Assembly: GCA_021792615.1 (NCBI GenBank)
Contig: JAJYUJ010000003.1
Location: 38,700 to 102,699 of the forward strand
DNA length: 64,000 bases
Source of the DNA: a bacterium
Lineage (GTDB): Bacteria; JAMCPX01
Direction: 5' to 3'
Shown: positions 1 through 64,000 of the stretch, in pieces
How positions within the stretch are numbered: the stretch's first letter is position 1
How the letters are laid out: each line of letters starts with the position of its first letter
Notes under the pieces: generated by a model
Databases searched by the model: none
The model's input: the letters and a program-made list of their open reading frames with translations, nothing else
What the model was told of the DNA's origin: nothing
Made by a program: the position numbers and the translations under genes

Positions 1-1
1 G

Positions 2-670
2 TACTATAGGTCGGCAGTATTTACCATAGACAATGCCGTTGTTACCTATACCCGCGAGCATCAGCGGAATCCCTTTGTTGATATACGGGCCGCCACTACC
101 CAGCAATTTATGGTCAACACTGCATACTCGACTTACAATATCTACCTTACCATTGCCGGCCAGCTTGACAAATTGAATGTAAGCCTCACTTCGTACCCGC
201 CCAATCTCGACGAGATGGACATCATAAGCCTGCTTACCTATGGTGTAACTCCCGCTGATCTCATGAAGAGCGGAATTAGTTCGGCCGCTGCATACGAAGT
301 AGGAACTGCGGTTGGCAGTAAGCTCGCAAGGGATATTTTTTCGGAGTTGGTGGGCAATGAAAGTTACAGCAAATTCAGGAAGTTTTTCTGGATAGACAAT
401 CTTCAGGTAGAACCGTATTATCCGATCGGCGCTCCGACGACGAGTATACGGCTTACAATTACGAAGAGGATTACCAATGATCTGGATATTCTGTACTCAT
501 ACGATTTGAGCGGATACAACCTCCAGCGTTTTCAGGGGCAGTACCAGTTAAGCAGAAGACTTTATTTTATAGGAAGCTGGGATAATAACATTTCTACGGT
601 ACAACCAAGCAACTCCAACAATAATGTCGGCAACTTCGGCGGTGATTTAAAATACAAATTTAAATTCTGA
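2..670 (+). CDS. tamB: TamB C-terminal region (translocation and assembly module), 5' truncated by window
   Basis: The frame is open from base 2, so this is the last 222 codons of a longer gene. It resembles the TamB (DUF490) C-terminal domain: alternating beta-strand sequence, a motif around DIISLLTYGV, then a Gly/Leu/Arg-rich segment and several short strands ending in LKYKFKF with a C-terminal Phe, as in periplasm-spanning lipid-transfer/OMP-assembly proteins. TamB family members are anchored in the inner membrane and reach an Omp85 protein in the outer membrane. The next gene encodes such an Omp85 protein and starts within the TGA stop (TGATG), so the two are probably translationally coupled. 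The family call rests on recognition of the C-terminal domain; the N-terminal part is outside the window. Confidence 0.8.
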   Translation, partial: YYRSAVFTIDNAVVTYTREHQRNPFVDIRAATTQQFMVNTAYSTYNIYLTIAGQLDKLNVSLTSYPPNLDEMDIISLLTYGVTPADLMKSGISSAAAYEVGTAVGSKLARDIFSELVGNESYSKFRKFFWIDNLQVEPYYPIGAPTTSIRLTITKRITNDLDILYSYDLSGYNLQRFQGQYQLSRRLYFIGSWDNNISTVQPSNSNNNVGNFGGDLKYKFKF

Positions 671-3525
671 TGGCGCTATCGTTATTAAAAATTTATTGCA
701 GAATAAAAAAGAGGCTGCACTATCCTGTGGCTTTCCTGCTCGTCATGGCGGGTATCTTGTCGGCATATCCGGCGTATGCCGATAATACTATCGGTCGTTA
801 CAACGGCATGATCGTATCCGGTGTTACGCTGCAGTTTCCGCCCGATGTAAAAACGGAAGGGATCCGGGAGCTTATAAAAACCAAAGAAGGAAGCCCTTTC
901 GCCGTCGCAGATGCCGATGATTCCATAAAACTTATATACTCGACCGGTCAGTGTGCCGATGTTCAGCTCGGGGTCGAGCCGGCAGGTAATAGAGTACATC
1001 TTGTTTATATCTGTAAACCCGTTATCAATGTCACAAAGATCACTTTTTCCGGGGTAAAAAGTGTACCGCTCAAGGATCTCGAACATGCTGTTATCATACA
1101 ACCGGAAACGCATTTTTACCCGGGACTTCTCGATATCGTAAAAGAGCATGCTCTGAAATTTTATAACGATAATGGTTATATGACCGTCAATGCGAAGGTA
1201 ACTTTTACCCAGACTTCCTACAATGCAGTTCATCTGATGATCGATATAACAGAGGGACACCCTGTCAGAATAAAAAAAATTGACATCACGGGTAATCCAG
1301 AAATAAAAACATCTCTGTTGCTCGGTAATTTGGGGATAGGGCCGGGAGATATTGCCGTAAAAAACAAAATAGATAATATCCCCGCTCACCTGGAGTCATA
1401 CTATCATGCCAGGGGGTACTGGCAGGCAGACGTGCATAAACCCTCGATTGTATATTCTGAAGATTTCCTCGAGGCATTTATAACCATACCAATAACTGCA
1501 GGTCCGCAGTACGTTTTGCAGTTTACCGGCGCCGGACACATGACGGATAGCGAGCTTATCGATATAACGGGAATAAAGAAGAGCGGAGGATTCATCAATT
1601 TCGAACTGTATAAGAACAGAATCGAAAATACCCTGAGGGACCGCGGGTATTATTTCTGCACGGTTGATTATACTATGATTAAAAAGAAGAGGATCCATGT
1701 TGTTTTCTCTATTCACAAAGGCCGTAAAGTGTTTATTGCCGGGATTTATTTCAGCGGGAATACGCATATCCGGACTTCGGCACTCAAAGCACAGATGCTC
1801 ACGTCTCCATGGAGGATGTACGCTTATCTCTATAACTACAAATACAACGGGATATTAGCACCTGCAAGGTTCGAAAATGATCTGAAAGCCATTATCTATC
1901 TCTATAAATTAAACGGTTTTCTGAACGTCAGGATAAAGGGCGTAAACCTTGCCTTTGCTGATGCGCGCAAAGAGTGGATCAATGTCACGATCTCTCTGGA
2001 GGAAGGCATACAGACCATCGTGAACAGCGTTAGTGTAGAAGGTGTATCAGAAAGTATGAATGAGCGGGTAATGCGTTTGATAGAAAAGATCAAAATGGGC
2101 GTGCCGTTCAATATGTGGGGTGTGCAGAACATTAAAAGACAGGTGGAACAGCTTTATTTCTCCCATGGTTATATCAATGCATCGGTGGATTATAATTACA
2201 CCATACATGATGGTCAGGCAGCCATTGAGTTTAAAATAAATGAGGGGAACAGAATACGTATCGGCAAGATTATCATAGCAGGCAATGTCAAAACGGCGGA
2301 CTGGGTCATCGTAAAAAATCTGGATTTTAAAACAGGCATGTATTTTATACCGGACAATATCATACAGAGCAGAATAAACCTGTTGAGAACCGGTTATTTC
2401 GAAAGTGCCGACATAAGGCCCATACCGGAAACAAGACATAAGAACGTTGTTGATGTTGCCGTTATCGTTAAGGAGCGAAAAACCCGGGGTGTAACGGTAT
2501 CCATTGGATACGGCACGGTTGAAGGATACCGGGCAGCCGTGGACGTGTATGATAATAATATCATGGGAAGTGCAAAATCCATTGATCTCCATGCCGGTGG
2601 AGGTGTGCAGCCCATGGTGTATGCGTTGAAACCCATGTTCAATCACGGCAATTACCTGACCAATGAACGTGATCTTGAGCTCGGGTATACCCAGCATTAC
2701 ATCTTTAATACGAGCATGACCGGCAGAGTAGATCTTATAGATTCATACATCAGAAACTACTGGGTAGGGTACGGGTTAAAGACTGAGAGCGGGGTTGTAG
2801 GTATTGACAGGAATGAAGGGTCTGCCGTAAAGCTTTCGTTACAGTATGATTTTGAAATACGGGAACCCATGGACGTTCAGCCTAATGCCGTTCTTACTCC
2901 TGCAGACTTTGAACAAAGGCAGCTCGGTATCGTGTCACCAATTATATCGGTAGACGAGAGGAACAATCCGTTTAATCCTACAAACGGGTTTATTCAGATA
3001 TTCAGACTCGATTGGGCAAAGAACTGGTTTTTATCGCAGGAAGAGTATGTAAAGCTCTATACTGCAACAACAAAATATGTTCCTATAAACGATAGCATTA
3101 CGTATGTACTTTCTTTGAGGGGCGGTTATGCGTGGCCGCTTGGTACAACAACCGCTCTGCCCATAGAAAAAAGATTTTATCTTGGCGGCGGGTCTACCAT
3201 ACGGGGTTTTGCCGAGGACAGCGTGGGCCCTATGGTAGGGAATACACCTATTGGCGGAGACATCATGCTGAACTATCAGACCGAGTTCCGCATTAAATTG
3301 ATAGATAGTTTTGACGGCGTTGTATTTACGGACGGCGGTAATGTGTGGCCGTCTTCAGCCGATTTCGTGCTGAAGGGCATGCACGATATACGGAAGACCG
3401 CTGGTTTTGGTATACGATATGTGACACCCGCGGGTGCCCTTAATCTTGACATTGGATTTAAGCTCGACAAAAGGCCGAATGAGCCTCTTACGGCATGGAA
3501 TTTCTATATAGGAACAATTCTGTAA
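670..3525 (+). CDS. BamA/TamA-like Omp85 outer-membrane assembly protein with seven POTRA-like units
   Basis: A 951-residue Omp85-superfamily protein that would insert beta-barrel proteins into the outer membrane. Residues 1-37 form a signal peptide ending AYA|D. Seven POTRA-like repeats of about 75-90 residues follow, each beginning with a strand such as VTKITFSGVKS, VRIKKIDITGN, FIAGIYFSGNT or IRIGKIIIAGN, up to about residue 610. The rest is the 16-strand barrel with the diagnostic IRGF loop near residue 845 and the final strands FGIRYVTPAGALNLDIGF. E. coli BamA has five POTRAs and TamA three, so the count does not settle BamA versus TamA. The tamB neighbour and the SurA-like gene downstream fit either. 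Its ATG overlaps the tamB stop by one base. Confidence 0.85.
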   Translation: MALSLLKIYCRIKKRLHYPVAFLLVMAGILSAYPAYADNTIGRYNGMIVSGVTLQFPPDVKTEGIRELIKTKEGSPFAVADADDSIKLIYSTGQCADVQLGVEPAGNRVHLVYICKPVINVTKITFSGVKSVPLKDLEHAVIIQPETHFYPGLLDIVKEHALKFYNDNGYMTVNAKVTFTQTSYNAVHLMIDITEGHPVRIKKIDITGNPEIKTSLLLGNLGIGPGDIAVKNKIDNIPAHLESYYHARGYWQADVHKPSIVYSEDFLEAFITIPITAGPQYVLQFTGAGHMTDSELIDITGIKKSGGFINFELYKNRIENTLRDRGYYFCTVDYTMIKKKRIHVVFSIHKGRKVFIAGIYFSGNTHIRTSALKAQMLTSPWRMYAYLYNYKYNGILAPARFENDLKAIIYLYKLNGFLNVRIKGVNLAFADARKEWINVTISLEEGIQTIVNSVSVEGVSESMNERVMRLIEKIKMGVPFNMWGVQNIKRQVEQLYFSHGYINASVDYNYTIHDGQAAIEFKINEGNRIRIGKIIIAGNVKTADWVIVKNLDFKTGMYFIPDNIIQSRINLLRTGYFESADIRPIPETRHKNVVDVAVIVKERKTRGVTVSIGYGTVEGYRAAVDVYDNNIMGSAKSIDLHAGGGVQPMVYALKPMFNHGNYLTNERDLELGYTQHYIFNTSMTGRVDLIDSYIRNYWVGYGLKTESGVVGIDRNEGSAVKLSLQYDFEIREPMDVQPNAVLTPADFEQRQLGIVSPIISVDERNNPFNPTNGFIQIFRLDWAKNWFLSQEEYVKLYTATTKYVPINDSITYVLSLRGGYAWPLGTTTALPIEKRFYLGGGSTIRGFAEDSVGPMVGNTPIGGDIMLNYQTEFRIKLIDSFDGVVFTDGGNVWPSSADFVLKGMHDIRKTAGFGIRYVTPAGALNLDIGFKLDKRPNEPLTAWNFYIGTIL

Positions 3526-3562
3526 TAGAATGGAGTATGGTTGATACCTGGTACCATAATAC

Positions 3563-4225
3563 ATGATGAGAAATAAAAGGATACTATCATTCCTGATCTT
3601 TGCTGCGGTCTCTTGCACGGGGCTTGCTGATGCCTCTGCAAAGCCTGTAATACTTGACCGCATCGTTGCCTCAATTCAGGGGGCCGGTGTCATAACCGAC
3701 GTACAGCTTGTGCAGTATGCAGCCGTACGTTCGGTATTTGAATCCGGATACCATAAGTCCGTTCAAGAACAACTGAACGATCGTCAGTTTATGAAATCTA
3801 CCCTGGACATGCTTATTGACAGAACACTTATGCTGAAAGATGCGCAATTATTATCCATCATACAGCCGGGAAAGGAAAAGGTTAACAACATGGTTGCCCA
3901 ATTCAGAGCGAAATTCAATTCAGAAAACGATTTCAACGATTATTTGAAGCGGTATGCCATAACCCCTGATTATCTCAACAAGTACATGACTGATGAACTC
4001 ATAGTCCGGCAATATTTAAATGATGAGATTAAGATGCTTGTTAAGGTCAGTAATCATGATATAGAGCAATACTATGAGAATAATAAGGATGCATATAACG
4101 GTATCAATAAGAAAGATGCAGAGAAGGACATCAAGGCGCTGCTCCTGAAAAAAGAATACGGTAAGCAGTTGAAATCCTGGATAAAAACACTGACGCTCAA
4201 CAGGGAAATTGTGATAATGTACTGA
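3563..4225 (+). CDS. SurA N-terminal-like periplasmic chaperone, no PPIase domain
   Basis: A 220-residue exported protein. The N terminus is a signal peptide, probably cleaved near ASA|K around residue 27; a Cys at position 18 (AVSC) makes a lipoprotein possible but the lipobox is poor. The mature part begins ILDRIVASIQGAGVITDVQL, the typical opening of SurA/parvulin-family chaperone domains (in E. coli SurA this is DKVVAVVNNDVV), followed by helices with the LIDRTLML and DELIVRQYL motifs of that fold. The C-terminal parvulin domain is absent, so the protein can be a chaperone but not a prolyl isomerase. It lies between the Omp85 gene and a rimK-like gene, overlapping the latter by one base (TGATG). 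Confidence 0.75.
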   Translation: MMRNKRILSFLIFAAVSCTGLADASAKPVILDRIVASIQGAGVITDVQLVQYAAVRSVFESGYHKSVQEQLNDRQFMKSTLDMLIDRTLMLKDAQLLSIIQPGKEKVNNMVAQFRAKFNSENDFNDYLKRYAITPDYLNKYMTDELIVRQYLNDEIKMLVKVSNHDIEQYYENNKDAYNGINKKDAEKDIKALLLKKEYGKQLKSWIKTLTLNREIVIMY

Positions 4226-5115
4226 TGCGCATACTCATATTATCAAAAAAAATCGGCATCTATTCTACCAGAAGACTTGCAGAAGCTGGTCGGGAAAGAG
4301 GTCATGCCGTAAAGGTGATAGATCCCCTGAAATTCAATATAGCACTCCTGAACGGCAGGGCTGTTGTCACGTACAGGGACAAGCATGTCTTGCTACCCGG
4401 TATCGTCATTCCGCGCATTTCCGGCACGATCAACAGCTTTGGCATGTCGGTCGTCAAACAGTGTGAGCTTCTGAATGTTCCGGTGATAAACAGATCCTCT
4501 GCCATAGCGCTTGCGCGGGACAAGTTCATGAGTGCCCAGTGCCTGGTTGCGAAAAAGATAGATGTTCCGGCGACAGCGATGATCCGGAATCCCGAGGACA
4601 TAGAGACAGCTTTAAATCTGGTAGGCGGTCCTCCGGTTATTCTCAAGCTTATTGAAGGTGCGCAGGGGATAGGCGTTATGCTTGCCGAGTCCAGGGATTC
4701 GATAGAATCTACCATCAATGCCTTTTTCAGTCTTGGACAGAATATTATTATCCAGCAGTTCGTTTCGGAATCAAAGGGCAGGGATATCAGGGTACTCGTC
4801 GTCGGCGATAAGGTGGTAGCTTCCATGCGCCGGGTTGCAAAGGCGGGGGAGTTCAGAACCAATATCCATCGCGGCGGACAGGGAGAAACGATAGCGCTCC
4901 CTCGCTTGTACGAGGATATAGCGATACAGGCAGTCAGGACACTCGGGCTTGATGTAGCAGGTGTCGATATTATAGAAAGCACCGATGGTCCGAAGGTACT
5001 GGAGATAAACCCGTCTCCGGGTATCGAGGCACTGGAGAAGATAAACAAGCAGGATATCGCAACCGAGATAATCAGGTATGCGGAACATTTGGTTAAGCCC
5101 CGCCAATCACCATAA
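4225..5115 (+). CDS. RimK-family ATP-grasp ligase
   Basis: A 296-residue ATP-grasp enzyme of the RimK family, close in length to E. coli RimK (300 residues), which adds glutamates to ribosomal protein S6. Visible features are the N-terminal Rossmann-like part beginning MRILILSKK, the segment LARDKFMSAQ, the ATP-binding strand VILKLIEGAQGIGVML around residue 137, the RDIRVLVVGDKVVASM segment, and the metal-binding end VLEINPSPGIEALE near residue 260. Other RimK relatives act on coenzyme F420, mycosporines or lysine carrier proteins, so the substrate is not certain. It overlaps the SurA-like gene by one base and is the last gene of the first operon. Confidence 0.8.
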   Translation: MRILILSKKIGIYSTRRLAEAGRERGHAVKVIDPLKFNIALLNGRAVVTYRDKHVLLPGIVIPRISGTINSFGMSVVKQCELLNVPVINRSSAIALARDKFMSAQCLVAKKIDVPATAMIRNPEDIETALNLVGGPPVILKLIEGAQGIGVMLAESRDSIESTINAFFSLGQNIIIQQFVSESKGRDIRVLVVGDKVVASMRRVAKAGEFRTNIHRGGQGETIALPRLYEDIAIQAVRTLGLDVAGVDIIESTDGPKVLEINPSPGIEALEKINKQDIATEIIRYAEHLVKPRQSP

Positions 5116-5203
5116 AAGCAGCGTAACGGTCAGCATAGCCTGTCCAATAGTATTCGTATTCCGTAACGACGGTAAGAAAGTATAAAAAAAATATTACTTT
5201 TTG

Positions 5204-5235
5204 TTGACAACTTTAAAAATCAACTTGTATACAAT
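5204..5235 (+). promoter_or_regulatory. Candidate sigma-70 promoter of the TCA operon
   Basis: TTGACA at 5204-5209 is a perfect -35 box. TATACA (5228-5233, 18-bp spacing) or TACAAT (5230-5235, 20-bp spacing) is the -10. It lies 150 bases upstream of acn in the 266-base spacer that separates the outer-membrane operon from the TCA genes. Nothing else in that spacer looks like a gene. A short hairpin CCCTG-tatgg-CAGGG lies downstream in the leader. Confidence 0.5.
5225..5234. promoter_or_regulatory. GTATAC-centred palindrome overlapping the -10 region
   Basis: TTGTATACAA is a perfect 10-bp palindrome sitting on the -10 element of the acn promoter. GTATAC-centred sites are typical of several GntR-family repressors (for example ExuR/UxuR-type operators). 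A protein bound here would block RNA polymerase. That it is an operator is inferred from symmetry and position only. Confidence 0.35.
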
Positions 5236-5381
5236 ATTCAAGTTCACCCCGTGAGAAAGTTCCGCCCTGTATGGCAGGGATGCTATGATGAATTATAAAT
5301 CGTTATAGAATGGGCATGGCTGAAAGTCGAATCTTGGCTAAGGGGTAGATTGAATAGAGAATAGATAAAAATGGAGGCAAT

Positions 5382-7307
5382 ATGGGTCAAAACATTGTAC
5401 AAAAGATAATTTCATCCCATCTCGTTTCTGGCAGGATGAATGCGGGTGAGGAGATCGCAATAAAAATCGATCAAACCCTTACGCAGGATGCAACGGGTAC
5501 TATGGCTTACCTTCAGTTCGAAGCCATGGGTATACCCAAGGTAAAGACCGAATTATCAGTAAGTTACGTAGATCACAATACCCTTCAGACAGGCTTTGAG
5601 AATGCCGATGATCATCGATTTCTTCAAACAATAGCTGCAAAACACGGTGTATTTTTTTCCAAGCCCGGAAACGGTATATGTCATCAGGTCCATCTTGAAA
5701 GGTTTGGAATCCCTGGCAAGACCCTGCTCGGCTCGGACAGTCATACCCCAACAGGCGGCGGTATCGGTATGATAGCAATAGGAGCCGGAGGGCTCGATGT
5801 TGCAGTGGCAATGGGTGGTGGACCTTTTTACCTGAACATGCCGAAGGCCATACTGGTACGGTTGAAAGGCAAATTGAAGCCATGGGTGAGTGCAAAAGAC
5901 ATTATCCTTGAGCTGTTGAAAAGGTTAACGGTAAAAGGCGGCGTAGGGAAGATCTTCGAGTATGGCGGCGAAGGTGTAAAAACCCTCTCTGTTCCAGAAC
6001 GGGCAACGATAACCAACATGGGTGCAGAGCTTGGTGCAACCACCTCTGTATTTCCAAGTGATGATATGACGAAGGCGTTTATGACGGCACAGGGCAGGGC
6101 GAAACAGTGGAAAAGGCTCGAGGCGGATAAGGACGCTGCGTATGATGAGATCATAGATATTGATCTGTCAAAGCTCGTTCCGATGGTGGCACAGCCGCAC
6201 AGCCCTGATAACGTAGCCGAGATAAAGACCATAGAAGGTTTAAAGATCAATCAGGCTGCAATCGGAAGCTGCACAAACTCTTCTTATAAGGATATGTCGA
6301 CCGTTGCAAAGATCCTGAAGGGCAAACACGTTCACCCTGATGTCAGTCTCGTTATATCGCCGGGTTCAAAACAGGTATTGAATATGATATCAAAATCCGG
6401 CGCATTGTCCGATATGCTTACAGCCGGAGCAAGGATCCTTGAGACGGCATGCGGACCGTGTATCGGCATGGGACAGGCTCCTTCGAGCGCCGCAGTATCC
6501 CTGAGAACATATAACAGGAACTTTGAAGGCCGCAGCGGTACACCGGACGCCGGTGTATACCTGCTGAGCCCGGAAACAGCCGCGTTCTCAGCCATAAAAG
6601 GTGTCGTTACGGATCCAAGAAAAATGGGCAAACCGGTCAAGGTCATGATGCCGAAAAAATTTATTATCGATGACAGCATGATTATTCCTCCTTCAAAACA
6701 CCCTGAATCTATCGAGGTCGTGCGGGGCCCGAATATCAAGCCTCTTCCAAGGAAAGAACCCATGGCAGACACAATGCAGGGTATCATTATACTCAAGGTT
6801 GGCGATAATATTACCACAGACCATATAATGCCCGCAGGCGCAAAGATCCTTCCTCTTCGCTCGAATATACCCGCGATAGCCGAACATGTGTTCGAGCGGG
6901 TTGATCCTGAGTTTGCAAAAAGGGCAAAAGCAAACAACGGCGGATTTATCGTCGGTGGTACAAACTACGGTCAGGGGTCAAGCAGGGAACATGCTGCACT
7001 TGCTCCTATGTACCTTGGCATCAAGGCCGTCATTGCCAGGTCGTTTGCAAGGATACATTATGCAAATCTCGTCAACTTCGGAATTATGCCTCTGGTCTTT
7101 GCCAATGAAACGGATTATGAAATGGTGTCCCAGGGAGATACTATCGAGATTAAGGACATAAAAGCACAGATAAAGAGTGGAAATACGGTTCAGGCGAAGG
7201 CTGGTTCCGGGAAGGAACTTGTTTTAAGGCATAGCTTGACACCCCGTCAGGTAGACATCATAATTGCCGGTGGATTGTTGAATTACACAGTGAAAAATAA
7301 CGCATAA
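5382..7307 (+). CDS. acn: Aconitate hydratase, short Aquifex-type
   Basis: A 641-residue aconitase interconverting citrate and isocitrate in the TCA cycle. The three Fe-S cluster cysteines are visible: Cys297 in GSCTNSS, and Cys357 and Cys360 in ACGPCIG. The substrate-site segment [14 protein letters not shown] is near residue 118, and the C-terminal swivel domain carries [18 protein letters not shown]. The length is well short of the roughly 890-residue AcnA and fits the shorter form known from Aquifex and many Deltaproteobacteria. The start is set by GGAGG ten bases upstream of the ATG. It is the first gene of the TCA cluster, 13 bases before icd. Confidence 0.95.
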
Positions 7308-7320
7308 AGGAGAACATATA

Positions 7321-8568
7321 ATGTCAAATGAAGGAACCAAGATAGGCTTTAAAAACGATAAGATAGTAGTTCCGGATGATCCGATAATACCTTTTATAGA
7401 GGGCGACGGAACAGGGGTTGATATATGGCGCGCATCCGTGATGGTTTTTGATGCAGCCGTTCAAAAGGTCTACCGGGGCAAGAAAAAAATAGTCTGGAAA
7501 GAAATATATGCCGGTGAGAAGGCATTTAAAAAGTTCAATACGTGGCTTCCCGATGAAACCCTGAAAGCAATCGAAGAATACATAGTTGGAATAAAGGGAC
7601 CTCTGACAACACCGGTCGGCGGTGGTATACGGAGTCTGAACGTTACCCTCAGGCAGAAACTCAACCTGTTTGCATGCGTTAGACCCGTCAAATACATTCA
7701 GGGCGTGCCAAGCCCTGTGAAACACCCGGAGAAGATGGATGTCATCATATTCAGGGAGAACACCGAGGACGTTTACTCAGGTATAGAATGGGCACAAGGC
7801 ACACCGGAGGCTGTTAAGGTCATAAAGTTTCTGAAAGAAGAAATGGGTGCAAAAATGCGGGATGATGCCGGCATTGGCATAAAGCCCATCAGTATTACCG
7901 GAACAAAGCAGCTCATGCGTATGGCAATACAGTATGCACTGGACAAGAAGAGAAAGAGTGTCACCATCGATCATAAAGGTAACATCATGAAATATACGGA
8001 AGGTGCGTTCAGGGAATGGGCGTATCAGGTTGCAAAAGAGGAATTCAGAGACAAGATAGTGACCGAGGACGAGATAGAGAAGCAGTACAATGGCAAGGCA
8101 CCGGCGGGGAAATTGATAGTCAAGGACAGGATAGCAGACAATATGTTCCAGCAGGTCCTCACAAGGGCAGATGAGTACGATGTAATCGTTACACCGAACC
8201 TCAACGGTGATTTCCTCTCGGACGCATGTGCAGCCCAGATCGGAGGACTTGGTATGGCACCGGGAGGCAATATCGGTATTCCGTATGCCATGTTTGAGGC
8301 AACTCACGGCACTGCGCCGAAGTATGCAGGCCAGGACAAGGTAAATCCTGGCTCCGTGATACTGTCGGGGGCTATGATGTTTGAATATCTCGGGTGGGAC
8401 CCGGTGAGCGAGGTTATCAAAGAAGCCCTTGGAGAAACGATAAAACAGAAGAGAGTTACCTACGACCTTGAAAGACAGATGGAAGGTGCGACCCTGCTGA
8501 AATCATCGGAGTTCGGCAAGGCCATTGTTGAAAATATGGACAGCGCGATAAAGAAACTCAAGATTTAA
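7321..8568 (+). CDS. icd: Isocitrate dehydrogenase (NADP-type family)
   Basis: A 415-residue isocitrate dehydrogenase that decarboxylates isocitrate to 2-oxoglutarate, or runs in reverse in reductive carbon fixation. It carries the substrate motif [20 protein letters not shown] with the conserved Ser/Asn/Arg positions, the segment [14 protein letters not shown], the metal-binding aspartates in [15 protein letters not shown], and the coenzyme-site segment [13 protein letters not shown] typical of the bacterial NADP enzyme. Length matches E. coli Icd (416). A strong SD (AAAGGAG) precedes the ATG, 13 bases after acn. Cofactor preference is inferred from family resemblance. Confidence 0.95.
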
Positions 8569-8625
8569 GAAATGGTCAAGTGAGAAGGACAAAAGTGCAG
8601 TTCATCAATAAGGATACGTATGATC

Positions 8626-8691
8626 GTCATTCCCGCGGAAGAGGGAATCCAGAAAAAAAAGAATGGATTCCATGTCAAGCCCGGAATGACA
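8626..8691. repeat. Inverted pair of GTCATTCC-type hairpins (empty mini-element)
   Basis: In the 183-base icd-mdh spacer. The left copy reads GTCATTCCCGC...GGGAATCCAG (8626-8652), with an ATTCCC/GGGAAT stem and a GGAA loop. After about 11 A-rich bases an inverted copy follows (8664-8691), ending GGAATGACAG and belonging to the GTCATTCCGGG subtype. The same outward-facing arrangement recurs at 52681-52780 and, around a gene, at 55983-56329. Confidence 0.85.
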
Positions 8692-8751
8692 GAAATAGGG
8701 TAGTTCGCTGAAGCGGGCTTAGAAAGAAACAAAGAATAAAAAGGAGGTTTT

Positions 8752-9690
8752 ATGGCAAGAAAAAAAATAACGGTAGTTGGTGCCGGACGTGTCGGTGAGT
8801 CAACAGCAGCATTGCTTGCAGAAAAAGAGGTAGGAGATGTTGTTGTTGTCGATGTTGTTCCGAATATGCCCCAGGGTAAGACCCTTGACCTTATGCAGGC
8901 GAGGCCGGTTTATAAATCCGACGTAAATGTTGTCGGTTCAAACGGATATGACGAGACAAAGAATTCCGATGTTATCGTCATAACGTCAGGCATGCCGAGA
9001 AAACCCGGTATGAGCAGGGAAGACCTGCTTACGACAAACGTCAAGATTGTGCAGAGCGTCACGGATAATGTTGCAAAGAGATCCCCCAACGCTATCATAA
9101 TCGTTGTAGCGAACCCGGTTGACGGTATGACCTACGTTTCCTACAAGGTCAGTAAGTTCCCGAGAGAAAGGGTCATGGGCATGGCTGGTGTACTCGATTC
9201 CGCCCGGTTCAGGACGTTCATAGCAATGGAATTGAACGTATCCGTCGAGGATGTGAGTGCATTTGTTATCGGTGTTCACGGCGATGAGATGGTGCCGTCG
9301 GTCCGATACACGAATGTCGCGGGTATACCCGTTGCAGAGCTTATTGCCAAGGACAAACTGGATGCAATCGTTGCACGGACGAGAAAGGCAGGAGGAGAGA
9401 TAGTGAACCTGCTGGGATTCAGCGCATATTATGCCCCTGCAGCATCAGCCGTAGAGATGGTCGAAGCGATACTCAAAGACAAGAAAAAGATTCTTCCCGC
9501 TATCACGCTATGTAACGGAGAGTTCGGTCTCAAGGACGTATTCATGGGCGTACCAGTAAAACTCGGTGAAAAGGGTATTGAGAAGATCTTCGAGATAAAG
9601 ATGAGTGAAGAAGAGGCAGCTGCACTGAAGAAGTCTGCGGAAGCCGTCAACAGGCAGAAGAACGAAATAGACGGATTGAAGCTTCTGTAA
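8752..9690 (+). CDS. mdh: Malate dehydrogenase (LDH-like type)
   Basis: A 312-residue NAD-dependent malate dehydrogenase interconverting malate and oxaloacetate. The N terminus has the Rossmann motif [11 protein letters not shown]. The active-site loop [12 protein letters not shown] carries the arginine that selects dicarboxylates, where lactate dehydrogenases have Gln. The catalytic His lies in [11 protein letters not shown] and the substrate Arg in [10 protein letters not shown] strong SD (AAGGAGG) precedes the ATG. It is separated from icd by a spacer holding a repeat pair, so whether icd and mdh are one transcript is uncertain. Confidence 0.95.
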
Positions 9691-9713
9691 GAATAAAGAG
9701 AATAAACGGTAGA

Positions 9714-9786
9714 GGCGGGGTTTCTCCGCCCTTAATTGCTCATATACAAAATTGTACTGCAGGGGCGGGACAATACAGCCCCTGCA
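9714..9786. repeat. Two GC-rich hairpins in the mdh-fumarase spacer
   Basis: Hairpin one (9714-9730) is GGCGGGG-TTT-CTCCGCC, seven pairs including one G-T. Hairpin two (9758-9786) has a perfect nine-base stem TGCAGGGGC/GCCCCTGCA around an 11-base loop. Similar GGGGCGGG-type hairpins open the gene at 53891. They resemble dispersed GC-rich palindromic repeats. Neither is followed by a T tract, so a terminator is less likely. Confidence 0.6.
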
Positions 9787-9797
9787 CAGGAAGGTAA

Positions 9798-10643
9798 ATG
9801 AAAATGCGAGAAATAAACGCAAAACAGATAACCGATGCTGTGAGTGATCTCTGTATGAAGGCAAATTTCGACATTCCGGATGACGTCATACAAGTTATCA
9901 AAAAAGCTTATCAGGAAGAGCCCTCTCCCCAGGGAAAAGATGTACTCAAACAGATCATCGATAATGACGAGATAGCCCACAATGAACAGGTCCCCATGTG
10001 CCAGGATACCGGTCTTGCTGTGTTTTTTGTGGAACTTGGACAGGATGCACACATAGCGGGAGGCCTGCTGAATGACGCAATCAATGACGGTGTCAGAAAG
10101 GGCTACAAGGACGGTTACCTGAGAAAATCGACCTGTAACCCGTTCACAAGAAAGAATGTTGGAGACAATACGCCTTCCATCATTCATGTCGAGGTTGTGC
10201 CGGGAGATAAAGTGAAGATCATCATGGCAGCAAAGGGCGGGGGCAGCGAGAATATGAGCAGGGTTATGATGATGAAGCCTTCGGACGGTCTTGAAGGCAT
10301 AAAAAAATATATAATTGATCGCGTACGGGAATCCGGTTCGAACCCCTGTCCTCCAATAATCGTCGGGGTCGGCATCGGCGGCACATTTGAGCGCTCTGCT
10401 TTAATAGCAAAGAAATCATTATTGCGTCCGCTCGGCACGCCAAACCCGGATCCGGAACTTGACAAACTCGAAAAAGAATTGCTTACATCAATAAATAAAC
10501 TTGGTATCGGTCCCATGGGACTCGGGGGAAGAACGACAGCCCTCGCAGTTCACGTGATTGTCGAACCATGCCATATCGCAAGCCTGCCGCTTGCTGTAAA
10601 TATTCAGTGTCATTCTGCACGACACAAAGAAATAACGATATGA
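9798..10643 (+). CDS. fumA: Class I fumarate hydratase, alpha subunit
   Basis: A 281-residue large subunit of the oxygen-sensitive [4Fe-4S] fumarase that interconverts fumarate and malate. Candidate cluster cysteines are seen in VPMCQDTG, in SNPCPPIIVGVGIGG and in the C-terminal EPCHIASLPLAVNIQC. The segment STCNPFTRKNVGDNTP and the ending CHSARH are typical of this half in the two-subunit enzymes of anaerobes and archaea; in E. coli FumA both halves are one chain. An SD (AGGAAGG) lies before the ATG at 9798; a second ATG two codons on is possible. The beta subunit follows after seven bases. Confidence 0.92.
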   Translation: MKMREINAKQITDAVSDLCMKANFDIPDDVIQVIKKAYQEEPSPQGKDVLKQIIDNDEIAHNEQVPMCQDTGLAVFFVELGQDAHIAGGLLNDAINDGVRKGYKDGYLRKSTCNPFTRKNVGDNTPSIIHVEVVPGDKVKIIMAAKGGGSENMSRVMMMKPSDGLEGIKKYIIDRVRESGSNPCPPIIVGVGIGGTFERSALIAKKSLLRPLGTPNPDPELDKLEKELLTSINKLGIGPMGLGGRTTALAVHVIVEPCHIASLPLAVNIQCHSARHKEITI

Positions 10644-10650
10644 GGCGGTT

Positions 10651-11211
10651 ATGACGGATATATTAAAAATAAAAACTCCTTTGACGGACGAGGTTGTTTC
10701 GAAGCTGAAAAGCGGCGATAGTGTGTTGATAACGGGTGTTATGTATACGGGCAGGGATGCTGCGCATAAAAGGATGATTGATGCACTGAACAAAGGTGAA
10801 AAATTACCCTTTGATATACAGGGACAGATTATTTATTATGTCGGACCTTCACCCGCAAAGCCCGGCAAGCCTATTGGTTCGGCAGGTCCTACGACCAGCT
10901 ACAGGATGGATGCCTATGCTCCAACACTGATAAAGCTCGGATTGAAAGGCATGATCGGCAAGGGCTGGAGGGCGAAAGATGTTATCGATGCCTGTATAAA
11001 ATACAAGGCAATTTACTTTGGAGCGACCGGCGGCGCAGGTGCGCTCATAGCAAGAGCGATAAAAAAAGCCGATATTATTGCTTATGACGATCTCGGTCCT
11101 GAGGCTGTCCGGAGGATTGAGGTCGTAGATTTCCCTGCAATAGTCATTAACGACGCCTTTGGTAACGACCTTTATGTGAAAGGCGTAGAACAATACAAAC
11201 AAACGATATGA
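10651..11211 (+). CDS. fumB: Class I fumarate hydratase, beta subunit
   Basis: A 186-residue small subunit of class I fumarase. It carries the family motifs GVMYTGRDAAHKRM, the substrate-binding strand GPTTSYRMDAYAP and the GATGGAGALIARAIKKA segment. It pairs with the alpha subunit encoded seven bases upstream to form the active site. The symbol used here marks the beta subunit and not the E. coli FumB isoenzyme. The stop codon is followed at once by an array of 7-bp repeats in the sdhC leader. Confidence 0.92.
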   Translation: MTDILKIKTPLTDEVVSKLKSGDSVLITGVMYTGRDAAHKRMIDALNKGEKLPFDIQGQIIYYVGPSPAKPGKPIGSAGPTTSYRMDAYAPTLIKLGLKGMIGKGWRAKDVIDACIKYKAIYFGATGGAGALIARAIKKADIIAYDDLGPEAVRRIEVVDFPAIVINDAFGNDLYVKGVEQYKQTI

Positions 11212-11266
11212 AGAAATTCAAGATTCAAAATTCAAGATTCAAGTTCAAAATAAAAGATTAAGAAAC
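11212..11266. repeat. Period-7 repeat array (CAAGATT/CAAAATT units)
   Basis: Starting on the last base of the fumarase beta stop, seven-base units run AGAAATT, CAAGATT, CAAAATT, CAAGATT, then decay (CAAGTTC, AAAATAA, AAGATTA). The array occupies most of the 83-base fumB-sdhC spacer. It resembles the arrays at 57012-57110 and those bordering the cassette at 59699-60185, and in style the heptameric STRR repeats of cyanobacteria. Confidence 0.75.
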
Positions 11267-11294
11267 CAAATATTTTAATAGAGGAGAACAATAT

Positions 11295-11660
11295 ATGAAA
11301 AAGAATGTTTATGAATTAAAATACAGGTATCACACGGGCTCTGTGGCGTGGGTACTGCACAGGTTGTCGGGTCTTGCCCTGATACTGTATCTCGTCTTGC
11401 ATATCTGGGTTATCAGTAACCTTAATAACCCTGCCGGTTTCAACAAGGTAATGGCCTTCCTCAACGAACCGCTCTTTAAGCTGCTGGAGCTGGGGCTATG
11501 GGGTGTTATTATTTACCACGCAATAAACGGACTGAGGGTTATTCTTGTCGATTTCTTCGGCGGCTCAAAAAATCAGAAAAAGCTGTTCTGGGGCGTGGTC
11601 GTTGTGGGCATAGTCGTGTTTATAGCAGGTGCGGTCCCATTCATCGGAAACTTAAAATAG
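11295..11660 (+). CDS. sdhC: Succinate dehydrogenase/fumarate reductase cytochrome b subunit (SdhC)
   Basis: A 121-residue inner-membrane anchor with three predicted transmembrane helices. The SdhC motif HRLSGLALILYLVLHIW is at residues 22-38, and His36 and His75 (IIYHAING) are positioned as haem ligands. With SdhD it carries electrons between the SdhAB catalytic part and the quinone pool. AGAGGAG stands before the ATG. SdhD follows after ten bases, and the whole sdhCDAB set is on one strand. Confidence 0.88.
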   Translation: MKKNVYELKYRYHTGSVAWVLHRLSGLALILYLVLHIWVISNLNNPAGFNKVMAFLNEPLFKLLELGLWGVIIYHAINGLRVILVDFFGGSKNQKKLFWGVVVVGIVVFIAGAVPFIGNLK

Positions 11661-11670
11661 GAGTAATAAA

Positions 11671-12051
11671 ATGAATATAAAATTTGTACCAGGTGATTCG
11701 GGCATGAGACGATGGTTTTTTCAGAGGATTACGGGTATCTTCCTCGTTGTTCTCTTGTTGGTACATTTTACCATCATGCATTTTATAGGTACCGGAGAAA
11801 CGACGTATCAAACGGTTGCTTCACGGCTCGCTTCCCCATTATGGAAGACATTCGATCTGGCGTTTCTTGTCTTTGCGCTTTATCACGGGCTGGCGGGTTT
11901 ATGGGTGGTTGTTGACGATTATGTGCACAAAGACGGGTGGAGGATATTCATCTATTCACTCATCGTGCTCGGCGGAGCCCTCTTGCTGGCGCTTGGGGCG
12001 CTTACGATAATCACGTTTTCCCCCCAGATGTTAACAACAGTAAAGATGTAA
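11671..12051 (+). CDS. sdhD: Succinate dehydrogenase membrane anchor subunit (SdhD)
   Basis: A 126-residue membrane protein with three hydrophobic helices. The helix-one motif [20 protein letters not shown] gives His32 and His37, and the second helix has [10 protein letters not shown] with His72. Having candidate haem-ligand histidines in both anchors suggests a two-haem enzyme, though haem number cannot be read from sequence alone. The gene sits between sdhC and sdhA with an SD (AGGAG) before the ATG. Confidence 0.85.
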
Positions 12052-12062
12052 GGAGAATATAC

Positions 12063-13796
12063 ATGGCAATAAACATTGAAACACATTATCATGATGTACT
12101 GGTCATCGGAGCCGGGCTTGCCGGTACCATGGCAGCACTGAAGGTTGCTCCCATAGCCGATGTAGCAGTATTGACTAAGGTTTTTCCGACTCGGTCGCAC
12201 TCGACAACAGCACAGGGAGGCATGGCAGCAGCATTGAATAACAACAAGTCCCAGGGTGAGGATTCATGGGATCTTCACATGTTCGATACGGTAAAAGGCA
12301 GCGATTATTTAGGGGACCAGGACGCGATAGAAACCCTTGCCAAGGATGCAATAGAGGTTGTGTATGAACTTGAACATATGGGCACGCCGTTTTCGCGCAC
12401 AGCGGACGGCAAGATTGCACAAAGGCCGTTTGGCGGACATTCAAGGCCGAGGATAGCATACTCTGCCGACAGGACGGGACATGTTGCTCTCCATACACTG
12501 TATGAGCAGAGTCTGAAAGAAAAGGTGAAGTACTATCCTGAGTTTTTCGTGACCAAGCTTATTATGGAAAACAACACGGCTAAGGGTGTGGTTGCCGTCG
12601 AATTAAGGACAGGGACCGTGCACGTGTTTACATCAAAGGCCGTTATGATCGCGACAGGGGGCGGAGGCCGTATATACAGGATTTCTTCCAATGCGCATGA
12701 ATCAACCGGCGATGCTCTTTCCATGCTCTACAGGGAAGGATTGCCCCTTATGGACATGGAATTTACCCAGTTCCATCCAACGGGTATCTATCCGCTCGGC
12801 ATACTGATTACGGAAGGTGTGCGGGGTGAAGGCGGATATCTTGTCAACAGCAAAGGTGAACGGTTTATGGAGAAGTACGCGCCTGACATGAAAGACCTTG
12901 CACCGAGAGATATTACGTCAAGGGCAATATACACCGAGATCCAGGAAGGCAGGGGTGTAGGACCAAAGAAGGACCATGTACTTTTACAGATACACCACAT
13001 AGGCAGGGAAAAGATACTCGAAAAGCTTCCTGAGATTTACAAATTTGCCATCACCTATGCAGGCGTTGACTGTACAAAAGAACCCATTCCTGTGGCACCG
13101 ACTGCGCATTATTTCATGGGAGGCATACCGACAGACTCGCACAGCAATGTAATAAGGGATGAAAAGAGTTCACCGGTCATGGGGTTGTATGCAGGTGGTG
13201 AGGCTGCCTGTGAATCCGTTCACGGTGCAAACAGACTTGGAGCCAATTCTCTGGTGGATACAACGGTATTCGGCAGGCGCGCAGGCAAGCACATGTACGA
13301 TTTTGTCCAGCAGGCAGACAGGCCGGTTGTACCGAAAGACGCTGCAGAGAGCACCATAAAAATGGTTGAGTGGCTTTTAAGCGGCAAGGGTAAGGAAAAC
13401 GTATCAAAGCTGCGGGAAGATATGCAGTCGCTGCTCTGGGAGACTGCCGCTGTTTTCCGCGAAGAAAAACTTTTAAAGAAAGGCTTAAAGGATATAAAGG
13501 TTTTGCAGGAGCGGTATAAGAATATCGGCATCACCGATACCGGCAAAAACTTTAACATGCAGCTGAAAGATGCAATAGAACTTGGCAATATGCTCGAGTA
13601 TGCAGAGGTCGTTCTCGCGTCTGCGGATTTCAGAAAGGAGAGCCGCGGTGCTCATTCAAGAACGGATTATCCGAAGCGCGATGATGTAAAATTCCTCAAG
13701 CACACGCTTGCCTCGAGAGGCAAGGACGGCAGGCCCGAGATGAAACAAAAAGATGTTTCCATTACCAGGTATCAACCCCAAGAAAGAAAGTACTGA
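12063..13796 (+). CDS. sdhA: Succinate dehydrogenase/fumarate reductase flavoprotein subunit
   Basis: A 577-residue FAD-containing catalytic subunit that oxidises succinate or reduces fumarate. It shows the dinucleotide motif [14 protein letters not shown], the covalent-FAD segment [10 protein letters not shown] with His46 as the attachment site, the dicarboxylate motif [21 protein letters not shown], and the segment [19 protein letters not shown]. An upstream in-frame ATG at 11937 lies inside sdhD; the start at 12063 has AAGGAG at the right distance and begins directly with the conserved part. The direction of catalysis cannot be decided, but the gene set around it works either way. Confidence 0.95.
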
Positions 13797-13808
13797 GGAG
13801 GTATAAAC

Positions 13809-14510
13809 GTGAAGGTAACTTTTAAAATACAACGGTTCATTCCGGAAAACGATACAAAACCGAGTTTCAAAGAATATGTTGTTGAGGCGCAGCCGAACAC
13901 AACAATTCTTGACTGTCTGAACGACATCCGGTGGCACTATGACGAAACACTCTCGTTCAGAAGATCGTGCGGCCATGCTATCTGCGGGTCATGCGCGATG
14001 AATATAAACGGGAAAAACGGTCTCGCATGTCAGACCCACGTACAGGACCTTAAATCAGGCGCGATAACGGTCAAACCGCTTCCATCGTTCCCGATTATCA
14101 AGGATCTGGTTGTGGACCTCGATAAGTTCTATGAGAAATTCAATAAGATAAAACCTTATCTAATCAATGACGGACCTGTACCGGAGAAGGAAAGACTGCA
14201 GTCTCCGGAACAACAAAAACTTATAGAAGAATCAACGACATGTATCCTGTGTGCTGCGTGTACTTCTTCGTGCCCGTCATTCTGGGCTGATGATGACTAT
14301 CTCGGACCGTCGGCGTTGCTGAAGGCCTACCGGTACATATTCGATACAAGGGATACCTCGGCTGAAGAAAGACTCAGCGTCGTGAATGATAAACATGGTG
14401 TTTTCAGATGTCACACCATATTTAACTGTAATGAAGCGTGTCCAAAAGACATCAACATTACGAATCATATAGCGAAGCTCAAGACCGCACTCGTTACGAC
14501 AAAACTATAA
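13809..14510 (+). CDS. sdhB: Succinate dehydrogenase/fumarate reductase iron-sulfur subunit
   Basis: A 233-residue protein with three Fe-S clusters linking SdhA to the membrane anchors. The plant-type [2Fe-2S] ligands are Cys54, Cys59, Cys62 and Cys74. The C-terminal clusters use Cys145, 148, 151 and 155 (CILCAACTSSCP) and Cys201, 207 and 211 (CHTIFNCNEACP), the usual [4Fe-4S]/[3Fe-4S] layout. The start codon is GTG, chosen because GAGGAGGT lies eight bases upstream. It is the last gene of sdhCDAB, twelve bases before sucC. Confidence 0.95.
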   Translation: MKVTFKIQRFIPENDTKPSFKEYVVEAQPNTTILDCLNDIRWHYDETLSFRRSCGHAICGSCAMNINGKNGLACQTHVQDLKSGAITVKPLPSFPIIKDLVVDLDKFYEKFNKIKPYLINDGPVPEKERLQSPEQQKLIEESTTCILCAACTSSCPSFWADDDYLGPSALLKAYRYIFDTRDTSAEERLSVVNDKHGVFRCHTIFNCNEACPKDINITNHIAKLKTALVTTKL

Positions 14511-14522
14511 AAAGAGGTTACT

Positions 14523-15692
14523 ATGAATATTCATGAATATCAGGCAAAAGAATTAATGGTGAAGTTCGGCGTGCCGGTTCCAAAGGGTAAACCCGCGTTT
14601 ACCGCTGATGAGGCGTATAATGTTGCACAGCAGCTTGGGGTAAGCAGGTTTGTGGTAAAAGCCCAGATTCATGCGGGCGGAAGAGGCAAGGGCGGCGGAG
14701 TAAAACTGGTCAACTCTCCGGAAGAGGTCAAAGAGGTTGCAGCGAAGATGATCGGTATGAACCTTGTCACGCATCAGACAGGACCCGAAGGCAAGACGGT
14801 AAAAAAGGTATACATTGAAGAGGCCGGCGCAATTGCGAAGGAACTCTATCTCGGGATGATTATTGACAGGACAACAAAGCAGATCGTTGTCATGGCAAGT
14901 ACAGAAGGCGGAATGGAGATAGAAGAGGTTGCATCAAAGACGCCGGAGAAGATTATAAAAGAGTATATCGATCCCGTTGCCGGTATACAGGATTTTAATG
15001 GAAGGAAGATTGCCTATAAACTGGGACTGAGCGGCGATCTTGTCGGTAAATTTACAAAATTTGCAAAGGCGCTCTATAAGATGTTTTTGGAACTCGACTG
15101 CAGTCTTGTCGAGATAAACCCTCTGGTGCTTACAAAGGATAATAATATATTTGCACTCGATGCGAAGATCAACTTCGATGATAATGCCCTGTTCCGGCAC
15201 AAGGATGTAGAAGCACTTCGGGATATAAATGAAGAAGATGCAAAAGAACTTGATGCAAAATCTCACGGCCTGAGCTATGTCAGTCTCAGCGGTAACATAG
15301 GGTGCATGGTCAACGGTGCGGGACTCGCAATGTCTACAATGGATATCATTAAGTTTTACGGCGGTGAGCCGGCAAACTTCCTCGACGTCGGGGGCGGTGC
15401 GTCAAAAGAACAAGTGACGCATGCATTTAAAATTATCCTGTCCGATGAGCACGTCAAAGGTATCCTGGTGAACATATTCGGCGGTATCATGAAATGCGAT
15501 GTGATTGCAGCCGGTATTATAGCTGCAGCAAAAGAGGTGAACATCAATGTGCCTCTTGTTGTGAGGCTGGAAGGAACGAATGTCGAGCTCGGAAAGAAAA
15601 TGCTTGATGAGTCAGGACTGAATTTAATAACTGCCTCAAGTATGGGAGATGCTGCCGGGAAAGTTGTAAAGGCTGTGAGAGGTGAGATATGA
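14523..15692 (+). CDS. sucC: Succinyl-CoA synthetase (ADP/GDP-forming) beta subunit
   Basis: A 389-residue subunit with an N-terminal ATP-grasp fold ([12 protein letters not shown], then [19 protein letters not shown]) that binds nucleotide, and a C-terminal part with the motif [18 protein letters not shown]. It interconverts succinyl-CoA and succinate with substrate-level phosphorylation. Length matches the family (about 388). It overlaps sucD by four bases (ATGA), typical of translational coupling of a heterotetramer. Confidence 0.95.
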
Positions 15693-16663
15693 GTATATTT
15701 GTCAATAAGAATACAAGGGTAATCGTACAGGGTATCACCGGTAAAGACGGTATGTTCCATACATTGCAGTGCCGTGATTACGGTACCAAGATAGTTGGCG
15801 GCGTGACCCCGGGCAAGGGTGGATCCAATGTAGAAGGTATCCCTGTTTTTAATACGGTAGGCGAGGCTGTTGCTGCTACGAAACCGACTGCTTCTATGAT
15901 CTTTGTCCCGCCTCCTTTTGCAGCGGACGCCATCATGGAGGCTGCTGATGCGGGCATAGAGCTTGTCGTCTGCATTACCGAGGGTATACCGACTCTTGAT
16001 ATGCTGAAAGTTTCCGCTTATCTTAAAGGTAAGAAGACGAGGCTTATAGGTCCCAATTGCCCCGGTATTATTACGCCGGGTGAGGCAAAACTGGGTATTA
16101 TGCCGGCGAAGATACATAATCCCGGTAAGGTGGGCATTATATCGAGGAGCGGAACACTGACCTACGAGGCTGTATACCAGCTTACCGTTCTTGGACTCGG
16201 TCAGTCTACGGCTCTTGGTATCGGCGGCGATCCTATAATAGGTACGAATTTTGTTGACGCACTGGAAGCATTTAACAATGATCCAAAAACAGAAGCCATT
16301 ATCATGATTGGAGAGATTGGCGGCACAGCGGAGGACGATGCTGCGCAGTATATAAAGAAGCATGTTAAAAAGCCTGTTGTCGCCTTCATAGCAGGCCAGA
16401 CTGCACCGAAGGGAAAGAGAATGGGACACGCCGGAGCTATTATAACCGGCGGAAAGACCACTGCACAGGACAAGATTGAAACCCTGGAGTCCGTTGGTAT
16501 AAAGGTTTCGAGAAGTCCTGCGGAGATTGGTCAGACCATGTATGACCTGCTGAAAAAGATTAAGGCAAAGAAGGCACCGGTGTCTAAATCCAAAAAACAG
16601 GTTAAAATGATGAAAAAGTCAAAGCCGGCAGGGAAGAAAAAGATTGGGAGAAAGGGGAAATAA
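15689..16663 (+). CDS. sucD: Succinyl-CoA synthetase alpha subunit with Lys-rich C-terminal extension
   Basis: A 324-residue subunit; the catalytic core is about 290 residues as usual. It shows [17 protein letters not shown] at the CoA-binding N terminus, the [19 protein letters not shown] segment and the phosphohistidine region GRMGHAGAI-like ([15 protein letters not shown]). Beyond the normal end (TMYDLLKKI) there are about 33 extra residues, nearly half lysine ([11 protein letters not shown] and onwards), with no acidic residue. Base composition there is A-rich. The stop is three bases before korD. Confidence 0.93.
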
Positions 16664-16666
16664 TAA

Positions 16667-16900
16667 ATGGTTGAAACACAAACGGTAGAAAAAAAACCAC
16701 AACAAAAGCATAAAATAAAAATTATAGGAGAACGCTGTAAAGGCTGTGAAATATGTGTTGTTTACTGTCCGGAAGACGTTCTTGCTATGAAAGATCTCGT
16801 AGTAGCGGTTTCTAATCTGGACAAATGTACGGGGTGTATGAGATGCGAACTTTTCTGTCCTGATTTTGCAATATATGTAGATCTGCCGGAAAAATCTTAA
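16667..16900 (+). CDS. korD: 2-oxoglutarate:ferredoxin oxidoreductase delta (ferredoxin-like) subunit
   Basis: A 77-residue protein with two [4Fe-4S] motifs: Cys24, 27, 30 and 34 (CKGCEICVVYCP) and Cys54, 57, 60 and 64 (CTGCMRCELFCP). It is the electron-carrying subunit of the four-gene korDABC enzyme. A basic, hydrophilic first 20 residues precede the ferredoxin fold. Position directly before korA supports the assignment. Confidence 0.9.
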   Translation: MVETQTVEKKPQQKHKIKIIGERCKGCEICVVYCPEDVLAMKDLVVAVSNLDKCTGCMRCELFCPDFAIYVDLPEKS

Positions 16901-16935
16901 TCGAAAATCTTGTTAAAAAACCTTGAGGAGGAACA

Positions 16936-18087
16936 ATGGAGAAAAAGGCATTGCTTATATCAGGAAATGAAGCTTGCGTCGAAGGCGCGTTATATGCAGG
17001 AATCCAGTTCTACGCAGGTTATCCGATAACACCTTCATCAGAAATACCGGAAGGACTTGCAAGAAAGTTGCCGAAGTATGGCGGCGTTATGATACAAATG
17101 GAAGACGAGATTGCGGCAATGGCTGCAATTATCGGTGCTTCACTGGCAGGTAAAAAATCCATGACAGCGACCAGCGGACCTGGCTTTTCTTTAAAGCAGG
17201 AGAACATTGGTTTTGCTTCTTTTAATGAGATTCCCTGTGTTATCGTGAACGTTATGAGAGGAGGTCCGAGTACCGGTGCGCCGACAGGACCGTCTCAGGG
17301 AGATGTTATGCAGGCGAGGTGGGGTACTCACGGAGATCATCCGATAGTTGCCCTTGCACCAAATTCGATACCCGAGATCTTTACGGAGACAGTACGGGCA
17401 TTCAATATCTCGGAGAAGTTTAGAATACCGGTCATCCTATTGCTGGACGAGATCATAGCCCATATGAGAGAAAGAATTATTTTCCCGGAAAAAGGTGAGC
17501 TCGAAGTTGTAGACAGGCTCAAGCCGACTGTTCCTCCGGATCAGTACAAACCATTCGATGTTACAAATTCACCTTTGCCGATGGTACCTCCCATGGCTGC
17601 TTACGGAACGGGATACAGGTTTCATGTCACCGGCTTGAACCACAGGATCGATGGATTTCCGACCAATAACGGCGAGCTGATAGAAAAGGAATTGCACCGC
17701 ATTATGGACAAAGTTGAGCTTTACAAAAAAGACATGTTCAAGACCGAAGCATACATGCTCGATGATGCAGAGATCGGCATTGTAGCGTACGGCTCATCAG
17801 CGAGGGCTGCCAAGTACGCCGTAAATGAGCTTCGCAAGCAGGGTGTAAAAGCCGGTATGCTCAGGTATATTACGATATGGCCGTTTGAAGATAATGCCGT
17901 CGAGAAGCTTGCGCAGAAGGTCAAGTTTATCGTTGTTCCCGAGCTTAATTTCGGACAACTTATCCTTGAGGTAGAGCGGGCTGCAAAGGGGAAGACAAAG
18001 GTATACGGTGTAAACAGGGTGAATATCGAGATTATACATCCGCATGAAATAATAGAAAAGATAAAGGAGCTGCTCCATGGCATTTGA
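16936..18087 (+). CDS. korA: 2-oxoglutarate:ferredoxin oxidoreductase alpha subunit
   Basis: A 383-residue 2-oxoacid:acceptor oxidoreductase alpha subunit. Family marks are ALYAGIQFYAGYPITPSSEI at the N terminus, MEDEIAAMAAIIGASLAG, TSGPGFSLKQENIG and RGGPSTGAPTGPSQGD. With KorB it decarboxylates 2-oxoglutarate to succinyl-CoA, reducing ferredoxin, or carboxylates succinyl-CoA in reductive metabolism. The KorA type is preferred over pyruvate or indolepyruvate enzymes because of the sucCD neighbours. GAGGAGG precedes the ATG; the end overlaps korB by 11 bases. Confidence 0.9.
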   Translation: MEKKALLISGNEACVEGALYAGIQFYAGYPITPSSEIPEGLARKLPKYGGVMIQMEDEIAAMAAIIGASLAGKKSMTATSGPGFSLKQENIGFASFNEIPCVIVNVMRGGPSTGAPTGPSQGDVMQARWGTHGDHPIVALAPNSIPEIFTETVRAFNISEKFRIPVILLLDEIIAHMRERIIFPEKGELEVVDRLKPTVPPDQYKPFDVTNSPLPMVPPMAAYGTGYRFHVTGLNHRIDGFPTNNGELIEKELHRIMDKVELYKKDMFKTEAYMLDDAEIGIVAYGSSARAAKYAVNELRKQGVKAGMLRYITIWPFEDNAVEKLAQKVKFIVVPELNFGQLILEVERAAKGKTKVYGVNRVNIEIIHPHEIIEKIKELLHGI

Positions 18088-18895
18088 ATATGAAAAATAT
18101 ATAAGAAAAGGCACACTTCCGCATATATGGTGTCCGGGATGCGGTCATGGTATCGTTATGAAATCGCTTCTCAGGGCGATCGACGGTCTGAAGCTTGACA
18201 AGAACGACATCGCCGTAGTTTCCGGTATTGGCTGTGCTTCACGGCTGCCCGGCTACCTCGATATGAATACGCTCCATACAACACATGGACGCGCACTCGC
18301 CTTTGCAACAGGTATCAGGCTTACAAATCCAAAATTAAAGGTTATTGTCGTGAGCGGTGATGGTGATGCAACGGCAATCGGCGGAAACCATTTTATCCAT
18401 GCTGCGAGACGCAATATCGAGATAACACTGCTTGTGTTCAACAATTCGATCTACGGTATGACCGGCGGACAGGTGGCCCCGACAACCCCGCTCGGAGCTA
18501 TTGCTACGACAATGCCGTACGGTAATATAGACCCGCCCTTCGACGTCGTTAAACTTGCAGAGGGTGCGGGCGCGACGTTTGTGGCGAGGACAACCTCGTA
18601 CCATACTGCACAAACGGAACAGTTGATCAAACAAGCTATCATGCATAAGGGGTTCTCTGTTATTGACATTATCGATGCATGCCCTGTTCAATTCGGCAGG
18701 AGGAATAAGCCAAAAGAAGCTCCTGATATGATGCAGTTGCAGAAGGACAATGCAATCCCGTTACAACTTGCCCAGAAAAAGAAACCGGAGGAACTTACCG
18801 GTAAGATTATAACGGGTATTTTTGTAAAGAAGGACTTACCCTCGTATACAGACACCTATTACAATACGATAATACCCAAGGCTCAGGCTAAATAA
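18077..18895 (+). CDS. korB: 2-oxoglutarate:ferredoxin oxidoreductase beta subunit (TPP-binding)
   Basis: A 272-residue subunit carrying thiamine diphosphate. Visible motifs are WCPGCGHGIV near the N terminus, GIGCASRLPGYLDMNTLHTTHGRA, and the Mg/TPP motif GDGDATAIGGNHFIHA followed by NNSIYGMTGGQ. Length matches KorB. It overlaps korA by 11 bases and is followed by korC after 20 bases with its own SD. Confidence 0.92.
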   Translation: MAFEYEKYIRKGTLPHIWCPGCGHGIVMKSLLRAIDGLKLDKNDIAVVSGIGCASRLPGYLDMNTLHTTHGRALAFATGIRLTNPKLKVIVVSGDGDATAIGGNHFIHAARRNIEITLLVFNNSIYGMTGGQVAPTTPLGAIATTMPYGNIDPPFDVVKLAEGAGATFVARTTSYHTAQTEQLIKQAIMHKGFSVIDIIDACPVQFGRRNKPKEAPDMMQLQKDNAIPLQLAQKKKPEELTGKIITGIFVKKDLPSYTDTYYNTIIPKAQAK

Positions 18896-18915
18896 AGAGG
18901 ATACAGGAGTAACCA

Positions 18916-19467
18916 ATGAGTAAAAATACAGAGATTAGATTAAGCGGTGAAGGCGGTCAGGGGCTTATTCTCGCAGGGGTTATACTCGCATCGGCGGCTC
19001 TGCTGGAAGGAAAGAATGCTGCCCAGTCGCAGTACTACGGCCCGGAATCAAGGGGCGGCATCAGCAAGTCCGAGGTCGTTATCAGTGACGGGGATATCAT
19101 CTATCCCGAGGTTGCCGACCCGGATCTCGTGCTTGTGTTATCGGATGTGGCGAGTGTGCCCTATACAAAAGACATCAGACGCGATGATACAATGGTAATA
19201 TTCGATTCCAATACCGTGACAAAAGTTCCCGAGCTGAAGCACGGCAAAATATACAAACTCCCTTTTACCATGACAGCTCACGACAAACTCGGCAAACCAT
19301 TTATCGCAAATATCATAGCCCTGGGAGCAATCGTTGCCTTGACCGATGTTGTCAGTAAGGAATCTATAGAAAAGGCAGTGCTTGCGAGGGTCCCGAAGGG
19401 TACCGAAGAATTGAACAAAACCGCATTATTAGAGGGCTTCGAGCTCGCTAAAACAATTAAAAAATAG
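18916..19467 (+). CDS. korC: 2-oxoglutarate:ferredoxin oxidoreductase gamma subunit
   Basis: A 183-residue gamma-domain protein. The start EIRLSGEGGQGLILAGVILA is the typical GxGGQG opening of this domain, followed by QSQYYGPESRGGISKSEVVIS. It completes the KorDABC enzyme. AGGAG lies upstream of the ATG. The next gene, an aminotransferase, follows after 13 bases, so the transcript may continue into amino-acid metabolism. Confidence 0.92.
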   Translation: MSKNTEIRLSGEGGQGLILAGVILASAALLEGKNAAQSQYYGPESRGGISKSEVVISDGDIIYPEVADPDLVLVLSDVASVPYTKDIRRDDTMVIFDSNTVTKVPELKHGKIYKLPFTMTAHDKLGKPFIANIIALGAIVALTDVVSKESIEKAVLARVPKGTEELNKTALLEGFELAKTIKK

Positions 19468-19480
19468 AAAGGATGAATCT

Positions 19481-20614
19481 ATGAAAAAATATTTATTAAC
19501 ACCGGGTCCGACAGAACTGCCGTCGAGAGTATTGCTTGCAATGGCGCACCCCATAATCCATCATAGGGCGCCCGAGTTCTTACCTGTGCTGGAACAGGCA
19601 CGGGAAGGTTTAAAATGGCTCTTCAAGACCAAAAATGAGGTGCTGATACTTGCAGCATCCGGCACCGGAGCAATGGAGGGCGCTGTCACCAACTTTTTAT
19701 CAAAAGGGGACAAGGCAATCACCGTCAACGGCGGGAAATTCGGTGAACGGTGGGGACAGATTTGCAAGGCTTACGGCGTTGAGGCGAATGTTATTAATGT
19801 CGAATGGGGACAGGCTGTTGATCCTCAAAAGATTAAAGAGGAGCTCCAAAAACACCCGGATACAAAAGCTGTTTATTTCCAGGCAACGGAAACATCTACG
19901 GGCGTTGTACACCCTGTCAAAGAAATTACAAAGATCGTACACGACAACAGCAATGCACTCGTGGTCGTTGATGGTATTACCGGCGTTGGTGTCTTCGATC
20001 TTCCCATGGACGATTGGGGGATTGACATACTTCTCACGGGTTCCCAAAAGGCGCTCATGCTGCCCCCGGGACTTGCTTTTATCGGTATCAGTGACAGGGC
20101 ATGGAAGATGAACGAAACATCGACATTACCGAGGTTTTATTTCAATTTCAGCAAAGAATTGAAGAACATCGTCAAGAACCAGACAGCATATACACCCGCA
20201 ATATCCCTCATCGTAGGGCTCGGCGAGTCATTGCGAATGATGAAAGAGGAAGGCCTTGACAATGTCTACAAGCGTCATTCCCTGCTTGCAGAGGCAACGA
20301 GAAAAGGGGTACAGGCCATGGGACTGAAACTTTATGCGGCGAAGTCGCCATCGAACTCCCTGACGGCAGCCATTGCACCGGAAGGTTTAGACTCGGGTAA
20401 GATAATCAGCGCACTTGAAAAGGATTTTGGCATAAGGATCGCCAATGGTCAGGATCAGGCAAAGGGCAAGATATTCAGGGTTGCACATATGGGATATTAT
20501 GATAAGTCGGACATACTCTTTGCACTCGCCTCATTGGAGATTGTGCTGAACAAGCTTGGTTATAAAGTTGAATCCGGTAGTGGTGTGGGTGCTGCGGAAA
20601 AGGTGTTCATCTGA
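19481..20614 (+). CDS. Class V aminotransferase (alanine/serine-glyoxylate family)
   Basis: A 377-residue PLP-dependent aminotransferase beginning KKYLLTPGPTELPSRVL, the signature of the small-chain alanine-glyoxylate/serine-pyruvate group. The catalytic lysine is Lys190 in LTGSQKALMLPPG. Family members transaminate serine, alanine or phosphoserine-related substrates. The gene stands 89 bases before serA (3-phosphoglycerate dehydrogenase), and no serC is in sight, so it may supply the aminotransferase step of serine synthesis. That role is inferred from the neighbour. The SD is AAAGGAT. Confidence 0.85.
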   Translation: MKKYLLTPGPTELPSRVLLAMAHPIIHHRAPEFLPVLEQAREGLKWLFKTKNEVLILAASGTGAMEGAVTNFLSKGDKAITVNGGKFGERWGQICKAYGVEANVINVEWGQAVDPQKIKEELQKHPDTKAVYFQATETSTGVVHPVKEITKIVHDNSNALVVVDGITGVGVFDLPMDDWGIDILLTGSQKALMLPPGLAFIGISDRAWKMNETSTLPRFYFNFSKELKNIVKNQTAYTPAISLIVGLGESLRMMKEEGLDNVYKRHSLLAEATRKGVQAMGLKLYAAKSPSNSLTAAIAPEGLDSGKIISALEKDFGIRIANGQDQAKGKIFRVAHMGYYDKSDILFALASLEIVLNKLGYKVESGSGVGAAEKVFI

Positions 20615-20616
20615 TA

Positions 20617-20690
20617 AAAAGACTCAATATTCAATAGAGATAAAGGTTGAAGTAAAGAAAAACAAAATTCAAAATAAACGTCAATATTTA
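20617..20690. repeat. Degenerate A/T-rich heptamer-like spacer
   Basis: The aminotransferase-serA spacer contains loosely period-7 units such as CTCAATA, TTCAATA and AAATTCA, AAATAAA. It looks like a decayed relative of the array at 11212-11266. No hairpin with a T tract is seen, so there is no evident terminator between the two genes. Confidence 0.35.
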
Positions 20691-20703
20691 AAAGGGGCAG
20701 AAC

Positions 20704-22284
20704 ATGGTTAAGGTACTTATTGCGGATGGAATTGCAGATGAAGGGTTAAAGATTCTTACATCTTCGAATATACAGGTTGATGTAAGAAAAAAAACATCTG
20801 CAGAGGAGCTGGCATCGATTATTCCCGACTATGAAGGGTTGGTTGTACGGAGCGCAAGCAAGGTTACGAAAGATATCATAGCAAAGGCGGTTAAGTTAAA
20901 GATCGTCGGCAGGGCAGGCATCGGTGTTGATAATGTTGATGTTTCAGCTGCGACAAAACGTGGTATCGTGGTTATGAACACCCCCGGAGGAAACAGTGTT
21001 ACCACTGCAGAGCACACACTTTCCATGATCATGGCCATGGCAAGGCGCATACCGCAGGCAACTGCTTCTTTAAAAGCTGATAAATGGGAAAAAAGCAAGT
21101 TTGAAGGTGTTGAACTTTACAATAAGGTGCTTGGTATTATAGGTTTTGGGAACATAGGCGGTATACTTGCCGACAGGGCGCTGGGATTAAAGATGCAGGT
21201 CTTTGTTTATGACCCGTTTATTTCCGAAGAAAAAGCTATCAATCTCGGCGTAAAAAAGGTTTCTCTCGAGGAAATTTATGCAAACGCCGATATCATCAGC
21301 GTACATACGCCAAAAACCAAAGAAACAGCCGGTATGATAAATAAAGCGGCAATCGAGAAAATGAAAAAGGGTGTCATGGTTGTGAACTGTGCCCGCGGAG
21401 GCATAATTAATGAGGCGGATCTTCTGGAAGCCTTGCAGTCCGGCAAGGTAGCTTCGGCTGCCCTTGATGTTTTTGAAGTTGAGCCTCCGGTCGGCAATCC
21501 ATTGTTAAAACTGGACAATGTCATAGCAACCCCTCACCTCGGTGCTTCTACGCATGAGGCACAGGTTAACGTATCTGTTGATGTTGCAAAACAGTTTGTG
21601 GATTACTTTACAAGGGGGGCAATTAAAAATGCCGTGAACTTCCCTTCCATTAGCGGCGAAATGTATGCATTTCTTGAGCCCTATATAAGGCTTACGGAAA
21701 AACTCGGCAAGTTCCTCGGACAGCTCCATAAAGATCATGTGGAAGAAATAACCATAGAATACGGCGGTGAAATAACGGATCTCAACACGCAACCCCTGAC
21801 CCTTGCCTGTGTAAAAGGATTCTTACAGCACATATATGGAGACGACGTTAATTACATAAATGCAAGCGTTATCGCAAAAGAGAACGGTATAAACATCGTT
21901 GAATCCAAAACAGGCCAGAGTATCGATTTTACCAACCTTATAACCGTCAAGGTCAAGGCAAAGGACGGTATGAGCAAGATATCCGGAGCTGTTTTTGGTA
22001 AAAAACACATACGGCTGACCATGATCGATAATTTTTATATAGAAGCTATTCCCGAAGGCCATATCCTTGTTTTAAGAAATATAGACAAGCCCGGTGTCAT
22101 AGGAAGGCTTGGGACATACCTCGGTACGCATAGTATAAATATAGCAAGGATGGAGCTTGGCAGAGAATCGGTTGGAAGCGAAGCCATTGCATTGTTAAAT
22201 ATTGACGATGAACCTTCAGAAGAAGTGATGCAGGGACTGAGAAAGCTCGAAAATATTATCTCTGCGGAGAAGGTTAACCTTTAG
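20704..22284 (+). CDS. serA: D-3-phosphoglycerate dehydrogenase
   Basis: A 526-residue type-I enzyme that oxidises 3-phosphoglycerate as the first step of serine synthesis. It has an N-terminal substrate domain, the NAD-binding motif GIIGFGNIGGILADRA, the catalytic segments NCARGGIINEADL and TPHLGAST (catalytic His), an intervening ASB domain from about residue 320, and a C-terminal ACT domain (HILVLRNIDKPGVIGRLG), which in the family binds serine for feedback inhibition. GGGGC precedes the ATG. It is followed with no gap by hisZ. Confidence 0.95.
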   Translation: MVKVLIADGIADEGLKILTSSNIQVDVRKKTSAEELASIIPDYEGLVVRSASKVTKDIIAKAVKLKIVGRAGIGVDNVDVSAATKRGIVVMNTPGGNSVTTAEHTLSMIMAMARRIPQATASLKADKWEKSKFEGVELYNKVLGIIGFGNIGGILADRALGLKMQVFVYDPFISEEKAINLGVKKVSLEEIYANADIISVHTPKTKETAGMINKAAIEKMKKGVMVVNCARGGIINEADLLEALQSGKVASAALDVFEVEPPVGNPLLKLDNVIATPHLGASTHEAQVNVSVDVAKQFVDYFTRGAIKNAVNFPSISGEMYAFLEPYIRLTEKLGKFLGQLHKDHVEEITIEYGGEITDLNTQPLTLACVKGFLQHIYGDDVNYINASVIAKENGINIVESKTGQSIDFTNLITVKVKAKDGMSKISGAVFGKKHIRLTMIDNFYIEAIPEGHILVLRNIDKPGVIGRLGTYLGTHSINIARMELGRESVGSEAIALLNIDDEPSEEVMQGLRKLENIISAEKVNL

Positions 22285-23274
22285 ATGCCAGAGCGGCAGC
22301 TTATTAACAAGCATGCGTTGAACCGTCATGAGATCCCATTTGGTGTAAAAGACTACCTGCCTCCGGATTCCTATAAAATTAAAGAGATCGAGGACATTGT
22401 TTTAGAAACATTCAAACAGTGGGGATACAGCTATGTAATAACGCCATTGCTTGAGTATCTTCCCGTTTACAATAACGGAGACAGCGGCTTTGATGACGAT
22501 GAGCTTGTGAAAGTGATAGAAAGAGAAACGGGGAAAACAATGGTCCTCAGAGCTGATTTTACCCCGCAACTGGCTCGGATAGCAAGTTCGAAGATACGCA
22601 GTAAGAAGGCTTTAAAGTTGTCGTACAGCGGCATCGTCGTGAAACACTATAAGGATAAAGGTAAAAAAGAGATCTATCAGGCCGGTATAGAGCTCATGAA
22701 TTCAGCAGGGATAGAAGCCGATGCGGAAATAATCAAGATAGCAGTGCAAATCCTAAAAAAATTGGGCATCCACGACTTTGTGATTTCTTTAAGCCATGCC
22801 GGGTTCATCAATACCGTGCTTGCAAACCTTGCTCTCAAGGATAACACACGCACTATCATCGATTCCCTTATACAAAAGGATTATTCTTCAATTGATGATG
22901 TAAGAGGATTATCAAAAGAACAACGAAAAATACTTAAATTGTTGTTTGAACTCTATGGTAATCCCGATGATGTCTTATTAAAGGCAAGAAACACCTTTAA
23001 AGACAGGAAATATGTTTTCTTTATAAATGAGTTAAGGCATATTACGAGAATTGTCGAAGAATTTGATGCAAACAACAAATTTATCCTTGATCTGCGCGAG
23101 ATGCACAGTGTGGATTATCACACCGGCGCTGTTTTTCAAATATTTATACCTGGATATGGAGAAGAAATTGTAAACGGCGGAAGGTATGATGGGTTTTTAA
23201 AAAAATATGGTTACGATGTTCCTGCTACCGGGTTTGGCATTAATCTGTCGGCCCTGTTAAATAGAATACCGTAA
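22285..23274 (+). CDS. hisZ: ATP phosphoribosyltransferase regulatory subunit HisZ
   Basis: A 329-residue HisRS-like protein. The opening IPFGVKDYLPPDSYKIKEIE and the segment LRADFTPQLARIAS are typical of HisZ, a catalytically dead paralogue of histidyl-tRNA synthetase that activates short-form HisG in histidine synthesis. The C-terminal anticodon-binding domain of a true HisRS is missing, as expected for HisZ. The final GGRYDGFLKKYGYDVPATGFGINL is conserved. It starts directly after the serA stop and is followed by purA, a pairing common in Deltaproteobacteria and some Firmicutes. No hisG is in the window. Confidence 0.88.
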   Translation: MPERQLINKHALNRHEIPFGVKDYLPPDSYKIKEIEDIVLETFKQWGYSYVITPLLEYLPVYNNGDSGFDDDELVKVIERETGKTMVLRADFTPQLARIASSKIRSKKALKLSYSGIVVKHYKDKGKKEIYQAGIELMNSAGIEADAEIIKIAVQILKKLGIHDFVISLSHAGFINTVLANLALKDNTRTIIDSLIQKDYSSIDDVRGLSKEQRKILKLLFELYGNPDDVLLKARNTFKDRKYVFFINELRHITRIVEEFDANNKFILDLREMHSVDYHTGAVFQIFIPGYGEEIVNGGRYDGFLKKYGYDVPATGFGINLSALLNRIP

Positions 23275-23292
23275 CAGGGAAATAATTTATGA

Positions 23293-24603
<1,311 letters not shown>

Positions 24604-24624
24604 CCCAAAAAATGCAGACGCTCT

Positions 24625-25617
24625 ATGTCTGAATTAAGATTTAATTTTGTAACAGGGGACTGGGTTATTATAGCGCCGGAACGCGCGAAAAGGCCGGAAG
24701 ATTTCAAATCGACAAAAAAACAAGAAGAATTGCCTGATTATATAGCAACCTGTCCTCTCTGTGCAGGGAATGAGGATCAAACGCCCCCAGAATCATTCCG
24801 GATAAAAAAAGACGGCACCTGGTTGGTCAGGGTTGTTCCCAACAAATTCGCTGCAGTGAATCACGAAGAGAGCATAGTCCGGCAGAGTACAGGAGCAAAA
24901 AAATTTATGACAGGCGCAGGCTTGCATGAAGTCATCATAGATACCCCGCTGCACAATACATCTATAGCGAACCTTCCTATCTCAAATGTCGAGGCCATTC
25001 TGACGGCTTACAAAAGAAGGTTCCTTGATTATTATCAGATACCTTACATAGAACATGTGATCATATTTAAAAACCACGGTTTGCGCGCCGGCACTTCACT
25101 CCAGCACCCGCATTCACAGATTGTCGGGACACCGGTCATACCCGGCCGGCTGAAAAGCCGGATAGAAGATGCGTTGAAGTATTACGATGATTTCGGTGAA
25201 TGCCTGTATTGTCTGATCCTCAGGGAAGAACTCGATGAGGGTGTGAGGGTTATTTCTCAAAACGATTCTTTTGCCGCTTTCATACCATACTCGGCTCTAT
25301 CACCTTTCCATATATGGATATTTCCGAAAAGACACAGAGCATGTTTCGGGAGTATTACGGATTCCGAACTGCATGATCTCGCAAGCATCCTTAAAGAAAC
25401 GTTGAAGAGATTGCATCGTGGTCTGGGAAATCCTGATTTTAATTATGCCATACATTCTCTTTCACCCCAGGAATGCGCTGTTAAGTATTTTCACTGGTAC
25501 TTATCCATTGTCACAAGGGTTACAAGAACAGCGGGGTTTGAAATTGGTACCGGTATGTACATCAACCCGTCGGTGCCGGACAGCAGTGCCAAGTTTCTTA
25601 GGGATGTAATCGTCTGA
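24625..25617 (+). CDS. galT: Galactose-1-phosphate uridylyltransferase family (GalT)
   Basis: A 330-residue HIT-superfamily nucleotidyl transferase. The opening ELRFNFVTGDWVIIAPERAKRP and the Zn-type pair CPLC (about residue 47) are typical, and the catalytic HPHSQ lies at residues 161-165, His163 being the expected nucleophile. The ending FEIGTGMYINPSVPDSSAKFLR is conserved in the bacterial group. Family members transfer UMP between glucose-1-P and galactose-1-P; related enzymes act as ADP-glucose phosphorylases, so the sugar nucleotide is not certain. No galK or galE is adjacent. The SD is weak. Confidence 0.85.
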   Translation: MSELRFNFVTGDWVIIAPERAKRPEDFKSTKKQEELPDYIATCPLCAGNEDQTPPESFRIKKDGTWLVRVVPNKFAAVNHEESIVRQSTGAKKFMTGAGLHEVIIDTPLHNTSIANLPISNVEAILTAYKRRFLDYYQIPYIEHVIIFKNHGLRAGTSLQHPHSQIVGTPVIPGRLKSRIEDALKYYDDFGECLYCLILREELDEGVRVISQNDSFAAFIPYSALSPFHIWIFPKRHRACFGSITDSELHDLASILKETLKRLHRGLGNPDFNYAIHSLSPQECAVKYFHWYLSIVTRVTRTAGFEIGTGMYINPSVPDSSAKFLRDVIV

Positions 25618-25632
25618 CCCGCCAGAATAGTG

Positions 25633-25661
25633 TTGAAATGTTAAGAGCATATGCTTACTAT
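25633..25661 (+). promoter_or_regulatory. Promoter of the DUF134 gene with palindromic spacer
   Basis: TTGAAA (25633-25638) and TACTAT (25656-25661), each five of six to consensus, are separated by exactly 17 bases. The spacer contains the perfect palindrome AGCATATGCT (25646-25655), and TATGCATA (25659-25666) overlaps the start side. The leader is about 12 bases and carries GGGAGGTGAT, a near-perfect SD. Self-regulation by the DUF134 product is a reasonable inference. Confidence 0.45.
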
Positions 25662-25679
25662 GCATAGGGAGGTGATTAT

Positions 25680-26156
25680 ATGCCAAGACCGATATGTCGC
25701 AGAAGGGTAGGGTTCATTCCCGGTACCCGGTATTTCAAACCCATGGGCATGCCCATGAATATGCTCGAAGAGGTCATTGTAACGATAGATGAGCTTGAAG
25801 CCGTACGGCTTGCTGATTATCAAGGACTTTACCAGGAACAGGCAGCAGAAAAAATGCAGATATCCAGACCTACCTTTGGACGGATTATAGAATCCGCTCA
25901 CAAAAAAATAGCAGATGCATTGGTAAACGGCAGGGCATTAAGAATCCAGGGAGGTAATATCGTAATGCATGGATTCAGAGACGCTCGTAACGGAATGGAT
26001 GCAGCAGGATTTTGTGTTTGTCCCAAATGTAACGAAAGAGCGCCGCATAGGGCCGGTGTGCCGTGTAAAGAGGAACGATGTCCGAAATGCGGAACAAGAA
26101 TGATGAGGGAAGGCGTATACTGCCATGAGAAATTATCGGATAAGAAAAGAATATAA
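25680..26156 (+). CDS. DUF134 (UPF0251) DNA-binding protein with C-terminal zinc-ribbon-like part
   Basis: A 158-residue protein opening MPRPICRRRVGFIPGTRYFKP, the DUF134 signature. Residues 30-75 form a helix-turn-helix of sigma-region-4 type (TIDELEAVRLADYQGLYQEQ, then AAEKMQISRPTFGRI). The C-terminal half has CVCPKCNERAPH and CPKCGTRM, two CxxC pairs that could bind zinc or an Fe-S cluster. Family members are predicted transcription regulators of unknown target. It has its own promoter and an excellent SD and faces msrAB convergently, 30 bases apart. Confidence 0.85.
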   Translation: MPRPICRRRVGFIPGTRYFKPMGMPMNMLEEVIVTIDELEAVRLADYQGLYQEQAAEKMQISRPTFGRIIESAHKKIADALVNGRALRIQGGNIVMHGFRDARNGMDAAGFCVCPKCNERAPHRAGVPCKEERCPKCGTRMMREGVYCHEKLSDKKRI

Positions 26157-26186
26157 ATTACTGAAAGGGACTTTACAAAAACTTAC

Positions 26187-27251
26187 TTATTTTTCAAACA
26201 GCTTCTTATACCTGCCATAACCTTCCTTATCAAGATCTTCTTTCGGAATGAATCTCAAAGAAGCAGAGTTTATGCAATAACGCAATCTTGTTGGTTTTGG
26301 CCCATCTTCAAATACATGCCCAAGATGTGATCCTGCTTTGCTTTTTACCTCCGTCCTTACCATAAAGTGGCTTGTATCCTTTTTTTCAACAAGAGTATCG
26401 GGTGCAATCGGTTTTGTGAAGCTTGGCCAGCCTGTGCCGGAGTCAAACTTGTCGTTCGAACTGAACAATGGTTCTCCGGATACAATATCCACATAGATAC
26501 CTTCCCTGTGGTTGTTCCAGTATGCGTTGTCAAAAGATCGTTCAGTACCGCATTCCTGTGTGACCTCGTATTGAAGGGGAGTAAGCTTGTTTTTTAATTC
26601 CTTGCTTGAGGGTTTTTTGTCTTCCCACTGTTTTTCAATGTATGCGTCACGTCCGGAACCAGTTCTGTAAAGTTTATAACGTAGCGGGTCTTTCTTATAA
26701 TAATCTTGATGGTAATCCTCTGCTGGGTAGAATTGAGTGAACTCGATAATCTTTGTAGCGATAGGTTTGTCAAAATGCCATTTCACCGCAATTTCTTCTT
26801 TAGATTTTTCTGCGATCTGCCTCTCTTCATCTGTTTGATAAAAGATTGCTGTTTTATACGGTGAGCCCCTGTCAACAAACTGTCCTCCGCTGTCCGTAGG
26901 GTCGATCTGTCTCCAATAAACATCGAGAATTTGTTTGTAAGTGATCTTTGCCGGGTCATAGGTCACCTGGATTGCCTCATAATGACCCGTTGTGCCGGTA
27001 GAAACCTCCTCGTAGGTTGGGTTCTTTCTCTTTCCTCCTGTATATCCCGATACAACCTTTACTACTCCATCGAGATGTTCAAAAGGGGAAACCATACACC
27101 AAAAACAACCGCCGGCAAATGTAGCGGTTTTTAACGTATTTCTGGAAGTTGCTTTATAGTTCTTTCCATCGGAGGTCTTAGCCAAATTCAAATAAGACAA
27201 TCCAACACCAAGCAATGAACCAAGCATGGTAGCAAATAATAGTTTACTCAT
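26187..27251 (-). CDS. msrAB: Bifunctional peptide methionine sulfoxide reductase MsrAB, membrane-anchored or exported
   Basis: A 354-residue fusion. The N-terminal hydrophobic segment [18 protein letters not shown] suggests export or a membrane anchor. The MsrA domain has the catalytic Cys49 in FAGGCFWC and the segment [22 protein letters not shown]. The MsrB domain starts near [10 protein letters not shown], has [15 protein letters not shown], and ends with [13 protein letters not shown] holding the catalytic Cys. The zinc CxxC pairs of some MsrB proteins are absent. It reduces S- and R-methionine sulfoxides. The start is uncertain: in-frame ATGs at 27404, 27269 and 27251 all lack a clear SD; 27251 gives the most ordinary signal sequence. 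Confidence 0.9.
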
Positions 27252-27358
27252 ACCGTAATATATGTACATTGTAATGATTATAATCAAGGTTAATGTTAAT
27301 GCGAAAAAGTCGATGAGACGTAATGTATCACTGCATGGTACTGTTCCGCATATTTTTC

Positions 27359-27388
27359 TTGCATTGATGTAATTTGGTATGGTATAGA
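27359..27388 (+). promoter_or_regulatory. Candidate promoter of the acyl-CoA dehydrogenase gene
   Basis: TTGCAT (27359-27364) and TATAGA (27383-27388) are spaced by 18 bases, which puts the start of transcription inside the palindrome at 27390-27407. It lies in the spacer shared with the divergent msrAB gene. Confidence 0.4.
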
Positions 27389-27389
27389 C

Positions 27390-27407
27390 TGAATGAATAT
27401 TCATTCA
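27390..27407. promoter_or_regulatory. 18-bp perfect palindrome, FadR/YsiA-type TetR operator
   Basis: TGAATGAATATTCATTCA reads the same on both strands. It matches the known consensus of the Bacillus TetR-family fatty-acid-degradation repressor FadR (YsiA), TGAATGAnTAnTCATTCA, at every fixed position. It sits just before the SD of a long FadE-like acyl-CoA dehydrogenase and over the expected transcription start. No TetR-family gene is in the window. Confidence 0.7.
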
Positions 27408-27420
27408 AAGGAGAAGAAAA

Positions 27421-29241
27421 ATGAGTAAAGAAGCTGTAACAAAGCCCATCGGAGGTGGTTTTTTGCTTGAACCTACATCGGCAAAGGACATCTTCGTTCC
27501 TGAAGAATTCACCGAAGAGCAATTAAGTTTCGCAGATACTGCAGATGATTTTATGGAAAAAGAAGTGATTCCCCTTCAGGATGCAATGGAGGAACACGAT
27601 AAAAAGATAGAATTAAATACCAAACTGATGAAAAAAGCCGGAGAACTCGGACTTCTCATGATCGAGATCCCCGAAGAATTCGGAGGTCTTGGAATGAATC
27701 TGTCTACGGCCCTGAGGGTATCCGAGGCGATAGCGAAATCAGGGGCTTTTGCCGGGTCGATACTCGCGCACAACGGGATTGGAACCTTACCGATTGTCTA
27801 TTTCGGGAATGAAGAGCAGAAAAAGAAATATCTTCCGAAACTGGCGAGCGGGGAAATGATAGCTGCCTATGCTCTTACGGAAACAGGATATGGTTCAGAC
27901 GCACTCAGTGCAAAGACCAAGGCTGTTTTAAGCAAGGACGGCAAGTATTATGTTCTCAACGGAGAAAAACAATTTATAACGAATGCTGGTTTTGCGGACG
28001 TCTTTATCGTCTATGCCAAGATCGACGGTGAGAAATTCACGGCTTTTATCGTTGAGAGGAAGTTCGAAGGTTTATCGACAGGCAAGGAAGAAAGCAAAAT
28101 GGGAATCAAGGGGTCTTCTACAAGACCTGTTGTGTTGAGCGATGTGAAGGTGCCTGTAGAAAACGTACTCGGAGAGATTGGCAAAGGACACCAGTCCGCT
28201 TTGGGTGTACTCGATATAGGCCGTTTAAAGCTCGGAGTCGCATCAACAGGCGGTTCAAAGGAAGTGATAAAACAAGTAGCCCAATACACGAATCAGAGGA
28301 TACAGTTCGGACAACCCATATCAAGCTTCGGCATGATCAGAAGGAAACTTGCGGACATGATGATTAAGGTATATGCCTCCGAAAGTATGTCATACAGAAC
28401 ATCGGGTATGATTGACAACGCTGTGCATGCACTCGACCATAATGCTCCGGACTACAGTAAGAAGGCTGCAAAGATATTCGAGGATTATGATATAGAGGCG
28501 TCCATCATGAAAGTGTACGGCTCGGAGATACTCGGTTTTGTTGTCGACGAAGGTGTACAGAGTCTTGGAGGATACGGATACATAGAGGAATATAAGGTAG
28601 CACGTGCTTACCGGGACGCGAGAATCAACAGGATTTTCGAAGGAACGAATGAAGTTAACCGCTTGCTCATACCGGGGGCCATTGCAAAGAAGTCCATGAA
28701 GGGTGAGCTTGATTTTATGGGCAAGTTCAGTGAAATCAGCGCTGAAGCGGAATCCGGCAAGGTCAACAAGAAACCGGAACCCGGTTTCCTCGGAGTCGAA
28801 AAACTGGCAACGGATATAGCCAAGAAGCTGACTGTTTATACCACCGGTGTAGCAGTACAGAAATATATGGCTGCTCTGATGGACAGAGCGTTTCAATTCG
28901 GGAGAGGTGAGTACATATTCGAACAGCTCGCGAATATGATCATAGATGTTTATGCCATGGATTCCGTGGTGACGAGAACACTCAAGTTAAAAAATATGAA
29001 AGGTGAGCCGGCAGTTGAGATACCGGTACTCCTTACACGCGCACTTGTTTATGAGACTCTGAACAGAACCACACTTACCGCGCGGCAGGTGCTCGGCGAT
29101 GTGGCGGAGGACAATGCGGCTGAATTTGCAGGATACGAGAAGGCACTCTCCGGACTTGCGCTTACCTATCCTTTGAACGTATCCGGTATAAAGGATAAGA
29201 TAGCCCAGCATATCATTGAAAAAGAAAGTTACTCTTTGTAA
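27421..29241 (+). CDS. Acyl-CoA dehydrogenase, long FadE-like family
   Basis: A 606-residue flavoprotein, longer than the usual roughly 380 residues because of a C-terminal domain after about residue 420, as in Bacillus FadE-type enzymes. Core marks are IEIPEEFGGLGMNLSTALRV, AYALTETGYGSDALSAKT for FAD and substrate binding, and IEEYKVARAYRDARINRIFEG(TNE) where the catalytic Glu is expected. It oxidises acyl-CoA to enoyl-CoA in fatty-acid beta-oxidation. AAAGGAG precedes the ATG. Control by fatty acids through a TetR repressor is suggested by the 18-bp palindrome, and a strong terminator follows, so it is probably monocistronic. Confidence 0.88.
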   Translation: MSKEAVTKPIGGGFLLEPTSAKDIFVPEEFTEEQLSFADTADDFMEKEVIPLQDAMEEHDKKIELNTKLMKKAGELGLLMIEIPEEFGGLGMNLSTALRVSEAIAKSGAFAGSILAHNGIGTLPIVYFGNEEQKKKYLPKLASGEMIAAYALTETGYGSDALSAKTKAVLSKDGKYYVLNGEKQFITNAGFADVFIVYAKIDGEKFTAFIVERKFEGLSTGKEESKMGIKGSSTRPVVLSDVKVPVENVLGEIGKGHQSALGVLDIGRLKLGVASTGGSKEVIKQVAQYTNQRIQFGQPISSFGMIRRKLADMMIKVYASESMSYRTSGMIDNAVHALDHNAPDYSKKAAKIFEDYDIEASIMKVYGSEILGFVVDEGVQSLGGYGYIEEYKVARAYRDARINRIFEGTNEVNRLLIPGAIAKKSMKGELDFMGKFSEISAEAESGKVNKKPEPGFLGVEKLATDIAKKLTVYTTGVAVQKYMAALMDRAFQFGRGEYIFEQLANMIIDVYAMDSVVTRTLKLKNMKGEPAVEIPVLLTRALVYETLNRTTLTARQVLGDVAEDNAAEFAGYEKALSGLALTYPLNVSGIKDKIAQHIIEKESYSL

Positions 29242-29272
29242 GAAACAAAATAGATTTTGTTTGGCAGGGACT

Positions 29273-29305
29273 TCAGGGGTTCAATTCATTGAACCCCTGA
29301 TTTTT
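29273..29305 (+). terminator. Rho-independent terminator after the acyl-CoA dehydrogenase gene
   Basis: A perfect 12-bp stem TCAGGGGTTCAA/TTGAACCCCTGA (29273-29284 and 29289-29300) with a four-base loop is followed by TTTTT. It closes the monocistronic acyl-CoA dehydrogenase transcript 32 bases after the stop. Confidence 0.9.
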
Positions 29306-29322
29306 CTCACAGGGGTGCGGAT

Positions 29323-30159
29323 GTGAGTACGGTTCATGACATAGAGAAAATATTAAAGCCGCTCAAAGACGATAACACCTCAGGGTCCGTCCAAATAGCC
29401 TTACATGCTATCAAATGCATTCGGAGCATTATCAGACGCAAGGATACGAGAGTATCTGTACGTTTGTTGAAGCATATCGCAGGACAACTCATCTCTGCCC
29501 AGCCTTCCATGGGTATCATACTCAATCTTGCGTACGGTATCGGGAAAATGAACGGCAGGGTGCAGCGCAGCGATATTGTCCTCTATCTCGATAGATTCGA
29601 AACATCGATACAAACACATAGAAGTCTTATCGCGGGTAAAGTATTTGACTTGCTGAAAGGAAATAAAGTGGTTATGACCTATTCTGCAAGCTCTACCGTA
29701 CTTGAGAGTCTAAAATACGCTTACGGACGCGGACGGAAGTTCAGCGTCGTAGTCCTTGAATCGAGACCCATGAATGAAGGCAGGGATATGATGGGACAAC
29801 TCGTAAATTCATCGATACCGGTAACATACGCGACCGACGCAGCGGGCATGAGCATGCTTGCAACCGCACATATCGATTCGGTACTTATCGGCGGGGATGC
29901 CTTATATGGTGACGGATTTGTCTGTAAAACAGGCTCACGGGCAATAGCCGAACTCTGTGCAGTTAGGGGAGTGCGCTTATACGGCTTATGCGGGACCGAA
30001 AAGACCGTACCGGAAGAGTTAAGCAACAGATTTGTCGTTTTGGACAGGCCAGCAGAAGAACTGACGGACTTTAAAAATAAATTTGCTGCGGTCATCAACA
30101 GATACTTTGAGATCGTGCCGCAGAAAATGTTTACAAAGATTATCACGGATTCCCGGTAA
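29323..30159 (+). CDS. eIF2B/MtnA-like fold protein lacking the catalytic cysteine
   Basis: A 278-residue protein of the eIF-2B alpha/beta/delta superfamily, which also includes methylthioribose-1-phosphate isomerase (MtnA) and ribose-1,5-bisphosphate isomerase. The C-terminal core shows VVVLESRPMNEGRDM, the Asp-bearing segment SVLIGGDALYGDGFV and the segment YGLCGTEKTVPEE. Where the isomerases have THC, this protein reads VMTYSASSTVLESL, so the catalytic Cys is missing while the Asp region remains. An isomerase role is therefore doubtful and I assign no function. GTG start at 29323, with AGGGG just upstream. The preceding terminator and the following MarR promoter isolate it, and its own promoter is not obvious. 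Confidence 0.7.
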   Translation: MSTVHDIEKILKPLKDDNTSGSVQIALHAIKCIRSIIRRKDTRVSVRLLKHIAGQLISAQPSMGIILNLAYGIGKMNGRVQRSDIVLYLDRFETSIQTHRSLIAGKVFDLLKGNKVVMTYSASSTVLESLKYAYGRGRKFSVVVLESRPMNEGRDMMGQLVNSSIPVTYATDAAGMSMLATAHIDSVLIGGDALYGDGFVCKTGSRAIAELCAVRGVRLYGLCGTEKTVPEELSNRFVVLDRPAEELTDFKNKFAAVINRYFEIVPQKMFTKIITDSR

Positions 30160-30164
30160 TCAAA

Positions 30165-30200
30165 CGATCTGCCAGGCGATCTACCAGGCGATCTGGCCGG
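30165..30200. repeat. Three tandem 12-bp repeats upstream of marR
   Basis: CGATCTGCCAGG, CGATCTACCAGG and CGATCTGGCCGG follow each other without gap, immediately after the eIF2B-like gene. The following GC-rich bases (GGCCGGCAGACGGCCCGG) can fold. They may be a terminator-like or protein-binding region; no T tract is present. Confidence 0.6.
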
Positions 30201-30222
30201 CAGACGGCCCGGTGGATGTTTC

Positions 30223-30251
30223 TTGACAAATACATAACACTGTTATATATT
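30223..30251 (+). promoter_or_regulatory. marR promoter with operator palindrome between -35 and -10
   Basis: TTGACA (30223-30228) is perfect, and TATATT (30246-30251) is five of six, with 17-bp spacing. ATAACA-C-TGTTAT (30234-30246) is a perfect inverted repeat lying in the spacer and touching the -10. MarR proteins bind such short palindromes and usually repress their own operon, so this is a strong candidate operator for marR-drrAB. Confidence 0.7.
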
Positions 30252-30264
30252 ACCATCGTTATCT

Positions 30265-30735
30265 ATGCAAAACGGACATAAAACAGCAAAAAGACTTTTG
30301 GAAATAATACCGCTATCCATGGCACGTGTACGGGCAGAAATGCGCTTCTGTATCCCCGGGGATTTGAGTGTCCCTCATTTCAGGATACTCGGCAGTATCA
30401 TACGGGGAAAAACACTCGTCAATGAGATTGCACAGCATCATGGTGTGAGCCAGCCATCCATGTCCAGGAGTGTGAACAGTCTGGTAAAGCGAGGTCTGAT
30501 AGAGAGAAGCCATACGTCCGCGGACCGCAGGCAGACACCGCTCAGACTGACCAAAAAAGGTGCAGCGCTTTTTCGTAAGATAAAAACGGCTACGGAGAAC
30601 AGACTCAGTCAAAAAGTGTTGGCCATGGATTCGAAAAACCGCAATGCCCTTTTACAGGGGTTGGCCGAACTTGAAAAACTATTTTCCATAAATACCGAGC
30701 GCGCTGCTGCTCCTTGCAAAGGAAATAAGGTATGA
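30265..30735 (+). CDS. MarR-family transcriptional regulator
   Basis: A 156-residue winged-helix protein. The recognition helix region reads LVNEIAQHHGVSQPSMSRSVNSL, followed by the wing LIERSHTSADRRQTPLRLTKKG, which is typical of MarR. It probably represses the following ABC exporter in the absence of a small ligand. It overlaps the ATPase gene by four bases (ATGA), so the three genes form one unit. The start is 14 bases after the -10, leaving a very short leader with no clear SD. Confidence 0.88.
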   Translation: MQNGHKTAKRLLEIIPLSMARVRAEMRFCIPGDLSVPHFRILGSIIRGKTLVNEIAQHHGVSQPSMSRSVNSLVKRGLIERSHTSADRRQTPLRLTKKGAALFRKIKTATENRLSQKVLAMDSKNRNALLQGLAELEKLFSINTERAAAPCKGNKV

Positions 30736-31586
30736 GTACGGATGATGCCGGGATGTCAAAGCCAGGAGAGAAAAAGGCGCCCTCGGGTTATTCATCGGCA
30801 ATCGAAACACATGAACTCAGCCGGAAGTTTGGAGACTTTACTGCGGTAGATTCGATTAATCTTCATATTACCCCGGGAAGGATCTTCGGCTTAATCGGTC
30901 CGAACGGAGCCGGGAAAACCACCACGATAAAAATGCTGACAACCCTTCTTGTGCCTACGTCTGGATCTGCAAAGATTGCAGGTTTCGATGTGCGTTCTTC
31001 CTCCAAAGAAGTGAGAAAAAGAATCGGATATGTACCCCAGATGCTTTCCGCAGATGGCGGGCTCACTGCTAACGAAAACCTCATGCTTTCGGCGAAGCTT
31101 TATGGCATGAAACGGTCTGATCGAAAAACGAGGGTCGAGGAAGCACTGAATTTTATGAACCTCCGCGAATCCTCGAATAAGCTTGTAAAGACCTATTCAG
31201 GCGGAATGATCCGGAGACTCGAACTTGCCCAGGCAATGCTCCACATGCCGGCTGTGTTGTTTCTGGATGAACCTACCATAGGGTTGGATCCTGTTGCCCG
31301 CCGGGTTGTCTGGGAACGGCTTACGGCATTGAAAGAAGAGTATGGAATGACCATACTGATAACCACGCATGATATGGAAGAGGCTGACAGGCTTTGCGAT
31401 GAGATAGCCCTCATGCACCGGGGCAAAATAACAATCTCCGGGAGCCCCGCCGATCTAAAAACTTCCGTAGGAACGGATGTCAATCTGGACGATGTATTTG
31501 TCCATTACAGCGGAGGCATTATAGAGGAAGGAGGGAATTACCGTGATGTCAGAAAAACCCGCAGAACAGCAAACCGTCTCGCGTAG
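30732..31586 (+). CDS. ABC transporter ATP-binding protein, DrrA-like
   Basis: A 284-residue ATPase with Walker A GPNGAGKTTTIK, signature YSGGMIRRLELAQAML, Walker B VLFLDEPTIGLDP and switch His in ITTHDMEEADRL. The C terminus contains NLDDVFVHYSGG, the ending typical of DrrA/daunorubicin-type exporters. With the permease that follows it would pump a hydrophobic compound or lipid out of the cell. The first 25 residues are extra to the usual start. The gene overlaps the permease by about 40 bases. Confidence 0.9.
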   Translation: MSTDDAGMSKPGEKKAPSGYSSAIETHELSRKFGDFTAVDSINLHITPGRIFGLIGPNGAGKTTTIKMLTTLLVPTSGSAKIAGFDVRSSSKEVRKRIGYVPQMLSADGGLTANENLMLSAKLYGMKRSDRKTRVEEALNFMNLRESSNKLVKTYSGGMIRRLELAQAMLHMPAVLFLDEPTIGLDPVARRVVWERLTALKEEYGMTILITTHDMEEADRLCDEIALMHRGKITISGSPADLKTSVGTDVNLDDVFVHYSGGIIEEGGNYRDVRKTRRTANRLA

Positions 31587-32367
31587 TTCGTTTTTCCTTG
31601 TTGAGTTTTTCAGAGAAAGCCTGGCCATTTCTGAGGTCGAAGTAAAGAAGCTTCTTCGCGATCCTACCGAACTCTTTACCCGTGCGGTCCAGCCTGTGTT
31701 GTGGCTCGTGATATTCGGACAGGTATTCAGCCGGGTCCGGGGAATACCGACCGGCCATGTGAGTTATCTTGCCTTCCTGACCCCCGGGATTCTTGCCCAG
31801 AGCGTATTGTTCAGCGCGATATTTTACGGGATTGCCGTTATCTGGGAAAGGGATCTCGGCATTATCCACAAGCTTATGGTAAGTCCTGCACACCGCACCT
31901 CACTCGTATTGGGGAAAGCAGTTTCATCGGGATTCAGGGGATTGGTCCAGGTGGTGATTATTTATGTTCTGGCGCTTGTCATGGGCATTTCGCTCCGATG
32001 GGAACCATGGGCAATCGGCGGTGTTTTGGTGAGTGTTATGCTGGGATCTGCGATTTTTTCCACCTTTTCATTGGTTATTGCCTGCATCGTGAAAACGCGT
32101 GAGCGTTTTATGGGTATAGGGCAGATTCTGACAATGCCGCTTTTCTTTGCGAGCAATGCAATCTATCCCCTGGAACTCATGCCTCCATGGCTGCGCTGGT
32201 TTGCGAGATTTAATCCATTGACGTACCTTGTCGATGCCCTTCGAAGCCTCATGATTCAAGGCGGACATAGCGTTCACAGCTTTGGTTTTGACATCGTTGT
32301 CATGGTGTCCGTTTTTATTGTTTTTCTCCTGGCGGCAAGACGCCTGTATCCGACCCTGATACATTAA
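31546..32367 (+). CDS. ABC-2 type permease, DrrB-like
   Basis: A 273-residue membrane protein with six predicted helices and the ABC-2 permease marks VSYLAFLTPGILAQSVLFSA, IWERDLGIIHKLMVSPAHR and FFASNAIYPLELMPPWLRW followed by FNPLTYLVDALRSLM. It pairs with the DrrA-like ATPase. ATG at 31546 follows GGAGGG at good distance; GTG at 31543 is the alternative. Its substrate is unknown, and the MarR regulator upstream suggests an inducible drug or metabolite exporter. Confidence 0.88.
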   Translation: MSEKPAEQQTVSRSSFFLVEFFRESLAISEVEVKKLLRDPTELFTRAVQPVLWLVIFGQVFSRVRGIPTGHVSYLAFLTPGILAQSVLFSAIFYGIAVIWERDLGIIHKLMVSPAHRTSLVLGKAVSSGFRGLVQVVIIYVLALVMGISLRWEPWAIGGVLVSVMLGSAIFSTFSLVIACIVKTRERFMGIGQILTMPLFFASNAIYPLELMPPWLRWFARFNPLTYLVDALRSLMIQGGHSVHSFGFDIVVMVSVFIVFLLAARRLYPTLIH

Positions 32368-32488
32368 CCGTTACTGCCACGTTTGCCCATAGATCAGCTT
32401 TCCATACATTTGCTTTGAGTCGCATTGACTTTTTATAGTGTATCGCATTATTATACTGCGTTGCCGATGGTAACGGAGGAGAGTGATA

Positions 32489-35400
32489 ATGTTGCAGATA
32501 GATTCCCTTGCAAAACTGCAAAGCCCTGTAGTTGATCATGTTGTATTCAGAAAGCGACTGTTTCAGACGCTTGACCATGCAAGGAAAAAAAAGACCGTGT
32601 GGATCACGGGACAGCCTGGCTCGGGGAAAACAACCCTCGTTGCAAGCTATTTATCGGCGCATAAACTTCCTCACGCATGGTATCATATCGATAGTTCTGA
32701 TACGGACCTTGCTACCTTTTTTTATTACCTCAGGCATATTTATCCCGTCAAAAACGGTAAGGGACTTCCGGACATGGTAAAGGGAAGCGGTCCTGCCAAA
32801 AGCGCACGGCTGCCTTTGTTAACTCCCGAGTATTTTTTAAATATAGAGATCTATTCTCGCAGATATTTCGAAATTCTTTACAGCATGCTTCCGGAAGGTT
32901 TTGTCCTTGTATTCGACAACTATCATGAGATCAATGAAAATCCGCTGTTTCATACCATCATGCAGGAGGCATTGATGAGAGTGCCCGAATACGGGAATGT
33001 CATAGTGATCAGCCGTGCAGAGCCTCCCGATACATTCTCACGCCTCAGGGCAAACAGCATGATGGAGATCGTCAGGAGCGAGATGATCAGGTTTACACCT
33101 GAAGAAACCGGCGATCTGATCCGGCTGCGCTCCGGTGAGAATTATTCCCGGGAGACGGCCAAAAAGCTGCACGATTTGACCGACGGGTGGGCAGCAGGGA
33201 TCATCCTTATGCTCGAACAGGACAATGCCCGGCTGGATGCTGCTTCACACGGCAGATTCAAAAACTATCAGGCTATAATCGATTATTTTTCTGCCGAGAT
33301 ATTTGACCGGTTAGATCCGAACATACAGGATTATCTTCTCCGGACATCTCTTTTCCCGTCGATGACAACCGGGATGGCTTTCAAGATGACCGATAATCCG
33401 TCATCCGAAAGAATACTCTCCTATCTTGTAAATTCTCATTACTTCACCTTGAAACATCACGACAACACCTACAGGTACCATGACCTGTTCAGAGAATTCC
33501 TTTACAATCGTATAAAGGTTCACTTCCGTGAAACAGAGCTTAATCAAATTTATCAGCGGGCAGCAATGATCCTCAAAGAAAATGGCAGGATCGAAGATGC
33601 CGTCGTGCTGTTTCAAAAGGCGGGAGACTGGGAGAATATCGAGCTGAGCATCACAGCCAATGCGCAGACATTATTATCACAGGGCAGAAACATCCTTCTT
33701 GCAACATGGATAAGAGAACTGCCTGCAGATATGTCCGGCCGGGATCCATGGCTATTATACTGGCTCGGCGAGGCGAGTGCTTTGTTTAATCCTATGGAGG
33801 GCAGGGCATATTTTGAAAAAGCATTCAAGAAGTTCCCCGGTAACGGGCGTAATCCAGACGGTATTCACCCCAATCGAAATGCTCTTTCCATCGGGATATA
33901 CCTGGCATGGTGCGGCATTGTAGAGACATTTTTTTATGAGTTCGGTAACTACCGGAATACGGAAAAATGGATTTCCGTAATGGAAAAAATAATCGCCAAC
34001 CACCGGAAATTTCCTTCAAAGGAAATTGAAGCCCGGGTATTGAGCTTGATGGTCCAGGTCCTTACGTTTCAGAAACCTATGCATCCTCAGATTAAACCGT
34101 GGGCAGAACATGCACTGTCGCTTCTGAAATTTATCAAGGATCCCGGTATGCGAATCTATTATCTTTCTTATATATCAAATTACTATTCATGGACCGGCAA
34201 CATTGTTAAATTCAACATGCTTATCAATTTAATGAAAACAATAGCAAAACCTGAATTCTTACCTATAAAAATCAAACTTCTTTATAAGCTCTTTATGGCT
34301 GTGCATGCACGGCATCTTTCTTTAAAGGAAGAATGTCTTCGCAGCGTCAACGAGGCGCTCGCTATCGCCAACCAGTACGGGGTGCATTTTTTTGATCCGC
34401 TTATCATCGCACAAGCGGTTTATCTCTTGTTTGGAACCGGGGATACACGGAAAATAGACGCATTCCTGAGCAAGATGGGCGAAGCGATCAGCCAATCCAG
34501 TTTACTCGATGTCATACAATACACCTCCATGCTTGGATGGCTCGAAAAACTAAACGGTAATACACACCGTGCTATCGAAATGATCGAGAAATCTTTAACG
34601 ATGGTGTTGGAAATGGGATCACCGTTTCCTGAGGCCCTGCACCGCATTGCACTGGCGGAGTTGTATTATATGCAGGGTGACTATACAAGAGCTGATCGAT
34701 ATCTCAGACGTTCATTTTTTCTCGGCAAAAAAACGAAAAGTTATATGGTCGAATACATTGCCTCTCTTTTAAAAGCCTCATGGCTTCTTGACGACAATGT
34801 CTTTCATGATGAGAAAAACGGATTGAAGCTTTTAAAGAAGACCATGTCCCTCGGAAGAAAGTACGGCATAATCAATACGTTCCTGGAAACAAGACCGGTA
34901 AAGACACGCATGTGTATGAAGGCATTGGAACAGGGAATCGAAGTCCCCTATGTCCAAACGCTCATTAAAAGGCTCGAGTTGATACCCGATGAATCCCCAT
35001 TCCACTATGAGAACTGGTCATGGTCTATCAAGATATTTACACTGGGCGGTTTCAAAATTTATCATGACGGTGTTCACATTGAATTATCAAGAAAAGCGCA
35101 GTACAAACCGATGGAGCTTTTACAATTCCTCGTTGTGCATCATGAAAAAGGTGCTGAGGTAGATCAAATCAGCAGTGTTTTGTGGCGTGAAGCTTCGTCT
35201 GAAGATGCACACCAGACACTGGACACGAACATACACAGGCTCCGAAAGCTGCTTGGTTCTAACGACGCCGTCATTACTCAGGCAGGGAGGGTGATGTTAA
35301 ATCCACAAAAATGCTGGGTGGATGTTGCGGCATTCGAATATTTTGTTAAAAGCACTGAAGTTCTGCTGGAAAAAAACAACGTACCGGCAAAATACCGGGA

Positions 35401-35887
35401 AGATAACCCCGCCCCCATTCAGGAGAAAAAGAACATGATCCCGAACCGGTTGGACCATGGCAAATATCCGCAGGCCGCGGGCCTCAACGCGGATGATTAT
35501 CAATTCCATAATCAGATCAAAGATATGGAAGGGCGTATCGTTGCCCTGTACAAAGGAGATTTTTTTACGCAGGAATCCCTGTCGTCATGGGCCATAAATT
35601 ACAGGAATAAGCTACATGACAGATTTACGCATTTTCTCGAAATACTCGGCAGTTATTATGAAGGCACGGGGTATCCGGAGCAGGCAATTCTCGTTTATAA
35701 AAGAGGATTGGAAATAGATAACTCTGCAGAACTTTTGTATCAGCGCCTTATGATACTGTATAAATCCCTGGGACGCTATGCCGAAGCTGTGGCTGTCTAT
35801 AAGCGCTGCGAGGCAATTTTGTCCCGGATACTTAACATGGGCATGTCCGATAGGACTAAAGAAATATACCGGGATATAATAAAATAG
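32489..35887 (+). CDS. MalT-like STAND ATPase with TPR region and C-terminal OmpR-type DNA-binding plus BTAD domain
   Basis: About 1132 residues. The N terminus has Walker A GQPGSGKTT near residue 41 and a Walker B-like strand FVLVFDNYHEI, as in MalT-type signal-transducing ATPases, then TDGWAAGIILMLE and a winged helix. Residues about 380-800 are TPR-like helical repeats. Near residue 849, IFTLGGFKIYHDG opens a winged-helix DNA-binding domain, followed by a BTAD domain to the end (AILVYKRGLEIDNSAELLYQ). SARP/AfsR proteins usually carry DNA-binding and BTAD domains at the N terminus; here the order is reversed. ATG at 32489 has GGAGGA eight bases upstream; GTG at 32483 is the alternative. Target and ligand are unknown; the exporter next door is the obvious candidate. 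Confidence 0.8.
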   Translation: MLQIDSLAKLQSPVVDHVVFRKRLFQTLDHARKKKTVWITGQPGSGKTTLVASYLSAHKLPHAWYHIDSSDTDLATFFYYLRHIYPVKNGKGLPDMVKGSGPAKSARLPLLTPEYFLNIEIYSRRYFEILYSMLPEGFVLVFDNYHEINENPLFHTIMQEALMRVPEYGNVIVISRAEPPDTFSRLRANSMMEIVRSEMIRFTPEETGDLIRLRSGENYSRETAKKLHDLTDGWAAGIILMLEQDNARLDAASHGRFKNYQAIIDYFSAEIFDRLDPNIQDYLLRTSLFPSMTTGMAFKMTDNPSSERILSYLVNSHYFTLKHHDNTYRYHDLFREFLYNRIKVHFRETELNQIYQRAAMILKENGRIEDAVVLFQKAGDWENIELSITANAQTLLSQGRNILLATWIRELPADMSGRDPWLLYWLGEASALFNPMEGRAYFEKAFKKFPGNGRNPDGIHPNRNALSIGIYLAWCGIVETFFYEFGNYRNTEKWISVMEKIIANHRKFPSKEIEARVLSLMVQVLTFQKPMHPQIKPWAEHALSLLKFIKDPGMRIYYLSYISNYYSWTGNIVKFNMLINLMKTIAKPEFLPIKIKLLYKLFMAVHARHLSLKEECLRSVNEALAIANQYGVHFFDPLIIAQAVYLLFGTGDTRKIDAFLSKMGEAISQSSLLDVIQYTSMLGWLEKLNGNTHRAIEMIEKSLTMVLEMGSPFPEALHRIALAELYYMQGDYTRADRYLRRSFFLGKKTKSYMVEYIASLLKASWLLDDNVFHDEKNGLKLLKKTMSLGRKYGIINTFLETRPVKTRMCMKALEQGIEVPYVQTLIKRLELIPDESPFHYENWSWSIKIFTLGGFKIYHDGVHIELSRKAQYKPMELLQFLVVHHEKGAEVDQISSVLWREASSEDAHQTLDTNIHRLRKLLGSNDAVITQAGRVMLNPQKCWVDVAAFEYFVKSTEVLLEKNNVPAKYREDNPAPIQEKKNMIPNRLDHGKYPQAAGLNADDYQFHNQIKDMEGRIVALYKGDFFTQESLSSWAINYRNKLHDRFTHFLEILGSYYEGTGYPEQAILVYKRGLEIDNSAELLYQRLMILYKSLGRYAEAVAVYKRCEAILSRILNMGMSDRTKEIYRDIIK

Positions 35888-35993
35888 CATCAACCATGAC
35901 CTTTCCTGACAGGGTTTACTATGAAGGAAAAAGATGTATATTAAGAAGGAAAAAAAAGGACACGTATGCTGAATGAAGAAAAGAGGAGGAGTA

Positions 35994-36071
35994 ATGTTGT
36001 TGTTTTTTTTGATAGCACCGTCAGCGGATACGGATATTGTATCCCGGAATGCGGACCGGGCTTTTGAATAA
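35994..36071 (+). CDS. Possible leader ORF of the haem operon (25 codons)
   Basis: ATG at 35994 follows GGAGGAG by four bases, the best SD in this spacer, and encodes MLLFFLIAPSADTDIVSR plus seven residues, ending inside the start region of the sirohaem gene. A second reading in another frame (35966-36067, 33 codons) also ends there. No known family. It may be a leader peptide coupling translation of the next gene, or simply noise. Confidence 0.3.
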   Translation: MLLFFLIAPSADTDIVSRNADRAFE

Positions 36072-36735
36072 GTATTATCACGTTTCTTTAAATATAAATA
36101 AAAGAGCTTGTCTGGTTGCAGGCGGCGGAAATGTAGCATACAGAAAGATTTTGCAGTTGATAAGATCGGGCGCAATCGTAAAAGTCGTTTCCCCCTCTGT
36201 CATAGAGCCCATTGCGAAGCTCAGCCGGCAGCATAAGATAAAGCTTGTAAAAAGGCAGTACAGGTCTTCGGATCTTACCGGCATGTATCTTGTCTATGCG
36301 GCGACGGACGATGGATCTGTAAACAAGAAAATATTCCAGGATACAAGGGCGGGATGTATTCTCACCAATGTCGTCGATTCACCCTCTTATTGTGATTTTA
36401 TAATGCCGGCCATGATAAAGAAAGGCAAAATTACGATAACGGTTTCGACGGATGGATTTGCCCCGTATGCAACGGTACTCTTAAAGAAAAGGATTGATAA
36501 ATTGCTGAATACGGAATATATGGAGCTCATTCACCTTATTATAAAGGTCAGAAGCAGGTTATTGAAAATAAAGAAAAGCGGGATTGAGCTCAACATCGAG
36601 CGTGCGCTCGATAAGCTTTCGAAGAAAAGGCTGGTATACTATATAAAAGAGAATGATGCAAAGTCGTTACGGCGATATTTGGATGATTTTATTTTATCGT
36701 TTACCGGAGATATAATATCCCGATTTTCTTCATGA
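36049..36735 (+). CDS. Precorrin-2 dehydrogenase/sirohaem ferrochelatase-like (Met8/CysG N-terminal type)
   Basis: About 228 residues. The NAD-binding opening KRACLVAGGGNVAYRKILQL and the segment YLVYAATDDGSVNKKIF, followed by CILTNVVDSPSYCDFIMPA, are typical of SirC/Met8/CysG-B proteins that oxidise precorrin-2 to sirohydrochlorin. The C-terminal helical part is shorter than in Met8. It opens a haem/sirohaem operon. The start is uncertain: ATG 36049 is listed, TTG 36064 would start directly at the conserved part, and TTG 36037 is also in frame; none has a good SD of its own. Confidence 0.85.
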   Translation: MRTGLLNKYYHVSLNINKRACLVAGGGNVAYRKILQLIRSGAIVKVVSPSVIEPIAKLSRQHKIKLVKRQYRSSDLTGMYLVYAATDDGSVNKKIFQDTRAGCILTNVVDSPSYCDFIMPAMIKKGKITITVSTDGFAPYATVLLKKRIDKLLNTEYMELIHLIIKVRSRLLKIKKSGIELNIERALDKLSKKRLVYYIKENDAKSLRRYLDDFILSFTGDIISRFSS

Positions 36736-36793
36736 TATGTACGGTGTGAATGTTCGTGAATAATGTATAAAGTTTTCAGGTTAATAAAATAAA

Positions 36794-37597
36794 ATGATAT
36801 TAGGAACAATTCTATTATATATCATTGCCGGGGCAATGAGCATCGGGTATGCGTTTTACCGGAATAAAAAACTGGAAGTAGCAGCCCTGGTCAGTATGAT
36901 ACTCGCGGTTATTTTACAGACGGGGATACTCTTGCTTTTTTACCGGCGGTCGGATGTATTCCCTGTTTTCTCGTTGAAGTACGCCCTCCTTATGTTTGCA
37001 TGGGCTCTTGCTTTCGGAGCCATACTTGTGTCGGTGATATTCAAAGGGACAACTTCGATTATTGGTTTTTCTACCCCGTTTATCATCATCCTCATCATTG
37101 TATTCATAGTGTTGAAAGGCAGCACGAAAGAATTAAGCCCCATCTTCAATACGGATATATTTCCTATCCATGTCATGCTATCCATAACCTCATACGGCCT
37201 TTTTGCCTTATCGTTCGTTGCTTCAATTATGTATATTTTGCAGGAGACTTGGTTAAAACACAAGCGCATTATCTGGACAACCAAATGGCTCCCCTCCCTT
37301 TTTATACTCGATGATCTGGCGTACAAGACATTGACGATAGGTTTACCGTTCCTTACCCTCGGTATAATAACGGGTGCCTTATGGGCTGACAGAATATACG
37401 GAAGCTACTGGAACTGGGATCCCAAAGAAACATGGTCGCTCATTATATGGTTTGCATATATTTTTCTACTGCATGGCCGCATAAGCCTCGGGTGGAGGGG
37501 AAAGAAATTTGCGTGGGTCTCCATTGTTTGTTTTCTCCTGGTCGTGTTCGGGTTTATCGGGGTTAACTTTATATTCAAAGGGTATCACAATTTCTAA
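36794..37597 (+). CDS. CcsA/HemX-like membrane protein (cytochrome c assembly family)
   Basis: A 267-residue membrane protein with about eight helices. The haem-handling tryptophan-rich motif YGSYWNWDPKETWSLIIWF and the flanking HGRISLGWRGKK identify the CcsA/ResC/CcmC family. Between met8-like and hemA genes, such proteins are often called HemX and are thought to affect glutamyl-tRNA reductase level or haem export. Which of the two roles applies is not decidable here. It is three bases before hemA with no visible SD in between, suggesting tight coupling. Confidence 0.8.
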   Translation: MILGTILLYIIAGAMSIGYAFYRNKKLEVAALVSMILAVILQTGILLLFYRRSDVFPVFSLKYALLMFAWALAFGAILVSVIFKGTTSIIGFSTPFIIILIIVFIVLKGSTKELSPIFNTDIFPIHVMLSITSYGLFALSFVASIMYILQETWLKHKRIIWTTKWLPSLFILDDLAYKTLTIGLPFLTLGIITGALWADRIYGSYWNWDPKETWSLIIWFAYIFLLHGRISLGWRGKKFAWVSIVCFLLVVFGFIGVNFIFKGYHNF

Positions 37598-37600
37598 GTT

Positions 37601-38860
37601 ATGAAACTGCTTGCCGTTGGTTTAAATCATAAAACAGCACCGGTAGAGTTGAGAGAAAAGCTCAGCTTTACCGAGGATCAAATTCCTCCCATCCTGAAGG
37701 AGATGCTGTTGCTTTCAGAGATAACCGAGGCCATCGTGTTGTCTACCTGCAACCGTATAGAATTTTACGCTGTTTGTGAAGATGCAGGCAAAGCCGTAGA
37801 TGGCATCACGGCCATTATGAGCAGGTTCGGTGATATCGACAAGAAATCACTCTCTTCTTATCTCTACATACATGAAGACAGGGATGCCGTAACCCACGTA
37901 TTCAGGGTTGCAAGCAGTCTTGATTCGATGGTTATCGGAGAGGCCCAGATACTCGGGCAGGCAAAAGATGCTTATAAGATTGCATCCTATAACTCCGCAA
38001 CCGGTCCGATTTTGAACAGGCTCATGCACCGGGCATTCAGTGTAGCAAAAAAAGTGAGAACGTTTACCACGATCGGGTTGTACACCGTTTCCGTGAGCTC
38101 CGTAGCTGTGGAGCTTGCAAAGAAGATCTTCGGGAGACTGGGAGGCAAGAATGTCCTGCTGATGGGTGCAGGGGAGATGGCAGAGGATGCTGCAAAGTAC
38201 CTCAAGGACGCGGGTGCTACAAGACTGATCGTGTTGAGCAGGACCTTCGTACATGCGTCGGAGCTTGCCGTACGGTTAAAAGGCAGCGCGGTTGAATTCG
38301 ACGAATTGTACGATCAGCTGATGGAGGTCGATATCGTTATATGTTCGACATCCGCCGATCATTATCTTATAACGAATGACAGGATGGCGAAGATTGTGAA
38401 GGCACGGCAGCACAAACCGCTTTTTTTCATAGACATATCCGTACCGAGGAACATAGAGCCTTCGATATCTTCGTTTGAAGGTATCTTCCTCTTCGACATT
38501 GACGATCTCAAGGGTGTTACAAGCCAGAATATGCGTGAAAGAGAAAAAGCAGCCAGCGAGGCAGGAAGGTTCATCGAGGAAGAGGTTAACAGGTTTCTGA
38601 ACTGGCTTGGTGAGTTGTCCCTGGTGCCGACCATTGTTTCGCTGAAGGACAAATTCGAGGCGATACGGCAGCAGGAATTGAAGGAAGCGGTCTCGAAGTT
38701 CGAAAACCCGACAAAAAAGGACAGGGAAATCCTTGATGCCATGTCCAGGGGCATTATAAACAAGATACTGCATGAACCTATAACAGAGATAAAGAATGTT
38801 CATACGCGAGGTGAAGTTTTGAAGGACATAACGTTGTTGAAGAAGATATTCAAGATATGA
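37601..38860 (+). CDS. hemA: Glutamyl-tRNA reductase
   Basis: A 419-residue enzyme that reduces glutamyl-tRNA to glutamate-1-semialdehyde, the first step of tetrapyrrole synthesis in the C5 pathway. GLNHKTAPVELREKLSF opens the protein, the catalytic Cys50 is in LSTCNRIE, GEAQILGQAKDAY and the NADPH motif VLLMGAGEMAEDAAKYL follow, and the dimerisation helix is at the C terminus. hemL for the next step is on the opposite strand at 44.9-46.2 kb. It overlaps hemC by four bases. Confidence 0.96.
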   Translation: MKLLAVGLNHKTAPVELREKLSFTEDQIPPILKEMLLLSEITEAIVLSTCNRIEFYAVCEDAGKAVDGITAIMSRFGDIDKKSLSSYLYIHEDRDAVTHVFRVASSLDSMVIGEAQILGQAKDAYKIASYNSATGPILNRLMHRAFSVAKKVRTFTTIGLYTVSVSSVAVELAKKIFGRLGGKNVLLMGAGEMAEDAAKYLKDAGATRLIVLSRTFVHASELAVRLKGSAVEFDELYDQLMEVDIVICSTSADHYLITNDRMAKIVKARQHKPLFFIDISVPRNIEPSISSFEGIFLFDIDDLKGVTSQNMREREKAASEAGRFIEEEVNRFLNWLGELSLVPTIVSLKDKFEAIRQQELKEAVSKFENPTKKDREILDAMSRGIINKILHEPITEIKNVHTRGEVLKDITLLKKIFKI

Positions 38861-39762
38861 AGATACGGATTGGTACAAGGGGCAGCAAGCTTGCGTTATG
38901 GCAGGCTCATTACATAAAGACCCTCCTTGAAAAGATTGATGCCGGGAATGCCGTAGAACTGGTTATCATAAAGACGTCGGGAGATACCATACAGGATGTA
39001 TCGCTGACCGATATCGGCGGTAAAGGATTATTCGTTAAAGAGATAGAAAAGGCACTTCTGTCAAAAGAAATCGACATTGCCGTTCATAGTATGAAGGACA
39101 TGCCGGCAGAGATACCCGAAGGGCTCTTTATAGCGGCGACCCCGCCTGCGGAAGAGCCGTGGGACGCAATTATTTTCAACAAGAGGACAACGCTGGCCGG
39201 TTTAAAACCCGATGCCGTTATTGGAACAACGAGCCTCAGGAGAATAGTACAGTTGAAGAGGATAAATGCCGGATTGAAGTTTGCTATGCTCAGAGGCAAC
39301 ATAGATACAAGGATACGGAAAATGATGTCGGGGCAGTTCGATGCCATTGTCATCGCGTATGCGGGGATGAACAGGCTCGGGATAAAGCCGGAATTTATGG
39401 AAAAATTAAGTATAATACCCGCTGCCGGACAGGGGATCATAGCGATAGAGGCACACAAAGATACTATCGCTCTGAGGCCTTTTCTCGATAGGTTGAATGA
39501 CACCCGGACATTTTACCGAGCGTTGGCAGAACGGGGGTTCGTAACCCGTCTGGGAGCCAGTTGCCAGATACCCGCCGGAGCGCACGCCGACGTAATAAAC
39601 GATTCTATTGGAATCGAAGGATTTATTGCGGATATGAAGGGTACTGAATTTTATCAAAGCAAGACGACCGGAACCAGGGAGCAGGCATACGACACCGGTG
39701 TCCGGCTTGCAGAAGAGCTGCTGAAATCCGGGGCATCGAGATTCGCGGGGCAGCAGGTATGA
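38857..39762 (+). CDS. hemC: Porphobilinogen deaminase (hydroxymethylbilane synthase)
   Basis: A 301-residue enzyme that polymerises four porphobilinogens. It opens MKIRIGTRGSKLALWQA, has the catalytic segment VHSMKDMPAEIPEG, the GTTSLRR arginines, and Cys236 in RLGASCQIPAGAHA as the attachment site for the dipyrromethane cofactor. It overlaps hemA and the following cobA-hemD gene by four bases each, so the three enzymes are translated together. Confidence 0.96.
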   Translation: MKIRIGTRGSKLALWQAHYIKTLLEKIDAGNAVELVIIKTSGDTIQDVSLTDIGGKGLFVKEIEKALLSKEIDIAVHSMKDMPAEIPEGLFIAATPPAEEPWDAIIFNKRTTLAGLKPDAVIGTTSLRRIVQLKRINAGLKFAMLRGNIDTRIRKMMSGQFDAIVIAYAGMNRLGIKPEFMEKLSIIPAAGQGIIAIEAHKDTIALRPFLDRLNDTRTFYRALAERGFVTRLGASCQIPAGAHADVINDSIGIEGFIADMKGTEFYQSKTTGTREQAYDTGVRLAEELLKSGASRFAGQQV

Positions 39763-41267
39763 AGAGGGGGAAAGTGTACATAGCAGGTGCAGGGCCTGGA
39801 GATCCGGAACTCCTCACCCTGAAGGTTATCAATCACATTAAAACTGCCGATGTGATAGTGTACGATCACCTTATAAATCAGGAGGTCCTCCGGTATGCAA
39901 ATCCATCGGCCGAACTTATTTACGCGGGGAAAATGGCAGGAGAGCATATCAAATCCCAGGATGAGATCAACACGATACTTATAGATAAAGCAAGGACCGG
40001 TTCCAATGTATTAAGGCTGAAAGGCGGAGACCCGTTTCTGTTCGGAAGGGGAGGAGAAGAGGCTGTTGCACTTGCCGAGGAAAGTATCGACTTCGAAATT
40101 ATTCCTGGAGTATCATCGATAAATGCCGTTCCTCTTTATGCCGGTATTCCTCTTACTCACCGCGATCTGTCGTCTTCCGTCGTGATAATAACCGGTCATA
40201 AACATACGGCAGCCGGGATCGATGAACACAACTGGGATGCCATAGCAAAAATCGACACCATTGTCATATTGATGGGTGTTGCACAGATAAAACAAATAGC
40301 AAAGAAGCTTGTCAGTAAGGGGAGGGACCCGCAGGATCTTGTGGGTGTCATACGATGGGGCACGATGCCCATGCAGTCAACCTATGTCTGCACATTAACA
40401 GATATACTGGAGGAACGTCATAAACCTTTCATGACACCGGCGCTTATCATTATCGGTAAGGTTGTTACGCTGCATGATAAACTTAGCTGGTTTGAGAAAC
40501 TGCCCCTGTTCGGCAAGAAAGTACTGATTACCAGGATGGAGAAGGACAGCTCAACCCTGAGACAATCTCTCGAATGGATCGGTGCATTTGTTATCGAGCA
40601 GCCGAGTATTCAGATTACTGCTCCCGATGATTATTCGCCCCTTGATAGTGTCCTGCATAAGCTTGACAGTTATGATATAATAATATTTACCAGTGCAAAT
40701 GCGGTAAGAAGATTCCTCGACAGACTCTGGACATCCGGAAGGGATGTTCGGTCGATCGGGAATGCAAAGATAGTTGCCATTGGTCCCAAGACTGCACAGG
40801 CAATCGAGGATTTGAAAATAAGGGTAAACCAGATGCCGGATGAATTCAGGGCAGAAGGGCTTATTGCTCTGCTCAACGGAGAGATAAGCGGGAAAAAAAT
40901 CCTTATTCCAAGGGCTCAAACGGCGCGGATGGTCCTTGTGGATGAATTGAAAAGGATGGGAGCTGAAGTGAACGTTGTCCCTGTTTATAAAACAATAAGG
41001 GCAGAAGTAAGGCAGGACATGCTTCCCTATCTCAAGGATGGCGTGGATATCGCGGTTTTTACCAGTTCATCGACCGTAACCAACTTCTTCGATATGTTCG
41101 GCGAGAATGCATTTACCATGCTTGAACATGCCGATATAGCCTGCATAGGTCCTATAACAGCGAAGACCGTTCATGAAATGGGGCTTGAGGTCAGGATCCA
41201 GCCTGCATCGTATACTATAGAAGCATTGATTCAGGAAATGGTACTGTATTATAAGAACGGTCGCTGA
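39759..41267 (+). CDS. cobA-hemD: Fused uroporphyrinogen-III methyltransferase/uroporphyrinogen-III synthase (CobA-HemD)
   Basis: A 502-residue fusion. Residues 1-245 are the SAM-dependent methylase with VYIAGAGPGDPELLTLK, RLKGGDPFLFGRGGEE and the segment GIPLTHRDLSSSV. From about residue 250 (LPLFGKKVLITRMEKDS) begins the HemD domain with IIFTSANAVRRFL and VAVFTSSSTVTNFF-like segments. It makes uroporphyrinogen III and then precorrin-2, feeding both haem and sirohaem; the met8-like gene at the operon start takes the next sirohaem step. The fusion is common in Deltaproteobacteria and Firmicutes. Confidence 0.93.
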   Translation: MKRGKVYIAGAGPGDPELLTLKVINHIKTADVIVYDHLINQEVLRYANPSAELIYAGKMAGEHIKSQDEINTILIDKARTGSNVLRLKGGDPFLFGRGGEEAVALAEESIDFEIIPGVSSINAVPLYAGIPLTHRDLSSSVVIITGHKHTAAGIDEHNWDAIAKIDTIVILMGVAQIKQIAKKLVSKGRDPQDLVGVIRWGTMPMQSTYVCTLTDILEERHKPFMTPALIIIGKVVTLHDKLSWFEKLPLFGKKVLITRMEKDSSTLRQSLEWIGAFVIEQPSIQITAPDDYSPLDSVLHKLDSYDIIIFTSANAVRRFLDRLWTSGRDVRSIGNAKIVAIGPKTAQAIEDLKIRVNQMPDEFRAEGLIALLNGEISGKKILIPRAQTARMVLVDELKRMGAEVNVVPVYKTIRAEVRQDMLPYLKDGVDIAVFTSSSTVTNFFDMFGENAFTMLEHADIACIGPITAKTVHEMGLEVRIQPASYTIEALIQEMVLYYKNGR

Positions 41268-41319
41268 TATTTGTAAGAATATGATTGACCCTTCTCTAAA
41301 AAGAACTTAAAAAGAATAT

Positions 41320-42480
41320 ATGCGGGTAATACTTTATACAGGGAAAGGGGGGGTTGGCAAAACGACAGTTTCTGCCGCTACTGCCGTGCTTGCCTCTGAA
41401 CTCGGGCATAAGACGATTGTTTTGAGCACGGACCCTGCCCACAGTCTTTCCGATGCATTCGCCATCCAGATAGGCAATACCCCTCAAAAATTAAAGGAAA
41501 ACCTGTATGGCCAGGAAATAGATATTTACAAAGAGATAGCTGCCAACTGGGGCAAAATAGAATCTTACGTGAAAGCCCTTCTTCAGAGTCAGGGACTTGA
41601 TGAGTTGATGTCGGATGAGCTTGCAACGCTGCCCGGTATGGAGGAATTATTCAGCCTTCTCAAACTCCTCGAGTTTCAGCAGGAAGGTAAGTACGATACC
41701 GTAATTATCGACTGTGCACCGACAGCCAGTACCATAAGACTGTTGAGCTTTCCAGAGATATTTCAATGGTACATGGACAAGTTTTTCAACATAGGCAGAA
41801 AAATAGCAAAGATTGTCAGACCTGCCGCAGAAAGGCTGACGAAGATCCCTTTTCCAAAGGACGAAGTTTACGGTTCTATCGAGAAACTCTACGTCAAAAT
41901 GGTTAAAATCAAAGAACTGCTGCTGGATAACAATAGCACGACGATACGGCTGGTCATAAACCCGGAGAAGATGGTTATCAATGAATCCCAGCGTGCCTAT
42001 ACCTACCTGAATATGTTCGGATTTACCGTTGATGCCCTTGTGGTAAACAAGGTCTATCCTCAGGAGATTAACAATTCTTACCTGTCCAATTGGATTGGAA
42101 TACAGGAAAAGCATATCAAGCATATAACACGGGTATTTCACGGAACCCCTATTTTCAAATCAATTCTCTATGACAGGGAAATGGTTGGAATAGCTTCACT
42201 GTTGAAATTCTCGAGGGATTTGTTCAAAGATGACGACCCGGCACAATGTTTTAATAAAGACGCGCCGATCAAGATCAGTAAGAAAGGAGATCATTTTTTA
42301 CTGATGATAAAAATGCCCGGGGTCAAAAAAGAGGACATCGGGCTCCTTACGAGCGGAGACGAACTTGTCATTAAAATACAAAATTTTCAGCGTAATCTGA
42401 TGCTGCCGAGAGCGCTGCAAACACGGCAGATAAAAGAAGCAACGATAGAAGGCGATTGGTTGAAGATTATATTTCTATGA
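41320..42480 (+). CDS. ArsA/Get3-family ATPase with C-terminal HSP20-like domain
   Basis: A 386-residue ATPase. The deviant Walker A GKGGVGKTT is at residues 8-16, the switch I-type segment STDPAHSLSDAF near 36-47, and switch II reads IDCAPTASTIRLL. Residues about 315-386 form a small beta domain (FLLMIKMPGVKKEDIGLL) matching the ArsA_HSP20 tail. The protein has only two cysteines, so neither the arsenite site of ArsA nor the zinc CxxC of eukaryotic Get3 is present. No ars genes are nearby. A membrane-protein targeting or chaperone role is more likely than arsenite transport. It overlaps the next ORF by ATGA. Confidence 0.85.
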   Translation: MRVILYTGKGGVGKTTVSAATAVLASELGHKTIVLSTDPAHSLSDAFAIQIGNTPQKLKENLYGQEIDIYKEIAANWGKIESYVKALLQSQGLDELMSDELATLPGMEELFSLLKLLEFQQEGKYDTVIIDCAPTASTIRLLSFPEIFQWYMDKFFNIGRKIAKIVRPAAERLTKIPFPKDEVYGSIEKLYVKMVKIKELLLDNNSTTIRLVINPEKMVINESQRAYTYLNMFGFTVDALVVNKVYPQEINNSYLSNWIGIQEKHIKHITRVFHGTPIFKSILYDREMVGIASLLKFSRDLFKDDDPAQCFNKDAPIKISKKGDHFLLMIKMPGVKKEDIGLLTSGDELVIKIQNFQRNLMLPRALQTRQIKEATIEGDWLKIIFL

Positions 42481-42917
42481 AAAAAACAAATAAAAAAGGA
42501 CACTTCAATCCGGACGCACTCCAATCATTGAAATCCGCAAAACAACATTTCCTGACTGCCAACAGGGAAGACATACTCGCACTGAACGATGTAATCGAGT
42601 TCTTAAAACAAGTGATCGAAGGTTATGATGATGTGCCTGCTATAACGGCATTATCCTCGCTCCTTGCCATGATGCAGTTGATTTTGAACGTAGTCATAAA
42701 GAAGATCGTAGACCCTTTGCGTATTGGTGAAATACCGGCAGATGCCGGTGAGATAGTCTATATGATTAATACGTTGGTAGACGAAGAGCTGAAAAAATTG
42801 GGGAAAGAAGATCCGTCAGATCCGAGGCTGCAGATACTCTGGAGCTTAAAAGAAATATTGGCCGGCAAGAAAAGACAAAAGACCGTTAGGAAGGTCAGAA
42901 GAATTACTGTTGAATAG
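42477..42917 (+). CDS. Small helical protein of unknown function
   Basis: I do not recognise a family. The 146 residues are hydrophilic with a basic start (KKTNKKGHF), a predicted amphipathic helix around SLKSAKQHFLTANREDILAL, a more hydrophobic helix ALSSLLAMMQLILNVVIKKI near the centre, and a strongly basic end (GKKRQKTVRKVRR). No signal peptide is seen. The start at 42477 overlaps the ArsA-like stop (ATGA), so the two are coupled, and the PATAN-J-TPR gene follows after 30 bases. Context suggests a partner of the ATPase. Confidence 0.7.
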   Translation: MKKTNKKGHFNPDALQSLKSAKQHFLTANREDILALNDVIEFLKQVIEGYDDVPAITALSSLLAMMQLILNVVIKKIVDPLRIGEIPADAGEIVYMINTLVDEELKKLGKEDPSDPRLQILWSLKEILAGKKRQKTVRKVRRITVE

Positions 42918-42947
42918 ATCGATTAACTGTGCTTAAATAAACAACAA

Positions 42948-44354
42948 ATGCTGAATAAAGGTAGATTAAAAGATTCTCCGTTTCTGAAACTTCTTATGGG
43001 TTTCCATACCAATAAAACTACAGGTATACTCAGGCTGACAAACGGTTCTGAGGTTAAGATCATATACCTGTCGAAGGGTAAGCCCATTTTTGCCGCGTCC
43101 AATCTGCCCGAAGACAGAATGGGCGCAATGGTATTGAGGCTCAACCTCATAACGGAAGAACAGCTCGATGATGCACTGAAAGAAGTCATGAAAAGCGGTA
43201 AAAGACTCGGCACGGTACTTGTCGATATGGACATCATAACAGCGGAGCAACTGTTCGATCTGGTGCTCAAGCAGGTTTCGGAGATTATCTACTCGATATT
43301 TGAACTGGACGATGCCGAGTATAGTTTGATAGAGGATGTACACTTCAGCAACGAGGTCATAACCCTCGATCTGAGTTTATGGGATCTTATCATCGAAGGT
43401 GTAAAAAGGAAATTCAGCCCCGATAAATTAAAAGATATCATCGGGCATTCCAATGTTATTCTGCAGAAAAACCCGGCTTTGACAGAAGATTTAGGTATGA
43501 TAAAAAATACGGACGGTGAAAAGTTCTACAGTCTTATCGACGGAAGCAAAACCCTCGGTGATATTATCGACGCAGCAGGCATGGGAGAGTTGAAAGCAAT
43601 ACAGATAATCGGTGTATTGAACCTGCTTGGTTTTGTATATCCCGGCGCTGAAAAGAAAGAAACAGCGGCGACTGGATCCCTGAAATCCGAGATAGAAGAA
43701 AAACTCGACAAATTCCAGACCTCGAATCTTTTTGAGAAACTCGGGCTCGACATGAATGCTACAAAAGAACAGATCCTTTCGTCGTTTACACTGTTGTCAA
43801 AAAGTTATCATCCGGATAAATTTGTAGAACCGCAGTTTAAAGAAATAAAACCGCTCGCTTTGCAGATGTACAACCAGATACTCGAAGCATTTACCATCCT
43901 TTACAAAGATTCAACGAGGGAGAAGTACCTGAAAGAGATGAACGAAGAAGACAAGAGTATGTTGTTTACAGAGACCGATCCTGTGCTTGCAAGGGAAAGC
44001 TTTGAAAGGGGAAGGGCTTACGTAAATGAGAAAAAGTATTCCGAAGCTTATAAAATGTTCAGTACAGCCATAAAAAACGATCAAAATATTTCGGAATACT
44101 ATACGGGACTGGCTATCCTGGAGACGATGAGTTTTAACGACCATCCGGTGAATATCGAGGCTGCGGAACAGGCATTCTCAAGGGCCGTGGAACTGAATCC
44201 GGATGAAGCGCGTAATTATTTCTACCTCGGCGTTCTGTACAAAAACAAACAGGATTATAAGACCGCGCGGGGGTATTTTCAAAAGGCGCTCGTGCACAAT
44301 CCCGACCACCGGGAATCAAAGAAACAATTGGAACTGCTCGACAGGGTTGGGTAA
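42948..44354 (+). CDS. PATAN (DUF4388), J-domain-like and TPR protein
   Basis: A 468-residue protein with three parts. Residues 1-130 form a DUF4388/PATAN domain (FHTNKTTGILRLTNGSEVKI, then YLSKGKPIFAASN), seen in deltaproteobacterial and cyanobacterial signalling proteins. Residues about 265-330 form a J-domain-like unit with LFEKLGLDMNATKEQILSSF and the HPD tripeptide at 288-290, which in DnaJ stimulates Hsp70. Residues 345-468 are TPR repeats (DEARNYFYLGVLYKNKQDYK). It should be cytosolic. There is no clear SD, and the gene ends overlapping def (TAATG). Confidence 0.8.
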   Translation: MLNKGRLKDSPFLKLLMGFHTNKTTGILRLTNGSEVKIIYLSKGKPIFAASNLPEDRMGAMVLRLNLITEEQLDDALKEVMKSGKRLGTVLVDMDIITAEQLFDLVLKQVSEIIYSIFELDDAEYSLIEDVHFSNEVITLDLSLWDLIIEGVKRKFSPDKLKDIIGHSNVILQKNPALTEDLGMIKNTDGEKFYSLIDGSKTLGDIIDAAGMGELKAIQIIGVLNLLGFVYPGAEKKETAATGSLKSEIEEKLDKFQTSNLFEKLGLDMNATKEQILSSFTLLSKSYHPDKFVEPQFKEIKPLALQMYNQILEAFTILYKDSTREKYLKEMNEEDKSMLFTETDPVLARESFERGRAYVNEKKYSEAYKMFSTAIKNDQNISEYYTGLAILETMSFNDHPVNIEAAEQAFSRAVELNPDEARNYFYLGVLYKNKQDYKTARGYFQKALVHNPDHRESKKQLELLDRVG

Positions 44355-44854
44355 TGGCAATCTACAGGATATACACGTATCCCGAAAGGATACTGAAACA
44401 CAAGGCGAAAGAAATAAAGAACATAAACGGCGGACTGCAGGAATTTATAGACAATATGTATGAGACCTTGCATTATGCATCCGGCGTAGGCCTTGCCGCT
44501 ACGCAGGTAGGGAAAGAAAATGCATTGTTCGTAGCGGACGTTCCAGTCGGGGAAGATAAAAGGAAGGTTATTGCCGTTATAAATCCTGTCATTGTCGAAT
44601 CCGAGGGTGAGTCTTCGATCGAAGAAGGGTGTCTGAGCGTTCCTAATTTCCGGTTAAAAGTAAAAAGGGCTGCGAGGATTGTCATAAAAGGTTATGACCG
44701 GAACGGAAAAGACCTTGTTCTCGAAGCCACAGACCTGCTTGCGACGGTCATACAGCACGAGATGGATCATCTCAACGGTATTACGCTCATGGACCATGCT
44801 TCCCTGTTAAAAAGGGATGCGTATATAAAATCCCTGAAAAAAGAATCGAAGTAA
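44354..44854 (+). CDS. def: Peptide deformylase
   Basis: A 166-residue metalloenzyme that removes the formyl group from new proteins. All three motifs are present: GVGLAATQVG, EEGCLSVPNF with the metal Cys, and IQHEMDHLNG with the two metal His and the catalytic Glu. It overlaps the PATAN-J-TPR gene by one base, placing a co-translational protein-maturation enzyme at the end of the ArsA/J/TPR operon. It converges with hemL, 28 bases apart. Confidence 0.96.
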   Translation: MAIYRIYTYPERILKHKAKEIKNINGGLQEFIDNMYETLHYASGVGLAATQVGKENALFVADVPVGEDKRKVIAVINPVIVESEGESSIEEGCLSVPNFRLKVKRAARIVIKGYDRNGKDLVLEATDLLATVIQHEMDHLNGITLMDHASLLKRDAYIKSLKKESK

Positions 44855-44882
44855 AGCAAAGATTGCTTACGCCCTGTGATCC

Positions 44883-46169
44883 TTACAGTTTCTTGAAAGC
44901 CTCGTATGCATATTTTATCGTTCTGTCTATGTCATGGGCCGTGTGAGCCATCGAGACAAAATGTGCCTCGAACTGTGATGGCGGCAGATAAACGCCCTTT
45001 TCAAACATGAAATGAAAGAACCGCGCGTATTTCTTTGTATCGGATGTCATTGCAGATTCGAGGTCCCTCACCGGTTTGTCCGTAAAGAAGGGGGTAAACA
45101 TAGATGCAATGGAATTTATGGTTATTCCCAGTCCCGCAAGCCGCGCCGCATCTTTTAACCCATAAACAAGATGGTCAGTTTTCTTCTCCAGATCTTTATA
45201 GAACAATGGCTTCGATTCTATTTCTTTTATGGTGGCTATGCCTGCTGCCATTGCAATTGGATTGCCGGAGAGCGTTCCGGCCTGATAAACCGGACCCTCC
45301 GGTGAAATGAGCTGCATAATATCCTTCCTTCCACCGTACGCTCCGACCGGTAAGCCTCCACCGATGATTTTGCCGAGAGTCGTCATATCGGGTTTGATGT
45401 CCATGAAACCCTGTGCTCCTGAAAGAGAAATCCTGAAGCCGGTTATCACCTCATCAAAGATGAGGACTATGCCGTGTTTCCCGGTCAGCTCTCTCAGTGC
45501 TTCGAGGAACCCGTTTTCCGGCAGTACGACTCCGATATTGCCTGCCACCGGTTCCACGATAATGGCAGCGATCTCTTTATACTTTCCCGTAATAAGTTTT
45601 TGAGCGGCCGGTATTGCGTTATAGGGAAGTGTCAATGTCGTTGCGGCAAAAGCTTCCGGCACGCCGGGACTGGATGGTGTTCCCAGTGTCGTCAAGCCCG
45701 AGCCCGCCTTGATAAGAAACTGGTCAGAATGACCATGGTATCCCCCTTCAAATTTGACGATCTTATCCCTTTTCGTAAATGCCCGTGCCGCCCGTACCGC
45801 ACTCATGGTAGCCTCTGTGCCTGAACTCACCATGCGCACAAGCTCTATCGAAGGGTACGTGTCTAAAATAAGTTCTGCGAGTTTTATCTCGTTCGGACAG
45901 AGCGTACCGAAGCTTGTCCCGCCCCGAATGGCCTTTCTGAGCGCGTTGAGTACCTTTATGTTGCCATGGCCGAGGATCATCGGCCCCCACGACATGCAGT
46001 AGTCGATATAGCTGTTACCGTCGGCATCATAAAGCCTGTTGCCTTTTGCGCGCGTAACAACAATGGGATCGTCTCCGACTGCTTTAAATGCCCTTACAGG
46101 ACTGTTAACTCCGCCGGGCATGAGAGCTTTAGCCTTTTTGAAATAATTGCGTGAATGTGGTCTGTCCAT
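44883..46169 (-). CDS. hemL: Glutamate-1-semialdehyde 2,1-aminomutase
   Basis: A 428-residue PLP enzyme that makes 5-aminolevulinate, the second step of the C5 haem pathway after HemA. The start RPHSRNYFKKAKALMPGGVNSPVRAF is characteristic, SSGTEATMSAVRAARAFT binds PLP phosphate, and the Schiff-base Lys is in TTLGKIIGGGLPVGAYGG. It is on the minus strand, apart from the hem operon. AAAGGAG lies upstream of its ATG. Confidence 0.96.
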   Translation of the reverse strand: MDRPHSRNYFKKAKALMPGGVNSPVRAFKAVGDDPIVVTRAKGNRLYDADGNSYIDYCMSWGPMILGHGNIKVLNALRKAIRGGTSFGTLCPNEIKLAELILDTYPSIELVRMVSSGTEATMSAVRAARAFTKRDKIVKFEGGYHGHSDQFLIKAGSGLTTLGTPSSPGVPEAFAATTLTLPYNAIPAAQKLITGKYKEIAAIIVEPVAGNIGVVLPENGFLEALRELTGKHGIVLIFDEVITGFRISLSGAQGFMDIKPDMTTLGKIIGGGLPVGAYGGRKDIMQLISPEGPVYQAGTLSGNPIAMAAGIATIKEIESKPLFYKDLEKKTDHLVYGLKDAARLAGLGITINSIASMFTPFFTDKPVRDLESAMTSDTKKYARFFHFMFEKGVYLPPSQFEAHFVSMAHTAHDIDRTIKYAYEAFKKL

Positions 46170-46288
46170 TCTCTGCTCCTTTTGGACAACCTTAACATGA
46201 AAACGAAAAGGCTTGTCAAGAATGTTCTATCCCGTAACACCGGGAATCCGATGAGAAATTATTCCATTATTCTTTGCAATTTTTTCAG

Positions 46289-46294
46289 TATAAT
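46289..46294 (+). promoter_or_regulatory. Perfect -10 box before psd
   Basis: TATAAT at 46289-46294 lies 16 bases before the chosen psd ATG. The -35 region is poor (TTGCAA at 46274-46279 is only nine bases away). If it is used, the leader is about ten bases and there is no SD, so translation would start almost from the 5' end. Confidence 0.3.
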
Positions 46295-46310
46295 GTATAT
46301 AGTTTGTGTC

Positions 46311-46946
46311 ATGGACAATAATTTTATCGTAAAAGACGGCTGGGTATTCATAGGATTTTTTCTTCTTCTCGCAGTTGCAGGGCTTTTGATAAAGCACGGA
46401 TATATTTTATATATACCTTCGATAGTATTGTTGGTATTTGTTATGTGGTTTTTCAGAAATCCCGAGAGGCATTCGCCGGCGGGTGATCATATTGTATCCC
46501 CTGCTGATGGTACCGTCATCAAGATTGTGAAGAACGGCAAGTATGAACAATTTATGGGGAAGGAAGCTGTTTGCGTCAGTATATTTATGTCCGTGTTGAA
46601 TGTGCATGTGAACAGGTCCCCGGTGAACGGCGTTGTTATTGATAAACAGTACCATCCCGGTATGTTCCATATTGCATCCGTTGACAAGGCATCGGAGTTC
46701 AATGAGCAGACAGCTTTATTCCTGCAGGATGACAAGGGAAGAAAGCTTGTAGTCGTACAGATTGCAGGGTCCGTTGCACGGAGGATAGTGTGTAACGTGG
46801 ACAAAGGCTCAAAGATGACAACCGGTCAAAGATATGGTATGATTAAATTAGGTTCAAGACTTGACGTTTATGTTGAACCTGATAGGGATATTAAGGTAAG
46901 AATAGGTGATAAGGTAACGGCAGGCGAAACAATAATCGCCGTATAA
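46311..46946 (+). CDS. psd: Phosphatidylserine decarboxylase, short (archaeal-type) form
   Basis: A 211-residue proenzyme with two N-terminal membrane helices (VFIGFFLLLAVAGLL; YIPSIVLLVFVMWFF), then RNPERHSPAGDHIVSPADGTV and VNRSPVNGVV. The self-cleavage site is LGSRLDVY with Gly181-Ser182, giving the pyruvoyl group. The form is short compared with E. coli Psd (322) and is of the archaeal/Geobacter type. Upstream in-frame ATGs (46155, 46254) would add residues with no family similarity, so 46311 is preferred. pssA follows after three bases; together they make phosphatidylethanolamine. Confidence 0.92.
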   Translation: MDNNFIVKDGWVFIGFFLLLAVAGLLIKHGYILYIPSIVLLVFVMWFFRNPERHSPAGDHIVSPADGTVIKIVKNGKYEQFMGKEAVCVSIFMSVLNVHVNRSPVNGVVIDKQYHPGMFHIASVDKASEFNEQTALFLQDDKGRKLVVVQIAGSVARRIVCNVDKGSKMTTGQRYGMIKLGSRLDVYVEPDRDIKVRIGDKVTAGETIIAV

Positions 46947-46949
46947 TGT

Positions 46950-47822
46950 ATGAATGGAAAAAATATTATAGACATAAACAAGACTCACGAGAAAGAGCCC
47001 CGGACGGAAAAGAGGCAGGTAAGGGGTGTGGGCAGGGGCATTTTCCTGCTTCCCAACCTGTTTACCTCTGCGAGTCTGTTTTCCGGTTTTTATTCAATCA
47101 TAGCGACGTTTAACGGCAACTATTTTTATGGCGCTATCGCCATAATATTTTCCATCTTTTTTGACGGCATCGACGGGAAGGTGGCACGACTGACGCATAC
47201 CACAAGCGCTTTTGGCGTTGAGTATGACTCACTCTCGGACCTTGTGGGTTTTGGCGTGGCTCCGGCATTTCTCGCGTATTCCATTGCACTGAGCTCGTTC
47301 GGCAGGGTTGGATGGGTAATTGCATTCATCTATGTCGCCTGCGCCGCGATAAGACTGGCGAGATTTAATGTCCAAATCGATACCGTTGAAAAGAGCGTTT
47401 TTAACGGCCTGCCTTCACCTGCTGCGGCAGGTCTGGTGACGACGACCATTTTACTTTACGTTACGCCCTCAACAGGTCTTGACGAAGATAAAAAGGTATT
47501 GTTTTCTTCCATGATAAAGCATCCCATCGATCTCATATTGAACAAACCGATCGATTTTATACTCTCTCAGCATTTTACGATCCTGCTGCTTGTACTCATT
47601 TCAGGATTGCTTATGATAAGTACGGTAAAATATAAAAGTTTTAAAAATGCAGACATGATAAAGGAAAAGCCTGTTTCATTTTTGATGCTTGCAATCGTAA
47701 TGATGTCGTTGATCGTGCTTGAGCCGGTCAAGATGTTATTCGCTATATTCATTATTTACACGGCATCCGGTCTGATCGCCCTCCTACTCCCCAAAAGGGG
47801 AGAAAAGAAATTAACTATTTAA
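46950..47822 (+). CDS. pssA: CDP-diacylglycerol-serine O-phosphatidyltransferase
   Basis: A 290-residue integral membrane enzyme of the CDP-alcohol phosphatidyltransferase family, supplying phosphatidylserine for Psd. The active-site motif is complete in DGIDGKVARLTHTTSAFGVEYDSLSD (read as DG-x2-AR-x8-G-x3-D-x3-D). The first 30 residues are hydrophilic and charged, an extension over many homologues. The ending contains an additional hydrophobic stretch (LEPVKMLFAIFIIYTASGLI). No clear SD; it directly follows psd. Confidence 0.93.
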   Translation: MNGKNIIDINKTHEKEPRTEKRQVRGVGRGIFLLPNLFTSASLFSGFYSIIATFNGNYFYGAIAIIFSIFFDGIDGKVARLTHTTSAFGVEYDSLSDLVGFGVAPAFLAYSIALSSFGRVGWVIAFIYVACAAIRLARFNVQIDTVEKSVFNGLPSPAAAGLVTTTILLYVTPSTGLDEDKKVLFSSMIKHPIDLILNKPIDFILSQHFTILLLVLISGLLMISTVKYKSFKNADMIKEKPVSFLMLAIVMMSLIVLEPVKMLFAIFIIYTASGLIALLLPKRGEKKLTI

Positions 47823-47952
47823 AATAGTACATTTTTAATTTTATCGAAAACCCGGTCCAGCCAAGCGGATCCCTCCTGTATAAGGAACAAAAAAACAGCA
47901 AGATAAACGGGTTTCTTATGAGGAGGACGAAATGAAAAAAAAGGAGGATACA

Positions 47953-49482
47953 ATGAATAATAAAATATTGATATTCGATACAACATTAAGAGACGGAGAG
48001 CAATCCCCAGGCTCGAGCATGAACATGCAGGAAAAATTAAAGGTTGCACAGCAGTTAAAGCGGTTGAATGTGGATATCATCGAGGCCGGATTTCCCATAG
48101 CATCTGTGGGTGATTTCGAGGCGGTGAAAGAGGTGGCCTCCATGGTAAAAGGTATAACCATTGCAGGGCTTGCGCGGACAAACAGGGAGGACGTCGAAAG
48201 GGCATACGAGGCATTGAAACCGGCAGACAAGCCCAGAATCCACGTTTTTGTAGCAACCTCCGATATACACCTGAAGGCAAAACTGAAGAAGACCAGGGAA
48301 GAGGTACTTCAGATGACTGCGGAGTCCGTAGCGCGTGCGAAAGGATTTGTCGATGACGTGGAATTCTCGGCAGAGGATGCGACGCGCAGTGACAAAGACT
48401 ATCTGGTGGAGGTCTTTCAGACGGCAATCGATGCCGGTGCAACGACCATAAATATTCCCGATACCGTCGGATATACGACCCCTGACGAATTCGCGGAGCT
48501 TATCAGGTATGTAAGGACAAACATAAAAGCTCCGGACTCCGTTATTATCAGCGTACACTGCCACAATGACCTCGGTCTCGGGGTCGCCAATTCGCTCGCA
48601 GCGCTGAAAGAGGGAGCGAGGCAGATAGAATGTACCATAAACGGCATTGGCGAGAGGGCGGGGAATGCCGCCCTGGAAGAGATAGTCATGGCACTGAAAA
48701 CAAGAAAAAACTTCTTTCAGTGTTACAGCGATGTCGTTACGGAACAGATCTATCCGTCCAGCAGGCTGCTCAGCCAGATTACCGGTATATCCGTACAGCC
48801 CAATAAGGCCGTTGTCGGTGGCAATGCGTTTGCACACGAGGCAGGTATCCATCAGGACGGTGTATTAAAAGAAAAGCTGACGTATGAGATAATGACACCG
48901 CAATCCATTGGCTTGCCCTCGAACATGCTTGTCCTCGGAAAGCATTCCGGCAGGCATGCCTTCAGGGAAAGGGTAAAATCGCTCGGGTACGAATTAACCG
49001 ATGAGCAGATCGATAACGCCTTCGTCGTCTTTAAGCAGATCGCGGATAAGAAGAAAGAGGTTTATGATGAGGACATCGAGGCCATTGTAGCGGACAGGGT
49101 CCTGCACTGGGAGGAGAAGTATAAACTGGAGTCCGTGAATATCGCTTCGGGAACGGATATGCTTCCTTCGGCAACGGTAAAGATAACTATGGACGCAAAC
49201 GTTGTGACCGAGAGCGGCAGCGGTGACGGGCCGGTTGATGCCGTTTATAAGACCATTACCTCGATAACAAAAACCAAAAGCAGGCTTATGCGGTATCAGG
49301 TCAATGCAATAACCGGCGGGACGGATGCACAGGGCGAGGTATCGGTCAGGATAGAAGAAGACAGTCATACTGTGAGCGGAACCGGTTCCGATACGGACAT
49401 CATTGTTGCGAGCGCCAAGGCGTACATAAACGCTTTGAATAAGCTTGAACAGAAAAAGGTGAATAAGATAAAAGGGTTTTAA
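47953..49482 (+). CDS. leuA: 2-isopropylmalate synthase
   Basis: A 509-residue enzyme condensing acetyl-CoA with 2-oxoisovalerate, the first leucine step. It opens IFDTTLRDGEQSPGSSM, has the metal-binding HCHNDLGLGVANSLAAL and INGIGERAGNAALEE, and a C-terminal LeuA regulatory domain (from about residue 390) expected to bind leucine. Two in-frame ATGs each have a strong SD: 47932 (GGAGGACGA) and 47953 (AAGGAGG, itself inside the first seven codons). The later start matches family N termini. The 110-base spacer after pssA has inverted AACCCG/CGGGTT arms but no T-box motif that I can see. Confidence 0.94.
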   Translation: MNNKILIFDTTLRDGEQSPGSSMNMQEKLKVAQQLKRLNVDIIEAGFPIASVGDFEAVKEVASMVKGITIAGLARTNREDVERAYEALKPADKPRIHVFVATSDIHLKAKLKKTREEVLQMTAESVARAKGFVDDVEFSAEDATRSDKDYLVEVFQTAIDAGATTINIPDTVGYTTPDEFAELIRYVRTNIKAPDSVIISVHCHNDLGLGVANSLAALKEGARQIECTINGIGERAGNAALEEIVMALKTRKNFFQCYSDVVTEQIYPSSRLLSQITGISVQPNKAVVGGNAFAHEAGIHQDGVLKEKLTYEIMTPQSIGLPSNMLVLGKHSGRHAFRERVKSLGYELTDEQIDNAFVVFKQIADKKKEVYDEDIEAIVADRVLHWEEKYKLESVNIASGTDMLPSATVKITMDANVVTESGSGDGPVDAVYKTITSITKTKSRLMRYQVNAITGGTDAQGEVSVRIEEDSHTVSGTGSDTDIIVASAKAYINALNKLEQKKVNKIKGF

Positions 49483-49488
49483 AGACGG

Positions 49489-49519
49489 CCACTTTTCCGC
49501 CTGACAAGCGGAAAAGTGG
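49489..49519. other. Perfect hairpin between leuA and leuC
   Basis: A 12-bp stem CCACTTTTCCGC/GCGGAAAAGTGG with the seven-base loop CTGACAA follows the leuA stop by six bases. There is no T tract after it, so it is more likely an mRNA-stability or processing element, or a partial terminator, than a full intrinsic terminator. Confidence 0.75.
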
Positions 49520-49548
49520 TAGAAAATAACAACAGAAAGGAATTGAAT

Positions 49549-50832
49549 ATGGGAATGACGATAACGGAAAAGATTTTGGCACAACATGCAGGAGTACAGC
49601 ATGTTGAACCCGGGCAGCTCATTATGGCAGGCGTCGATCTGGCACTCGGTAACGATGTGACGGCACCTATTGCCATCGATGAATTCAAGAGGCACGGCGG
49701 TAAAGAGGTTTTTGATAAGAGCAGGGTGGTGCTTGTGCCGGATCATTTTGCGCCGAACAAGGACATAAAATCAGCAGTCCAATGCAAGATTCTCAGGGAT
49801 TTTGCGAAAGAAAAAGGCATTGAAAACTACTTCGAATTGGGAAATATGGGAATCGAGCATGCATTGCTGCCGGAAACAGGGCTTGTTGCACCGGGAGATC
49901 TTATCATCGGAGCGGACAGTCACACCTGTACGTACGGCGCTGTCGGTGCCTTTTCAACGGGCGTGGGCAGTACGGACCTTGCGGCAGCCATGATAAGCGG
50001 TAAGGCATGGTTTAAAGTTCCGCCGAGCATCAAATTCGTTTATCACAGCAGTAAAAAAGGTAAACTCAAGAGCTGGGTGTACGGCAAGGATGTTATCCTT
50101 TTCACGATAGGAGAAATAGGTGTCGACGGTGCGTTGTACAAGGCAATGGAGTTCACCGGCGATGTTATCGATGCCATGAACATGAGCGAACGGTTTACGA
50201 TGTGCAATATGGTAATCGAGGCAGGAGGAAAAAACGGCATTGTCGTACCGGATACGACAACGGTGAATTATGTAAACCAGAGGGTCAAAAGGGCTTACAC
50301 GGTTTTCACATCAGACGCAGATGCGAGATATGAGCATGTCTATGAATACGATCTCTCGAACCTGAAACCGCAGGTGGCATTTCCTCACTTGCCCGAGAAT
50401 ACAAAAAACATCGACGAGGTCGGCAGGATAGACATCGATCAGGCGTTTGTCGGTTCATGCACGAACGGATGGATAGAGGATTTGAGGATAGCGGCATCCA
50501 TCGTAAAGGGCAGAAAGGTGAATTCCAACCTCAGGATGATCGTGATACCGGCAACCCCCCAGATATACCGGCAGGCATTGAAGGAAGGGCTTATCGAGAC
50601 CTTTGTCGATGCGGGCGCCGTCTTCAGCATACCGACCTGCGGTCCGTGTCTCGGCGGGCATATGGGCGTCCTTGCTCCGGGTGAGAGAGCTGTTGCAACG
50701 ACGAACAGGAACTTCAAGGGCAGGATGGGGGATCTGAAGAGCGAGGTTTATCTTGCGAACCCGGCGGTAGTAGCTGCTTCGGCGGTGCTCGGCAGGATAG
50801 GATCACCCGAGGAACTGGGGATAAAAGGATAA
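49549..50832 (+). CDS. leuC: 3-isopropylmalate dehydratase large subunit
   Basis: A 427-residue aconitase-family subunit isomerising isopropylmalate. Cluster cysteines are in [11 protein letters not shown] and [10 protein letters not shown], with the substrate region [20 protein letters not shown]. The length and the split from LeuD fit the short type (LeuC2-like) of archaea and Deltaproteobacteria, closer to homoaconitase than the 466-residue E. coli LeuC. ATG at 49549 has AAGGA upstream; ATGs at 49516 and 49555 are also in frame. leuD follows after a repeat-bearing spacer. Confidence 0.93.
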
Positions 50833-50855
50833 TAGATAACAATGCATAGTGTTCA

Positions 50856-50948
50856 ATCGTCGTTGCGAAACAAAGGTGAAGCAATCCCTCAAGAGTAGGG
50901 GAGATTGCTTCGTCGTCCCGCCTCCGGCGGGACTACTCGCAATGACCG
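50856..50948. repeat. Inverted pair of GTCATTGCGA/GCAATC-type repeats
   Basis: In the leuC-leuD spacer. The left arm (50857-50887) begins CGTCGTTGCGA and reaches GAAGCAATCCC; the right arm (50899-50948) is its complement, GAGATTGCTTCGTCG...TCGCAATGACC, with an inner hairpin GTCCCGCC/GGCGGGAC. The layout parallels the GTCATTCCC pairs: outward GTCATT-like ends with AATC inside. Confidence 0.75.
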
Positions 50949-50981
50949 TATGAACAGTATAATAAGATTAGGAGGCATAGA

Positions 50982-51473
50982 ATGATAATACGGGGCAATG
51001 CACATGTGTTCGGCAATGATATAGACACGGACGTCATTATACCTGCGCGGTATCTGAATACTTTTGATCATGACGAACTGGCAAAGCACGCTATGGAGGG
51101 TGTTGAGGCCGATTTTTACAAAAAGGTGACCAAGGGGGATATCATCGTCGGCGGTTCGAACTTCGGCAGCGGTTCGTCGAGAGAGCACGCACCTATTGCT
51201 ATCATGGCAACCGGGATATCCCTTGTCATAGCAAGAAGCTTTGCAAGGATATTCTACAGGAATGCGTTCAATATAGGGCTGCCGCTGCTTGAGGTGAATG
51301 AGGATATCGACAGTATAAAAACAGGTACACCCCTTGAGGTTAATCTTGACACGGGGCTCATAAAAGAGCTTTTAACTAATAAAGTTTATAATGCTGCGCC
51401 TATTCCGGAGTTTATGCAGGAGTTGCTGAGAGCAGGCGGGTTGATGAATTATATGGAGAAGAAGGGACACTAA
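50982..51473 (+). CDS. leuD: 3-isopropylmalate dehydratase small subunit
   Basis: A 163-residue swivel-domain subunit partner of LeuC. Marks are AHVFGNDIDTDVIIPARYLNT and the substrate-recognition loop GGSNFGSGSSREHAPIAI. The size is that of the short archaeal-type LeuD. TAGGAGG stands before the ATG at 50982. The gene lies between two different repeat-bearing spacers in the leu cluster. Confidence 0.95.
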   Translation: MIIRGNAHVFGNDIDTDVIIPARYLNTFDHDELAKHAMEGVEADFYKKVTKGDIIVGGSNFGSGSSREHAPIAIMATGISLVIARSFARIFYRNAFNIGLPLLEVNEDIDSIKTGTPLEVNLDTGLIKELLTNKVYNAAPIPEFMQELLRAGGLMNYMEKKGH

Positions 51474-51481
51474 ATAAAAAG

Positions 51482-51563
51482 AGATTCGTCGCCGTGGCAC
51501 CGGTGCGCCTCTTCTCAGAATGACAACGAATGTTCCGTCATTCTGAAGGAAGCGAAGAATCTG
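51482..51563. repeat. Inverted pair of GTCATTCTGA/GAATCT-type repeats
   Basis: In the leuD-leuB spacer. The left copy (51482-51524, on the minus strand) runs AGATTCGTCG...TCAGAATGAC; the right copy (51537-51563) is GTCATTCTGAAGG...GAAGAATCTG. Here the GTCATT ends face each other, the reverse of the other families in this window. The left copy holds an inner GGCACCGGTGCG palindrome. Confidence 0.75.
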
Positions 51564-51597
51564 CCGAGTAAAATAAATACAGTGGAGAATGAAGTAT

Positions 51598-52659
51598 ATG
51601 AAAAAGAAAATTGTTGTTTTCCCCGGGGACGGAATAGGACCGGAGGTTGTAGAGCAGGCAAAAAAGGTGCTTGCCAGGGTAGCGGAAAAAGGAAAGATTA
51701 AGCTCGAAATGCAGGAATTTCCTATCGGCGGTGCAAGCATAGATATCTATGGAGTGCCGCTCAAAGAAGAATATCTCAAGGAAGCAAAAAAGGCGGATGC
51801 TGTACTGCTGGGTGCAGTCGGAGGCCCAAAGTGGGATGTCGTTGAATCTTCTATCAGGCCTGAAAAGGCTTTGCTTGCACTCAGAGAGGGACTTAAGACG
51901 TACGCAAACCTCAGGCCTGCAAAACCTTATATAGCCTTGCTCAAGGCGTCAACCTTGAAACCCGAGGTCATAGAAAATGTTGATATACTGGTCGTACGGG
52001 AGCTAACCGGCGGCATATATTTCGGCAAACCAAGAGGCATAAAGGAGAACAAGAAAGGTTATAACACGCTTGTATATTCCCGCAAAGAGATTGAAAGGAT
52101 TGCGAAAAGGGCTTTTGAGGCGGCGATGCTCAGGAAGAACCATGTAACAAGCGTCGATAAGGCGAATATACTCGAAACATCCATGTTCTGGAGGCAAATC
52201 GTTAAAGAGGTCGCAGTCGCATATCCAGAGGTCAGACTCGATCACCTGTATGTCGACAATTGCGCTATGCAGATCATTCGGAACCCGGCGCAATTCGACG
52301 TCATACTCACGGACAATATGTTCGGCGACATTCTCAGCGACGAGGCATCCATGCTCACGGGCTCGCTGGGCATGCTTCCCTCGGCAAGTGTCGGCGACAA
52401 GAAGGGTCTCTATGAACCGATACACGGATCTGCACCTGACATTGCAGGCAAGGGTATTGCCAACCCCATTGCAACGATTGCGTCCGTTGCAATGATGTTC
52501 AGGTATTCATTTAACAGAATGGAGTTTTCTGATATGATAGAAAATGCGATACAAAAAGTGCTCGACGCCGGCTTCCGTACAAAGGACATAGACGATGGGA
52601 CTGGCAGGCTGGTCTCGACACAGGAAATGGGCGAGGAGATAGTGAAAAGGATAGAATAA
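51598..52659 (+). CDS. leuB: 3-isopropylmalate dehydrogenase
   Basis: A 353-residue NAD-dependent enzyme giving 2-oxoisocaproate, the third leucine step. It shows [14 protein letters not shown], the catalytic [16 protein letters not shown], the Lys segment [12 protein letters not shown], metal aspartates in [14 protein letters not shown], and the NAD motif [21 protein letters not shown] 51598 lies ten bases after GGAG; the ATG at 51589 is only one base from it and is unlikely. Confidence 0.96.
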
Positions 52660-52680
52660 AGGAATTCAATATTTCACTGT

Positions 52681-52780
52681 GTCATTCCCGCGAAAGTGGG
52701 AATCCAGATGTTGTTTTTTTGAAAGAAGTAAATTAAATAACATATAAAGGCCTGGATTCCCGTTTACACGGGAATAACAG
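52681..52780. repeat. Inverted pair of GTCATTCCCG hairpins (empty element)
   Basis: In the 209-base leuB-asd spacer. Left: 52681-52707, stem ATTCCCGC/GTGGGAAT with a GAAA loop and the end AATCCAG. Right: 52752-52780, inverted, stem ATTCCCGT/ACGGGAAT and, on the GTCATT-like strand, a GTAA loop. The 44 bases between are A/T-rich with no ORF. Its ends are the same as those of the GIY-YIG cassette at 55983-56329. Confidence 0.9.
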
Positions 52781-52868
52781 AAATGAGATAGAGCATTCCA
52801 ACTTTTATAAAAGCAGACAGGTTAAAGTAGTAACAATAGATTACAATTAAATTAAAGGAGTTAAGGAA

Positions 52869-53894
52869 ATGGGAAGTAAAAGTTATTCAGTTGCCATTGC
52901 AGGTGCGACCGGTGCAGTCGGCAATGTGATGCTGCAGTTACTCGAGGAACGTAAGTTTCCGGTCAGGGAATTGAAATTGCTTGCTTCAAGCAAGTCAAAA
53001 GGAAAGACCCTTACATTCAAGGGAGAAAATATATCAGTGGAAGAATTGGGACCCAAGTCCTTCACAGGTGTTGAGGTAGCCCTTTTTTCTGCTGGTGCTT
53101 CCAGGAGCAAGGAGTTCGCAAAATACGCCGTCGAAGCAGGGGCTGTCGTTATAGACAACAGCTCTGCATTCAGGATGGAGCCGGATATTCCGCTCGTGGT
53201 ACCGGAGATAAATCCCGATGCAATAAAGCAGTACAAGAAAACAGGTATTATCGCCAATCCGAATTGTACGACTATCGTTACACTCATGGGTGCAGCTCCC
53301 CTGCACAAGTACGGCAAAATAAAACGCATGGTAGCCACAAGCTATCAGGCGGTTTCCGGTGCTGGTGCAAAGGCAATGGCGGAGCTCGAGGCCCAGGTAA
53401 GGGCATGGGCAAAGGGAGAACCGCTCAAGGTAGAGGTGTTTCCTTATCAGATTGCATTCAATGTGTTGCCGCATATTGATGTTTTTCTTGAAAACGGATA
53501 TACAAAAGAAGAGATGAAGCTTATCAATGAATCAAGAAAGATATTGAACGATCAGACGATAAAGGTTTCTCCGACGACCGTCAGGGTGCCTGTTTTCAGG
53601 GCTCATTCTGTTGCCGTCAATATCCAGACGGAAAAGAAGATTACCCGGCAAAAGGCCATAGAGCTGATAAACGCATTCCCCGGGGTACAGGTCGAAGATG
53701 ACCCGGCGCACAAAAAGTATCCGATGCCGTTGTTCATAGCGGGTCAGGACGATTGCTTTGTCGGCAGGATTCGCGAAGACGATTCTGTCGAGAACGGCCT
53801 CAATTTCTGGGTTGTCGGCGATCAGCTTAAGAAAGGCGCTGCTCTCAATGCCATTCAAATAGCAGAGCAGATGATAAAGGACAAGCTGTTGTGA
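52869..53894 (+). CDS. asd: Aspartate-semialdehyde dehydrogenase
   Basis: A 341-residue enzyme making aspartate semialdehyde for lysine, threonine, methionine and diaminopimelate. It has the NADP motif [19 protein letters not shown], the catalytic Cys133 in ANPNCTTI, the segment [14 protein letters not shown] and the substrate His in [21 protein letters not shown] precedes the ATG. The stop overlaps the next reading frame's GTG. Confidence 0.96.
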
Positions 53895-56011
53895 ATGAAA
53901 AACGTTTGCATGCAGGAGGGGCAGGGCGTGCCCTGTCCGATAAAAAATCAGTTACATTCAGGGGCGGGGCGCTGCCTCGCCCTCTTCAAAAAGCAAGGGT
54001 TCAAAATTATAAACCTCTGCTCATAATACAGGTCCTTTTTAGTTTTCTTATTATTATCAGCTCTTTATTCGTTGCCGCATCCGCTGCATACGCGTTTCCC
54101 AACACAAAGGTTGCATCCATACCGGTTGGCAGCGGCCCTTACGGAATTGCGGGCAACGGAACGTATGCCGTTGTGGCAGAAAGCCAAACAGGAAGAGTGG
54201 ATATTATCAACCTTTCAACCAACACGCTTCTTTCCACAAGTGTTTTTGCCGGTACAAACCCATCCATGGTTGCTGTAACACCCGACGGAACACTCGCCTA
54301 TGTTACCGGTTATGGAAACAATGGGGCGAACACCACTGTTTATGCCGTAAGTCTGAACGCTTCGTCCAATTTTACCACATCTTCGGTTTCGGTCGGCAGC
54401 GGGCCTATCGGCATTGCGATAGTAAATAACATCGTGTTTGTAACAAATTATGGCAGTAATTCGTGGTCATATTTTCCCGTTGGCTCTTCTTCGCCGACAA
54501 CCGTGAACTCATGGGGAGGAGGACCTATCAGCATCGCTGCAAACGCAAGCGCAACCCAGGTTTATGTAGCCAACAGCACATCGAATACGGTCAATGTATT
54601 TCAGTCTAATTTTAATGGAACAAACACCTATGGTGTAACGGCAACGATTACCACGGGATTAAATCAACCGGACGCACTTTTATTGGTGCCGAATTCAACG
54701 ACCCTGTATGTTGCCAATGGGAATGGCAATACCCTGGATGTTATAAATACTTCTTCAAAGAGTGTTGTGGCTACTATCGCATTGCCTTCGGGCGGTCATC
54801 CGAACGGCCTCGCGCTTACGCCTGACAATGCGACCCTGATGGTCATGAATTCACCGGCAGGCGGTATTACCTATATTCAGGTATCCAACAACTCTGTAAT
54901 CAACAGCTTATCCCTGGGCTCGAACCTTGAACAGGCTTATATACCTTCCAATTCCAATGCCTATATTACGGATTATTCGGCAAACATGGTTTATCAGCTT
55001 TCAAGTGTAGTAACGATTATATCGGCAAGTCCTTCTGCTATCAATAATACTAACAACAATGTCTCTACAATTACATGGTCATCGACCATGTCGGGCACGT
55101 ATGAGGTGGAGATAGGAGGGAACGGCACCATGGGTACAGGCACGCCGATACCCGGAGACAGCGGCTCTGTGACCGCGGGCCAGCAGATGACGACACCGAT
55201 CTATGCGTCCGACCTTATCAATCTTGCCGGAGGTGCAAACGGGCCATACACGATATACATCTATGTAACGACCACGCAGGGGAGTATTGTCGCCTATACA
55301 TCCACGAACATTATACTCTTGACCACTGCACCGCAGCCTGCTTCCAATCTCTCTGCAACACCGGGTGATGGTAAAGCCCTTGTGAGCTGGACGGCAAGTC
55401 CCTCTCTGTACCTCGGCGGATACTCTCTTTATTATTCTACAGGTCTATTTGCTATCAATAGCCTTCCCGCAACCGTTGATGATGCAGGCAATACTACATC
55501 CTACACGCTGAGCGGACTTACCAACGGAACTCTGTATTATTTAGGCGTTGTCACCTATGATTTAGCCGGCAATACAAGCCCATTGAGTAATATTGCTACG
55601 GTTACGCCCGTCTACATACCGGGCCCGTCCGAAATTGCGGGACAGAAGGGTAATTGTTTCATTGCAACGGCAGCGTATGGATCATATGACGATTTCGATG
55701 TGTGGGTGTTGCGGCAGTTCCGCAACAAGGTCCTGCTGAAGAGCGACGCCGGCAGATGGTTTGTGAGAACGTATTACAGGCTCAGTCCTCCAATAGCCCA
55801 CTTCATAGCAGGGCATGACGCATTGAGGGCCATGGTACGGATATTGCTGAAACCGTTCGTCTTGGGGAGTATGGTGGTGCTCTACGGAACGACAATACAA
55901 AAGTTTATTATACTTTTCTTGTTTATGATAATATTCGTCATAGCAATAGAAGGTGTGAAACAAAAAGGAAAACTTCTGTTCTGTCATTCCCGTGAAAACG
56001 GGAATCCATAA
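53891..56011 (+). CDS. Secreted beta-propeller protein with fibronectin-III and CFI-box C-terminal domains
   Basis: Up to 706 residues. A hydrophobic signal segment [20 protein letters not shown] ends near AYA|FPN (about residue 69), unusually far from the GTG start. A YVTN-type beta-propeller of seven or so 40-residue repeats follows ([34 protein letters not shown]), then a fibronectin-III-like domain ([15 protein letters not shown]-type, about 490-580), and the CFI-box domain with [10 protein letters not shown] at residue 589, [23 protein letters not shown] and a final hydrophobic helix. Such C-termini are thought to mark surface proteins for sorting. The extreme N and C termini are encoded by repeat sequence; the last residues [10 protein letters not shown] are a translated GTCATTCCCG repeat. 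Confidence 0.75.
53919..53984. repeat. GC-rich hairpins at the 5' end of the CFI-box gene
   Basis: GGGCAGGGC-GT-GCCCTGTCC (53919-53938) and a second, less regular AGGGGCGGGGC...GCCTCGCCCT fold (about 53960-53984) lie in the first 30 codons of the following ORF. They resemble the hairpins at 9714-9786. In this reading frame they encode residues such as [10 protein letters not shown] and [10 protein letters not shown], which precede the signal peptide. Confidence 0.6.
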
Positions 56012-56329
56012 GAGTATTTATGACAAACCCCTATTATATTTATATATTAGCAAGCAGAAGGAACGGAACTTTATACGTTGGTGTTACAAACAATTTGATA
56101 AGGCGTATATATGAACATAAAGAAAACATTGTAGATGGTTTTACAAAACGATTTAGTGTTCATTCATTAGTATATTTTGAGCAAACAAATGATATAAATA
56201 GTGCATTATTAAGAGAGAAACAATTAAAGAAATGGAATAGAAAATGGAAGATAGAATTAATAGAAGGATTTAATCCAGAATGGGAAGATTTAGCAAAAGA
56301 CTGGATTCCCACTTCCGTGGGAATGACAG
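55983..56329. mobile_element. Putative GIY-YIG cassette bounded by inverted GTCATTCCC hairpins
   Basis: The left end (55983-56008) has stem ATTCCCGT/ACGGGAAT and loop GAAA. The right end (56302-56329) is inverted, stem ATTCCCAC/GTGGGAAT, with loop GGAA on the corresponding strand. The two ends differ by paired, compensating stem changes, so the fold is kept. A 114-codon GIY-YIG nuclease gene fills the 347-bp unit and its reading frame runs out through the right end. The empty pairs at 8626-8691 and 52681-52780 look like shortened copies. Mobility is inferred. Confidence 0.55.
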
Positions 56330-56364
56330 AAAAAAATAGTAGAATGGCAGGTTGCTCTTTATAA
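56020..56364 (+). CDS. Small GIY-YIG nuclease-family protein
   Basis: A 114-residue protein of the single-domain GIY-YIG group (UPF0213/YhbQ-like). The motif pair reads YIYIL (residues 6-10) and YVGVT (19-23), followed by the catalytic-type Arg in NNLIRRIYEHKE, and the Glu segment LLREKQLKKWNR. Residues from about 94 on (DWIPTSVGMT) are encoded by the right-hand repeat of the cassette, and the stop lies 35 bases beyond. Codon use is AT-rich compared with neighbours, suggesting separate origin. The family cuts DNA in repair, restriction or homing contexts; the exact role of these small free-standing proteins is not established. Confidence 0.85.
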   Translation: MTNPYYIYILASRRNGTLYVGVTNNLIRRIYEHKENIVDGFTKRFSVHSLVYFEQTNDINSALLREKQLKKWNRKWKIELIEGFNPEWEDLAKDWIPTSVGMTEKNSRMAGCSL

Positions 56365-56377
56365 GGAGAGAATAAGT

Positions 56378-57022
56378 ATGCTGAAGAGAGTTGTTTTGAT
56401 ATTATTATTTTTAGGTTTTATAAATGTGTCTGCCCGGGCATCAGACAATGTTCATTATGAGCTTACGCTTGGAGCGGGTGCAGTTCATTTTACAAAAGAC
56501 CCCGTGCTTCAGTCATTTTATAAGAACAACTATGTGCCGATGTATCAGCTCAATGCAGGCGTGTTGTTTTATCATTTTATCGGTCTTGACGGCACTCTTG
56601 GGTTTGTCTATGGCAAACACACTCTCTATGCGCAGCCCGGTGTCGGACAGCAGTATACCCTTATGGTTTACCCTGCACGGCTGGATGCTGTTCTCCAGTT
56701 ACGCTTGCGGGACGATCAGGTTATTTATCCCTATATCGGAGCCGGTGGAGTTGCAACGGGTTTTTATCAAATAGCGTCCGGAGGCGGCAAAATAGTCAGC
56801 GGATATAAATATGGATATAACTGGATAGGCGGTATTCATATTTTGCTCGATCCAATCGATATGAGGCATGTCGGCAACCTGCGTACGGAATACGGTATCG
56901 ATCATGTGTATATTGACATAAGGATCGGTCAGGACATGGTAAACGATTTTCATAAAAGCAGCAGTACGGGATTTGATTTTTCCACCCAGTACATCATCGG
57001 AGCTTTCGGCTTCGAATTTTGA
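56378..57022 (+). CDS. Outer-membrane beta-barrel protein of unknown function
   Basis: A 214-residue exported protein. The signal peptide is cleaved near ARA|SD (residue 21). The rest alternates polar and hydrophobic residues with aromatic girdles (YELTLGAGAVHF; IGLDGTLGFVYG; VIYPYIGAGGVATGFY) and ends GAFGFEF with a terminal Phe, the signal recognised by the Bam complex. It resembles eight-strand OmpW/OmpA-like barrels, but I cannot name the family. AAGGAG precedes the ATG. The last codons run into a period-7 repeat array. Confidence 0.7.
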   Translation: MLKRVVLILLFLGFINVSARASDNVHYELTLGAGAVHFTKDPVLQSFYKNNYVPMYQLNAGVLFYHFIGLDGTLGFVYGKHTLYAQPGVGQQYTLMVYPARLDAVLQLRLRDDQVIYPYIGAGGVATGFYQIASGGGKIVSGYKYGYNWIGGIHILLDPIDMRHVGNLRTEYGIDHVYIDIRIGQDMVNDFHKSSSTGFDFSTQYIIGAFGFEF

Positions 57023-57110
57023 ATCATGAGTTTTTAATCTTTAATCTTGATTCTTTGATTCCCCATCTTAATTTTATTTTGAATCTTGAGTTTTTAATTT
57101 TCAATTTCTT
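57012..57110. repeat. Period-7 arrays between the barrel gene and truA
   Basis: From 57012 seven-base units run TCGAATT, TTGAATC, ATGAGTT, TTTAATC, TTTAATC, TTGATTC, TTTGATT. A second similar run begins TTTTGAATC at 57077, 60 bases after the first such word at 57017. The array starts inside the last codons of the barrel gene and ends four bases before the truA ATG. Confidence 0.75.
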
Positions 57111-57113
57111 AAA

Positions 57114-57893
57114 ATGATGCGCAACATAAAACTTATCGTCGAGTACGACGGCACAAACTACAAGGGCTGGCAGGATCAACAATCCGCTCATCATTCAGAG
57201 CGGAAGGGCAAAAGGCCTGAAGCACAGAATACCCTCTTGACCATACAGGGGATACTGAGAGAAGCGATTGGCAGGATAACACATGAAGACATAAAGCTCA
57301 CCGGAGCGGGGCGGACGGATTCCGGGGTGCATGCGCAGGGGCAGGTGGCGAATTTTTATACCGTATCGGATTTTACGATCGAAAGGTTTCCGTTAGCCAT
57401 CAATGCATATTTGCCCTATGACATTGCCGTAAAATGTGCGGAAGAAGTGCCTTTGGAATTCAATGCAAGAAACGATGCAAAAGCCAGAGAATACCTGTAT
57501 GTAATCAATAATCACAAATTCAGGACAGCACTGAAAAGGCTATACAGCTTTCATGTACCTCCGAAACTGGATATTCAGGCCATGCAGCAGGCTGCCGGGT
57601 ACTTGATCGGAGAGCATGATTTTACCGGATTTGCGTTCGGCAACAAAGGAAAAAGGACCAGGAACATCATGAAGCTTGAGATAAAGAAAAAGGATGACTT
57701 TTTGTATATAACTGTTAAAGCAAATAGCTTCCTCATGCACATGGTACGGTATATCGTCGCAGCATTGCTTGAGGCAGGAAAAAGGAAAATGAAACCAGAA
57801 GACATAAAACTTTATCTTGAGCCGGCACTGAGGAAATGGACGCATTCCCGTGCACCGGCGCGGGGATTGTTTTTAATGAAGGTAGAGTATTGA
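57114..57893 (+). CDS. truA: tRNA pseudouridine(38-40) synthase TruA, with a small insertion
   Basis: A 259-residue enzyme modifying positions 38-40 of tRNA anticodon arms. It opens [17 protein letters not shown], the catalytic Asp69 is in [14 protein letters not shown], and [19 protein letters not shown] is the conserved C-terminal motif. Between KGWQDQQ and the TIQGIL strand there are about 15 residues more than usual ([15 protein letters not shown]), containing a DNA hairpin TCCGCTC/GAGCGGA at 57183-57204. Start at 57114 or the adjacent 57117 ATG; no clear SD. Its stop overlaps the lepA ATG. Confidence 0.94.
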
Positions 57894-59689
57894 TGGACAC
57901 AAAGCACATAAGAAATTTTTCTATAATTGCCCATATCGATCATGGGAAGTCAACACTCGCGGACAGGATCCTCGAGCGAACGGGCGTGTTGACGATTCGG
58001 GAGAAAAAAGACCAGTTCCTCGATCAGATGGACCTGGAACGGGAACGGGGCATTACCATAAAAGCCTCGCCGGTGAGGATTGATTATCATGCAAAGTCCG
58101 GTGAGGACTTTATCTTTAATCTTATCGATACACCGGGGCACGTTGACTTTTCTTATGAGGTCTCGCGGAGCCTTGCTGCATGCGAAGGTGCGCTGCTGGT
58201 CGTCGATGCAACACAGGGTGTGGAAGCGCAGACCCTTGCAAACGCATACCTTGCCATAGACAACAACCTCGAGCTTATACCGGTAATCAACAAGATCGAT
58301 CTCCCCGGTGCTGAACCGGAAAGGGTGAGAAAGGAAATAGAAGATATCATCGGCATTGATGCTTCAGGTGCTATACTTGCAAGTGCCAAAGAGGGCATAG
58401 GCATAGACGAGATACTCGAGGCTGTTGTGACAAGGGTACCGCATCCAAAGGGCGACCCGGCAAAACCTCTGAGCGCTTTGCTGTTCGATAGCTGGTACGA
58501 CAGCTACCAGGGGGTTATCATGGTGGTGCGTCTGTTTGACGGGTCTGTCCGGATTGGTGACAGAATTAAAATGCTTTCAACGGGACGCAGCTATGAGGTG
58601 ACGAACCTTGGGATAGTCGCACCGCTGGTGAGAGAGGTAACAGGGCTGTCGGCAGGGGAGGTCGGCGTTATTATAGCAGGAATAAAAGACCTACACGAAA
58701 CAATGATTGGTGATACCATAACACTCGAGAATAATCCCGCGACAACACCGCTCCCCGGATTCAAGCATATTAAGCCGCTGGTCTTTGCGGGTCTGTACCC
58801 GGTCGAGAACAATCAATACGAGCCGCTCAAGGCTGCCATCGAAAAGCTTATCCTCAACGATTCCTCATTCACGTACGAGCCTGAAACATCGACAGCGCTC
58901 GGTTTCGGGTTCAGATGCGGATTCCTCGGGTTGCTGCACAAAGAAATTATTCAGGAAAGGCTTGAAAGGGAATACGAGCTCGAACTTATTTCAACTGCAC
59001 CGACGGTTGCATATCATATTTATCTGCAGGACGGAGAAATGGTTTCCGTAGATAACCCGGCAAACTTTCCGGAGGACAGGTCTGTTCAAAAGATAGAGGA
59101 GCCCTATGTGGTCGTGACGATCCATATACCGTCGGAATTCGTCGGCGCGGTATTGAAGGTTTGCGAGGACAAAAGGGGCATCCAGCGGGAGATGAAATAT
59201 CTCACCCAGAACAAGGTCATGATCGTTTATGAACTGCCGCTGTCGGAAATGATCAGCGATTTTTACGATAAGTTGAAATCGATCTCCCGGGGTTATGCCT
59301 CTATGGAGTACGAATTCCTTGATTATAAGACATCGGATCTTATAAAGCTGAATATACTCATCAACGGAGACCCGGTGGATGCACTGTCTCTGATTGTCCA
59401 TAAGGACAACTCTTATTATCGGGGGAGGGCGCTTACCGAAAAGCTGAGGAAGGTCATTCCCCGGCAGCTTTTTGAGGTGAATATACAGGCCGCAATCGGT
59501 TCCAGGGTCATTGCCAAGGAAAGCGTCAAAGCGATGAGAAAGGATGTTCTGGCAAAGTGTTACGGAGGTGACATCACCAGAAAGAGGAAACTGCTTGAGA
59601 AACAGAAAGAAGGCAAGAAGCGGATGAAGCAGGTCGGTGTCATCAATATCCCGCAGGAGGCCTTCCTGTCCGTATTGAAGTCGGAGTGA
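57893..59689 (+). CDS. lepA: Elongation factor 4 (LepA)
   Basis: A 598-residue translational GTPase. G1 is [14 protein letters not shown]2 lies around RGITIKA, G3 is DTPGHVDF, G4 is NKIDLPGA, and the C-terminal LepA-specific domain ends [20 protein letters not shown]. It acts on the ribosome to back-translocate or aid assembly. The ATG at 57893 overlaps the truA stop (TGATG); an upstream in-frame ATG at 57836 lies in truA and adds non-homologous residues. It is normally followed by lepB; here a cassette lies between. Confidence 0.97.
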
Positions 59690-59698
59690 GCAGTGGAA

Positions 59699-60185
59699 AA
59701 ATTCTAAATTCTAAGTCCTAAATTCTAAATAAAATAAAATGACTGACATTCAAAATAAAAAACAATATAATTTAGAGGAGAGAACATTTGATTTTACAAA
59801 ACGAGTTATTGAATTTGTAAACAAATTACAAAAGACATTGCCAAATATTGAGATTGCAAAACAATTAATAAGATCTGCTGGTTCAGTTGGAGCAAACTAT
59901 ATTGAAGCAAATGAGTCCCTGAGCAAAAAAGATTTTATTATGAGGATAAAGATTTCTCGTAAAGAGGCAAAAGAAAGTCGTTATTGGTTAAAACTTATCA
60001 ACTGTTATAATAAAGAAGCAGAAAAAGAACAGCAAGATCTTGTGCAAGAAGCTTATGAACTCAAGAAAATCTTTGGAGCAATATTAATAAAAACGAATTC
60101 TAAGCTCGAAACACAAAATCCTAAACAACTTTGAATATTATGATATTAAATTTGTTTAGGATTTAGATATTAGTATTTCGGATTT
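59699..60185. mobile_element. Putative cassette: four-helix-bundle gene between inverted 7-bp repeat arrays
   Basis: The left end is AAATTCT, AAATTCT, AAGTCCT, AAATTCT, AAATAAA (59699-59733). The right end is the complement type, AGGATTT, AGATATT, AGTATTT, CGGATTT (60158-60185). The 3' end of the gene itself also has units (GAATTCT, AAGCTCG, AAACACA, AAATCCT; 60095-60122), and AAATCCTAAACAA at 60116-60128 pairs perfectly with 60152-60164 as a 13-bp hairpin. The 487-bp unit separates lepA from lepB, which normally adjoin. That it moves is inferred. Confidence 0.55.
59739..60134 (+). CDS. Four-helix-bundle protein (23S rRNA intervening-sequence protein family)
   Basis: A 131-residue helical protein with the family marks IAKQLIRSAGSVGANYIEANES and KKDFIMRIKISRKEAKES followed by RYWLKL. 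Relatives are encoded inside 23S rRNA intervening sequences (S23/IVP), and another relative (Avd) works in diversity-generating retroelements. This free-standing copy has neither context; instead it is enclosed by 7-bp repeats. Its last dozen residues (NSKLETQNPKQL) are encoded by that repeat. Base composition is AT-rich compared with lepA and lepB. No good SD is visible before the ATG. Confidence 0.88.
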   Translation: MTDIQNKKQYNLEERTFDFTKRVIEFVNKLQKTLPNIEIAKQLIRSAGSVGANYIEANESLSKKDFIMRIKISRKEAKESRYWLKLINCYNKEAEKEQQDLVQEAYELKKIFGAILIKTNSKLETQNPKQL

Positions 60186-60205
60186 TGCTCATAAGAGGAG
60201 ATGAT

Positions 60206-60826
60206 ATGGTAAAAGAAAAAAAGAAAAAAAGTGTTATTAGGGAGTATGTCGAGGCATTTACAACCGCGATTATACTTGCCCTTATAATCCGGGCGTTTAT
60301 TATCCAGGCATTTAAAATCCCATCAGGATCCATGGAACCTACCTTATTGGTCGGGGACCATATTCTGGTAACCAAATTTATTTACGGTACGCACATTCCG
60401 TTTACGAATGATGTCGTACTGCCGTTCCGATCTCCGAAAAGACGGGATGTCGTCGTGTTCGAATACCCGAAGGATGAGAGTATAGATTTTATCAAACGGG
60501 TCATCGGACTGCCCGGGGACAAGGTACAGATTATCAATAAGCAGGTTTTCATAAACGGCAAGGCACTCAAGGAACCGTATGCATATCATGGGGATCCGGA
60601 GATATTGCCGGCTTCTGAGTCACCGAGGGACAATTTCGGACCGATTGTCGTTCCCAAAGGTGAATACTTTATGATGGGTGATAACAGGGATTTTTCCAAC
60701 GACTCGAGGTTCTGGGGGTTTGTTAAACGGGACTTGATTCTCGGAGAGGCCGAGATTATTTATTTCTCATGGAACACCAAGACATACCATATTCGGTGGA
60801 ACAGGTTCGGGATGATCATACATTGA
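60206..60826 (+). CDS. lepB: Signal peptidase I
   Basis: A 206-residue membrane-bound protease that cleaves signal peptides. After the basic start KEKKKKS comes one transmembrane helix (AIILALIIRAFIIQAF), then the catalytic Ser42 in IPSGSMEPTLL and the general-base Lys97 in DFIKRVIGLPGD; GDNRDFSNDSRFWGFV is box E. GAGGAG precedes ATG 60206; the upstream TTG at 60185 is inside the repeat cassette and unlikely. Confidence 0.95.
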   Translation: MVKEKKKKSVIREYVEAFTTAIILALIIRAFIIQAFKIPSGSMEPTLLVGDHILVTKFIYGTHIPFTNDVVLPFRSPKRRDVVVFEYPKDESIDFIKRVIGLPGDKVQIINKQVFINGKALKEPYAYHGDPEILPASESPRDNFGPIVVPKGEYFMMGDNRDFSNDSRFWGFVKRDLILGEAEIIYFSWNTKTYHIRWNRFGMIIH

Positions 60827-60969
60827 TGAATGGGTGTTCGCCGCAATCTAACCTTGCCTATCGCGGGAGGGTCAATGCGAATGATGCGATTAACATGCTC
60901 CATACCAACGAAGAATTCTCGCTGTTTAGGGTGTGGTTCTTCAATTACTTTAGATCCATTATGTGGTAG
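60826..60969 (+). CDS. Small ORF overlapping the lepB stop, hypothetical
   Basis: A 47-codon frame starting in the lepB TGATG overlap. The product (MNGCSPQSNLAYRGRVNAND, then NMLHTNEEFSLFRVWFFNYF) matches nothing I know. The overlapping start would allow coupling, but there is no independent support. The rest of the 175-base lepB-lipoprotein spacer shows no other feature. Confidence 0.25.
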   Translation: MNGCSPQSNLAYRGRVNANDAINMLHTNEEFSLFRVWFFNYFRSIMW

Positions 60970-61001
60970 ATAGTGAAAAAATGAAGAGAGAGAAGATAGA
61001 A

Positions 61002-62315
61002 ATGAAAAAAAATATAATCAGGCTTTTGGGGTTTTCGAGTGTAATTCTGCTAGTTCTGTCAATGGTTTATGGTTGCGGCAGTAGTAACACATCCACAATA
61101 ACAACAGCCCCGCCCATAGCGGTAACCGTAACACTCACACCGTTATCAGGTACGCTGGATGCAGTAAATCCAAATTCGGTGTTTTATGAGGTTATTCCAG
61201 CCTCAGCCGGTATTGTGGATCCGAACTCGATAAAAATAAGTATATCTCCGTCTTTTCTTTTTACCGAGGTCAACGGTTTCAGTTCCGGTACCTTTGCCGG
61301 TTATGCCGATATCGCGCCCGAAGGCTTTCTTCCTCCGGCAACCACATTCAGCGTAACGACGAATTTTTTAACAAATCGAAACGGTACTATATATGCAGCA
61401 ACCGCATACAATGCATTCACGACGGTCACTCCTTCGGGAACGTTTCCTGTTACAGCAGGGCATAGTTATACCCTTACGGTAAACAACAGTATTCAGCCTC
61501 AGGGGCTTGCTTCGATAACCGCAGGTGCATTCCCTGAACTTGCTGTCAGCGTACTGACGACTACCGCTGCTTCAAATCCAAACGCAGCAGGTGCAGACGG
61601 CAGCATGATACTCTTCGGCGGACAGGCATTCAGCAGTTCATCTCCAACAGACATCAATCCCGCGGCATTTGCCCTGACTCTTACAGCATATTATGAAGGG
61701 AGCGAGTTTATGTCTTCCGGCAGTGCGGTATTGTCTGTCGCAGGTATGACGCTGCCCCTTCAGAACTTTAGTCTGAGGGGCACAGCAAATGCAGATGGTA
61801 CGATTTCAAACGGTGTATTCTATGGTGTCCTTCATTGTATCGATGCCGTGTGTTCGAATATTACGGACACAACTTTAGCCTCTGCCGTATCTCCGTATAC
61901 TGATGGAAATGGCAATATGGCAGTACTCGGAACATTTACCGGCGCAGCCAATACATTCAGCCCTGTAACATGGATTGGTGGAGGTGATACGGCAACGACA
62001 ACGCTTGCAAACGGAATTGGTGCTGGTATCTCAACAGCAACACTCGAGATTACAACAACATCGTCACCGCTTATAGCAACTGCAACGCTTCCATTTGTCA
62101 TACTCACACAAACGGACTCTAACAACATGTTACGCATAGCTGCTGTTGGACAATCTACTGATGCTCTACCTCTGACTTCACCAATAATTTTTGACTATCC
62201 TTTAGTAGAGCCGGGGCTTTCCGGTGTACCATTTTCAACGGCAATAGGCCAGACCTACACAACTTACTTCATGTTCGGTTTAACAAACTCCAAGACCGTT
62301 ACATTTACACCATAA
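61002..62315 (+). CDS. Predicted lipoprotein of unknown function
   Basis: A 437-residue lipoprotein. The signal IIRLLGFSSVILLVLSMVYGC gives a lipobox with Cys25, followed by Ser/Thr-rich sequence (GSSNTSTITTAPP) typical after lipidation. The body is rich in Thr, Ala, Ser and Gly with beta-strand alternation (VTVTLTPLSGTLDAV; LPLQNFSLRGTANADGT), perhaps Ig-like or beta-sandwich domains. No family recognised. ATG 61002 begins an ordinary signal peptide; ATG 60981 is the alternative. A terminator follows. Confidence 0.7.
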   Translation: MKKNIIRLLGFSSVILLVLSMVYGCGSSNTSTITTAPPIAVTVTLTPLSGTLDAVNPNSVFYEVIPASAGIVDPNSIKISISPSFLFTEVNGFSSGTFAGYADIAPEGFLPPATTFSVTTNFLTNRNGTIYAATAYNAFTTVTPSGTFPVTAGHSYTLTVNNSIQPQGLASITAGAFPELAVSVLTTTAASNPNAAGADGSMILFGGQAFSSSSPTDINPAAFALTLTAYYEGSEFMSSGSAVLSVAGMTLPLQNFSLRGTANADGTISNGVFYGVLHCIDAVCSNITDTTLASAVSPYTDGNGNMAVLGTFTGAANTFSPVTWIGGGDTATTTLANGIGAGISTATLEITTTSSPLIATATLPFVILTQTDSNNMLRIAAVGQSTDALPLTSPIIFDYPLVEPGLSGVPFSTAIGQTYTTYFMFGLTNSKTVTFTP

Positions 62316-62358
62316 GAGATTGAGGTTAATCAAGATTCACCAACATAGTATTTGATAT

Positions 62359-62388
62359 AGCCCCCCGCCTTTCGCGGGTGGCTTCTTT
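62359..62388 (+). terminator. Rho-independent terminator after the lipoprotein gene
   Basis: The stem AGCCCCCCGC/GCGGGTGGCT (one mismatch) with the loop CTTTC is followed by a short T-rich tract (TTCTTT). It lies 43 bases after the lipoprotein stop and closes that operon. Confidence 0.75.
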
Positions 62389-62405
62389 GTCCTGTGATGT
62401 ATCTT

Positions 62406-62546
62406 AATCCCTTCCCCTCTTAGGGAACGGGTACCCACCCGACAGGAGAGGGTGCGGATGAGGTCTGATTTGCTTAGGTCTCAATCTCTAATCTTAGAAG
62501 TTGGATCTTTCATTTCCTCCCCCTTGACGGGGGAGGGTAGGTGGGG
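62406..62546. repeat. C/G-rich repeat remnants next to the IS
   Basis: Two related stretches, CCCTTCCCCTCTTAGGG... with ...GGAGAGGGTGCGGATG (62410-62460), and a perfect 8-bp hairpin CCTCCCCC-TTGAC-GGGGGAGG (62516-62536) followed by GGTAGGTGGGGG. They look like another dispersed palindromic repeat family into which the IS inserted. No coding potential seen. Confidence 0.5.
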
Positions 62547-62580
62547 GTTGGAGTGCGCCCCTGTGTTTGGACTAAATTTC

Positions 62581-63408
62581 TCATAAAAAGAGAGCAGAAT
62601 TTTCATTGTTTTTGCCCATGGCTGCAAGTTGTTCAAACTCCTCAGGTGGTACATTCCCAAGTGCTGAATGCAGCCGCTTCTTGTTATACACTTCCTCTAT
62701 AAAATAGGGAAGCCTTTCTATGACATCTTCATAAATCTCATAGTCCCATAAATACACCTCCTCATATTTCAGCGTCTTCATAAACGATTCCATATACGCA
62801 TTGTCATAAGGGTTGCCCTTTGCAGACATGCTTACCTCAAATCCTGCATCCATAAGCTTGTTCACATACTCATTGCTTGCATACTGCACTCCCCTGTCTG
62901 AATGATGGATACAGCCTTTCGCAGGCTTGCGTGTTTGAATTGCTGCTTCCAATGCATCAAGACAGAGCTGATTATCAAGCCGCCGTGATAATGCCCAGCC
63001 TATTGCCTTGCGGGAATACAAGTCTAATATCGCTGCAAGGTATACAAAACCTCTCTGGATATGTATGTAGGTTATGTCCGCTGCCCACACTTCATTTATC
63101 CGATTGACTTCCTTGTCCTTGAGGAGATTCGGATAGATCCTATACCCGTGCCTTGAGTTTGTTGTATGGACGCTGAATTTTTTCAATGTTATAGGGTATA
63201 ATCCATATTCTCCCTGTACACGCCGAATGCGCTTGCCATTGAGAGTTATCCCTTCCCGTCTTAACTGCTTGTTTATTCGCCTATATCCATACCCAGGAAA
63301 TTCACCCTGTATCCGTTCTATCATCATCTTGAGTTCCTTGTCGGTTCTGTCTGCTTCATCTGTTGTTTTTGGTTTATAATAATACGTGCTCTTGGATAGA
63401 CCGGTCAT
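62581..63408 (-). CDS. IS3-family transposase OrfB (DDE integrase)
   Basis: The ATG-initiated frame has 275 residues. The HTH_21-like segment FPGYGYRRINKQLRREGI precedes the rve integrase core with catalytic Asp in WAADITYIHI, Asp in HHSDRGVQYAS and Glu in AYMESFMKTLK. The same frame stays open upstream of the ATG and encodes family-like residues (INNHIKEFGTVSEGCK), so the functional protein is probably an OrfAB fusion made by -1 frameshifting at the A8 run (63494-63501). The free ATG also overlaps the orfA stop (ATGA). Confidence 0.92.
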   Translation of the reverse strand: MTGLSKSTYYYKPKTTDEADRTDKELKMMIERIQGEFPGYGYRRINKQLRREGITLNGKRIRRVQGEYGLYPITLKKFSVHTTNSRHGYRIYPNLLKDKEVNRINEVWAADITYIHIQRGFVYLAAILDLYSRKAIGWALSRRLDNQLCLDALEAAIQTRKPAKGCIHHSDRGVQYASNEYVNKLMDAGFEVSMSAKGNPYDNAYMESFMKTLKYEEVYLWDYEIYEDVIERLPYFIEEVYNKKRLHSALGNVPPEEFEQLAAMGKNNENSALFL

Positions 63409-63755
63409 TTTGCACCCTTCTGATACTGTTCCAAATTCTTTGATGTGATTATTGATGTAGCTGCGATTTGACGTGGGGGCTTTAGACTTTGTATTTTTTT
63501 TAAAACCTCGATCTGCATATACAGCTCACCCAGCTTCTCTTTCAATTCCCGGTTCTCTTTCTCAAGCATCTTCTCTCTGCCTGTAGGTCCTTTGGTAAGA
63601 CTGCCGTCCCGGTATTTCTTTAGCCATTTCGATATCACGCTTGACGCTATACCATGCATACGGCTTGCATCCGCAGATGTGATTATTCCGGATTCTATCT
63701 CCTGCATTAGCTGCTGTTTAAACCCTATGTCGTAACTTTTATACTTCTTGATCAT
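63405..63755 (-). CDS. IS3-family OrfA (helix-turn-helix)
   Basis: A 116-residue protein with an N-terminal HTH (LMQEIESGIITSADASRMHG, then SSVISKWLKKYRDG) and a leucine-zipper-like coil (EKENRELKEKLGELYMQIEVL). It binds the IS ends and pairs with OrfB. The last 30 residues, after the run of A bases, are probably not conserved and mark the frameshift region. GGAGAAGAC precedes the ATG at 63755. Confidence 0.9.
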   Translation of the reverse strand: MIKKYKSYDIGFKQQLMQEIESGIITSADASRMHGIASSVISKWLKKYRDGSLTKGPTGREKMLEKENRELKEKLGELYMQIEVLKKIQSLKPPRQIAATSIITSKNLEQYQKGAK

Positions 63756-64000
63756 TTTGTCTTCTCCTTAATCGGAGCTTATCTTATGCTGCAAACCATT
63801 CCAAAAGGCTTTTCATCAAAAACAGATCCTGACGTAAATAACGACCTCATTAAATCTATTCTAAGCCATCTTTTTTGTCCTGTCCATATCTGACTATCAA
63901 CCTTTATCCGATCATACAGCATGATTTAGCCCCTGTTTGACTCCCTTTAATTTGCTCACTTTTTGATCGGATTTTTGTCCAGTCCATAGGGCGCACTCCA

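Follow-up and report, generated by a model that had tools for sequence, protein, structure and literature searches.

The window analysed here is a stretch of 64,000 nucleotides of bacterial DNA. Between two host genes it carries a small gene for a GIY-YIG nuclease, which is enclosed by two tagged hairpins in inverted orientation, as a first-pass annotation of this DNA had noticed. The same annotation had pointed to inverted hairpin pairs without a gene elsewhere in the window, and these were indeed found at 8626-8690 and 52681-52778, the second arm at the former site being a different, imperfect variant of the stem. The features are as follows.

8626-8651, plus strand: gene-less hairpin, left arm of an F-R pair
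8664-8690, minus strand: gene-less hairpin, right arm of this pair, with a divergent stem
52681-52706, plus strand: gene-less hairpin, left arm of an F-R pair
52753-52778, minus strand: gene-less hairpin, right arm of this F-R pair, with the tag GTT rather than GTC
53891-56011, plus strand: upstream host gene, for a beta-propeller/fn3 protein with a CFI-box C terminus, ending in the left hairpin
55983-56327, plus strand: the complete proposed mobile unit, 345 bp from outer hairpin edge to outer hairpin edge
55983-56008, plus strand: left (5′) terminal hairpin, GTCATTCCCGTGAAAACGGGAATCCA, with a GTC tag, an 8-bp stem (ATTCCCGT/ACGGGAAT), a 4-nt loop and a CCA tail
56020-56364, plus strand: GIY-YIG nuclease gene, of which codons 1-94 are the family-specific part and the domain
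56302-56327, minus strand: right (3′) terminal hairpin, GTCATTCCCACGGAAGTGGGAATCCA, an inverted copy with a variant stem
56378-57022, plus strand: downstream host gene, for an MXAN_2562-like outer-membrane beta-barrel

The boundaries of the unit were set by analogy with duplicated units in other genomes (G027, L066/L074 and G055). Both terminal hairpins are predicted to fold into an 8-bp stem with a 4-nt loop (z about -4), and both have a YGTC tag, which is TGTC in the window, and a CCA tail. Exact ATTCCC..GGGAAT palindromes number 41 in the 2.54-Mb genome, compared with 1 for a reversed control pattern, which excludes a chance origin.

The hairpins are also read as protein. The left hairpin forms the last codons of the upstream open reading frame (..CHSRENGNP*), as had been annotated. 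The right hairpin had been described as the end of the nuclease gene; it does encode approximately codons 95-104 (..DWIPTSVGMT..), but the open reading frame extends beyond it, to position 56364. At 55960-56011, the C terminus of the upstream CFI-box protein, which in a congener (G002) ends ..RRHTYA*, has been replaced by the hairpin; judged by this alignment, it is an example of a mobile repeat recoding the end of a protein. Many small genes annotated as "GIY-YIG nuclease family" end in read-through tails resembling WIPxxxGMT, and the hairpin unit may explain these tails.

The hairpins belong to a known class of repeats

The CGTC-tagged REPs have a CGTC, TGTC or CCTC tag, a stem of 8-9 bp starting with AT, a loop of 4-5 nt and a CCA tail, occur mostly as head-to-head pairs, and include dRS3 of Neisseria and RPE-4 and RPE-6 of Rickettsia [Di Nocera et al. 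2013, PMC3733652]. In N. meningitidis, dRS3 (ATTCCC-N8-GGGAAT) is present in about 700 copies [PMC3898611]. The hairpins of the window, and most hairpins flanking the related units described below, fit this class in tag, stem, loop, tail and pairing. In the upstream hairpins of these units, the position preceding GTC (which the hairpin finder required) is C at a frequency of 0.56 and T at 0.40; the stem is followed by C (0.98), C (0.89) and A (0.92), and some relatives have longer loops. The repeats are dispersed and multicopy, and among 32 close hairpin pairs away from GIY-YIG genes, 18 are F-R, compared with 14 in all other arrangements; in the genome of the window itself, 7 of the 9 close pairs away from nuclease genes are F-R.

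Several other repeats lie in the window. Gene-less tagged repeats of the types GTCATTGCGAG..GAAGCAATCT and GTCATTCTGA..GAATCT are present at 50902-50946 (minus strand), 51482-51524 (minus strand) and 51537-51562 (plus strand), adjoining an isopropylmalate dehydrogenase-like gene (51589-52659); the repeats of the GTCATTGCGAG..GAAGCAATCT type match those that bracket a second nuclease gene in this genome, on contig C62. CGTC repeats are present in Wolbachia, and the region of the second gene-less pair (52660-52797) has a weak, below-threshold match (27.1 bits, Rfam) to the Wolbachia sRNA WsnRNA46, an RNA family that may contain CGTC repeats. A gene for a four-helix bundle of the 23S rRNA intervening-sequence type (59739-60134) is situated between AT-rich repeats of the AAATTCTAAATCCTAA type and looks like another small gene travelling with its own repeat family. 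Between the beta-barrel gene and truA lies a dispersed repeat of about 100 bp (57014-57115); the rest of the genome and congeners contain many matches to it at 70-90%.

The nuclease

The protein matches PF01541 (E=6.4e-16) and has a plain GIY-YIG domain. The catalytic Tyr, Arg, Glu and Asn of the GIY-YIG superfamily are in place: residues Y8, Y19, G21, R29, H33, E66 and N85 are all present, and each is at least 99% conserved in about 150 relatives. In an AlphaFold2 model (pLDDT 93), the closest folds are UPF0213 (1zg2, 1ywl), followed by the structure-specific nuclease Slx1. The match to TIGR01453 is weak, searches of PHROGs, PADLOC and Rfam gave no strong assignment, and phage records contain only distant relatives, about 35% identical.

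With the UPF0213 proteins (E. coli YhbQ-like), the nuclease shares its size and its nearest solved structures. With homing endonucleases of the I-TevI type, which are associated with group I introns, it shares the catalytic domain; it differs from them in being only about 95 amino acids long, in lacking a DNA-binding extension and an intron, and in being flanked by palindromes. A group I intron or intein context was not found for the nuclease of the window, which is inserted between genes and has no Rfam intron match in the surrounding region (52500-57200).

The second relative in this genome, on contig C62, appeared unflanked when the strict ATTCCC..GGGAAT motif was applied. This was overturned once the tag was considered: the gene is bracketed by a tagged repeat variant, GTCATTGCGAG..GACGAAGCAATC, and the GTCATTGCGAG-type repeat begins 45 bp before the ATG.

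Hairpins flank the nuclease gene in more than 20 phyla

A search of 84,980 species genomes yielded 80 close relatives of the nuclease, 55-74% identical and from more than 20 phyla, many of them in draft metagenome assemblies; searches at the levels of class and phylum (nine genomes of the phylum) added nothing. Within 200 bp of the gene, oriented tagged hairpins are found upstream in 62 of the 80 loci and downstream in 65 of 76, on both sides in 55 of 76 and on either side in 69 of the 76 testable loci. For control open reading frames of 100 amino acids or more on the same contigs, the corresponding counts are 3/391 for both sides (Fisher p = 4e-50 against the nuclease relatives) and 31/391 for either side. 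The nearest upstream hairpin is in the plus orientation in 48 of 62 cases and the nearest downstream hairpin in the minus orientation in 57 of 68. An independent set of relatives, found in the order of Nitrosomonas with a Neisseria gonorrhoeae homologue as the query, has hairpins on both sides in 17 of 30 cases and on either side in 25 of 30.

The other genes compared are not arranged in this manner. None of 29 UPF0213 GIY-YIG genes, all taken from genomes that have the hairpin-type nuclease, is flanked by hairpins, and in the same or related genomes the same holds for UvrC (0/15), other small PF01541 genes (0/9) and Y1 transposases (Y1_Tnp, 0/29); UPF0213, UvrC and Y1 genes together amount to 0/73. 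The association with hairpins that had been anticipated for relatives of the nuclease is thus borne out in both sets and is absent from these controls.

The hairpin search pattern was designed after examples had been inspected, and the control genes and a motif-free test guard against circularity. In the latter, the longest inverted match between the two flanks of a unit was at least 14 nt in 74 of 152 units, compared with 3.6% of permuted pairs, i.e., flanks of different loci. Most of these matches carry the GTC tag. The stems found in this way vary widely (ATTCCCGC, ATCCCCGC, ATTCCGGC, ATGCCCGC, ATTCTGAA, ATACCGGC), and the second arm always matches. Similarly, the stem feet of the two hairpins of one unit agree in 64 of 86 cases, compared with 22.8 expected. 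In the genomes compared, inverted hairpins with a YGTC tag and a CCA tail enclose one particular subfamily of the small GIY-YIG nucleases, and this is so across more than 20 phyla.

There are variations on this arrangement. Some units, a minority, have a whole hairpin pair on each side of the gene (e.g. L037, L106). In S. meliloti and Rhizobium, nuclease relatives lie beside CTCATCCCTGTGCTCGTCACAGGGATCCAG repeats, which fit the CCTC variant of the tag and are putative RIME repeats; at one such locus (L107) the repeats are downstream only, beyond 180 bp. The Neisseria gonorrhoeae homologue (L105, 3001-3255) is located within a dRS3 array; no in-frame ATG is found near the start of its domain, and it is possibly a frameshifted copy. 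On a plasmid of Planktothrix agardhii (L109), the nuclease gene is situated among GTCATTCTGAGTGAAACGAAGAATCTC repeats, between an MmeI-type restriction gene and the DISARM gene drmA.

Boundaries of the unit and empty sites

Duplicated copies define what is copied. G027 has two copies that share 98.4% identity over 427 bp, with unrelated sequence on either side; the block that they have in common starts at (CTCT)GTCATTCCC and stops at GGGAATGACA, and the nuclease variants of this genome have the stems ATTCCCGCGCAG and ATTCTGAACTTG. The same boundaries are seen in L066/L074, a pair from two genomes (86%), and in a G055 pair whose hairpins are of a different type. In all three cases, the edges of the block are the GTCAT/ATGAC edges of the hairpins. 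By alignment, the copied block ends at the outer hairpin edges, with unrelated flanks beyond, as in copies of an insertion sequence bounded by its terminal inverted repeats. The G027 pair has no clear target-site duplication. Units are typically 330-680 bp long, with a median of about 395 bp.

Two further sets of copies were set aside. Those of Thiohalomonas (L178) share sequence beyond the nearest hairpins and were left out as evidence on boundaries. The only large amplification within one genome, in a member of the Dehalococcoidia (G044, L162-L171), contains the nuclease gene about 11 times, as copies or fragments, several of them with stop codons, and is carried by another transposon, with ISL3-like outer ends (GGCTCTTTTTCA..); it was not taken as proof of activity of the unit. 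From its ends, the G044 element is an IS-type miniature element that captured a hairpin unit.

Empty sites show the converse. In the congener G002, the CFI-box gene and the MXAN_2562-like beta-barrel gene are adjacent, with neither hairpin nor nuclease gene, so the presence/absence comparison proposed for this locus came out as expected for an insertion. In Azospirillum lipoferum 4B, a relative of the nuclease, with one hairpin pair to either side of it, separates sufB from sufC; in A. ramasamyi, A. oryzae and strain B510 (95-96.5% identity), sufB and sufC are found with neither the gene nor the hairpins. At these empty sites, hairpins and gene are missing together and no hairpin pair is present; the junctions are too diverged for a target-site duplication to be read. 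As far as these genomes can be aligned, gene junctions that are otherwise conserved have a unit in some genomes and lack it in others.

Stem type, nuclease lineage and hairpin number

When stem classes are mapped onto the protein tree of the nucleases, they change 43 times, compared with a mean of 55.5 and a minimum of 49 in 200 shuffles. Host phylum changes 25 times, compared with 25.9 expected, i.e., phyla are scattered as if at random. Within the Pseudomonadota alone the signal of stem class is weaker (14 changes vs 17.0; 2/200 shuffles), and in the 23 rows of the tree from other phyla there is none. Paralogues within one genome often differ in stem. Over the whole tree, the type of hairpin stem covaries with the lineage of the nuclease and not with the phylum of the host.

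The number of hairpins is not independent of the gene, as it might have been had the two been unrelated. In 300 genomes of one order, at least one hairpin of the GTCATYCCC type is present in 34 of 49 gene-positive and 44 of 251 gene-negative genomes (p = 2e-12), and at least four are present in 25/49 and 23/251, respectively (p = 1e-10); the odds ratios are about 10, in tests that ignore relatedness. Genomes with units also contain gene-less pairs arranged in the same inverted manner, and in this sample hairpin number rises with the presence of the gene. Fifteen of the 49 gene-positive genomes are without dRS3-type hairpins, dRS3-type stems alone having been counted. Some genomes in which the nuclease was not detected are rich in hairpins (G260, G276, G128 and G308, with 64-102 copies), and therefore the gene is not needed to keep hairpins; in such genomes, the hairpins may outlive the gene, there may be another mover, or the gene may have been missed in drafts.

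What mobilises the hairpins?

The 345-bp unit of hairpin, GIY-YIG gene and hairpin is probably a very small mobile element, whose nuclease would recognise and cut its cognate hairpin and would be the missing mobility enzyme of the CGTC-tagged REPs. Three other explanations were weighed against this one.

The main rival, which we consider unlikely, holds that the nuclease is a passenger: as a free-standing homing endonuclease it would cut hairpin pairs and insert copies of itself there, while the hairpins would owe their spread to something else, such as replication slippage, a RAYT or a phage integrase. Homing endonucleases of the GIY-YIG type are common, which favours this explanation, as do the position of the gene within or between hairpin pairs and the existence of hairpin-rich genomes without it; moreover, a known integrase, that of phage Nf1, has dRS3 as its target [PMC3898611]. 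However, a passenger would not readily account for a duplicated block that includes both hairpins and has unrelated sequence outside, nor for empty sites, which lack the hairpins as well as the gene and contain no hairpin pair ready to receive it, nor for stem variants that follow the nuclease tree. As for the spreading of the hairpins by a Y1 transposase, this candidate was rejected: not one of the 29 Y1 genes is flanked, in agreement with the earlier survey [PMC3733652], and Y1 transposases were not detected in several hairpin-rich carriers (e.g. G169, G321). It is the block boundaries, the empty sites and the covariation that disfavour the passenger.

Considerably less probable is a domesticated caretaker, i.e., a host nuclease that acts on cruciforms of the repeats by resolving or removing them and that selection keeps near its substrates, but that does not spread the repeats. 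The similarity of its fold to structure-specific Slx1 and the fully conserved active site would suit such a role. Against it, phylum labels are random on the protein tree, and the gene is distributed patchily, even within a genus; some copies contain internal stop codons, and there are genomes with several paralogues; and the unit has been inserted between operon partners such as sufB and sufC. This is the behaviour of a selfish element, and therefore the caretaker is disfavoured.

That the hairpins are ordinary terminators or mRNA-stabilising structures near a small intergenic gene by chance is scarcely credible: REPs are often intergenic and can act as RNA hairpins [PMC3733652], but the consistency of tag, tail and inverted orientation between the two sides across many phyla, the absence of hairpins from UPF0213 genes of equal size and fold, and block duplication at the hairpin edges speak against it, and the flank controls and the motif-free test exclude terminators as a sufficient explanation.

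A mobile element driven by its own nuclease therefore remains the preferred reading, and the steps of its movement can be proposed. The nuclease would recognise its cognate hairpin, whether as a hairpin, a cruciform or a palindromic duplex, and would cut at or near the GTC foot. Cutting would lead to copying of the unit and, in trans, of gene-less F-R pairs into new sites, either through single-strand excision and reinsertion, on the model of IS200/REP, or through repair of a double-strand break, on the model of homing. The unit would be the autonomous element, and the gene-less hairpin pairs its miniature derivatives; the predominance of the F-R arrangement among gene-less pairs is the pattern expected if they derive from F-gene-R.

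In many respects this resembles the REP/RAYT systems (TnpA-REP, REPINs), in which an IS200/IS605-like Y1 transposase is paired with GTAG-tagged REPs. In both, the gene is flanked by inverted tagged palindromes, gene-less paired palindromes are dispersed, and palindrome variants match lineages. The enzyme is different, as GIY-YIG is unrelated to the HUH Y1 fold; the tag in the window and its relatives is YGTC and not GTAG; YGTC hairpins do not flank Y1 genes; and the nuclease of the hairpin unit moves between phyla. The 2013 survey came upon no transposase gene with CGTC repeats at its flanks and took these repeats to be, apparently, without a transposase of their own [PMC3733652], whereas here a dedicated nuclease gene is bracketed by these repeats. 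As the hairpins are CGTC-tagged REPs (dRS3, RPE-4/6), the nuclease would be their missing mobility enzyme and would fill for them the role of the RAYT transposases for GTAG-tagged REPs. The open-access literature searched, which included few subscription papers and no preprints, gave no link between GIY-YIG and CGTC-type repeats. The suggestion of the first-pass annotation, that a GIY-YIG enzyme takes the place of the Y1 transposase in driving a REP-like system, is strengthened by these comparisons: that the nuclease recognises the repeats is well supported, if indirectly, and that it moves them we infer.

Implications

With less assurance, we lean towards a broader claim: that these units could constitute a new class of transposable elements that are autonomous, with tagged hairpins as their ends and a single gene, for a stand-alone GIY-YIG nuclease of about 95 amino acids. 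Such elements would have spread horizontally over more than 20 phyla and would be the source of CGTC-tagged REPs such as the meningococcal dRS3 copies. Few bacterial repeats are as widespread as these REPs, which shape the genomes of, for example, Neisseria, Rickettsia and rhizobia; a candidate enzyme can now be named for them, with matched variants of nuclease and hairpin in many genomes. If the proposal is true, the dissemination of REPs would have a second solution, chemically unrelated to RAYT, and at about 345 bp such elements would rank with the smallest autonomous mobile elements.

Follow-up and report, generated by a model that had tools for sequence, protein, structure and literature searches.

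A heptamer-bounded cassette with the anatomy of 23S rRNA intervening sequences in the spacer between lepA and lepB

To our knowledge, S23p proteins have for decades been an oddity of fragmented rRNA, and we know of no function for them. The intervening sequence (IVS) in the rRNA of Coxiella burnetii lies in helix 45 and has tandem heptamers (GACAGAT) at its start, and RNase III cuts it at the first repeat; the same study (Warrier et al., 2016, PMC4990558) also cites the Xanthomonas protein as forming a homopentameric ring. Intergenic 7-bp direct repeats have been described in Cyanobacteria and Bacteroidetes in a paper that mentions neither S23 nor four-helix proteins (PMC4679880). In a literature search that covered few subscription papers, no paper was found tying such repeats to free-standing copies. 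The new point reported here is the generality of the class: a recurrent, movable cassette with the anatomy of an rRNA IVS is found in an mRNA spacer.

The window analyzed is a 64,000-nucleotide stretch of a bacterial contig (JAJYUJ010000003.1, assembly GCA_021792615.1). In sense orientation within its lepA-lepB spacer, and not inside any rRNA gene, lies a 487-bp cassette (59699-60185) consisting of one small gene and five inverted 7-bp repeats per side (Table 1). A first-pass annotation, made from the letters and their open reading frames, had pointed to AAATTCT units of period 7 at the left and complementary units at the right. Both arrays hold five heptamers and agree in register at 27 of 35 positions, a value equalled by none of 20,000 shuffles (shuffle maximum 24); the period-7 self-match is 21/28 in the left array (0 of 20,000 shuffles) and 16/28 in the right array (p 0.012). 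Left-type units had also been noted inside the 3' end of the gene, where they are indeed present, and according to the protein alignment this extra array gives the protein a C-terminal tail unlike that of its relatives; the array also creates the perfect 13-bp hairpin that the annotation had stressed. The hairpin is real, although the emphasis placed on it does not hold: it is peculiar to the window copy, and we rejected a hairpin across the stop codon as a family trait, since a perfect one of at least 9 bp occurs in 1 of 79 relatives and shuffles give 2. The general feature of the family is the pairing of the outer ends with each other. The window transcript can fold end to end, with a fold that improves only slightly on shuffles (z -1.7). 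About 1.8 kb downstream of lepB, two ORFs on the minus strand (62581-63755) resemble, by inspection, an IS3-type transposase pair.

Table 1. Features of the cassette and its host genes, in window coordinates.
Feature	Position	Strand	Sequence or basis
lepA (PF06421), upstream host gene	57896..59689	+	Pfam match
Left terminal array, five heptamers	59699..59733	+	AAATTCT AAATTCT AAGTCCT AAATTCT AAATAAA
Four-helix-bundle gene (S23p/IVP, PF05635/TIGR02436), 131 aa	59739..60134	+	Family profiles, AlphaFold2, Foldseek
Extra left-type array within the 3' coding end (AATTCTAAGCTCGAAACACAAAATCCTAAACAA)	60096..60128	+	Repeat comparison, protein alignment
Perfect 13-bp hairpin spanning the stop codon	60116..60164	.	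Arms 60116-60128 and 60152-60164; peculiar to the window copy
Right terminal array, five heptamers, inverted relative to the left	60151..60185	-	Reverse complement AAATCCG AAATACT AATATCT AAATCCT AAACAAA
lepB, signal peptidase I (PF10502), downstream host gene	60206..60826	+	Pfam match

The window ORF matches PF05635 (23S_rRNA_IVP) with 61 bits (E 1e-16, cut-off 33.8) and TIGR02436 with 77 bits, and it matches only profiles of this PF05635/TIGR02436 type, with no transposase in the cassette. The AlphaFold2 monomer has four helices (pLDDT 92), and its best Foldseek matches are 2rld (E 1.4e-5, target TM 0.81), 2gsc (0.80) and 4dwl, the first two representing the BT_0352/XCC0516 four-helix fold. 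The solved relative 2rld has five chains, and by analogy the window protein probably forms a pentameric ring. The IVP gene is under purifying selection, with a dN/dS of 0.07-0.15. With regard to a role in defence, PADLOC gave no significant match for the IVP gene; viral contigs yielded no relative when scanned with the single window protein and seven distant relatives when scanned with an alignment.

The comparison of the lepA-lepB junction that had been proposed covered nine genomes of the window genome's family, with lepB found in eight of them, the window's own included. The IVP gene lies beside lepB only in the window's own genome, and the junctions of the seven relatives lack it. One of these, in a genome from another genus (G006), retains a remnant of the right-end array without the gene, with a local score of 26 against the window, compared with a maximum of 17 in 5,000 shuffles and 6-8 in the six other relatives. 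Two further spacers are short and empty (by reading), three, by inspection, contain an ORF resembling RAYT, the REP transposase, or what is left of one, and that of G004 contains a hairpin repeat. Conserved residence of the gene between lepA and lepB without the repeats was not found at any of the seven relatives' junctions. The absence of the gene in the relatives, together with the right-end remnant, indicates gain of the element here, or gain followed by loss, and the RAYT-like ORFs in sister spacers suggest that unrelated small elements have landed in this spacer repeatedly.

To assess how general the arrays are, we surveyed free-standing family members, as the annotation had proposed, in two sets: a discovery set of 80 loci close to the window protein from roughly twenty phyla, and a validation set of 100 further PF05635 loci (99 in the period test) of other subfamilies, from 26 genomes with 2 to 17 copies per genome. 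In both sets, period 7 (with its double) is the one period of those from 4 to 16 that stands out next to the gene when distant flanks and shuffles serve as controls, with a mean signal of 0.637 near the gene versus 0.386-0.405 far from it in the discovery set and 0.613 versus 0.397 in the validation set; period 8 or 9 occurs in a minority of arrays. The periodicity threshold is passed by 59% of IVP-adjacent spacers and 16% of other spacers, and several of the periodic non-IVP spacers hold inverted pairs of these units with no gene. Unit numbers do no more than cluster around five, with medians of 4.6-5.4 for left and right ends and with tails, and in the window's subfamily the AA-chain mode is five per end. 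Left ends match the reverse complement of their cognate right ends with a mean of 20.6 in the discovery set, versus 14.3 in 5,000 permutations (z 14.6), and among end pairs of the validation set 64% of the cognate ones reach a score of at least 15, versus 2.3% of the non-cognate ones. Moreover, GC-corrected array composition tracks protein distance (0 of 2,000 permutations, also without Bacteroidota), more weakly in the validation set (4 of 2,000 permutations), indicating that gene and ends travel together. No rRNA was found near the survey loci by conserved 23S words. That the heptamers serve to place stop codons in three frames was considered and rejected, with only 33 of 80 left ends having them. 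One locus in the window's genus (L016) has an IVP gene with much amplified period-9 arrays (TTTAAACGG) on both sides, and at two loci on cyanobacterial plasmids (L021 and L022) the gap between cas2 and cas1 holds an antisense IVP gene whose arrays are of the AAAAAGT type.

The first-pass annotation had described homologues as stem-bounded insertions in 23S rRNA, and an unannotated plasmid match in Azospirillum lipoferum 4B, which falls in a 23S rRNA gene, bears this out. Relative to the element-free 23S rRNA of Azospirillum B510 and A. ramasamyi, a 469-bp insert stands in place of the tip of helix 45, the helix being identified by its sequence context. The insert starts with TCAGAGG ACGGATG ACAGAGG ACGGAGG ACAGAAA and closes with the inverse, its ends agreeing in register at 30 of 35 positions with a duplex stem of -74 kcal/mol; its ORF scores 115 bits against PF05635, and, taken whole, the insert has a much more stable fold than shuffles (z -8.6). 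No target-site duplication was seen at this insertion. Taken together with the survey, this rRNA copy indicates that the annotation was largely right to regard the rRNA IVS as one form of a broader element, composed of the protein and foldable ends, which in the window occupies an mRNA spacer.

Gain and loss are also seen at other junctions. In the folE-cysS spacer of Flavobacterium, the cassette is present in 4 of the 29 junctions read, in two different versions; relatives with 99% identical FolE have no cassette, and others keep arrays only. Two Flavobacterium species (L206 and L215) with flanks that are about 90% identical have different IVP elements and arrays at this junction, a difference which, on sequence comparison, may be due to replacement or to repeated insertion. 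Most of the element-free folE-cysS spacers (L283, L284, L286 and others) contain a conserved hairpin sequence, presumably resembling the Flavo-1 RNA motif, which is missing where the IVP element sits. One Wolfebacteria genome has two copies that are 82% alike, with homology from array to array and nothing beyond; the copies L142 and L143 of genome G014 were not counted, as they show no difference anywhere in the 909 bp compared, which take in the flanks, and may be an assembly duplicate. On the protein tree, which rests on a short alignment and has many unresolved forks, phylum labels are mixed outside Bacteroidota. The gene has persisted through many genera at two junctions in Flavobacteriaceae, as an ordinary gene would, indicating that the cassette can also settle.

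Heptamer arrays without the gene are common, with about 60 overlapping matches in the window genome and many in its genus, and some sister genomes have arrays with no detected IVP gene; the arrays may therefore have a life of their own. Solo arrays are also abundant in cyanobacterial plasmids. In the Dolichospermum plasmid pAfl69 (L312, 27309-33647), every exact AATTACG array in a stretch of 50 kb is found no more than about 5 kb from the IVP gene, and an annotated DNA methyltransferase gene contains three of these arrays. Such a decay of same-unit solo arrays with distance was striking in one plasmid, and chromosomal loci had too few arrays. Within the window, arrays of TTTAATC and TTCAAGA types without an IVP gene lie at 57014-57114, just upstream of truA, and at 11208-11263.

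Considering what is observed of the anatomy, its recurrence over about twenty phyla, the joint inheritance of protein and ends, the gain and loss at sites and the identity of the anatomy with that of rRNA IVSs, we find it likely that the window feature is a free-standing selfish cassette of the same kind as the 23S rRNA IVSs, with arrays that would pair in the transcript. The two paired arrays would form a stem that RNase III could cut, as in the Coxiella rRNA IVS, and the cassette would then leave the mRNA without ligation. The insertion would be tolerated because separate lepA and lepB messages would still work, like fragmented 23S rRNA. A pentameric ring and ends of about five heptamers point to one heptamer for each subunit; with less confidence, we propose that the ring may bind the five heptamers of one end in this way, and that the heptamer-bound protein may mark or move its own element.

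The cassette could instead be mobile at the DNA level, with arrays that serve as terminal inverted repeats for a transposase acting in trans and an RNA stem that is incidental, a reading that we regard as possible but rather doubtful. It would account for the gene-less inverted array pairs in other spacers, which resemble MITEs, and it agrees with stem mismatches that have no excess of G-U over A-C (190 versus 242), so that selection for RNA pairing on the + strand is not visible. The ends also evolve in concert: in homologous cassettes of Nostoc-type plasmids, with array lengths of 26/26, 33/33, 33/33 and 34/33 nt and AATTCGC or AATTACG units at both ends, unit sequence and number change jointly at the two ends, and end complementarity could also come from DNA-level copying of one end onto the other. 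Orientation cuts both ways, as some copies in operons are antisense (cas2-cas1, kdp genes), but at 146 codirectional junctions the cassette is sense in 141 and antisense in 5, compared with 79 and 14 for ordinary small genes (n=93; p 0.002), and this strong sense bias speaks against the DNA-level reading. The lack of a visible target-site duplication at the rRNA site likewise weighs against it, as does the free variation of unit sequence and number among elements, which is unlike the fixed repeats of IS elements.

TRAP binds its own repeats, and by analogy an RNA-binding pentamer on the leader heptamers might regulate itself, controlling its own translation or that of lepB, with mobility secondary. 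Such a role would suit arrays near the start codon (median of 6-25 nt from the inner stem end to the ATG), the strong purifying selection and the pentameric state of solved relatives (PMC4990558; 2rld), but we judge it unlikely since it leaves unexplained both the second, inverted array downstream and the identical layout inside rRNA. That an ordinary resident gene merely sits beside host-specific slippage products of the short-tandem-repeat kind is highly improbable despite the abundance of solo arrays in the window genome, its genus and cyanobacterial plasmids and the retention at two Flavobacteriaceae junctions, because the arrays make up inverted, cognate pairs, vary with protein clade across phyla, reach the exact ends of duplicated copies and form the stem of the rRNA insertion.

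Beyond the preferred reading of the window feature as a free-standing selfish cassette cut from its transcript, a wider proposal is possible, if somewhat less likely than not: IVP cassettes may be a large, unrecognised class of autonomous mobile elements with a ring that reads five heptamers per end, rRNA IVSs would be the few landings in rRNA, and many short heptamer repeats would be gene-less derivatives or scars. Should the rRNA copies be one special case of a mobile cassette found in housekeeping-operon spacers, what the protein does, where rRNA IVSs come from and what gives rise to many 7-bp arrays would merge into a single testable question, namely whether the ring binds the heptamers and whether the transcript is cut at them.

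Among known systems, Avd (the DGR accessory protein; 4dwl, 8ube; Pfam bAvd PF22296), which the annotation had brought up, is a relative at the level of the fold and no closer. The four-helix fold is shared (target TM about 0.75). Among IVP proteins, the canonical ones hit the Avd PHROG and also, below cut-off, bAvd; for the window protein, neither PHROGs nor Pfam gives an Avd match. A linked reverse transcriptase is absent, with none on the window contig and the sole RVT_1 match in the genome on another contig. REP/RAYT systems and MITEs share with the cassette the form of small repeat-bounded spacer sequences with gene-less derivatives; unlike REP/RAYT, the window cassette has no transposase, and its ends are heptamer arrays rather than REP hairpins. 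The short tandemly repeated heptamers of cyanobacteria and the TAACTGA repeats (PMC4679880) differ from the window arrays, which are inverted around one gene. The 23S rRNA IVSs with an S23p ORF, in Coxiella and Azospirillum, have in common with the window a PF05635 gene of about 120-135 aa, a total length of 430-490 bp, inverted stem-forming ends and tandem heptamers beside the ORF. The host in the window is an mRNA spacer rather than rRNA, and the units are AT-rich AAATTCT types rather than GACAGA types; the window cassette is thus an element of this kind housed in a different RNA, and not itself an rRNA IVS.
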